Shown here: one piece after another, positions 1-32,744 of the stretch
Layout of the letters: each line of letters starts with the position of its first letter
How positions within the stretch are numbered: the first letter of the stretch is position 1
Source of the DNA: an uncultured Bacteroidales bacterium
GTDB taxonomy: Bacteria > Bacteroidota > Bacteroidia > Bacteroidales > Paludibacteraceae
Length of the DNA stretch: 32,744 nucleotides
Direction: 5' to 3'
NCBI GenBank assembly: GCA_902799555.1
Contig: CADCBB010000028.1
Span: 1 to 32,744, forward strand
The notes under the pieces: model-generated
What the model saw: the letters and a program-made list of their open reading frames with translations, nothing else
What the model was told of the DNA's origin: nothing
Database searches by the model: none
Program-made: the position numbers and the translations under genes

Positions 1-118
1 TTTCGATCTCTCGGAAAGCGATTTCTACATCTGCAATGTCGTTTTTTGGATTAGCAAGAAAAGCCTTGATTTCAGCCTTTATGGTAGCGATTACAATTGA
101 TGTTAGATCTAATGTCAT
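1..118 (-). CDS. Partial hypothetical protein, N-terminal 39 residues only
   Basis: An open frame runs from an ATG at 118 off the left edge of the window. It starts MTLDLTSIVIATIKAEIKAF and continues with a mixed charged, helix-forming sequence. A -7 box (TACCTTTG read on the minus strand) lies at 145-152, about 27 bases upstream, which supports this start. No family is recognisable from 39 residues. It is separated from the DUF262 gene by a terminator, so it is probably a separate transcription unit. Confidence 0.5.
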   Translation of the reverse strand, partial: MTLDLTSIVIATIKAEIKAFLANPKNDIADVEIAFREIE

Positions 119-144
119 ATCATTGTAAATATTGAAAAAATCCA

Positions 145-152
145 CAAAGGTA
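145..152 (-). promoter_or_regulatory. -7 promoter box for the partial left-edge gene
   Basis: CAAAGGTA on the plus strand is TACCTTTG on the minus strand, matching the Bacteroidota TAnnTTTG box. No TTTG -33 box is visible at the usual 20-base spacing, so this is less certain than the other promoters in the window. Confidence 0.45.
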
Positions 153-180
153 CGACAAATAATCGGAATGATAAAAGACA

Positions 181-211
181 AAAAAAATGCAGCCATCGTC
201 TGATGGCTGCA
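181..211 (-). terminator. Rho-independent terminator after the DUF262-HNH gene
   Basis: A perfect 10-bp stem (188-197 with 202-211, four-base loop) reads as a hairpin on the minus strand. It is followed by at least seven T residues (A run at 181-187). It begins 24 bases past the stop of the DUF262-HNH gene and ends the transcript coming from the methyltransferase side. Confidence 0.85.
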
Positions 212-234
212 AATTGTAAAAAATGTTTTATTTT

Positions 235-1401
235 TTATTTATTGCCTTTCGCTCTATTGTGCGTCTGGCAGAGCATCTGGCAATTGGAGATGTCTGTTGC
301 TCCGCCTTTCGACCAAGCGGTGACGTGATCGGCATCCATCTCAGCGAGTTTCCAAATGCGGGTTCGGTTCGCGTCATGGCCAAGGGCACATAGCGGACAG
401 TTACTGATATGTTGTTCTTTAGCTTGAGCCGTTTGTTTGTTATATACTTTCTCCTTGGTGGCTTTATCAAAAATACGCACATCCAATAAGCGTTTGTCTT
501 CGCAATTACCTAATACATACTCGAAGGATCCTCTAAAGTTGTTGATGTACGGGTCTTCCTTCAGTTCTTTGAGTTTGGCACCTATTTCTGTAGGATTATA
601 TGGCTGAGTATGGAAGCGTTCGTATAGTTCGCCCCATGGTTGCCCTTTCATTTCCTCGTATATATCTGGGAATACACTATCAATCCATGCTATAACGTCA
701 TTGAAATACAAGACTAATTCATTGATGTTGGTATCTCTGCGATGTGCGGACATATATGCATCGATTTTCTTCTCGTCTTTCGCGACCCATGCTAATGCCG
801 TATGCAGATAGTCTTGTCTATTGGGCTTGCCGGACAAATATGTGGACCACTTCTGCATCATTGGATTTTGCGTGTTGCTGAACATAGCTTTAGCAAGCGT
901 AACAAAAGGACCACTGTGTACTGCATTTAACATCTCTTGTTCTTCCAGTTTAACACCAGCAATATTGATAGTCTTGAACCATTCTTTAATTTCCGGCTCT
1001 TCTCCTTCACAAATATAAATGAGAAGTTTGGTATTCAGGAATTTTTCTTGCACCACTTCGTCCAATCCGCCAAAATAGTTCTCGATTCCATTAACTTTGA
1101 TGGCGAATTTATTAGTATAGAAACGACCGAACGATGTTATTCGTTGTTGCCCGTCCAATACTTCATAACGTCCGTCTAACGTGCGATTGAAGTACAAGAT
1201 GCCGATGGGATACCCTTTGAGAATGGATTCAATAACAGCTACATCTTTTTTGCCATCAGCATAGATGTAGTTGCGTTGATACTCCGGTTGGATGGTTAAT
1301 TTTCCTTCCCACCCAAACAAACCTTTACCCTCTAACTCGTTATATACAAATCCTTTGCATATATCGCGAATGGTCAAATCGGTTATAAGTTCCGTTGTCA
1401 T
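235..1401 (-). CDS. DUF262 and HNH endonuclease domain protein, probable restriction nuclease
   Basis: This 388-aa protein has two recognisable parts. Residues about 10-130 resemble DUF262 (the GmrS-like, ParB-related domain), with [10 protein letters not shown] near residue 38 and the signature DGQQRITS near residue 83. Residues about 335-385 form an HNH module: CPLC, then [12 protein letters not shown], then [14 protein letters not shown], giving zinc-ligand cysteines and the catalytic His. DUF262 proteins in type IV (GmrSD) and related systems use nucleotides to license DNA cleavage, and here nuclease and sensor are in one chain. The start lies 7 bases after the stop of the EcoRI-type methyltransferase, so the two are very likely co-transcribed. 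I infer a restriction role. The target, and whether host DNA is protected by the partner methylase, cannot be told from sequence. Confidence 0.88.
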
Positions 1402-1408
1402 AGTATTA

Positions 1409-2500
1409 TTATTTTTTGCGGATTATTATTCTTCTAAATAATATCTTGCCCTGCAGCGAAGGTCCCTTTCCTCTCCATTCAACACGATGATCATCTAATC
1501 CTAATATTTCAAATTGCTCGGGACAATATTTATCAAGGAACGAAATAGGTACTCCCATTAGTCCTTTGTAATCATCAGGAATTGCATCATAAAATGGAAC
1601 CTCTATTGCATCATAGTTGTCGTAGTGCAAATAGCCAACACCTCTAACTTCGGGATGTTTAGAATACTTGATATTTTCTGCTTCTGTCATCAGTTGTAGT
1701 TTCTGATGGCGACGTCCGTGATCAATGTTTGTGAACCAACATATATTTCCTAAATTCCGCCACAATCTACCATTTTCATCTATTTTATAACCATTAGAAC
1801 TAAGTTTCTGCTTATCTTCTTTATCATAAAAATCAGGTATTGTTGCCGTTTCTGGAACAGCGAATAATGTATGACCACTATGAGTGCCGAGCCACATTTT
1901 ATTATCGCGTATGAGCGGAAAAACTTCTTTGTACGTTAAGGCATTTTGATTAGCAATGATTAGGAATTGTTTGCCACTCTCCATTATCCACGCAAGAAAC
2001 TCTCTAAATAACGAGAAGGGAGGATTGGTGATAATGATATCTGCTTCTTCTCGCAATGCAGTTACTTCTTTAGAGCGGAAATCTCCTTCACCCTCTAAAT
2101 AATTCCATTCAAGGTCATTGATATCAATGCGACCGTTGGCATTGGTATCATGGTCAAGCATAAAGATCTTGCCATGTGTACGTGTCTTATCTTGATCAAA
2201 AATTGGGCTCTCCGTTTCAAATAAGGTCGGCATATAGCCTTCTTTGTACTTTTTGCTTTCGATGGCGTATGATGTAGAGATGAGTTTCTTTAGCCCAAAG
2301 AACTCAAAGTTTTGCGCAAAAAATTTGGTAAAATTTGACCACTCAGGGTCATCGCAGGGCAATAGAATAGTCTTGCCCCGGAATACATCAGGGTTACAAT
2401 CCAAATACGCATTTACTTCTTTTTGAATGTCTGCGTATTGAGTATAAAACTCATCGTTTTTCGCATTCTTGGCGTTAGCAAGATTATTGTTCTGAGACAT
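1409..2500 (-). CDS. EcoRI-family adenine-specific DNA methyltransferase
   Basis: This 363-aa protein matches the EcoRI methylase family (PF13651). It has an N-terminal KNDEFYTQ stretch, the catalytic NPPF motif in [15 protein letters not shown] (about residue 160), and the conserved block around the phrase GDFRSKEV just before it. The family transfers a methyl group from S-adenosylmethionine to adenine N6. I chose the ATG at 2500 rather than the in-frame GTG at 2521, because family members begin a few residues before the NDEFYTQ block. Residues about 118-129 read [12 protein letters not shown], which has the spacing of an EF-hand calcium loop. The gene ends 7 bases before the DUF262-HNH nuclease, which suggests a modification/restriction pair. 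About 300 bases of structured non-coding DNA precede it, and no clear -7/-33 promoter was found there. Confidence 0.9.
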
Positions 2501-2562
2501 AGAGTAATAGTTTATGCACACTATTACTCATACAAACAGACAAAAAGTGTGAACAATTTATC

Positions 2563-2720
2563 CGTTCGCCAAGGTATGTAGGAGACCCGTTCCCGTGATA
2601 AATGCTCACACTCAGTTGCATGAGCATCGCTATTACCTATACGGGAAAGGGCATCCATACACGGACACCTTTACATATTATTTCCGGTTCTTATGAAACT
2701 TCCTACATTTCTGGCGAACG
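2563..2720. other. Long nested inverted repeat, candidate structured RNA or DNA element
   Basis: This gene-free stretch folds on paper into one large stem. The outer helix is 2563-2571 with 2712-2720 (9 bp, perfect) and 2576-2583 with 2701-2708 (8 bp, perfect), separated by a 4x3 internal loop. Inside, 2586-2596 pairs with 2641-2651 (10 of 11), and 2602-2608 pairs with 2621-2627 (7 bp, 12-base loop). Smaller hairpins follow at 2728-2742, 2755-2770 and 2785-2804. No reverse transcriptase or transposase lies beside it, and I do not recognise the fold. It could be a cis-regulatory leader of the methyltransferase, a separate small RNA, or the remnant of a mobile element. Strand cannot be decided. 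Confidence 0.65.
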
Positions 2721-2754
2721 ATGAAATAATAGTAATGCTATTAATATTTCAATT

Positions 2755-2804
2755 GGTGCTCACTAGCACCTGTCACCCTATTTAACGTCTTGGGCAGCTG
2801 ACGT
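2755..2804. repeat. Two small hairpins beside the long inverted repeat
   Basis: GGTGCT and AGCACC pair around a 4-base loop (2755-2770). ACGTC and GACGT pair around a 10-base loop (2785-2804), directly downstream of the DUF1016 gene stop. Neither is followed by a T run on either strand, so neither is a convincing intrinsic terminator. Confidence 0.4.
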
Positions 2805-2808
2805 ATAT

Positions 2809-3945
2809 TTATTCTGTATCTTCAGTTGGATCACCCAAATCGCGCTCAATGTCTTCTATGGATGGAAGGGAAGAACGCATATCCTTTGGCAAAACATTAC
2901 CTAATTCGTAGTCCGAGACACCAATAGGCTTATTTATATCACGCAGAGCGTACTCCGCTTTTATCTTGTCCTTCGTACGACATAGCAGCAAACCTATTGT
3001 TTTGTTGTCTCCTTCTCGACATAGGATGTTATCTACTGCCGAACAATAGAAGTTTAGTTTGCCGATATACTCTGGCATAAACTCTGTGTTCTTTAGCTCG
3101 ATGACCATATACCGGTGCATAAAGGTATTGTACATCAGCAGATCAATATAATAATCATCACCACTAACTTCTAAATGATACTGCCTTCCCATAAATGCGA
3201 AGCCTGTTCCCATTTCAAGCAAGAACTTTTCCACTTCTCTAACCAATCCCAATTCGATATCCCGCTCGTCAAACTTCTCTGTGAAAGTAAGCATGTCGAA
3301 CAAGTACGGATCTTTCAGCATGGATTTGACTTCCTCTGCTTCCGGTTGAGGAAGTGCCAAGTCAAAATTGTTTGCCAATGCGCCATGCTGCTTGTAGTAA
3401 TCCATTTTTATTGCATCGATCAGAAAATCTTTTGACCAATGATTGGTAATGGACTGTACCATATACCAGTAGCGTGCCTGAATGTCCTTTACACGTTGGA
3501 TAAGGATAATATTATGCGTCCATGGCAAATGGATGATAGGAAGAGAAAAATTATACTTCGGTAATTGCGCAACCGCCGGTTGCGTATTTACTTTTTCTAA
3601 TTGTGCAATCGGCAGTTGCGCAATTATATCTGTGTCTTTGGGGAGCGTCAGTTCTTGGTTGTATTCCTCGTAGAACTGAATCATGCACTGGCAGTTGCGC
3701 ACAGAGAAGCCCTTAATTTCCGGGTAGTCATTGCGCATATCTACGGACAAACGTTTGAGTGCACCATTTCCCCAACCAATCTGCTTTTGCGCATCGGAAA
3801 GGATATGACCGACATCCCAATACATCCTCAACACCTCATCATTGGCTGAATAGATGGCGCGTTGCTGCGCCAATAGAACACGCTTCTTGACTTGCGCAAG
3901 AAGACGCAAGTAATCAAATCGCTCTGTTTGTTTAGTTTCTGCCAT
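2809..3945 (-). CDS. DUF1016 (YhcG-type) PD-(D/E)XK nuclease-domain protein
   Basis: The 378-aa product has the DUF1016 layout. An N-terminal domain carries YWDVGHIL and GWGNGALKRLS; a linker is followed by HLPWTHNIILIQRVKD and NHWSKDFLIDAI; the C-terminal nuclease-like core has DDYYIDLLMYN, then VIELKN, then PEYIGKLNFYCSAVDN. The aspartate and the ExK pair match a PD-(D/E)XK active site. The family is often found beside restriction systems, but its reaction is not well defined. The frame is open upstream to 4062, yet a -7/-33 promoter at 3967-3998 lies between, so the ATG at 3945 (MAETKQTERF) is the real start. The linker holds short in-frame repeats of IAQL/VAQLP, matching repeated TTGCGCAA-like DNA at about 3559-3628, perhaps a hypervariable segment. 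Confidence 0.88.
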   Translation of the reverse strand: MAETKQTERFDYLRLLAQVKKRVLLAQQRAIYSANDEVLRMYWDVGHILSDAQKQIGWGNGALKRLSVDMRNDYPEIKGFSVRNCQCMIQFYEEYNQELTLPKDTDIIAQLPIAQLEKVNTQPAVAQLPKYNFSLPIIHLPWTHNIILIQRVKDIQARYWYMVQSITNHWSKDFLIDAIKMDYYKQHGALANNFDLALPQPEAEEVKSMLKDPYLFDMLTFTEKFDERDIELGLVREVEKFLLEMGTGFAFMGRQYHLEVSGDDYYIDLLMYNTFMHRYMVIELKNTEFMPEYIGKLNFYCSAVDNILCREGDNKTIGLLLCRTKDKIKAEYALRDINKPIGVSDYELGNVLPKDMRSSLPSIEDIERDLGDPTEDTE

Positions 3946-3966
3946 CCATTTTTTCAAAATCCGCTG

Positions 3967-3998
3967 CAAAGGTACTACTTTTTTACGAATTATGCAAG
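3967..3998 (-). promoter_or_regulatory. Promoter of the DUF1016 gene
   Basis: On the minus strand CTTG (3998-3995) is followed after exactly 20 bases by TACCTTTG (3974-3967). Transcription would begin just upstream of the ATG at 3945, which fixes the start of that gene. Confidence 0.75.
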
Positions 3999-4134
3999 AG
4001 TTTTGGAGAAAAAAAATGCGGCGGGCGGCACGCGCAGCATACGTATCCCCCCTAAACAACAAAAGGACGTTTCTTCACATCATGAAATGATGTACTTGCC
4101 AAAACTAACCGATGGCACATACACGCCGCATGGG

Positions 4135-4239
4135 GGCTTGCGGAGCGGGCAGGCCCTCGGCGTTTGTAGCATGGCAGGGCATGATACAAAGACGAGGGAC
4201 GCTCCGCAAGCCAGGAATGTCAGCTCGTGGAGAGCTGAC
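4135..4239. repeat. GC-rich nested hairpin element upstream of uvrA
   Basis: Positions 4135-4147 pair perfectly with 4200-4212 (13 bp). Inside, CCCTCG (4154-4159) pairs with CGAGGG (4193-4198), and TTTGTA (4163-4168) pairs with TACAAA (4185-4190). A second hairpin, GTCAGCTC and GAGCTGAC (4219-4226 with 4232-4239, 8 bp), follows. The element is more GC-rich than its surroundings and ends about 80 bases before the uvrA -33 box. It could be a small RNA, a miniature mobile element or a DNA structure; I do not recognise it. Confidence 0.6.
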
Positions 4240-4319
4240 GGCGAGGGGCTAATCTGCCTATGCCCGAGCCACCTTGTGACACAAGAAATTATGAAAAAAA
4301 AATCATTTTGTGCTAAAAA

Positions 4320-4351
4320 TTTGCGTATATCGTAAAAAAGTAGTAATTTTG
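4320..4351 (+). promoter_or_regulatory. uvrA promoter
   Basis: TTTG at 4320-4323 and TAATTTTG at 4344-4351, with a 20-base spacer, match the Bacteroidota consensus. The start codon at 4399 is 48 bases downstream. Confidence 0.8.
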
Positions 4352-4398
4352 TGCGCAAATTGGAGATTGGAGATTGAAGATTGAAGAATGATTGGAGA

Positions 4399-7053
4399 AT
4401 GGTAAAGGACGAAGGACATATAGAGGTGCTGGGGGCGCGGGTGCATAACCTGAAGAACATCAGCGTATCGATCCCGCGCAAGCGGTTGACGGTGATCACC
4501 GGCCTGAGCGGGTCGGGAAAGAGTTCGTTGGCCTTCGACACGATCTTCGCGGAGGGTCAACGGCGCTATATGGAGACGTTCTCGAGTTACGCCCGGGGTT
4601 TCATCGGCCAGATGCAGCGGCCCGACGTAGATAAGATAACAGGCCTCAGCCCTGTCATCTCCATCGACCAGAAGACGACGAGCAAGAACCCGCGGTCGAC
4701 GGTAGGTACGGTGACGGAAGTGTATGACTTCCTGCGTCTGCTCTTTGCCCGCGCGGCTGTTCCCTACTCCTACCTATCCGGCAAGCCGATGGTGAAAATG
4801 ACCGACGAGCAGATCATCGACCTCATCGTACGCGAGTACGCGGGGAAGAAGATCCTCCTCCTGGCGCCGATGGTGAGCGGCCGAAAGGGCCATTACAAAG
4901 AGCTCTTCGAGACCGTCCGCAAGAAAGGCTTCGTACATGTGCGGGTCGATGGCGAGGTGCAGGAGATCGTCAAGGGGATGAAACTGGATCGGTACAGCGT
5001 CCACAACATTGAGGTAGTGGTGGACCGGCTCAAGATCCGGTCGAATGATGAAAATGATGTACGCAGACTGCGGCAATCGATTGACCAGGCGATGACGCAA
5101 GGGAACGGGATACTAATGATCGCTGCGCTCAATGGTGAAATGAGCGCGGACAAGCCGCTCAATGGTGTACGTTATTTCTCGCGCACCCTCATGGATCCGG
5201 AGACGGGACTGAGCTATCCCGAGCCGGCGCCGCATACCTTCTCTTTCAATAGCCCGTCGGGCTGGTGTCCGTGCTGCAAAGGACTGGGGAAGGTGAAAGC
5301 CAATGATGTATTGATGAATGGTGACGCTACGCTAAATGGTGCAATCGATGAGGCGATAAAGCAGGATAACTGGTGGGAATTGTTAACGAGTGAAGTGAAT
5401 GATGCCAATGATGAGAAAGATGAAAATGATGCTGAGGAATATGTCGTTTGTCCGGAGTGCGGAGGAAAGCGATTGAGCAAAGAGGCGCTGAGCTACAAGA
5501 TCGGGAAGTATAATATCGACGAGCTGGCGACGATGGATCTGGATGTCCTTCTGGTAACGTTGAACGAGTTAACGAGTGAAGGAGTTAATGAATTAACGGA
5601 GAAGCAGAAGGCGATAGCGGAGCCGATATTAAAGGAGATCTGCGCGCGGTTACGGTTCATGCAGTCGGTCGGCCTGAGCTATTTGAGTCTGAGTCGAAGC
5701 AGCGAGAGCCTCAGCGGCGGCGAGAGCCAGCGTATCCGTCTGGCCACGCAGATAGGCAGCCGGCTCGTCAACGTGCTCTATATTCTGGACGAGCCCTCGA
5801 TAGGCCTGCACCAACGCGATAACGAACGCCTGATTCGGAGCCTCAAAGAGCTGCGGGACATGGGTAACTCTGTCATCGTAGTCGAACACGACGAGGCGAT
5901 TATGCGGGAGGCGGACTGGATCGTGGATATCGGGCCGAAAGCGGGACGCTTAGGCGGCAAAGTGCTCTTTAGCGGGACGCCGGAAGAGCTGCTGAAGACG
6001 GACACATTAACGGCGCAGTACTTGAAGGGCGAGAAAGCCGTTATGACGTCATGTCGTCATGACGTTATGACGAAAGGATGGCTCACCCTCTCCGGCTGCA
6101 CGGGTAATAATCTGAAAGATGTGACGGTGAAGATTCCGCTGGGACAGATGGTATGCGTGACCGGCGTGAGCGGAAGCGGCAAATCGAGCCTGATCAACCA
6201 GACGCTCTACCCCATCCTCAGCCAACATTTCTACCGCAGCAAGCAAGTACCTTTGCCGTACAAGAAGATCGAGGGCTTGGAGCTAATCGACAAAGTAATC
6301 AACGTCGATCAGTCGCCTATCGGTCGCACGCCGCGATCAAACCCCGCGACCTACACGAACGTCTTCAGCGATATACGAGAGCTCTTCGCCGCCATTCCGG
6401 AATCCAAGATTCGCGGCTGGAAGATCGGACGGTTTAGCTTCAACGCCAAAGGCGGACGATGCGAGGAGTGCTTGGGCAACGGCTACAAGACGATCCAGAT
6501 GCATTTTATGCCGGATGTGTATGTGCCCTGCGAGGCCTGCGGCGGACAGCGGTACAACCGTGAGACCTTAGAGGTACGCTGGAAAGGTAAGACGATCGCC
6601 GACATACTGGATATGACAGTGAACCAGGCCGTGGAGTTCTTCGAGCCGCAGCCGACGATCCTCCGTAAGATCAAGACCATCCAGGATGTGGGCTTGGGAT
6701 ATATCAAATTAGGCCAAGCGTCCACAAGCCTCAGCGGCGGCGAGAGCCAGCGTATCAAACTCGCGACGGAGTTGGCGAAGCGGAGTACGGGCAAGACGCT
6801 CTATATCCTCGACGAACCGACAACGGGTCTGCATTTCGAGGATATCCGCGTGCTGCTGGGCGTACTACGGCAATTGGTCGATAAGGGTAACACCGTCCTG
6901 ATCATCGAGCATAACACAGATGTCATACGCGCCTGCGATTATATTATCGATATGGGACCCGAAGGCGGAAGGGGCGGCGGACAGGTCGTTGCCTACGGCA
7001 ACATTGAGCAAATTCGCGCTAATGCTGAAAGCATTACCGGCAAATTTATTTAA
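4399..7053 (+). CDS. uvrA: Excinuclease ABC subunit A
   Basis: UvrA is the damage-sensing ATPase of nucleotide excision repair; it loads UvrB onto damaged DNA. This 884-aa protein has two ABC modules. Walker A motifs are GLSGSGKSS near residue 37 and GVSGSGKSS in the second half; signature motifs SGGESQRIRLA and SGGESQRIKLA are followed by LDEPSIGLH and LDEPTTGLH. Cysteine pairs seen include CPCC, CPECGGKR and CEEC/CEAC in the zinc-finger region. In the first insertion, before FSFNSPSGW, the CxxC pair I would expect in many UvrA proteins is missing. At 884 aa it is short for the family (usually about 930-950). The ATG at 4399 is preferred over TTG at 4381. Low-complexity inserts (NDANDEKDENDAEE; LNELTSEGVNELTEK) come from short DNA repeats. 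It is probably co-transcribed with the antiporter gene 30 bases downstream. Confidence 0.96.
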   Translation: MVKDEGHIEVLGARVHNLKNISVSIPRKRLTVITGLSGSGKSSLAFDTIFAEGQRRYMETFSSYARGFIGQMQRPDVDKITGLSPVISIDQKTTSKNPRSTVGTVTEVYDFLRLLFARAAVPYSYLSGKPMVKMTDEQIIDLIVREYAGKKILLLAPMVSGRKGHYKELFETVRKKGFVHVRVDGEVQEIVKGMKLDRYSVHNIEVVVDRLKIRSNDENDVRRLRQSIDQAMTQGNGILMIAALNGEMSADKPLNGVRYFSRTLMDPETGLSYPEPAPHTFSFNSPSGWCPCCKGLGKVKANDVLMNGDATLNGAIDEAIKQDNWWELLTSEVNDANDEKDENDAEEYVVCPECGGKRLSKEALSYKIGKYNIDELATMDLDVLLVTLNELTSEGVNELTEKQKAIAEPILKEICARLRFMQSVGLSYLSLSRSSESLSGGESQRIRLATQIGSRLVNVLYILDEPSIGLHQRDNERLIRSLKELRDMGNSVIVVEHDEAIMREADWIVDIGPKAGRLGGKVLFSGTPEELLKTDTLTAQYLKGEKAVMTSCRHDVMTKGWLTLSGCTGNNLKDVTVKIPLGQMVCVTGVSGSGKSSLINQTLYPILSQHFYRSKQVPLPYKKIEGLELIDKVINVDQSPIGRTPRSNPATYTNVFSDIRELFAAIPESKIRGWKIGRFSFNAKGGRCEECLGNGYKTIQMHFMPDVYVPCEACGGQRYNRETLEVRWKGKTIADILDMTVNQAVEFFEPQPTILRKIKTIQDVGLGYIKLGQASTSLSGGESQRIKLATELAKRSTGKTLYILDEPTTGLHFEDIRVLLGVLRQLVDKGNTVLIIEHNTDVIRACDYIIDMGPEGGRGGGQVVAYGNIEQIRANAESITGKFI

Positions 7054-7082
7054 GATTTAAGATTTTAGATTTAAGATTTTAT
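7054..7082. repeat. Short AT-rich direct repeats between uvrA and the antiporter gene
   Basis: The gap is almost entirely copies of AGATTTAAGATTTT and AGATTTTAGATTTA. It carries no -33/-7 promoter and no hairpin with a T run. The same style of short repeat recurs in other gaps of the window. Confidence 0.7.
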
Positions 7083-8954
7083 ATGATCACGAACCCATTA
7101 GCTATTATTGCCTTGGTGCTGGCAGCAATCTTGCTGGTGCCGATGCTATGCCGTAAGATACGTATCCCGAGTATAGTGGGCTTTATCATCATGGGTATGA
7201 TCGTAGGTCCGTACGGCTTTGCGTTATTAGGCGGCGGTGCGACGATCCAGACGCTGGGCAAGATCGGTATGTTGTATATCATGTTGCAGGCCGGTATCGA
7301 GGTCGATATCAACGATTTCCGTCAGCAGCGCAACCGCGCAGGACTCTTCGGTTTATATTCGTTCATCGTGCCGTTTGTGTTAGGTATCGGTACGAGTCTG
7401 CTGATGGGTTTTAACGGCGTGACGAGCGTGCTGATGGGCGCGATGTACGGCAGCCACACGCTGATGACCTACCCGATCGTGAACCGCTACGGCGTACAGA
7501 AGAACGCAGCAGTCAATATCACAGTAGGCGGCACGATGCTGACGATCTCGCTGGCGCTGCTGGTGCTGGCCATCATTCGGAACTGCTTCGGTGCGGCGAG
7601 TGAGGAGTCGGCCTGGCTGACGGCCGGTAAGATGCTCGGTACGATATTAGTGATCACGATCGTTTTCCCTTGGTTAGCGCAACGGTTCTTCAAGCGCTGG
7701 ACGGACCCGACGAGTGGATTCTTAGTCGTAATGACGGCCATGGTGATGTCGGCCTGGATGGCAGATTATGCAGGCCTGGAGGCGATCTTAGGCGCCTTCA
7801 TCTGCGGCGTGAGTATGAATAGGCTGGTGCCGAATCTGGGCCCGGTGATGCAGCGGATCAACCTCGTGGGTAACAGCCTCTTTGTGCCCCTCTTCCTGAT
7901 CGGCGTCGGTATGATGATTAACGTGTCGCTGCTCTGGAGCAGCTGGACGACGATTATGATCGCGGCTGTGATGATCGCCACGAAACTGGTGAGCAAATGG
8001 CTCGCGGCCTGGATGGCGCAGAAGAGTTTCGGCCTGCAGGCGGAGGAACGGCAACTTATGTTCGGCCTCACGCATGCGACAGCCGCCGGTACGCTGGCTA
8101 TCGTGACGATCGGCTATGAGGCCGGCATCTTCAGTCCGGAGATCCTCAACGCCGCCGTTGTGATGATCCTCGCGCTCTGCACCTCCGCGTCCTTCATCAC
8201 CGAATATGCCGCCAAGCGCCTGGCCTTGCAGGAAGAGGCGCGACTCGAAGCCGATAAGACAGATAACACCTGGGTTATGATGACGGTCAATGAGAACCGG
8301 CATTATGAGCTGAAAGAGCTGAGCGAATTAGGCGAACTGCACAACGCGGAGTTCAATAGCGAGAGCGACTGGAAAGAGGCGGAGGACCTGATCCATCACC
8401 AACGCAAGGCCTCGATCATTTATCATCCCGCCCAGCCGATCAATACAATCAATAGGCTGCTGGTAGCCGTGCCTCGGTACGCGGAGAAAGAGCACGATTT
8501 CATCTCCTGCTTCGGGCTCGTTCGCCGTCTGAGCAGCCAGTTAGGCGCGAAGGTCGTCTTCTTCACCAACGAGCAGACTCAGAAAGCGCTGCAGGCCTTC
8601 TGCCGACGCAAAGGCAAATACCTGCGGGCGTCGTACCGCGAGATGGAGAACTGGGAAGATGTGCTGATGCTGGCCAAGCAGATGCGGCCGGACGATATGA
8701 TCGTGATGATCAATGCGCGACCGTCCACACCGTCCTACAACCCGCTCTTTGAGCAGGTACCGAAGATGCTGGATCGCTTCTTCCACGACCATTCGTATAT
8801 GGTCATTTATCCGGAGCAGGAGACCGGTAACATCGTACAAGATCTGCTCACCGGCGATACGCCGCAGGCAAGTCTGACCTGGAAGATCGTCAGTGCGCTG
8901 AAGAAGCGTATCTTATCTTTTCAACAAACCACACCCACAGACCAAAAAGCATAG
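7083..8954 (+). CDS. CPA2-family cation/proton antiporter with C-terminal USP-like domain
   Basis: The 623-aa protein starts with about 12 hydrophobic segments (residues 1-385), including IRIPSIVGFIIMGMIVGPYG and the LGKIGMLYIMLQAGIEVD block typical of monovalent cation:proton antiporter-2 (KefB/NapA-like) exchangers of the inner membrane. A further conserved region is LEAILGAFICGVSM. The remaining 235 residues are soluble. Residues about 440-600 (RLLVAVPRYAEKEHDFISCF...GAKVVFFTN) look like a universal-stress-type regulatory domain. The ion (Na+ or K+) cannot be assigned. The gap from uvrA holds only AGATTTAAGATTTT-type repeats and no promoter, so it probably shares the uvrA transcript. The last 65 bases overlap the 3' end of the exosortase-family gene on the opposite strand. 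Confidence 0.9.
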   Translation: MITNPLAIIALVLAAILLVPMLCRKIRIPSIVGFIIMGMIVGPYGFALLGGGATIQTLGKIGMLYIMLQAGIEVDINDFRQQRNRAGLFGLYSFIVPFVLGIGTSLLMGFNGVTSVLMGAMYGSHTLMTYPIVNRYGVQKNAAVNITVGGTMLTISLALLVLAIIRNCFGAASEESAWLTAGKMLGTILVITIVFPWLAQRFFKRWTDPTSGFLVVMTAMVMSAWMADYAGLEAILGAFICGVSMNRLVPNLGPVMQRINLVGNSLFVPLFLIGVGMMINVSLLWSSWTTIMIAAVMIATKLVSKWLAAWMAQKSFGLQAEERQLMFGLTHATAAGTLAIVTIGYEAGIFSPEILNAAVVMILALCTSASFITEYAAKRLALQEEARLEADKTDNTWVMMTVNENRHYELKELSELGELHNAEFNSESDWKEAEDLIHHQRKASIIYHPAQPINTINRLLVAVPRYAEKEHDFISCFGLVRRLSSQLGAKVVFFTNEQTQKALQAFCRRKGKYLRASYREMENWEDVLMLAKQMRPDDMIVMINARPSTPSYNPLFEQVPKMLDRFFHDHSYMVIYPEQETGNIVQDLLTGDTPQASLTWKIVSALKKRILSFQQTTPTDQKA

Positions 8955-9477
8955 CGTAGAAGAGGTACTTGAAGATGTAATCGTGGAGTACGTCAAACCA
9001 CTCGGGATGGTACTCGATAAAAAGCGAGATAAGAAATATCCGAAGGATATTAAATACATAGCAACATAGCCAGCCGAAGGGAATAAACCATAGTTTATGC
9101 AACCGGGTCTGCTTCTCGTATCCGGGTATACTGCGTACCGTCAGAATCAGGCATAGCCATATAAAACTCTGCTTCAGCCCCGTACAACCCCAGATGATAG
9201 TCGTACCGCTACCGGACGCAAAACGGATCGTATGCACGTCGGTCATGTAGGCTGTGTCACGCACCAACGAGAGCAACCAATAGACGACAGACGCTATATG
9301 GCAGGCCATGAACTCAAAAGGTGCTGTCACATCCATTCCGAGCCATGTCACTTGGTCGCCGTACTCATCGCCCGTGAACGTCCATTTCCACGCGTAATTG
9401 GCTACCAAGAGCGTCACGACAAAGATAAGGATATCCGCGTAGGGCTCAAATCGTTGTTTTAGCGAAAGGCACTTCAT
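8890..9477 (-). CDS. Exosortase/archaeosortase family protein
   Basis: This 195-aa membrane protein has the three catalytic residues of the exosortase/archaeosortase family in order: Cys98 in WGCTGLKQ, Arg146 in FNILRI and His165 in LHDYIFKY. They lie on or next to hydrophobic helices. Family members are transpeptidase-like enzymes that cut a C-terminal sorting tripartite tail and attach the protein to the envelope. The start ATG at 9477 (MKCLSLKQRFEPY) lies inside the tsaD 3' end, overlapping it by 32 bases, which suggests translational coupling. The frame is open further upstream, but that part is only the shadow of tsaD. The 3' end overlaps the antiporter gene by 65 bases tail to tail. No obvious substrate with a sorting tail is visible in the window. 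Confidence 0.85.
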   Translation of the reverse strand: MKCLSLKQRFEPYADILIFVVTLLVANYAWKWTFTGDEYGDQVTWLGMDVTAPFEFMACHIASVVYWLLSLVRDTAYMTDVHTIRFASGSGTTIIWGCTGLKQSFIWLCLILTVRSIPGYEKQTRLHKLWFIPFGWLCCYVFNILRIFLISLFIEYHPEWFDVLHDYIFKYLFYAMLFGLWVWFVEKIRYASSAH

Positions 9478-10492
9478 CGATGGCACAGAAATCGTGGTCG
9501 AGGTACTTGAAATAACCGGCCTGACAAACCATGGCCGCATTGTCGGTCGTGAAGGAGAAAGGCGGGATGAAGACCTGCCAGTGATATTTCGCGCCGTAAT
9601 CGACGAAAGCCTGACGCAGCGCACTGTTGGCGCTCACGCCGCCGGCTACTGCTACTTGGCTGATACCCAAGTCTTTCGCCGCTTTCTTGAGCTTACGCAT
9701 CAATATATCGACGACGGTCGCCTGCAGGCTGGCGCACATGTCTTCGCGCAAGTTCGGCACGCATTCGGCGAGCCGGTCAATCGTCTCTACGTTATGCGCC
9801 TTCAGCATATCGCGCAGGGTATAGAGGAAGGAGGTCTTGAGGCCCGAGAAGGAGTAGTCATAGCCGGCGATATTGGGCTTGGCAAAGGGGTACTTGTTCG
9901 GGTCGCCGAGCTTGGCGAGTTTATCGATCCAAGGACCGCCCGGATAAGGCAAGCCTAATACTTTCGCGCACTTATCGAAGGCTTCGCCCGCGGCATCGTC
10001 GATGGTCTGGCCGATGATCTCCATATCATTATAGGCGTTCACGCGCACGATCTGGCTGTTACCGCCTGAGACGAGCAGACAGAGGAAAGGAAAAGTAGGA
10101 TGATTCAGACCCGTACCGTCCTCCACAAAGTGCGCCAGGACGTGTCCTTGCAAGTGGTTCACATCGATGAGGGGTACGTTCAGCGCGAGGGCCAGGCCTT
10201 TGGCAAAAGAGGTACCGACGAGCAACGAGCCCAAGAGGCCCGGGCCGCGCGTGAAAGCGATCGCGGAGATATCATCCTTCGTCACACCGGCACGCTTCAA
10301 GGCCGTGTCCACTACCGGCAGGATATTCTGCTGATGGGCACGACTCGCCAACTCCGGCACTACCCCGCCGTACTCCTCGTGCACTTTCTGACTCGCGATC
10401 ACATTGCTGCGCAAGATGCCGTCCACAATCACCGCCGAAGACGTGTCATCACAACTCGATTCAATCGCCAATATAACTGTCGCTTTTTTCAT
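9446..10492 (-). CDS. tsaD: tRNA N6-adenosine threonylcarbamoyltransferase
   Basis: TsaD works with TsaB and TsaE to place threonylcarbamoyl on A37 of tRNAs that read ANN codons. The 348-aa product has the family hallmarks: AIESSCDDTS (residues 9-18), PELASRAH, the metal-binding HLQGH (His113, His117), the nucleotide-binding SGGNSQIV, and VAGGVSANS near the C-terminus. Length is normal. It has its own promoter, divergent from lysS. The downstream exosortase-family gene starts within its last 32 bases. Confidence 0.97.
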   Translation of the reverse strand: MKKATVILAIESSCDDTSSAVIVDGILRSNVIASQKVHEEYGGVVPELASRAHQQNILPVVDTALKRAGVTKDDISAIAFTRGPGLLGSLLVGTSFAKGLALALNVPLIDVNHLQGHVLAHFVEDGTGLNHPTFPFLCLLVSGGNSQIVRVNAYNDMEIIGQTIDDAAGEAFDKCAKVLGLPYPGGPWIDKLAKLGDPNKYPFAKPNIAGYDYSFSGLKTSFLYTLRDMLKAHNVETIDRLAECVPNLREDMCASLQATVVDILMRKLKKAAKDLGISQVAVAGGVSANSALRQAFVDYGAKYHWQVFIPPFSFTTDNAAMVCQAGYFKYLDHDFCAIDEVPFAKTTI

Positions 10493-10511
10493 CTCATTCC
10501 AAAATTGGCCG

Positions 10512-10543
10512 CAAATTTACAACAAATTTTGCACATATGCAAA
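10512..10543 (-). promoter_or_regulatory. tsaD promoter
   Basis: On the minus strand TTTG (10543-10540), 20 bases, then TAAATTTG (10519-10512), about 20 bases before the tsaD ATG. It is back to back with the lysS promoter. Confidence 0.78.
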
Positions 10544-10569
10544 TAATAAAGAGATTTATGCAAATTTTA

Positions 10570-10601
10570 TTTGCACATATCAAAAAAAAAGCGTAAATTT
10601 G
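10570..10601 (+). promoter_or_regulatory. lysS-gpsA-pgi promoter
   Basis: TTTG at 10570-10573, a 20-base spacer and TAAATTTG at 10594-10601 match the Bacteroidota consensus. The lysS ATG is 49 bases downstream. Confidence 0.8.
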
Positions 10602-10649
10602 CACCCGAATTTGTATCTTAGGCATAATAAGGAATAAATAGAACATTAT

Positions 10650-12173
10650 ATGGAATTAAGTGAACAAGAGATTGTAAGACGGCAAAGTCTGCAGACGATG
10701 CGGGACATGGGGATCGATCCCTACCCTGCAGCGGAGTATGAAGTGACCGGTCATTCGACCGACATCAAAGCGCATTTTGACGAATGGGACCAGCAGCCGG
10801 TTCGTATCGCAGGTCGTTTGATGAGTAAGCGTATTATGGGTAAGGCTTCGTTTATCGAGCTGCAGGACAGCAAAGGCCGCATTCAGGTGTATGTCAGCCG
10901 CGATGATATCCAGGCGCCGGTAGCCGAAGGCGAGACGCCGACGACCGTGGAGCAGCAGATGTACAACGTCGTTTTCAAGAAACTGCTCGATATCGGCGAC
11001 TTCATCGGCATCGAGGGCTTTGTCTTCCGCACCCAGATGGGCGAGATATCGGTGCATGCCAAGAAGCTGACCGTCCTCGCCAAATCGCTCCGTCCGCTGC
11101 CGATCGTCAAATACAAAGACGGTGTGGCCTACGACGGCTTTAATGACCCGGAGCAGCGCTATCGTCAGCGCTATGTGGACCTCGTGGTGAATGAGGGCGT
11201 GAAGGACACCTTCCTCAAACGTGCGACCATCCTGCGCACCATGCGTCAGGTCTTTGACGAGGCGGGTTATACCGAGGTCGAGACCCCGATCCTGCAACAG
11301 ATAGCCGGCGGTGCGAGTGCGCGTCCTTTCATCACGCATCATAACACGCTCGACGTAGATATGTACCTGCGTATCGCGACGGAGCTCTACCTCAAGCGCC
11401 TCATCGTAGGCGGATTTGAGGGCGTGTACGAGATCGGCCGTAACTTCCGCAACGAAGGTATGGACCGCAGCCACAACCCGGAGTTCACCTGCATGGAGCT
11501 CTACGTCCAATACAAGGATTATAACTGGATGATGACCTTCACCGAGAACCTGCTGGAGCGTATCGCGCTGGCCGTGAACGGCACGACGAAGGTGCAGATC
11601 GGCGATCACGAGGTCGATTTCAAAGCGCCGTACCGCCGTCTGCCGATCCTCGATGCCATCAAAGAGAAGACCGGACTCGATCTCGCGGCTATGACCGAAG
11701 ATGAGATCCGCGTGGAGGCCAAGAAACTCGGCGTCGAAGATACGGAGCATATGGGTAAGGGCAAGCTGATCGACGAGATCTTCGGCGAGACCTGCGAGGG
11801 CACCTTCATCCAGCCGACTTTCATTACCGACTATCCCGTTGAGATGTCGCCGCTGACGAAGATGCATCGCTCCAAACCCGGCCTCACCGAGCGTTTCGAA
11901 CTGATGGTGAACGGCAAGGAGCTGGCGAACGCCTACTCCGAGCTCAACGACCCGATCGACCAGTACAACCGCTTCGTAGAGCAGATGAAGCTGGCCGACA
12001 AGGGTGACGACGAGGCGATGGTGATTGACCACGATTTTATGCGTGCCCTCGAGTACGGTATGCCGCCTACGTCCGGTATCGGCATCGGTATCGACCGTCT
12101 CGCTATCCTGATGACCGGTCAGCCGACCATCCAGGAGGTTTTGTTATTCCCGACCATGAAACCGGAAGCATAA
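10650..12173 (+). CDS. lysS: Lysine--tRNA ligase, class II
   Basis: This 507-aa enzyme charges tRNA-Lys with lysine. The N-terminal OB-fold anticodon-binding domain covers residues about 40-160 (RIAGRLMSKRIMGKASFIEL). The class II core has motif 2 at about residue 265 (FRNEGMDRSHNPEFT) and motif 3 at about 475 (GIGIGIDRLAILMTG). It lacks the long C-terminal extension seen in some Bacteroides LysS proteins. It is first in a three-gene operon: gpsA begins two bases after its stop, and pgi follows in the same way. This gene order is common in Bacteroidota. Confidence 0.97.
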   Translation: MELSEQEIVRRQSLQTMRDMGIDPYPAAEYEVTGHSTDIKAHFDEWDQQPVRIAGRLMSKRIMGKASFIELQDSKGRIQVYVSRDDIQAPVAEGETPTTVEQQMYNVVFKKLLDIGDFIGIEGFVFRTQMGEISVHAKKLTVLAKSLRPLPIVKYKDGVAYDGFNDPEQRYRQRYVDLVVNEGVKDTFLKRATILRTMRQVFDEAGYTEVETPILQQIAGGASARPFITHHNTLDVDMYLRIATELYLKRLIVGGFEGVYEIGRNFRNEGMDRSHNPEFTCMELYVQYKDYNWMMTFTENLLERIALAVNGTTKVQIGDHEVDFKAPYRRLPILDAIKEKTGLDLAAMTEDEIRVEAKKLGVEDTEHMGKGKLIDEIFGETCEGTFIQPTFITDYPVEMSPLTKMHRSKPGLTERFELMVNGKELANAYSELNDPIDQYNRFVEQMKLADKGDDEAMVIDHDFMRALEYGMPPTSGIGIGIDRLAILMTGQPTIQEVLLFPTMKPEA

Positions 12174-12174
12174 T

Positions 12175-13164
12175 ATGTATAGAAAAATCGCAATTTTGGG
12201 TTCGGGATCTTGGGCCACGGCTTTGGCTAAGATCGTGATGCAAAACCAAGGAGAGCTCAACTGGTTTATCCGCCGTCAGGAGGTAATCGACGAGTTCATC
12301 TCCACGGGTAAGAACCCCTCCTACCTCGGCGCCGCCAGCTTTGACGTGAGCCGCATCCATTTCTCGGCGGATATCAACCAGACGGTCGCGCAATCGGACG
12401 TCCTCATCCTCGCCATCCCTTCCCCCTACGTGAAGCAGACACTGACGAAGATTCGCCGCGATATGACGCATAAGGTCGTGATCTCGGCCGTGAAGGGTAT
12501 GATTCCGGACGATAATGTGATCATTACGGATTACCTGCACGATCGGTTTAAGATTCCGTTTGACCAGCTCGGTGTCATCGCCGGCCCCTGCCACGCGGAG
12601 GAGATCGCGCTGGAGCGGCTGAGCTATCTCACCATCGGCTGCGAGAACCGCCAGAACGCGGAGATATGGGCCAAGCTCTTCCAGACGCCCTACGTCCATA
12701 CGACGATCTCAAACGACGTGATCGGCCTCGAGTACAGCTCGGTAATGAAGAATATCTACGCGATCGCTGCCGGTATGTGCCAGGCGCTACATTACGGCGA
12801 TAACTTCCAGGCCGTCCTGCTATCGAACGCCATCCAAGAGATCCAGCGCTTTGCGACGGCGATGAGCAACGTGCCGCGTGATATCGTGGCTTCGGGCTAC
12901 CTGGGCGACGTACTCGTGACGGGCTATTCGCAGTTCAGCCGCAACCGCCAGTTCGGCCAGATGCTGGGTCTGGGCTATTCGGTCAAGGCCGCGCAGATGG
13001 AGATGGAGATGGTCGCCGAAGGCTATTACGGCACCAAGGCCATCCATGAAACCAACCAACGTACGCGCGTTGCCCTGCCCATCGTGGACGCCATGTACGA
13101 GATTCTGTACAACAAGCAGAAAGCCAAAACCATCATTAAGTCATTAACTTCAAAATTACAATAA
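12175..13164 (+). CDS. gpsA: NAD(P)H-dependent glycerol-3-phosphate dehydrogenase
   Basis: GpsA reduces dihydroxyacetone phosphate to sn-glycerol-3-phosphate for phospholipid synthesis. The 329-aa protein opens with the Rossmann motif [13 protein letters not shown] (residues 7-19). It also carries the family block GPCHAEEIA, where most homologues have GPSHAEE, and the catalytic-lysine region [13 protein letters not shown] near residue 190. It sits one base after lysS and one base before pgi, so the three genes are one transcript and probably translationally coupled. Confidence 0.96.
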
Positions 13165-13165
13165 T

Positions 13166-14509
13166 ATGAAATTGTGCTTAAAAAACGCAGCTTCTTTTGT
13201 GGACGCTGCCAAATTGAAACAACTGGAGTCAGCTACTGAAGCCGCTAACCTGCTGCTGGAGAACGGCCAGGGAGCCGGAAACGACTATATCGGCTGGGTA
13301 CACCTGCCGTCGTCGATCACGGATGCTTTTCTGGATGAGGTACAGGCGTGTGCAGACGAGCTCCGTCGCCGTTGTGAGGTCGTTATCGTGGCCGGAATCG
13401 GCGGCTCGTACCTCGGCGCACGTGCCGTGAACGAGGCCCTCAGTTCCGCTTTCGACGCTTTCGTAGCCAAGGATCGCAAGAACCCCTACGTCGTCTATGC
13501 CGGCAACAACATCGGTGAGGACTACCTCGCTGAACTCATGGAGTTCCTGGCTGACAAACAGTTCGGTATCATCAATATCTCGAAGTCGGGTACGACGACC
13601 GAGACCGCGCTTGCTTTCCGTCTGCTGAAGACGATGCTGGAGAAGCAGGTCGGCAAAGAGGAAGCCAAACATCGTATCGTGGCGGTGACCGACCGCGCGA
13701 AAGGTGCGCTCCGTAGCCTGGCTACCAAAGAGGGTTACAAGACCTTCGTCATCCCCGATAACGTAGGCGGTCGTTTCTCGGTACTCACTCCGGTAGGTCT
13801 GCTGCCGATCGCAGTGGCCGGCGGCGACATCAAAGCGCTCGTACGCGGTGCAGTCGATATGGAGAAAGCCACAGACGTAAGCGTGAAATATGCAGAGAAC
13901 CCGGCATGCCAATATGCGGCGATGCGTAATGCCCTCTACCAGAGCGGAAAGAAGATCGAGATCCTCGTCAACTTCAACCCGAAGCTGCATTACTTCAGCG
14001 AGTGGTGGAAACAACTCTACGGCGAATCCGAGGGTAAGGACCACAAGGGTATTTTCCCGGCAAGCGTCGATTTCACAACCGACCTGCACTCCATGGGTCA
14101 ATGGATCCAGGACGGCGAGCGTACGATCTTCGAGACGGTGATCTCGATTGAGAAAGCGAACAAGACCGTCCTCGTTCCGACCGACGAAGAGAACCTCGAC
14201 GGACTCAACTTCCTCGCCGGCAAGCGTGTGGATGAGGTGAATAAGATGGCGGAACTAGGCACGCAACTCGCCCACGTGGATGGCGGTGTACCCAATATCC
14301 ATATCTCGTTTGAGAAGATCGACGAGTATAACATCGGCCAGTTCATCTATTTCTTCGAGCGCGGCTGCGGTATCTCCGGCTATGTGCTGGACGTCAACCC
14401 CTTCAACCAACCGGGCGTAGAGGCATACAAGAAGAATATGTTCGCCCTCCTGGACAAACCCGGCTACGAAGCAGAAAGCAAAGCGATTAAAGCGCGTTTG
14501 AGCGAATAA
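13166..14509 (+). CDS. pgi: Glucose-6-phosphate isomerase
   Basis: Pgi interconverts glucose-6-phosphate and fructose-6-phosphate. At 447 aa it belongs to the short bacterial form (E. coli Pgi is about 550 aa). Visible motifs are [10 protein letters not shown] (residues 77-86), the sugar-phosphate loop SKSGTTTET (139-147), [14 protein letters not shown] (about 200), the catalytic stretch [13 protein letters not shown], and [12 protein letters not shown] near the C-terminus. It is the last gene of the lysS operon. Its 3' end overlaps the convergent plug gene by 23 bases, and no intrinsic terminator is visible between them. Confidence 0.97.
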
Positions 14510-15719
14510 CGGAAAGGCCTACGAGGCGATCGTAACGCGCGCCGAAAGGACGCCAATAGACATAGATCGCGTACTCGTTTTCCGTTTGCCAATAACTGCC
14601 ATCCACACGTTGGGTGGTAGTTGTTTTTTGTTTGGGTACGAACCAATACTGATAGTCATACCCACCCTGCTTGACCAGCGCGGTGAGCCAATAGCATTTG
14701 GTATCGTTGTCGTACTGCATGCGGTTGCGAAGACTCATTGCGTTGCCGAAGAGCTCACCGCCTACGTAGAGCGCGCCGTCGAAGAAAGGACTCGCGGCAG
14801 GGAGCGTCCAATGCACCCACATATACTCCGCCTCGGTGTCGGAATCGTTCGTCCGCTCGGCATTGACCACATAGCGGCCGTTCGAATCAAACTCGTGGAT
14901 GTACGTCCCCTTCTGCACCTCGTCCGCAAAGAGCACGACCTGATAGTCGTTGTTCGCTTGGAAGACGCGATCAATGCCGTGCCCCGCGTAGAAACAGCTG
15001 AACGCATCGAAATGATGGTATTCGTTCCCGCCCTCGAAGATCAGGGCTTTATTATTGATATACCGCAGCCGGTGCGGCTCGACGAAGGTCGGCTGCGTCA
15101 GCGTCACGGCATTATCGAGCCGGTTATTCTGCGTCACCACAATGCGATATTCATCTGTATTCTGTATTCTGTATTCTGTATTCAAAGAAATATCGACATC
15201 CACCTGCTGATAACGCCCGTTGAACTCGATATCGGTGTTCGCCCTTACCCTTGCATCGATCTTCACCTGCGGCTCCACGACGCAGAAATCGACCTCCGCA
15301 ACCTTGTTCTCGGGATTGCCGTCCTCGTAGATCGTGAGCCGGTATTGCCCGCTCTTGGTGAGTTGCATATCGTCGTTCGGAAAGGTAAACCAATAATGCG
15401 TGTACTCGCGGCTCGTATTAATCGAGTGCTCATAGTCCGTAATATCCTGCGTCGTAAAACCCTTCAGGTACTCCCCGCTCATCATTTCATCATTAAGCGA
15501 AGCGTCACAATTCATCATTTTTACCGTATAGGTATACATGTGCACATCGTGACTCATCTCGTCGAACGAGATATGCAGCGGCTCGGGCTCGTCCAGCAGC
15601 AGCACCTCGCGCGCTACGCGCAGCGTACGCACGTTTTCATGGAACACGCGCGTGTGCGTCTGCGCAAAGATCGACCCCACACAGAACAAAAAAATAACTA
15701 TGATTGCACTTTTTTTCAC
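14487..15719 (-). CDS. DUF5103 protein, probable type IX secretion plug protein
   Basis: The product is a 410-aa secreted or outer-membrane-associated protein. A signal peptide ([19 protein letters not shown]) is followed by a DUF5103 pattern: [35 protein letters not shown], then the C-terminal [23 protein letters not shown]5103 includes the Plug component that closes the SprA translocon of the type IX secretion system. The frame stays open to 15806, but that part runs into the tRNA-Thr gene and its promoter. The GTG at 15719 sits directly before the KK of the signal peptide and is the likely start. At about 15150-15182 seven-base repeats (ATTCTGT) encode [14 protein letters not shown], a possible recent repeat expansion. 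It converges on pgi with a 23-base overlap. Confidence 0.85.
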
Positions 15720-15725
15720 AAAATA

Positions 15726-15757
15726 TTTGCGTATATCAAAAAAATGTAGTACCTTTG
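15726..15757 (+). promoter_or_regulatory. tRNA-Thr promoter
   Basis: TTTG at 15726-15729, a 20-base spacer and TACCTTTG at 15750-15757. The tRNA begins 44 bases downstream. The promoter lies within 10 bases of the GTG start of the divergent plug gene. Confidence 0.82.
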
Positions 15758-15801
15758 CACCCGCTTTTGAGATTTCCCTCAAAAAGCATGCCACATACTT
15801 C

Positions 15802-15874
<73 letters not shown>

Positions 15875-15877
15875 CAC

Positions 15878-15902
15878 AAGGAACCTTCGGGTTCCTTTTT
15901 TG
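15878..15902 (+). terminator. Terminator of tRNA-Thr
   Basis: An 8-bp stem AAGGAACC/GGTTCCTT with a TTCG tetraloop is followed by a T run. It starts four bases after the tRNA 3' end. Confidence 0.92.
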
Positions 15903-15923
15903 TTCGCCACTTCCAAACGAGTT

Positions 15924-17375
15924 TTAGAACAAATATCCCATCTTCACGTAGAAGTTCGCCCACTTGCCGTTATCCTGGCTATCGATCGGCATGCCCCAGT
16001 CGGCGGACAGCACGAAGTTCTCGTTCATACCGATCTTCAGGCCCAGACCCGCCGTCATATGCGGACGGTAGATATCCTTCACGTCGGTCGAGAAATAATC
16101 TTCGAACTTATCGCCGGTAGAAGCCACACTCACACGCAACGCGTCATAGTCCAGTTTATACGGCTGCGTGATCACACCCAGATCGAAGAACGGGTTCAGA
16201 CCCACGAAGAAATGCTGGCGACCGATATCAAAATTCACCACGCGGAAACGGAACTCTACGTTCGCAAACGCAAAGCCGTTCGCCAGAATACGGTTCGCCA
16301 TCATACCGCGCACCGAGTTTCCGCCGCCCAGTCCTTCGTAATAGACACGCTGAATAAAGAGCGTATTCATGTAGTTATTCATGTAGAAGGGCGACTTACC
16401 CGCAATATTGTTCTGCACGCCCAGTCGGTACGCAAACGTGATCCGGTCAATGCCGTTCTTATCCTTGTAGCACGGCACGTAGTGACGGAAGGTGAAGTTG
16501 AACTGCAAATGGTTATACCCTGCACTCGCCTGCTGACCGTACGCCGCATTGAACGCCGCCGAGTAGGTCAGGAAAAAATCGGTGTAGATACCCTTGTTCG
16601 GGCCCTGCCGTTTGTCGCGCGTGTCGTAGGTAATACCGCCGCGAAGATAGGGGTGCCAACCGCCATTCGCCTCGTCGGCGCCGATCAAGCCCCATTTCTT
16701 GTACTTGTCGTATAGCAACTGCGCATTCGGATTCAGCGGCTTCTGGTGCGTCGCCGTCGGGTCGTACTCGTTCTTGCCGTTCAGCATCTTGATGTCGCAG
16801 TCGTCGATGATATACCCCAGCACACCCAGACCCGCATTCCATTTGAGGTCCTTGTAGATCGTACCCTCGATATCGCCGGCCACACGGATCAGGTCGCGTT
16901 TGTACTTGTAGAAAACACGCGTCTTGTACGCATCTACATTCATCTTCTCCGGCTTCTGATTCCAGTTATGCCAATCGTAGTTGTACTTCGCCTGATAGCC
17001 GTTAAAGCCGTAGAAATCGCACATCGCGTCGGGCAGATAGGTCGCATCCAGCGTCAGACGGTAACCCGGGATGAGGTATTTCGAGTCGTAGTTGAGACGG
17101 AAGATACCATGGTGCTTGGTCGTGTAGGCACCCTCAAAATAGATCGAATGGATGTACTCCGGGTATTGCGAGCCGTCGCCGTAGTAATAGACGTTGGTCA
17201 GGATACCTCCCTGAAAACCATAGTCGGCGTCGTACGCAATCGACGGCAGGATACCGAAGTTCCAACCCGTCTTGATCTTGTTGCCCAGCGAATCAACCTC
17301 CTGCTTCTTCTCTTTCTTGGCCATCACAGCCAGCGGCATCAAAGCCGCCAAAATCAATATAATAGTCTTTTTCAT
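15924..17375 (-). CDS. Omp85/BamA-type outer-membrane barrel protein without POTRA domains
   Basis: The product is a 483-aa protein with a clear signal peptide (MKKTIILILAALMPLAVMA), a short charged linker, and then alternating aromatic/polar beta strands to the C-terminal phenylalanine (KMGYLF). The segment GLGGGNSVRGMMANRI resembles the conserved GxxxVRG region of the bacterial surface antigen (Omp85) barrel, and VLSADWGMPIDSQDNG is barrel-like. No POTRA repeats precede the barrel, so it is not BamA itself. Its cargo or role is unknown. I chose the ATG at 17375 because it starts a good signal peptide; another ATG lies three codons upstream. It follows the DUF819 gene by 24 bases of TCGTCATT/ACGTCATT repeats, probably in one operon with the acyltransferase. 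Confidence 0.8.
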   Translation of the reverse strand: MKKTIILILAALMPLAVMAKKEKKQEVDSLGNKIKTGWNFGILPSIAYDADYGFQGGILTNVYYYGDGSQYPEYIHSIYFEGAYTTKHHGIFRLNYDSKYLIPGYRLTLDATYLPDAMCDFYGFNGYQAKYNYDWHNWNQKPEKMNVDAYKTRVFYKYKRDLIRVAGDIEGTIYKDLKWNAGLGVLGYIIDDCDIKMLNGKNEYDPTATHQKPLNPNAQLLYDKYKKWGLIGADEANGGWHPYLRGGITYDTRDKRQGPNKGIYTDFFLTYSAAFNAAYGQQASAGYNHLQFNFTFRHYVPCYKDKNGIDRITFAYRLGVQNNIAGKSPFYMNNYMNTLFIQRVYYEGLGGGNSVRGMMANRILANGFAFANVEFRFRVVNFDIGRQHFFVGLNPFFDLGVITQPYKLDYDALRVSVASTGDKFEDYFSTDVKDIYRPHMTAGLGLKIGMNENFVLSADWGMPIDSQDNGKWANFYVKMGYLF

Positions 17376-17402
17376 ATTCGTCATTTCGTCATTACGTCAT
17401 TA
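17376..17402. repeat. Short direct repeats between barrel and DUF819 genes
   Basis: Three near-identical copies of CGTCATT(T/A) in tandem fill the gap. No promoter is visible in it. Confidence 0.65.
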
Positions 17403-18578
17403 CGATAAAATTGCATAAATAATAACGCCTAAGTAGTTTCCGATTGCATAGCCGATCAGGCCGATCACGAGGCCGGACAGCAGCACTTTCTTATTCCCCA
17501 TCGCGCCAATCACCGGCGGTACGAAAGGCGGCGAACAGAGGAGCGCAACCTGACTCACCGTGAATAGATCGCCCGAACATTTCGAAATGCGGCAAACCAG
17601 CAGGTGAATCAACGCGCCTACCACGATCACGTACAGCACAAACGCGCCGATCATAATACTGCTCATATTCACACTGTGGATATCGAAGAGCGATGCCACA
17701 ATCACGGAGAAGAGCAGAATCAGCACCATCCCCATCTCGAAGGTGTGCGGCAACTCGCGGATCTTCTTGAAGAAGGACGCAATGATCGACAGCGTTGTGA
17801 TCGTCAATATCACCACCAGTTCGTTCAGCTTACCCGTGATCAGCAGGGCCAGACCCGCGCCAATCGCCAAAAACAGCACGCTCAGACAGAAGGCGATAAA
17901 CATGCCCGGCCTGTTCTTTTTCTGCATCAGACTCTTGTAATCTTCAATGTCCTTGGTCAGCTGCTCCGAGTCCGCCTGACGGAATTTCGTCGACAGGTCG
18001 TCCGCGTACGGCAGGATCTTACGGAATACCTTGAATCCGCCGCCAATGATGAAGAAGATATAGGGCGTGGTCAGCACCATCTCGAAGGCCAGCACGACGG
18101 CCATCGTCGTCGGCGTCACGCCCAAGGACGCACCTAAAGCATTGAAATTCATCGTGCCGCCGGTATAGATACCCGTCATAATAGCGACCACTTTCTCGAA
18201 CTCCGGAATACCCTGATTGCGGAAGATGAAGTATCCTGTTACCAAGGCCGTCAGCACGCCAACGATGCCGCCGATCAGGCTGAACAAGGTCTTGGGCAGC
18301 ACCTTGGTCCATAATTTAAAATCGCAGTTGAAAAGCATTAAGGGAATCGCCAGCGGCACCGCAATCGACATAATCGTGGACTGGATCTTGGTGAACGAAG
18401 CGGCCACTTCGGCGTCCGCACTGAAATCGACCAGACCCGTCAGCGCCATCACAATACCGATGATATAGGCGCTCACCACCGTGCCTAACTTGCGGAATGT
18501 GGTCCATTTCTCAAAACAATACATAATCACAATCGGCGATAACAGATAGATCGCCAACACGATGTACATTCTCGTCAT
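17400..18578 (-). CDS. DUF819 family integral membrane protein
   Basis: This 392-aa protein has about ten hydrophobic segments and matches the DUF819 (YjcL-like) family: MYIVLAIYLLSPIVIMYCFE at the N-terminus, NCDFKLWTKVLPKTLFSL, and GTMNFNALGASLGVT in the middle. The family is transporter-like and its substrate is not established. It overlaps the acyltransferase stop by four bases (ATGA at 18578-18575), indicating translational coupling. Confidence 0.88.
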   Translation of the reverse strand: MTRMYIVLAIYLLSPIVIMYCFEKWTTFRKLGTVVSAYIIGIVMALTGLVDFSADAEVAASFTKIQSTIMSIAVPLAIPLMLFNCDFKLWTKVLPKTLFSLIGGIVGVLTALVTGYFIFRNQGIPEFEKVVAIMTGIYTGGTMNFNALGASLGVTPTTMAVVLAFEMVLTTPYIFFIIGGGFKVFRKILPYADDLSTKFRQADSEQLTKDIEDYKSLMQKKNRPGMFIAFCLSVLFLAIGAGLALLITGKLNELVVILTITTLSIIASFFKKIRELPHTFEMGMVLILLFSVIVASLFDIHSVNMSSIMIGAFVLYVIVVGALIHLLVCRISKCSGDLFTVSQVALLCSPPFVPPVIGAMGNKKVLLSGLVIGLIGYAIGNYLGVIIYAILS

Positions 18579-19555
18579 ATCTTTCTACATTGGTATAAAT
18601 ATTCGCAAATAAACAGCCAGAACGGCAGCAACAGGAAGAGTGTGAGCAGCATCTTGATCCAGCTCCAAACGAATAGAATCGCGATCTGGAAAGTCGGGTC
18701 TTGCACCTTCGTCTTCATAATCTGCGGCACGAGCCACAGCGGCATCGTCACTATCCCGCACACGATCGCCAACGGACTGAGCAACACCAGCAGCACCCAG
18801 CGGAGAATTTTTATCCCTAATCGCTCATCCCTAATCCCTAATCGAGAATTGAGATTCTTCCAATTCTCCTCGTACTCCTCATCGTCCGCCACGCAAGGGA
18901 ACAAGCCCTGCATCTTCGTCGACAGCTCCTCGCGCATGGCGTTGATCAACTGCGGTTCGGTCAGATCACCTCGGCTCGCCGCAAAAGCCCGCACATCGAT
19001 CGGTTTACCGATCTTCACGGTCAACTCGCCCCAGTAATGATACCAGTCGCTATAGTCGAGCCCAATCGGCACGATATAGAGCGGTCGGTCGTTGTCCTCC
19101 CCCTCAATCGCCCGCAAGGCGATATGGAAGATCCCCTTCTGCAGCGGCAGCAAGGCATGCTTGCGGCGATGCCTACCCTCCGGCAGAATACAGAACGGCA
19201 CACCGGCATGCAGCACCTCTACGGCGCGATCCATCGTCTCATCGTTCTTCCGCACCTGGTCCAGGCCGTCCCGAACGCGGTTGATCGGCATTATCTTGAG
19301 CCAGTTCAGGATCCGCGCGATCCTCGGCTTCTTGAAGATATCCGCCCGCGCTACAAACACCTTCGGCTGCCGGTCGATCGCCAGCACAGCCAAGGCGTCC
19401 ATCAAGCCGTTCGTATGGTTTGGCGCATAGATGATAGAACCGTCAGAAGGGATGTTCTCCATCCCCTCATACGTACAACGACGGTACGAATGGCGGAAAT
19501 ACCAATCTACCGTCGGCCTCAAAAACGTGTACCAGAAATCTGCGTCCTGTATCAT
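18575..19555 (-). CDS. 1-acyl-glycerol-3-phosphate acyltransferase-like protein (PlsC family)
   Basis: The 326-aa protein has the PlsC acyltransferase motifs: APNHTNGLMDAL (residues 44-55), which has the NHxNxLMDA form common in Bacteroidota homologues, INRVRDG near residue 95, and LPEGRHRRKHALLPLQKG near residue 135. Two hydrophobic segments lie in the C-terminal third, so it is a membrane enzyme adding acyl chains to a lysolipid. The frame is open to 19621, but a promoter at 19576-19607 shows that the ATG at 19555 (MIQDADFWY) is the start. At about 18812-18850 repeats of GATTAGGGA encode NSRLGIRDERLGIK, a likely repeat expansion in a linker. Confidence 0.88.
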   Translation of the reverse strand: MIQDADFWYTFLRPTVDWYFRHSYRRCTYEGMENIPSDGSIIYAPNHTNGLMDALAVLAIDRQPKVFVARADIFKKPRIARILNWLKIMPINRVRDGLDQVRKNDETMDRAVEVLHAGVPFCILPEGRHRRKHALLPLQKGIFHIALRAIEGEDNDRPLYIVPIGLDYSDWYHYWGELTVKIGKPIDVRAFAASRGDLTEPQLINAMREELSTKMQGLFPCVADDEEYEENWKNLNSRLGIRDERLGIKILRWVLLVLLSPLAIVCGIVTMPLWLVPQIMKTKVQDPTFQIAILFVWSWIKMLLTLFLLLPFWLFICEYLYQCRKI

Positions 19556-19575
19556 CTGCTTAAAAAAATCGGGTG

Positions 19576-19607
19576 CAAAGGTACTACAAATATTTGAAAT
19601 ATGCAAA
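19576..19607 (-). promoter_or_regulatory. Promoter of the acyltransferase-DUF819-barrel operon
   Basis: On the minus strand TTTG (19607-19604), 20 bases, then TACCTTTG (19583-19576). It points away from the MORN gene promoter. Confidence 0.8.
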
Positions 19608-19643
19608 TATTTTTGGAACATTTAGGTCTTTTGGGACAAAAAA

Positions 19644-19675
19644 CTTGCGTATTTAAAAAAAATGTTGTATCTTTG
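19644..19675 (+). promoter_or_regulatory. Promoter of the MORN-repeat gene
   Basis: CTTG at 19644-19647, a 20-base spacer and TATCTTTG at 19668-19675; the ATG at 19700 is 25 bases downstream. This rules out the longer frame starting at 19601. Confidence 0.78.
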
Positions 19676-19699
19676 CCCTCGAAAAAATTTTTTGGCACC

Positions 19700-20977
19700 A
19701 TGGAAGCAAAACCAGTTTATCGCGGAGGATGGCAATTCGCCGACGTAATCCGCCATGAACTCGAAGGTCCGATCGGTGAAGGCCAAGTGACCTACCCCAA
19801 CGGCGATTTCTTCAAAGGTTGGTTCAACCTTAGTTATCAGAGTATCCATAACAAAGCCTATACGGCCCACGGTCGGTACACCTTTGCCGACGGTGCCTAT
19901 ATCGACGAGGCATGGATCGAGACCGGCACCAACAACTCGCCTTTCCCGCTCAAGGGTGTCTTCCGCGTCCATCATCCCGACGGCACGCAGTCGGTCGCGA
20001 TGTTCTACGGCGCCAAGAGCGGTGTTGAACTTTTCCTCACGCCCCAACCCACTTTCAAACTCTGGTACCAAGGCGAAGAACAGACGCCGGCCAAACCTCT
20101 CGAACTGGTGCGTTACGAACTGGACGAGTCCCGCGGTGACGAACTGCTCAAACTGACCGTCGTCCTAAAGGACGAAGACGGCGAATGGCAGATCATTCAG
20201 CAGGGCGGAAAGATCGAGACAAACAGTTACGATAATAGCATCTACGCGCCCTATATCGAATCCGTCGTCTATGCGCCGAACGGCGACTCCCGCGATTATA
20301 ATTACGGCGCTGTGCCCAAGGGGCTGCTGCCCTACGACGGGTACTCCGTTTTCCATAATGCCCAAACGGCGCAATGCCGCGACGAACGATGGGAGAACGG
20401 CGCGTGTATCGAGGCCAAAGAATGGGTGCGGGACCTGCGCGCCTCGACCTACGTACGCCTACCCCATCCCCTCGGTTATGACGAGACGATGGACGCGTTC
20501 GTCTGGACCGACGGACATATCCAATACAAAGGTCGTGAGTTCATCTACAACGGCGAGATAGCGGATAATAGACCCGAAGGACAGGGTGTGCTCGTCGGCG
20601 ATGCCTACCATGATAACGCGCGTTATGAGGGCCTTTTCCATAATGGCTGCCTCGTGCCCGAAGAGTTGTTCGATGGCGAGATACATATCCATCTCAAGGC
20701 CGGCCATAAACACTGGTCCATCTCCGGCAGCAGGGACTGGGAATATACGGAAGAGGACCGCATTGCCAAACTCGGCAAACTGGACGTGCGGGGCTTCTGG
20801 AACTACGAGATCGTACGGATCACCAAAGACCTCATCGTGATCTCGTTCTACGAACGCAAGTACTACCTCACGCCCGCCCAACCCGTCCATATGTACACCG
20901 AGATCGAAGGCCACGAGTACAGCGACGGCTGCGTCTATGACGGCGACGATTACACCCTCGATATCACATGGTTATAA
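19700..20977 (+). CDS. MORN-repeat-like protein of unknown function
   Basis: This 425-aa protein has no signal peptide. It contains several MORN-like units: GEGQVTYPNGDFFKGWF (about residue 26), HGRYTFADGAYIDEAW (about 54), GVFRVHHPDGTQSVAMFY (about 85), and RPEGQGVLVGDAYHDNARYEG (about 295). MORN repeats are beta-hairpin arrays used in membrane association or scaffolding. Between and after them lie segments with no known match to me. It has its own promoter and a strong terminator, so it is monocistronic. The start follows from the promoter position. Confidence 0.8.
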   Translation: MEAKPVYRGGWQFADVIRHELEGPIGEGQVTYPNGDFFKGWFNLSYQSIHNKAYTAHGRYTFADGAYIDEAWIETGTNNSPFPLKGVFRVHHPDGTQSVAMFYGAKSGVELFLTPQPTFKLWYQGEEQTPAKPLELVRYELDESRGDELLKLTVVLKDEDGEWQIIQQGGKIETNSYDNSIYAPYIESVVYAPNGDSRDYNYGAVPKGLLPYDGYSVFHNAQTAQCRDERWENGACIEAKEWVRDLRASTYVRLPHPLGYDETMDAFVWTDGHIQYKGREFIYNGEIADNRPEGQGVLVGDAYHDNARYEGLFHNGCLVPEELFDGEIHIHLKAGHKHWSISGSRDWEYTEEDRIAKLGKLDVRGFWNYEIVRITKDLIVISFYERKYYLTPAQPVHMYTEIEGHEYSDGCVYDGDDYTLDITWL

Positions 20978-20982
20978 ACATA

Positions 20983-21012
20983 GAAAAAGCGGCTCACACG
21001 AGTCGCTTTTTC
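20983..21012. terminator. Bidirectional terminator between the MORN gene and the island
   Basis: A 12-bp stem with one mismatch (GAAAAAGCGGCT against AGTCGCTTTTTC) with A and T runs on its flanks. It can end the MORN transcript on the plus strand and the island transcript on the minus strand. Confidence 0.85.
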
Positions 21013-21032
21013 CTTGACAGGGTGAGGACGGG

Positions 21033-21416
21033 TTAGTTGCCGTGCTCTTGGTCGTAGGCTTGTCCTTCGACCATCCAGTACCAAGCCTTGAGGGTCTTCT
21101 TGCCGCCGGCGAGGTTCTTCTGCGCCATGAACGCAGCTTCATCCTCGGTGACTTTCATCAAGTCCGCTTTACGGACCTTGATCGCAGCGGCAACTGCTGT
21201 GAAGCGTGCGCGAACTGCGAGCTCCTTGCTAGTCGGCTGCGTACTGCGCTCCACTTTTCTACGGAGGTAGAGGCGGTTGCAGTCTTTCGACTCGGTTGCT
21301 GCTACGCGGTGGGTACCGAGGAGCATTTTTTCGCAGGAGTGTTGACCGCTCTTGCTCGGTTTCGACAATGCGCCGGATACGGAGTCAATACCGGCACTCC
21401 AATTTACTTTTGCCAT
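21033..21416 (-). CDS. Conserved small island protein, intact paralogue
   Basis: This 127-aa basic protein (MAKVNWSAGIDSVSGALSKP) has no recognised domain. It has a conserved-looking N-terminal block ending in EKMLLGTHR, a middle block CNRLYLRRK, and a C-terminal block AAFMAQKNLAGGKKTLKAWYW. Its upstream neighbour is a broken copy with the same three landmarks. I recall similar uncharacterised proteins in Bacteroidales phage-like regions but cannot name a family. Nothing in the sequence suggests an enzyme; a DNA-binding or structural role is possible. It is the last gene of the island before the terminator. Confidence 0.75.
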   Translation of the reverse strand: MAKVNWSAGIDSVSGALSKPSKSGQHSCEKMLLGTHRVAATESKDCNRLYLRRKVERSTQPTSKELAVRARFTAVAAAIKVRKADLMKVTEDEAAFMAQKNLAGGKKTLKAWYWMVEGQAYDQEHGN

Positions 21417-21461
21417 AGTGAGTAAGTAATTAGATTATTAAACAATAAGGTTAACTGTTGA

Positions 21462-21799
21462 TCAGCCTTGGTTGGCTTGATCGTAGGCGGCGGCTTCCAA
21501 AGACCAGAGGTAGGACCGCATGGTCTTTTTGCCGTTAGCAAGATCCTTTTGTGCCTTGAAGGCTGCCTCGTCGGCTGCTTGCTTGGTGGGGTCGTTGAGT
21601 CGCGTGTTGACGGCTGCCGAAACAGCTGCAAACTTGGTGCGGATTCCGGTTTCCTTAGCCGTTACGGGCGTAGTGCGGGTTACGGACGGTGGGTAGCCAA
21701 CACCATCTTTTGGTCTGCCGCGTGCGGAGACTTCTTGTCGATTTTGTTGAGTGCACCGCTGACCGTTTCGAACATTGGTGCATAACTTGCCTTAGCCAT
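21462..21799 (-). pseudogene. Broken paralogue of the 127-aa island protein
   Basis: Reading the minus strand from the ATG at 21799 gives MAKASYAPMFETVSGALNK and reaches ATHR, then stops at a TAA after one more residue. Shifting frame at that point gives TRTTPVTAKETGIRTKFAAV, continuing through AAFKAQKDLANGKKTMRSYLW to a stop at 21462. Both halves align with the intact neighbour (EKMLLGTHR; AAFMAQKNLAGGKKTLKAWYW). About 18 codons corresponding to the CNRLYLRRK region are missing at the junction. A deletion of about 55 bases that also shifts frame explains it. An assembly error cannot be excluded from one sequence. Confidence 0.8.
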
Positions 21800-21854
21800 A
21801 ATAAGAAATTTTTAAAGAGTTAAACAAAATAATACCTTTCTAGGCGGAGGCCGC

Positions 21855-21876
21855 TCCTTCCAATTCAATGGAAGGA
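21855..21876 (-). terminator. Hairpin after the 35-aa gene, weak terminator candidate
   Basis: TCCTTCCA and TGGAAGGA form an 8-bp stem with a 6-base loop, 11 bases past the stop of the small gene. No T run follows on the minus strand, so it may instead stabilise or process the transcript. Confidence 0.4.
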
Positions 21877-21886
21877 CGCTCCGGGG

Positions 21887-21994
21887 TTAGTTTTTTCGGT
21901 GCTTCTCGATGTGATAGAAGCCAAGAGTTAGGATCTTGATGATGATCTCAAGGAGGACTTTGGTCCAAGATTGTTCTTCAGATTCGTTTTTCAT
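21887..21994 (-). CDS. Small 35-aa hydrophobic/amphipathic protein
   Basis: The frame reads MKNESEEQSWTKVLLEIIIK and ends GFYHIEKHRKN. It has a short charged N-terminus, one hydrophobic helix (VLLEIIIKILTLGF) and a basic tail. The start overlaps the end of the DUF5675 gene by 17 bases, which suggests coupled translation. Bacteroidales phage-like loci often carry a similar tiny protein next to a cell-wall enzyme (annotated as smalltalk protein); I note the resemblance in size and place but cannot confirm homology. Confidence 0.6.
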   Translation of the reverse strand: MKNESEEQSWTKVLLEIIIKILTLGFYHIEKHRKN

Positions 21995-22394
21995 TGCGGT
22001 AATAATTGATGTTGTTACAGATCTCGAGGCGGGTCTCGTCTGAGGCGGATTGCTCGGAAAGCCAGCGAGCGGTGAGGGATTGCTCCATGCTGGCGGAGAT
22101 AAGGATACAGCCTTTACTGTGCTCAGGTTGAGAGCCGCGGTGGAATCGTATGCCGGAACGTCCGGGTACTTGGATGAGTATAGGCAGTAGGCGTTTGAAA
22201 CGCGGTGACTGCGTGACTTGAACTTTGTAGATCAAGGCGGGAACGAGGTAGTCGGCGTTTTCGAGGGTGTCGCAGATGAAGTGCAGACGCTCCACGAGGA
22301 GGCCGGTACGCTTATTGATGTAGTGCGAGGTGCGATACAATTTACCATGAACGGATTTTCCGTCAGGCATATCGCGGATTAACTTATAGTACAT
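21978..22394 (-). CDS. DUF5675 family protein (phage lysis-associated type)
   Basis: The 138-aa product has the DUF5675 pattern: GKLYRTSHYINKRTG, FICDTLENADYLVPALIYKV, SPRFKRLLPILIQVPGRSGIRFHRGS, and EHSKGCILIS. Such domains often sit in phage lysis or tail modules and in proteins with YkuD-like or lysozyme-like neighbours; a catalytic activity is not established. The conserved IRFHRG and GCILIS elements, with their His and Cys, are present. It lies between a two-TM small protein upstream and a tiny hydrophobic protein downstream, which together resemble a lysis cassette. Confidence 0.78.
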   Translation of the reverse strand: MYYKLIRDMPDGKSVHGKLYRTSHYINKRTGLLVERLHFICDTLENADYLVPALIYKVQVTQSPRFKRLLPILIQVPGRSGIRFHRGSQPEHSKGCILISASMEQSLTARWLSEQSASDETRLEICNNINYYRNEKRI

Positions 22395-22459
22395 AAAACC
22401 ATTTACGATTTAATCATTTACGATGTACGATTTATTTAGCCATTGAGTCATTTAGCCAT
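22395..22459. repeat. Short direct repeats between island genes
   Basis: Repeated CATTTACGAT, ACGATTTA and AGCCATT units fill the gap. No promoter or terminator is visible. Confidence 0.55.
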
Positions 22460-22651
22460 TTATTGCTTGCGCTTGTAAACGTAGTCGATGCCGAACAGAG
22501 CACCTGCAAACGTCGCAGTCTCGCCGAAGGCGACGAGCAAAGTCTCGTGGATTTGTCCTTGCGGGTCGATAAAGACGCCGCAGAAGAGTAAGATGAGTCC
22601 GCCGATGGAAAGAACTGTGGCGGTGATGAGTTGCAGGTGATCTGATCGCAT
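22460..22651 (-). CDS. Small two-TM membrane protein, holin-like
   Basis: The 63-aa protein begins MRSDHLQLITATVLSIGGLI and has two hydrophobic helices (about residues 8-28 and 38-55) and a basic C-terminus (YVYKRKQ). Size and topology resemble small phage holins, and the next gene is the DUF5675 protein, but no holin family motif is recognised. I chose the ATG at 22651 over 22693 because a promoter-like pair at 22679-22711 precedes it. Confidence 0.65.
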   Translation of the reverse strand: MRSDHLQLITATVLSIGGLILLFCGVFIDPQGQIHETLLVAFGETATFAGALFGIDYVYKRKQ

Positions 22652-22678
22652 AGTCGTGTGAATTTTTAAAATCTGGTG

Positions 22679-22711
22679 CAAATATGCCCACAATTTTGGC
22701 GGTTTTGCAAA
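22679..22711 (-). promoter_or_regulatory. Promoter-like pair before the two-TM protein
   Basis: On the minus strand TTTG (22711-22708), a 21-base spacer and CATATTTG (22686-22679), one mismatch from TAnnTTTG. It would serve the two-TM, DUF5675 and 35-aa genes. Confidence 0.5.
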
Positions 22712-22738
22712 TTTTTTTCCAAAAAGTTTTCCAACTCA

Positions 22739-22882
22739 TCACCACGCGTAGCGTAGAAAGGCGGTGATATTGTCGTCAGTGACAGGTTGTCCGAAGCATT
22801 CGATCAGGATGAGCAGATGCTTGATTGGGATGACTTGTCCGGCTCTGCGATTGAGCCGATCGTGTATTTCGTGCGTGGTCAT
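22739..22882 (-). CDS. Small 47-aa protein, translationally coupled
   Basis: The frame starts MTTHEIHDRLNRRAGQVIPI and ends TAFLRYAW. Its ATG overlaps the stop of the upstream 145-aa gene as ATGA (22882-22879), the classic coupling arrangement, which is the main reason to call it real. It is predicted helical, has no transmembrane segment and matches no family I know. Confidence 0.6.
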   Translation of the reverse strand: MTTHEIHDRLNRRAGQVIPIKHLLILIECFGQPVTDDNITAFLRYAW

Positions 22883-23316
22883 GATGCTTGTTTTTTAGAG
22901 TTTTTACGACGTGATTGGCTCGGGTTTGGTACGGGTTTAGTGCGGGAATGGCTCGGTCTGGTCTCGCAAAAACGCCGATAGTAAGCGGACATGATTGCGG
23001 CTTGCAGTTTGGTGGGGGCCTTGATACCCGGTGACAGGAGTTTGTATAGTCTCAGGATACGATTGCGAATGGTGGTTCGCATGGCGAGTGCTTTCTCGAT
23101 GTCGGGGATCTGCTCTTGCAGGATCGTGACGCATTGGTCGACGATGGAGCGTTGGCGGAACTGAGCACGCTGCTTGCGGGTGGCGTTCTTTGGCAGGACG
23201 GGTTCTTCAGTGCGATACATGAAGGTGTGACCGTTCATGGTGCGATAGGTGATACGTCCGATAGAGCCGGAGAGGGATTGAATCGGTTGATTCTTTGCGA
23301 ATGTTATACGTGCCAT
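22879..23316 (-). CDS. Conserved basic island protein, 145 aa
   Basis: The N-terminus MARITFAKNQPIQSLSGSIG and the following ITYRTMNGHTFMYR look like a short beta-rich module. The middle (PVLPKNATRKQRAQFRQRSIVDQ) and the helix that follows are strongly basic, and the C-terminus is a basic tail (SRRKNSKKQ). I recall similar uncharacterised proteins in Bacteroidales phage-like loci but know no function. The charge suggests nucleic-acid binding. An 8-bp inverted repeat lies just upstream of the ATG. Confidence 0.72.
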   Translation of the reverse strand: MARITFAKNQPIQSLSGSIGRITYRTMNGHTFMYRTEEPVLPKNATRKQRAQFRQRSIVDQCVTILQEQIPDIEKALAMRTTIRNRILRLYKLLSPGIKAPTKLQAAIMSAYYRRFCETRPSHSRTKPVPNPSQSRRKNSKKQAS

Positions 23317-23325
23317 AATATATAG

Positions 23326-23398
23326 GTTTTTAATAAATTAAAAACGTTAAATAGTTAAATGGTTAAAATGGTTTTGATTGCATCAAAACGTTAAATTG
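23326..23398. repeat. AT-rich gap with two inverted repeats and direct repeats
   Basis: GTTTTTAA pairs with TTAAAAAC (23326-23345), and GTTTTGA pairs with TCAAAAC (23371-23389). The 12-mer AAAACGTTAAAT occurs twice (23341, 23385), with GTTAAAT-like units between. The second hairpin directly follows the winged-helix gene stop and may act as a terminator or an operator for the next gene. Confidence 0.5.
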
Positions 23399-24196
23399 TT
23401 ACTTTTTCTCTTTGGGTGGAAGGGGAAGGGCGAAGTCTTCGATGTCGCGGAGGGAGTAGAGACCATAGGAGCCGTTGTAGCGGGCGGTCTTGGCTTGTCC
23501 GGCGGCGAGCATCTCTCCACCTTTGGCAGTGCCGTTGAGGTTGACCGGTTGAGGATTGAAGGCAGTGAGCGTCCAATCGAGGCGGGGTCTGCACCAGCCG
23601 TTGGGATCGTTGAGGATCTCGAAGAGTCGGAGTCGTTTCCAGAGGGGGAAGTGGTTCCAGAGGTTACGGCAGTCTTCGCGCATGGATTCGGCAAGTTGGA
23701 AGTTCCCTACCCGCTTGCGGAAGAAGAAAAGAAGTCTTTCAAAAGAAGTTTGGTCTTTAGGGTCAGGCGTCGCGATTGTATCGCGCGCAATAATTTCATT
23801 ACTTTTCATTGTTTCATTATTTATAATGGGGTCGGATTTTTGTTCGTCAGCCGAACACTTTTGTTCGTGTGGCGAACGGGTTTGTTCGTTAGCCGAACAG
23901 GTTTGCTCGTGTGTCGAACACGGGTGTTCGGCATCTGAACAAGGGTGTTCACCTGCCGATCGGTAGACGTTCGCGTCGCGAACAATGAGACCCCGGTTGA
24001 TTAATTCTGTTAGTTGGTTGCTGACCGTCGCGATTGGCAGTTCGAGTTGAGCTGCCAAGTCGCGTTGAGAGCCACACCAGGCACCCTTCACCGCGGTGTA
24101 GTTGGCGATATGCGCGTACACGAGGCGAAGATAGAGGTTACGCGTGCCGAGTATGGCGACGAGTTCCTGATGCCGTATGTTGGTGTGGAAGGTCAT
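23399..24196 (-). CDS. Winged-helix protein with heptad repeat linker, possible replication or regulatory protein
   Basis: The 265-aa product has an N-terminal winged helix (residues about 10-75; helix-turn-helix SQRDLAAQLELPIATVSNQL, then the wing LINRGLIVRDANVYR). A linker at about 80-120 is built of heptads of the form E(Q/H)xCSxx (EHPCSDA, EHPCSTH, EQTCSAN, EQTRSPH, EQKCSAD). A C-terminal domain (about 145-265) contains LFFFRKRVG, WCRPRLDWTLTAFNPQPVNLNG and YNGSYGLYSLRDIEDF. The encoding DNA of the linker is an exact 21-bp array of dyads, so the gene may carry its own binding sites. The start overlaps the upstream stop by one base. The architecture recalls Bacteroidales plasmid and phage initiator-like proteins; I cannot prove replication. 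Confidence 0.7.
   Translation of the reverse strand: MTFHTNIRHQELVAILGTRNLYLRLVYAHIANYTAVKGAWCGSQRDLAAQLELPIATVSNQLTELINRGLIVRDANVYRSAGEHPCSDAEHPCSTHEQTCSANEQTRSPHEQKCSADEQKSDPIINNETMKSNEIIARDTIATPDPKDQTSFERLLFFFRKRVGNFQLAESMREDCRNLWNHFPLWKRLRLFEILNDPNGWCRPRLDWTLTAFNPQPVNLNGTAKGGEMLAAGQAKTARYNGSYGLYSLRDIEDFALPLPPKEKK
23841..23987. repeat. 21-bp iteron-like array of inverted repeats inside the winged-helix gene
   Basis: Six units start at 23841, 23862, 23883, 23904, 23925 and 23946, exactly 21 bp apart. The consensus is TGTTCG-N5-CGAACA plus four bases, each unit a dyad. A seventh, shifted unit (GTTCG..CGAAC, about 23967-23987) follows. Mismatches in units 2, 4, 5 and 6 fall on one arm only in each case. 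The spacing is two helical turns, putting all sites on one face of the DNA. On the minus strand the array encodes the heptad linker. Confidence 0.85.
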
Positions 24197-24579
24197 TAGT
24201 CAAGTCCTACGCATTTGAGGTTAAACGTGAATTCTTTAGCCTTCTTAGCGTATTTCTTCTTGAAGGCTTTGAGGAGACCGCTCATCTTGGTGGTGAGTTC
24301 AGAAGCAAGACGACGGTATCCATCGCGTTCTTTCTCTTTCTTGCGATACTCGATGGCTTCCTCGGACGTGGATTTCTCGATGTTGAGGATCGGATCTTTG
24401 TCGAGGACGAAGTCGCCGATTCCGTCGATGGTGAACTTGCCGCCGTCGGGTTGGATGAGTTTGGCTTCATCTTCTGCAAGGGGTTTAACACGTGCGATAT
24501 CAGCCTTGATGGCTTTTTCTTGGATACGAAGTGAGCGTAAGAGCTCGATGTTTTCGGTTTTAAATTCAGTTGTTTCCAT
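24196..24579 (-). CDS. Coiled-coil island protein, 127 aa
   Basis: The ATG at 24579 (METTEFKTENIELLRSLRIQ) is preferred to 24618, because a promoter lies at 24616-24623. The protein is rich in K, E and L and probably forms long helices at both ends, around a short central segment (GGKFTIDGIGDFVLDKDPIL). No family is recognised. Its stop overlaps the winged-helix ATG by one base, so the two are coupled. Confidence 0.7.
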   Translation of the reverse strand: METTEFKTENIELLRSLRIQEKAIKADIARVKPLAEDEAKLIQPDGGKFTIDGIGDFVLDKDPILNIEKSTSEEAIEYRKKEKERDGYRRLASELTTKMSGLLKAFKKKYAKKAKEFTFNLKCVGLD

Positions 24580-24615
24580 AATTGTTGTTGTTTTAAGGCG
24601 CCGGATACTATCCAG

Positions 24616-24623
24616 CAAAATTA
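24616..24623 (-). promoter_or_regulatory. -7 box of the coiled-coil/winged-helix transcript
   Basis: TAATTTTG on the minus strand, 36 bases before the ATG. A TTTG occurs 23 bases further upstream, slightly longer than the usual spacing. Confidence 0.55.
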
Positions 24624-24661
24624 ACGAAGAATCTTTTGGGGTTAGTCAAAAAAGGAACAGG

Positions 24662-25423
24662 CTAGATCTCACAATGGTGGGTCATGTCATACTCCATTTG
24701 GTCGAAGGAGGGGTCGCGGTAGTACTTGGAGATCATCTGATCGAACTCGTCTTGCGGCATGGTGAGCCAGCGACGGAAGTCATCAGGGGTGAAGACGCCG
24801 CCGAAGAGGGGACTCAACAGGTCTCGGAGTTTGGTGAGACGGGTCGTGAGGACGGACATGTCTGAGATGATCTTCGGATTGAGGAAGACATCCAGAATGT
24901 TGTACGGCACTTGGACGGGGTCGACGTCGATGGAGCGGAGCGCCTTGAGGACTTTGCTTCGACGACGGTTCTCCTTTTTGGACACCCATTCGAGGTTGTC
25001 GTTGGAATAGTCGGTGACGCAGCCGTTCTTGTGGTCTCCTTCGAAGGGTTTGCCGTCTTCACCAATGGGTCGCGGTCCTTGGAACGTAAGAAGGACGATG
25101 ATATGGCAATACCATGCGCCATAATCACGCATTTGCGGATAGTCGTTTCCTCGTTTGCCGTTATGGCAATGCATGCCGGGTGTTCTCCAGCTGATACCGA
25201 AGTTATCGAAGACCTCGGTGAGTTTACCGCGGCAAAGCGAGAAGAAATGCATTTTTCCATCCGAATAGAGAAGCGATTTGACTCGCCGCTTGTCGGGGAT
25301 GACGCATTTGGTGAGGGTGAGTTGTTTGCCATCCGCCGAACAGGCGTGTATGACGCGAGGGTCATAAAGATCGCGGGCAAACCACACGATTTTGATTTTG
25401 GGATTTCTAATACGCATAGGCAT
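24662..25423 (-). CDS. HNH endonuclease (homing/phage type)
   Basis: This 253-aa protein has a central HNH module: FEGDHKNGCVTDYSNDNLEWV, with the DH pair, the bridging asparagines and the NLEWV ending usual for HNH_3-type homing and phage endonucleases, then KKENRRRSK. Upstream of it is HCHNGKRGNDYPQMRDYGAW; the C-terminal third is helical. Such enzymes nick or cut DNA and are frequent free-standing genes in phage-like loci. The frame is open to 25555, but a -7 box at 25460-25467 means the start is the ATG at 25423 or the one two codons later (25417). Confidence 0.82.
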   Translation of the reverse strand: MPMRIRNPKIKIVWFARDLYDPRVIHACSADGKQLTLTKCVIPDKRRVKSLLYSDGKMHFFSLCRGKLTEVFDNFGISWRTPGMHCHNGKRGNDYPQMRDYGAWYCHIIVLLTFQGPRPIGEDGKPFEGDHKNGCVTDYSNDNLEWVSKKENRRRSKVLKALRSIDVDPVQVPYNILDVFLNPKIISDMSVLTTRLTKLRDLLSPLFGGVFTPDDFRRWLTMPQDEFDQMISKYYRDPSFDQMEYDMTHHCEI

Positions 25424-25459
25424 CGGATCTCGGAGGGATGTTATCTCCGAAAAGCGGTG

Positions 25460-25467
25460 CAAAGGTA
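25460..25467 (-). promoter_or_regulatory. -7 box before the HNH endonuclease gene
   Basis: TACCTTTG on the minus strand with no TTTG at the usual distance. CTTGTGCAT repeats lie directly upstream (25481-25500) and could bind an activator or repressor replacing the -33 contact. Confidence 0.6.
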
Positions 25468-25480
25468 GAGGTTTTTGGAT

Positions 25481-25612
25481 CTTGTGCATGGCTTGTGCAT
25501 AGTTGACGCACAAGCGCACAAAAAAAGCGACCCGTCGGGATCGCTTATAAATCAAGGGAAGAGACGCAATTTAGAAAAAATGCTTGTGCATGCTTGTGCG
25601 TCCTTGTGCATG
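25481..25612. repeat. Cluster of CTTGTGCRT repeats around the HNH gene promoter
   Basis: Copies on the plus strand are at 25481, 25492, 25583, 25593 and 25603; inverted copies are at 25506-25514 and about 25514-25521. The last three plus-strand copies are exactly 10 bp apart. They flank the transcription terminator of the upstream gene and precede the -7 box of the HNH gene. They look like protein-binding sites. Confidence 0.7.
25519..25546 (-). terminator. Terminator of the 182-aa gene
   Basis: On the minus strand a 9-bp stem with one bulge (AAGCGA and CCC against GGG and TCGCTT) is followed by seven T residues. It starts 70 bases past the stop of the upstream gene and separates it from the HNH gene. 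Confidence 0.85.
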
Positions 25613-25615
25613 ACA

Positions 25616-26164
25616 TTAGAAATAGTCACACACGTCTTCGTACATAACTTTGTCGTATCCGTTTTTGATCATCACACCGAGTGCATTTGCGATTGCACGG
25701 TCAGCGACACGGTCGGTTTGGAGTGAACAGGTGTCGGTGAGGAAACGGAGTACGGCAGAAGGACTATATTTGGATTCGATATAGCGGAGGTTGCGCCATT
25801 TGACGCAGAAACAAACAACCGCTTTGAGGATAGGATTGTCTTGGCTGCTGTCGATGAGTCGGGAGCGGATATTATGATCGGAAAGGAAATTGAGGAAACG
25901 GTTTCGTTCCTCTTCGGTACGTTTAGGATCATCGAAGAGTTGTTTGAGACGCGGCTCTTTCTCGGAATGAGATTCTTTACCCACAGGGGGTACGATTGTT
26001 TCCGATTTAACAGACGAAGAGGGAATATCTTCAGCGCGGTCAGACATGAAAGCACGAATTAGGTCGGCGGGGTTAGTGCCGGCAGGGACGTGGATAGTTG
26101 CCTCTTTATGATGGTCGTTATAGGTACCGATATGGACGATGCCTCCAAAATTCTTGATGCTCAT
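25616..26164 (-). CDS. Hypothetical protein at the upstream end of the island, 182 aa
   Basis: The protein begins MSIKNFGGIVHIGTYNDHHK, a glycine- and histidine-containing beta-like stretch, followed by a polar linker (about 45-75) and a helical domain (about 80-182) with FLSDHNIRSRLIDSS, KAVVCFCVKWRNLRYIE and ADRAIANALGVMIKNG. No family is recognised. The ATG at 26164 is chosen because the frame further upstream runs through the hairpin leader. It is the first gene after the island promoter and has its own terminator, a place often taken by a regulator, but no helix-turn-helix can be shown. Confidence 0.65.
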   Translation of the reverse strand: MSIKNFGGIVHIGTYNDHHKEATIHVPAGTNPADLIRAFMSDRAEDIPSSSVKSETIVPPVGKESHSEKEPRLKQLFDDPKRTEEERNRFLNFLSDHNIRSRLIDSSQDNPILKAVVCFCVKWRNLRYIESKYSPSAVLRFLTDTCSLQTDRVADRAIANALGVMIKNGYDKVMYEDVCDYF

Positions 26165-26208
26165 ATGCATAAAATTAAAAGCATGGAATAGATGGGGCTC
26201 CCAACTGC

Positions 26209-26294
26209 ATCGGCAAATGCACAAAGATACCCCACCTATCCATGCAGACCATGGATAATGGGGCACATTCTCATCTTTGTTAAATTTTGCCGAT
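26209..26294. other. Nested 86-base hairpin leader upstream of the island's first gene
   Basis: Pairings are 26209-26217 with 26286-26294 (9 bp), 26221-26228 with 26273-26280 (8 bp), 26230-26234 with 26259-26263 (5 bp) and 26237-26244 with 26250-26257 (8 bp), all perfect and coaxial, with a 5-base terminal loop. It lies in the leader between the promoter (26333-26364) and the ATG at 26164. A TATCTTTG sequence at 26229-26222 overlaps the second helix but has no -33 box, so I treat it as part of the hairpin. Confidence 0.75.
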
Positions 26295-26332
26295 TTGTTG
26301 GGACAGAATATGCCGTTGATTTATTTCGGGTG

Positions 26333-26364
26333 CAAAATTACTGCAAATTTTTGAAATATGCAAA
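26333..26364 (-). promoter_or_regulatory. Main promoter of the island
   Basis: On the minus strand TTTG (26364-26361), 20 bases, then TAATTTTG (26340-26333). It lies 8 bases after the hsdR stop and would make a leader of about 160 bases that includes the nested hairpin. Confidence 0.78.
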
Positions 26365-26371
26365 TTTTGCG

Positions 26372-29300
26372 TTAATTTTCTATATTAATATTGGTACTAA
26401 GGTCGTTATACGTGTCGATGTGGATATGAAATTCGGCGAACTCATAGATATCGTAGAAACGTTCGAAGTAAGCGCAGAGTTTCTCCAGAACGCGCTGTTT
26501 GGTTGCGGCACGTTCGTTATTGGGACTGAAGAGCGGTAGCGGCGGGAGGCATTGGGTGATAGCCGTACCTTGCATCTCCACTTCCCCTGTCTGGAATGCC
26601 TTGCGCACAAAAGCGATCGTTTCTTCACGTTTGAGGTTCTCTGATACGATGATCTCATCGAGTTGCTGCATCGCTTGCTCATGCACAAAACTCATCCACT
26701 GCTTGCCAATCTCTTTGTCGGGCGAGTAGCGTTTAACAAAGGCATCAATGAGTTCGCGTTTATTGCGCAAAGCAGGGCTGGAGCCGATTGCTTTGGAGAG
26801 CAGTTCTTCGAGGGTCGGGCCATCCACCACTTTGTCCTTGCCGTATTTCTTGGCAATGAGTTCGAGGATGTAATCGATATTGATCTCCACCTGTTTGATG
26901 AGTTCGATCTCGAAGGTAAGGTCATCGTTGATATCGACCGCATCGCCTTCCGTATGATGACGGTATTTCTCGCTGAGATCGAGGTAAACGGACTTATAGT
27001 CTTGCTCGGCAAAGTCGGAGATGTAGTTGGGTTTGTCTTCTTCGAAGCGATCAAAGGTGTTGAGCAGATTGACCATGCGGAGATAGGAACCAAAGAGCCG
27101 GATAAACTCTTTCTCTTTTTCTTCTCCTGCGAGCGGCATGCTCGCCGGATCCGGGAAGAGTTGTTTGAGTGCATCGACAATCTTGGCAAAACCGATATGC
27201 TTCTTGCCGTTCTCGTCGGTATAGCCGTTGATATAATCGTCGTACGACTTGAGCAGGACGATGTTACAAGCGTTCTTATCACCAAAGAGCGTGATCGCAT
27301 CATTGGTCTCTTTCTCCAGATTGCGGAAACAAACGATGTTACCAAACTGCTTGATGGTGTTGAGGATACGGTTGGTGCGGCTGTAAGCCTGCATGAGACC
27401 ATGCTGACGCAGGTTCTTGTCCACCCAGAGGGTGTTGAGGGTCGTTGCATCGAAACCGGTGAGGAACATATTGACCACGATGAGCATGTCCAGTTCGCGA
27501 TTCTTCATGCGGTTGGACAGGTCTTTGTAGTAGTTACCGAACTGATCGGAGGACGTATCGAAATTGCAGCCGAACATGTCGTTATAGTCGGCGATTGCTG
27601 CTTCGAGGAAGTCGCGTGACGATTTGTCTAACTTGGCCGCACTATCACTGTTCTCTTCATCGAGAATACCGTTCAGTTCGACCTCTTCGTTCGCTCCATA
27701 GCTATAGATGAGGGCTATCTTCAGACGTTTGTCTTCAGGTAGCAGATCCTGCTGACGCTGGAACTCCGTGTAATATAGTTTGGCGGCTTCGATGGAAGCG
27801 GTTGTGAGGATGGAGTTGAAACCTGTGACGCGTTTATCGTCCAGTTTGTAGGTACGATTGCGATAGGTCTTCAGGTCAAAGTGCTGCAAGATATACTCCA
27901 CGATATTGTGGATTCGTTCGGGAGCCATCAATGCCCGTTCACGGTCGATATCGCGCACCTCAGCATCCTCGATTCCATCTTTCATTCCTACGGTCTTGAT
28001 GTACTCGACACGGAACGGCAGGACGTTCTCATCGGCAATCGCATTGATGACCGTGTAGGTATGCAGACAATCGCCAAAGGTCTGTGCGGTGGTGAGCAAT
28101 GCCTGCTGCGCGTTCTCCGGGAAAATAGGCGTACCGGTGAAGCCGAAGATATGGTATTTGTTGAAGCGCTTTACGATCAGTTTGTGCATATCGCCGAACT
28201 GCGAACGATGACACTCATCAAAGATGATGACGACGTGTTTGTCGTAGATCGGGTGCTTATGCTCAGACTTACAGAACTGGTTGAGTTTTTGGATAGTCGT
28301 GATGATGATACGATCTTTGTCCTTACTCAACTGCTCGTGCAGTACGGCGGTTGATTTGTTATGACTGACGCACCCTTTCTTGAACTTCTCGTATTCGCGC
28401 ATGGTCTGATAGTCGAGATCCTTGCGGTCCACGACGAACAGCACTTTGTCCACGTATTCGAGTTGGGTACATAGTTGTGCGGTCTTGAAGGATGTGAGGG
28501 TCTTGCCGGAACCGGTTGTGTGCCAAATGAAACCGCCTGCGTCAATCGTACCCATTTTGCGTTGGTTGGTAGCGATGAGGACTTTTTGCAGGATGGCCTC
28601 GGTTGCAGCGATTTGATAGGGTCGCATCACCATCAGTTTTTGGTCCGCAGTAAAGACGCAATAGCGGGTGAGAATATTTAGAAGCGTATGCCGCGCAAAG
28701 AAGGTTGCTGTGAAGTCCGTCAGTTCACGGATAGGCGTGTTCTCGCGGTCAGCCCAATAGGAAGTGAATTCAAACGAATCGCAGGTCTTGGTGCCATCTT
28801 CGAGGATGGCATCGTTGGGTTTCTTGCGGTTCAGCTCGGTAAACGCTCCTCGGCTGGTTGTGTTGGAGTAGTATTTGGTTTCTGTACCATTACTGATGAC
28901 GAACAGTTGGACGTAGTCAAACAGACCATTATCCACACCGAACGCATCGCGGTGATAGCGGTTGATTTGGTTGAACGCCTCTTTGATGGCGACACCGCGT
29001 TTCTTGAGTTCGATATGGACCATCGGAAGACCGTTGACGAGGATCGTTACATCGTAACGGCATTTGCGTTTTCCGGAATCGGCTTTGTACTGATGGATGA
29101 CCTGCAGGCGGTTCTCGTGGATATGCTTCTTGTTAATCAGTTTGATGTTCTGGAAAGTGCGATTATCGCGAATGAGCACCAACTGTGAGGTCTTGTCATC
29201 TTGCAGAAGCGTAGTCTTGTCTTTGAACGATGCCCCTTGGTTCGCAAGGTGTACGCGGAAGAAACCTTTCCACTCGTTGTCGGTGAACGTGATGCCGTTG

Positions 29301-29500
29301 AGGAGTTCTAACTGCTTGCGGAGGTTGGATTCCAATTCCTCGCTGGTATGGATATCGAGATACTCATAACCTTGCGCTTTCAGCTGCTCGATGAGGGCAT
29401 CTTCCAACTGCGCCTCGCTTTGGTAAGCGGTGCGTGGAGATGGCTTGTATTCGTATTTGGATACAACCGTCGATTGCGGGTTTTCAGCGATTAGTTTCAT
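26372..29500 (-). CDS. hsdR: Type I restriction enzyme R subunit (EcoR124I-like)
   Basis: The 1042-aa motor and nuclease subunit has an N-terminal PD-(D/E)XK nuclease (Asp150 in RYDVTIL; Glu164 and Lys166 in HIELKK, followed by EAFNQINRY), then a superfamily 2 translocase with Walker A TTGSGKT (328-334), IFDECHRSQFG, FTGTPIF, and DMLIVVNMFLTGFD followed by RTNR. A helical C-terminal domain binds the methylase. The full set of motifs and normal length indicate a functional gene. Together with HsdM and HsdS it would translocate and cut unmodified DNA. It starts 6 bases after the hsdM-hsdS fusion and shares its transcript. Confidence 0.96.
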   Translation of the reverse strand: MKLIAENPQSTVVSKYEYKPSPRTAYQSEAQLEDALIEQLKAQGYEYLDIHTSEELESNLRKQLELLNGITFTDNEWKGFFRVHLANQGASFKDKTTLLQDDKTSQLVLIRDNRTFQNIKLINKKHIHENRLQVIHQYKADSGKRKCRYDVTILVNGLPMVHIELKKRGVAIKEAFNQINRYHRDAFGVDNGLFDYVQLFVISNGTETKYYSNTTSRGAFTELNRKKPNDAILEDGTKTCDSFEFTSYWADRENTPIRELTDFTATFFARHTLLNILTRYCVFTADQKLMVMRPYQIAATEAILQKVLIATNQRKMGTIDAGGFIWHTTGSGKTLTSFKTAQLCTQLEYVDKVLFVVDRKDLDYQTMREYEKFKKGCVSHNKSTAVLHEQLSKDKDRIIITTIQKLNQFCKSEHKHPIYDKHVVIIFDECHRSQFGDMHKLIVKRFNKYHIFGFTGTPIFPENAQQALLTTAQTFGDCLHTYTVINAIADENVLPFRVEYIKTVGMKDGIEDAEVRDIDRERALMAPERIHNIVEYILQHFDLKTYRNRTYKLDDKRVTGFNSILTTASIEAAKLYYTEFQRQQDLLPEDKRLKIALIYSYGANEEVELNGILDEENSDSAAKLDKSSRDFLEAAIADYNDMFGCNFDTSSDQFGNYYKDLSNRMKNRELDMLIVVNMFLTGFDATTLNTLWVDKNLRQHGLMQAYSRTNRILNTIKQFGNIVCFRNLEKETNDAITLFGDKNACNIVLLKSYDDYINGYTDENGKKHIGFAKIVDALKQLFPDPASMPLAGEEKEKEFIRLFGSYLRMVNLLNTFDRFEEDKPNYISDFAEQDYKSVYLDLSEKYRHHTEGDAVDINDDLTFEIELIKQVEINIDYILELIAKKYGKDKVVDGPTLEELLSKAIGSSPALRNKRELIDAFVKRYSPDKEIGKQWMSFVHEQAMQQLDEIIVSENLKREETIAFVRKAFQTGEVEMQGTAITQCLPPLPLFSPNNERAATKQRVLEKLCAYFERFYDIYEFAEFHIHIDTYNDLSTNINIEN

Positions 29501-29506
29501 ACGGCT

Positions 29507-31714
29507 TTAACTCTTAATGCAATCATCGGATTTGTCAGCAGAATTGCTTTCTGAGTGTGGCGTAAGTAGTCGGGTACGATAGTACTCGTACTGCTTACGA
29601 CGCATTTGCAGCTCCGCTTGCAGCTCCGCTTGCAGCTCCGCTGCGAGTACCGAGAATTTATCGAGGTACTCGACGATTTTTTTTTGAATTTCGAGGGGTA
29701 ATAGAGGTATTCTAATAGATCCTACTTTTTGTGTATTAATAGTAGGGACCCCGCCTTCACTTTGCATTCCTCTAATGGTTTCTTCGTTATTTTTTAGATA
29801 GTAATAAAGAAACTTTACTAAAAAGCGTTGCTTATAATCATTCTTCGGAATAATAGTAAAACACTTATCATTAAGATAGAACTCTTCTTCTATGAAGTTT
29901 ACAAATCCAGCATTAGCTCCAACCCGCGAGATGGTGATTGTATTTGCATCTCTGTTTTTTAGATGATAGTATCCCATAGGACCAACCCCTCCACTAATGA
30001 TGGGATATTTTCCTCCTTCTGTGGCATCTTTTTGAGTTATCCCTTTGCCGGTTTTAATTTCACATGTTTCACCGAGCGTTTTCCATTCTGAATTATTAAG
30101 CAGGCTGTCAAGTTCCCCGGATATCATTTTGTCTATAGTCTCACGTAAGACAGCACCACGCGCAACAATCTCTTTCAGTTCGGCATTGAGGGCATCGATG
30201 TCGATATGTTCACGTGTGTCTTCTTGCTCCACGTAGGAGTTGACGGAGAGGTTATAACTATTGTCCGCAATAACCGTATTGCTAATCAAAGCGCTTAAGT
30301 GCTGTTCCTCTTTACGGCGGGTATAAAGACCGAGGATGCGGCTGATATTCTCTTCCGTCAGTTTGTTCTTGTTACCCTCGTGGATAAACTCATTCGAGGC
30401 ATCGATAAACAGCACTTTGTTGTCCGTCTTGTTCTTGCGGATGACGATGATACAGGTAGCAATAGACACGCCGAAGAAGAGGTTAGCCGGCAGTTGGATA
30501 ACTGCATCGACATAGTTGTTGTCAATCAGATACTGGCGTATCTTCTGTTCTGCTCCGCCACGATAGAGGACACCCGGGAACTCAACGATAGCAGCTGTAC
30601 CATCGGTAGCCAGCCAAGAGAGCATGTGCATCGTGAAAGCCAAATCGGCTTTTGATTTAGGCGCAAGGACTCCAGCAGGCGAGAAACGGCGGTCGTTAAT
30701 GAGGACAGGATCGTCATCGCCTTTCCATTTGATCGAGTACGGCGGATTAGACACGATGACATCAAACGGCTGGTCATCCCAGTGTTGCGGTTCGAGCAGT
30801 GTATCACCCAACGCGATGCTGAAATGATTATAGTTGATGTCGTGCAGGAACATGTTGATGCGACAGAGGTTGTAGGTAGTCTGGTTGATCTCCTGACCGA
30901 AGAAACCTTGCTGCACGTTCTCTTTTCCGAGCACTTTGGCAACCTGCATGAGGAGCGAGCCGGAACCACAAGCAGGGTCATAGACCTTGCGCACCTTGGT
31001 CTTATTCTGCGTAGCGATACGTGCAAGGAGTTCACTTACTTCCTGAGGCGTGAAGAATTCACCGCCCGACTTGCCTGCATTGCCTGCGTACATCTTCATA
31101 AGGAACTCATACGCATCGCCGAACGCATCGATACGGTTCTCTTTCGGTCCTTCAAGGTTCATGTCGCCGACTGCATCTAAGATACGTGCGAGACGTTCGT
31201 TACGCTTATCGACCGATGAGCCGAGTTTGGTGGAGTTGACATCGAGGTCATCAAACAGACCTTTCATGTCGTCCTCGGAGTCGGTACCAATAGCGGACGC
31301 TTCGATGGACTTGAACGCTTTGTCGAGGGTCATGTTCAGTTGATCATCGTGGTGGGCACGCTTGCGAACATTGCAGAAAAGTTGAGACGGCAGGATGAAG
31401 AATCCTTTCTCTGCTACGATGCTGGCGCGAGCGGATTCCGCTTTGACATCATCAAACGCAGCATAGTCGAAATTGGGATAACCGGCTTTGCGTTGTTCCT
31501 CGTTGATGTAGTTGGTGATATTCTCCGAGATATAGCGATAGAAGAGCATGCCGAGGACATACTGTTTGAAGTCCCAACCATCTACCGAACCGCGCAGTTC
31601 GTTTGCGATTGCCCAGATGGATCTAAATAACTCTTGTTTTTGTTGCGTTGATGTTGCCATAAGTTCTAAAAATTGTTGCTCGTTGAGAGCACTTTCTAAT
31701 TTATAGTTTTGCAT
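29507..31714 (-). CDS. Type I restriction-modification HsdM-HsdS fusion with a single target-recognition domain
   Basis: The 735-aa chain joins two subunits. Residues 1-535 are an EcoR124I-type adenine methyltransferase: N-terminal helical domain, [15 protein letters not shown] (218-232), AdoMet motif [11 protein letters not shown] (246-255), and catalytic NPPY (323-326). After [12 protein letters not shown] comes an HsdS-like part: one recognition domain starting [20 protein letters not shown] (543-562) through [10 protein letters not shown], then the conserved helix [19 protein letters not shown] leading into AELQ x3 (692-703). Normal HsdS has two recognition domains in about 400 aa; this has one in about 190. 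Two such chains could pair to read a symmetric site. The MQNYK start has a matching promoter. Confidence 0.93.
29606..29641. repeat. Three perfect 12-bp tandem repeats in the HsdS part of the fusion
   Basis: TTGCAGCTCCGC occurs three times without mismatch (29606, 29618, 29630) and encodes [12 protein letters not shown] on the minus strand, in the conserved coiled-coil helix. In-frame 12-bp units can gain or lose copies by slippage. Confidence 0.9.
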
Positions 31715-31779
31715 ATGTGCGGGTGATTCGGGGTTAAGATTTTCTCACTGCGAGAAGCTGTCTTTTCCGAAATCCGCTG

Positions 31780-31811
31780 CAAAAGTACTGCTTATTATTT
31801 ATGTCGCCAAA
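31780..31811 (-). promoter_or_regulatory. Promoter of the hsdMS-hsdR operon
   Basis: On the minus strand TTTG (31811-31808), 20 bases, then TACTTTTG (31787-31780). The leader holds a 5-bp hairpin (TTCTC/GAGAA, about 31742-31756). Confidence 0.78.
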
Positions 31812-31827
31812 TTTGCGATTGAGACTC

Positions 31828-32502
31828 TCAAGAAATCTCAATTTTATCAAATTTATCACGTATGATGTCGCCCCATTTGCTGACCCCCTTATCGCTATAT
31901 TTGGATTCGTAGTCGTACTTCAAATTACGCTCATCCACTTTCTTATCCGTCACATATTCTACCCAAGCGATTACTTGCGGCAAATTGGAATCATCGAGGT
32001 CACCCTGTCCTTTTAGAGCACGTAAGATCTGCACCAGTTCGGAGGTCTTGAGGTGCCCATTTTGTTCCGGGATGTGGTGAAGGATATCGTGTACTACAGC
32101 TACCTGCTGCGGGGTTAAACCTTTGAGCGGGATTTTTATTTCTTCGGGCTTGAAGATAGTGCGTTTGGGTTTGGATTCCTCTTCGGCTTTGATCTCCTGC
32201 AGAATCTCTTTCATGTCGGCTTTATCTTGCTCACGCTTATCGTCGGTAGCCCATATAGAAAGCAAAGCTGCCACACAAAAAAAGATAATACCTATGATGC
32301 CCAATATGATGGCAGTATATTTATACACGCCACATAGGATCGGATACCACGAACAATCTGCCATATCAAAACCAAGCATCGCTAATAATGGTTTGATAAG
32401 CATAGAAATACCAAGTATTACCAATATACCTAAAACATTACTGGTAGTGTTATTAAACCATTGGTAAAGTTTATCTATTTTCTTTTGGTGTTCGGATGTC
32501 AT
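31828..32502 (-). CDS. Two-TM membrane protein of unknown function upstream of the type I operon
   Basis: The 224-aa product has two hydrophobic helices (about residues 24-46 and 64-86), a charged coiled stretch (KREQDKADMKEILQEIKAEE), and a soluble C-terminal domain with LKGLTPQQVAVVHDILHHI and LVQILRALKG. No family is recognised. The ATG at 32502 is preferred over the GTG at 32511. It lies 21 bases after the DUF4357 gene, and its end comes close to the hsdMS -33 box, so read-through into the restriction genes is possible. An accessory role is only inferred from position. Confidence 0.65.
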   Translation of the reverse strand: MTSEHQKKIDKLYQWFNNTTSNVLGILVILGISMLIKPLLAMLGFDMADCSWYPILCGVYKYTAIILGIIGIIFFCVAALLSIWATDDKREQDKADMKEILQEIKAEEESKPKRTIFKPEEIKIPLKGLTPQQVAVVHDILHHIPEQNGHLKTSELVQILRALKGQGDLDDSNLPQVIAWVEYVTDKKVDERNLKYDYESKYSDKGVSKWGDIIRDKFDKIEIS

Positions 32503-32523
32503 CTCTGCCACATATTGCTGATA

Positions 32524-32715
32524 TTATTTCTGTCTGTAAACCTCGTCTAATGTCTTGCCGTCAGCGTCTTTCCATTCATTCCAACCGTTGGCATTACCGC
32601 CGACAAACATTGCTGCAGCAACTGACGGCAAACGGCATACGCAGGTATCGATGGTTACCAGACGAGAACTATCCAAAGTGTCTCCGTACAGAAATGTATG
32701 AATTATTTTTGCCAT
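32524..32715 (-). CDS. Stand-alone DUF4357 domain protein
   Basis: The 63-aa protein ends VGGNANGWNEWKDADGKTLD followed by EVYRQK, closely matching the DUF4357 signature (SANGWxEWK..DGKTLDEVYR) usually found at the C-terminus of GIY-YIG nucleases and other DNA-related proteins. Here the domain is alone. The frame begins at an ATG at 32715, close to the window edge. It may be a fragment of a longer ancestor or a free small partner. Confidence 0.75.
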   Translation of the reverse strand: MAKIIHTFLYGDTLDSSRLVTIDTCVCRLPSVAAAMFVGGNANGWNEWKDADGKTLDEVYRQK

Positions 32716-32744
32716 ATTCCGGTGCTGTTTTTAGCGAGCCTTTA

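Follow-up and report, generated by a model that had tools for sequence, protein, structure and literature searches.

Why would a gene for a small winged-helix protein carry, within its own coding sequence, a phased array of palindromes that the encoded protein might itself bind? The question arises from a 32,744 nt stretch of DNA from an uncultured Bacteroidales bacterium (contig CADCBB010000028.1; hereafter the window, meaning the whole stretch analysed), for which a first-pass annotation had proposed that the same DNA may be both protein linker and replication or autoregulatory site. Our comparative analysis partly confirms the observation behind that proposal, and supports the interpretation placed on it. 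A few phages and plasmids are known to carry origins of replication inside genes. In the present case, a single genus provides a natural experiment, with about 50 arrays in which reading frame, peptide and palindrome can be separated. An in-gene initiator–iteron origin of the lambda O or RepA_N kind, carried on an island-like cassette, is probably the best explanation of the array, judging from the sequence comparisons described below.

The array in the window gene

As the annotation had stated, an array of dyads lies within a winged-helix gene, the minus-strand ORF at 23399–24196, which is an intact frame of 265 codons. The gene and its surroundings comprise the following features.

23399..24196, minus strand: initiator-like gene, 265 aa, with an N-terminal winged helix, a dyad-encoded linker and a C-terminal domain
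23978..24133, minus strand: helix-turn-helix (HTH)/winged-helix domain, about residues 22–73, matched by Pfam HTH_36 and PHROG 270
23996..24037, minus strand: putative recognition helix (PIATVSNQLTELIN), placed from the HTH alignment; this segment and the dyad vary together
23402..23809, minus strand: C-terminal domain, residues 130–265, which also occurs by itself in other cassettes
23841..23962: six 17-bp dyads in 21-bp register, starting at 23841, 23862, 23883, 23904, 23925 and 23946
23968..23984: seventh dyad, after a 22-bp step, in the wing of the HTH and in another codon frame, encoding IVRDANV
23788..23832: AT-rich stretch adjoining the array, 78% AT, candidate unwinding region
23771..23785: G+C-rich inverted repeat CGCGAT-TGT-ATCGCG, past the AT-rich stretch; similar ones occur in some homologues, with weak statistics

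Seven 17-bp dyads of the TGTTCG-N5-CGAACA type thus span 23841–23984, their centres lying 220–347 bp inside the gene. The array had been described as exact and as made of six units. Six units do stand in exact 21-bp register and encode the heptad linker (CSADEQ, RSPHEQ, CSANEQ, CSTHEQ, CSDAEH and RSAGEH), but only two of the seven dyads are perfect copies (23841 and 23883), whereas four carry one mismatch (23862, 23904, 23925 and 23968) and one carries three (23946). The seventh dyad has to be added to the earlier count; since its codons fall in another frame, the dyads extend further than the heptads even inside the window. The annotation had also taken substitutions falling in one arm as a hint of selection; for single mismatches this is trivial, and gives no information on selection.

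The repeat scored above chance in TRF (93, 118 and 127). Of 32 scored positions in the array, 23 are paired; 200 synonymous recodings averaged 16.2 and never attained 23, and the array also exceeded random permutation of its 21 columns (p=0.010). The raw number of dyads in the window with up to three mismatches is unremarkable (14, against 17 expected by shuffling); it is clustering and register, not raw count, that set the array apart. Perfect dyad matches occur just twice in the 2.34-Mb draft genome, both within the array. One-mismatch dyads, counted with a possible wider regulon in mind, occur at seven places elsewhere in the genome, a modest excess over the three obtained with a control pattern.

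At 85% AT, the 40-mer at 23788–23827 is equalled or exceeded by 0.11% of window 40-mers; the cassette region has its AT maximum elsewhere, in intergenic DNA near 23320–23330, where 40-mers are as rich or richer. The G+C-rich inverted repeat beyond the array reached p<0.05 in just five of 58 genes (three sequences were too short). The HTH_36 match of the window protein (E 1.4e-4) is under the curated cut-off.

Homologues

When 300 genomes of the family were searched with a single sequence, 32 gave a match. A profile built from 25 proteins matched 106 of 178 in-genus genomes, in many cases partially, and 13 of 393 genomes drawn from the order, of which three belong to the genus and ten lie outside it; these ten matches are weak (best E 8.6e-7). 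Those relatives that have record titles are metagenome-assembled genomes of uncultured Bacteroidales, two of them with RUG names, which we take to mean rumen. No significant relative was found in IMG/VR with the window protein or with a six-sequence alignment, among phage records with the window protein or three homologues, or among plasmid records with the window protein.

The fetched loci yielded 66 HTH-containing ORFs. Five were set aside, namely L111, L113 and L122, which lie outside the genus and come from two of the ten weakly matching genomes, and the in-genus L155 and L156, which have an HTH only and no linker, and in which 23–24 of 63 positions self-match at lag 21. The remaining 61 in-genus arrays were analysed. 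Several initiator ORFs are shortened (L144, L145, L150–L152, L155 and L156): L145, L151 and L152 extend to where the stored contig stops, L144 and L150 are terminated early, and the HTH alone is present in L155 and L156, without linker or array.

Dyads are retained in the DNA while the peptide changes

The best self-match lag was 21 or 42 bp in 57 of the 61 in-genus ORFs (the exceptions being L008, L013, L019 and L101), a periodicity that is partly selected, since arrays were placed by their best 21-bp self-match. Conditional on that placement, palindromy exceeded each array's own synonymous-codon null in 52 of 61 cases at p<0.05 and in 46 at p<0.01, and 45 of 61 arrays passed the column-permutation test at p<0.05; because related sequences are not independent, pooled p-values overstate the support. 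Nine arrays did not exceed the synonymous null (L008, L019, L048, L097, L101, L135, L137, L140 and L149), among which L019 and L135 keep repeated dyads at shifted spacing.

The linker heptads are unrelated between homologues (CSxxEQ, TAPVQKN, TNCPKIG, TSVQNGR, SADTISV and others), and the 21-bp palindromes are still there, so that the dyads do persist when the linker changes; the check proposed in the first-pass annotation thus favours its interpretation. The opposite pattern, heptads kept and palindromes lost through synonymous change, is not the rule, given the number of arrays that beat their own synonymous null. Among the 52 arrays that do so, the dyad centre falls at codon phase 0 in 26, phase 1 in 15, phase 2 in six and at half-steps in five. 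In L019, the motif GACA-N4-GT occurs eight times at spacings of 15–25 bp and in all three reading frames, yielding the peptides TTNCP, DNLST, DNSST, DNLSS, DTLSP, RQIVP, QTNSP and DNLYL; L135 has five dyad motifs in two frames. Conversely, one and the same TGTTCA/TGAACA dyad is read as CSAGEQ in L009 and mostly as VQxxN in L059 and L105. The differing dyad sequences, the differing codon phases and the three frames of L019 together indicate that the palindromes are kept at the level of DNA whilst the peptide changes. As dyads persist across unrelated peptides and frames, selection appears to act on the DNA, and we consider it very probable, from these comparisons, that it acts for binding by the gene's own protein.

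The array also changes by whole units: between the window gene and a relative whose protein is 92% identical, it differs by exactly 84 bp (4×21), or four units. A second in-gene tandem repeat, of ETRHQRCRALDTD-like units, follows the dyad-encoded linker in L059:8793–9803.

Recognition helix and dyad vary together

Across the 52 arrays, dyad distance correlated with recognition-helix distance at r 0.48, compared with 0.38 for the rest of the HTH and 0.20 for the C-terminal domain. A partial Mantel test of dyad against helix, given the rest of the HTH, yielded r 0.33 (permutation p 0.001), whereas the partial correlation of dyad with the rest of the HTH, given the helix, was 0.08. In the window's own subgroup, the helices TVSNQL and TINNQL pair with TGTTCr, and TVRDQL with yACGG. 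Proteins identical over 26 aligned pre-helix columns differ in both helix and dyad: NRTTVYRA goes with GTGCAAAATGCAC, SHMTAHRA with TGTAACAAAATGTTACA, SHETARRA with GACACAAAATGTGAC and SYKTANRA with GGACAAATTGTCC. In the other direction, L138 and L151 have diverged HTH backgrounds, a common helix core (KPTVLRA and HPTVIRA) and the same dyad, TGGTACAAAATGAACCA. Helix and site thus vary in concert, in one subgroup with the remaining scaffold constant; this co-variation, a correlation, is what one would predict were every protein to bind the array in its own gene.

In one subgroup (20 of 22 sequences, two being without the anchor), the helix had the highest pN, 0.264, five-fold that of the segment before it (0.051), the other flank having 0.114. 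Its pN/pS was 0.38 and so below 1, which shows faster change but not positive selection.

Depending on threshold, the dyads fall into 9–35 clusters. We tentatively suggest a radiation of origin specificities within one genus, in which dozens of island-borne initiators, some on near-identical scaffolds, would change helix and in-gene iterons together, the same DNA serving as linker, as binding site and as target of an arms race or of incompatibility pressure. Phage origin-directed nucleases or sister elements, for example, could supply such pressure. The set of about 50 arrays would make the specificity codes of HTH domains and the evolution of replicon incompatibility or escape directly testable. 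Avoidance of incompatibility within genomes was considered and is not supported: 14 within-genome pairs were no more different than between-genome pairs (0.487 vs 0.530, p 0.88).

Relatives outside the genus

Two loci from another family, L111 (1267–2091) and L122 (1309–2115; both in reverse-strand coordinates), are paralogues in one genome (G513). They have nearly the same C-terminal part, differing HTHs and, at the same place in the gene, differing 22-bp repeats, which are followed by AAT-rich codons. These are direct repeats in which no dyad is evident and, 22 not being a multiple of three, the protein does not repeat in step with them. L113, also from outside the genus, has no such 22-bp repeat. 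The pair suggests that HTH and repeat may be swapped as one module while the C-terminal part is conserved, as in the PLE satellites discussed below, and the 22-bp repeats slightly help the reading of the array as an origin.

The cassette and its genomic setting

The window gene stands among minus-strand genes that recur with it in other loci.

24196..24618, minus strand: cassette gene, cluster #2, 128–140 aa, often directly upstream of the initiator
24662..25555, minus strand: cassette gene, HNH endonuclease-like, cluster #4
25616..26266, minus strand: cassette-associated gene, cluster #10
22879..23316, minus strand: cassette gene, cluster #7, 145 aa
21978..22394, minus strand: cassette gene, DUF5675

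The recurrent cassette consists of an HNH-like gene, a 130-aa or WYL_2 gene, the initiator or its C-terminal domain alone, small uncharacterised proteins and DUF5675; it seems to be island-like, recurring in one Bacteroidales genus. The window's genome alone has 11 DUF5675 matches; the initiator profile matches it eight times, seven of these matches being C-terminal only (one of them very weak and one at a contig end). The 21-bp array is absent from those seven loci and from ten further C-terminal-only loci that were examined. In the same genome and genus, stand-alone C-terminal proteins occupy the initiator slot at L070:3918–4334, L071:5533–5877, L073:6731–7111 and elsewhere.

At a RelA-like/recR site, the neighbourhood is uninterrupted in five of nine relatives and G189 has a cassette beside the same gene; as the far flank differs in G189, this does not demonstrate a clean empty site. 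The window's left-hand host gene, present in only four of 61 genomes (its own included), gave no insertion site. tRNA genes occur at two of 33 other loci and in the window at 15802–15875, none of them next to the cassette. REP-associated tyrosine transposase-like genes (cluster #9) lie near six of 25 loci; members are seen at L073:3903–5033 and at L037, L038, L052, L057, L058 and L059, one member having an NCBIfam match of E 4.7e-9 that is under the curated cut-off; these genes may be related to the spread of the cassettes.

Directly upstream of the cassette, at 26372–31714, are ORFs of clusters #8 and #18, which we take to resemble type I restriction-modification genes. Members of the two clusters also lie near other cassette copies (L044, L051, L056, L068 and L069), which suggests defence cargo. 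One 735-aa ORF contains a 12-bp tandem repeat of 3.1 copies (29606–29642), read as AELQ-type four-residue repeats that are reminiscent of the spacer repeats which change type I specificity. Spurious-looking ORFs at 3892–4541, L068:665–949 and L073:2644–2946 contain the same phrase (..MYLPK..GTYTPHGGLRSGQALGVCSM..), a dispersed and probably non-coding repeat of this genome.

A putative origin within the gene

The reading that best accommodates these data assigns the array, with good probability, an origin function. In the proposed mechanism, the protein would be a small replication initiator whose winged helix binds iterons inside its own coding sequence, probably as one dimer per dyad, the array being the binding part of the origin. 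Protein bound to phased 21-bp sites, two helical turns apart, would open the adjoining AT-rich stretch, with host replication proteins being brought in through the C-terminal domain; the heptad peptide would be mostly a by-product of the DNA repeat that serves as a flexible linker. We infer the binding, its stoichiometry, the unwinding, the recruitment of a helicase and the replication of the cassette, and what we computed is the retention of dyads in the DNA, the co-variation with the helix, the adjoining AT-rich DNA and the likeness of the HTH to phage initiators.

An AT-rich unwinding region had been predicted nearby, and by composition such a stretch adjoins the array both in the window and among the 48 genes compared, where AT content is 0.73–0.74 at 10–50 bp beyond the array against a gene mean of 0.51. 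Among the 25 aligned members, at E 0.01, 20 matched PHROG 270 ('replication initiation protein'), 12 matched PHROG 678 ('O-like') and 11 matched a 'DnaD-like helicase loader'. The matches to PHROGs 270, 678 and 345 are weak for the HTH alone: against PHROG 270, residues 1–80 of the window protein gave E 9.8e-5 and the HTH of L059 and L051 gave 0.0025 and 0.047, respectively, while that of L057 gave none, so that the linker helps the full-length matches. No PHROG was matched by the C-terminal pieces from L051, L059 and the window gene. In Pfam, at the same E-value, the 25 members matched 17 families, most frequently HTH_36 and MarR-like profiles, with DnaD_N matched by two members and RepL and Phage_rep_org_N by one each; the RepA_N (PF06970) and lambda-O models were not among the 17. 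No primase, helicase, P-like helicase loader or integrase was recognised among the neighbouring genes scanned. Moreover, C-terminal-only copies in the initiator slot indicate that the cassette can persist without the putative origin, and these copies, together with the missing replication partner, weaken the origin reading.

DnaA boxes were also considered as a component and rejected, as the loose pattern turned up in ten of the 61 genes scanned with their flanks, where it mostly coincided with TGTGCAAAA segments within dyads, and the strict box in L103 only, so that none is conserved.

Alternative explanations

The array could be a genuine but old origin, left in a decayed prophage or plasmid and no longer functional here. 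Such a remnant would fit with the incomplete cassettes and lone C-terminal ORFs of the same genome, and with the lack of significant matches in IMG/VR and in phage and plasmid records. We nevertheless regard this as unlikely, as the window gene is intact over all its codons and most in-genus arrays stand above their synonymous null; that helix and dyads vary together argues that the pair works somewhere, now or recently.

Alternatively, the array may serve the HTH protein as an operator for repressing or adjusting the expression of its own operon, for example by an in-gene roadblock, with no part in replication. The annotation had left replication and autoregulation side by side, and of the two we favour replication. 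An operator would sit well with an array inside the protein's own gene and with HTH_36 and MarR-like profiles as the commonest Pfam matches. However, the dyad centres of the window array lie well within the gene, the profile matches include phage replication-initiation families, and several phased sites with adjoining AT-rich DNA are unusual for an operator. In the flanks of the 52 arrays, searched for up to 1 kb (60.6 kb upstream and 63.0 kb downstream) with up to three mismatches, there were no further dyads, a result that weaker or unrelated operators would escape; since a shuffled consensus gives only 0.1–0.2 matches, this means absence of a further site rather than depletion, and it speaks against an operator with that sequence at the promoter. 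Taken together, these points make the operator quite improbable.

A centromere-like partition site, or a packaging or DNA-structuring site for maintenance or transfer of the island, is very unlikely on our assessment. Partition systems, too, make use of phased arrays to which small DNA-binding proteins attach, and the cassettes look island-like; against this, the scanned neighbours included no recognisable ParA-like or packaging partner, and neither the adjoining AT-rich stretch nor the initiator matches would be predicted.

That the heptads are selected as a structural linker, the palindromes being incidental products of duplication of a palindromic codon string, is hardly tenable, for although tandem duplication and loss certainly shape the array (as the 84-bp difference shows) and six of the seven units in the window stay in the heptad frame, the linker peptides are unrelated across homologues whose dyads persist, 52 of 61 arrays beat the synonymous null, L111 and L122 have 22-bp repeats, and the frame-shifted dyads, found in several frames, in all three within L019 and in the window's seventh unit, have already largely refuted it.

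Relation to known replication systems

In-gene iteron origins are already known; the family, its setting and its possible radiation of specificities look new, and our searches of the open-licence literature yielded no description of this Bacteroidales initiator-like family or island class. The putative origin in the window gene invites comparison with lambda O. According to two reports, lambda iterons are bound by O dimers and the adjacent A+T-rich region is opened (PMC5043065, PMC3985674). The lambda O gene, used as a yardstick, has four annotated iterons mid-gene and then AT-rich DNA, and the family here likewise has inverted-repeat iterons in the middle of a putative initiator gene, followed by an AT-rich stretch. 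The lambda iterons are near-copies that start 20, 24 and 23 bp apart, whereas here the step is mostly 21 bp and there are many different dyads; nor did the family have a lambda-O Pfam match, a recognised P-like partner or a PHROG match for its C-terminal part.

The order of HTH, repeats, AT-rich DNA and C-terminal part is common to lambda O and to pSK41 Rep, a RepA_N protein, in whose gene four Rep boxes lie centrally and the protein part encoded by the origin is dispensable (PMC5703833). Most characterised RepA_N iterons are inverted repeats that converge on a poly-A tract (PMC7145576), and many dyads here converge on such a tract as well, for example TGGTACAAAATGAACCA, though not those of the window. 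As in RepA_N genes, the semi-palindromic repeats encode a central linker, and DnaD_N was matched by two of 25 members. The differences are that PF06970 was unmatched in the 25 members, and that these are chromosome-borne cassettes of Bacteroidales, not plasmids of Firmicutes. As the RepA_N profile test failed, we file the family within the in-gene-origin kind, not as a member of RepA_N or lambda O.

In the PLE satellites of Vibrio cholerae, the N-terminal domain of the initiator and the iterons co-vary while the C-terminal domain is conserved, and the authors suggest that diversification may be selected for by a phage nuclease directed at the origin (PMC8263062). Unlike the arrays here, the PLE origin lies in a non-coding region, and two replicon groups are described (PMC7145576), compared with the 9–35 dyad clusters of this family, for which no phage counterpart is known. 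As regards a phage satellite or PICI-like element, the placement of the cassettes is island-like, and no integrase was recognised among the genes scanned.

The only phage match of L059 was to Bacteroides phage BF486P1, at E 0.8, which is not significant as homology. The gene concerned (22061–22984) is annotated as hypothetical and stands in a phage genome context. It begins with an HTH-like N-terminal part and contains three in-gene GGTGTGGTGAAAATCGCCAC-like repeats, 42 and 23 bp apart and only three units in number, followed by AT-rich DNA.
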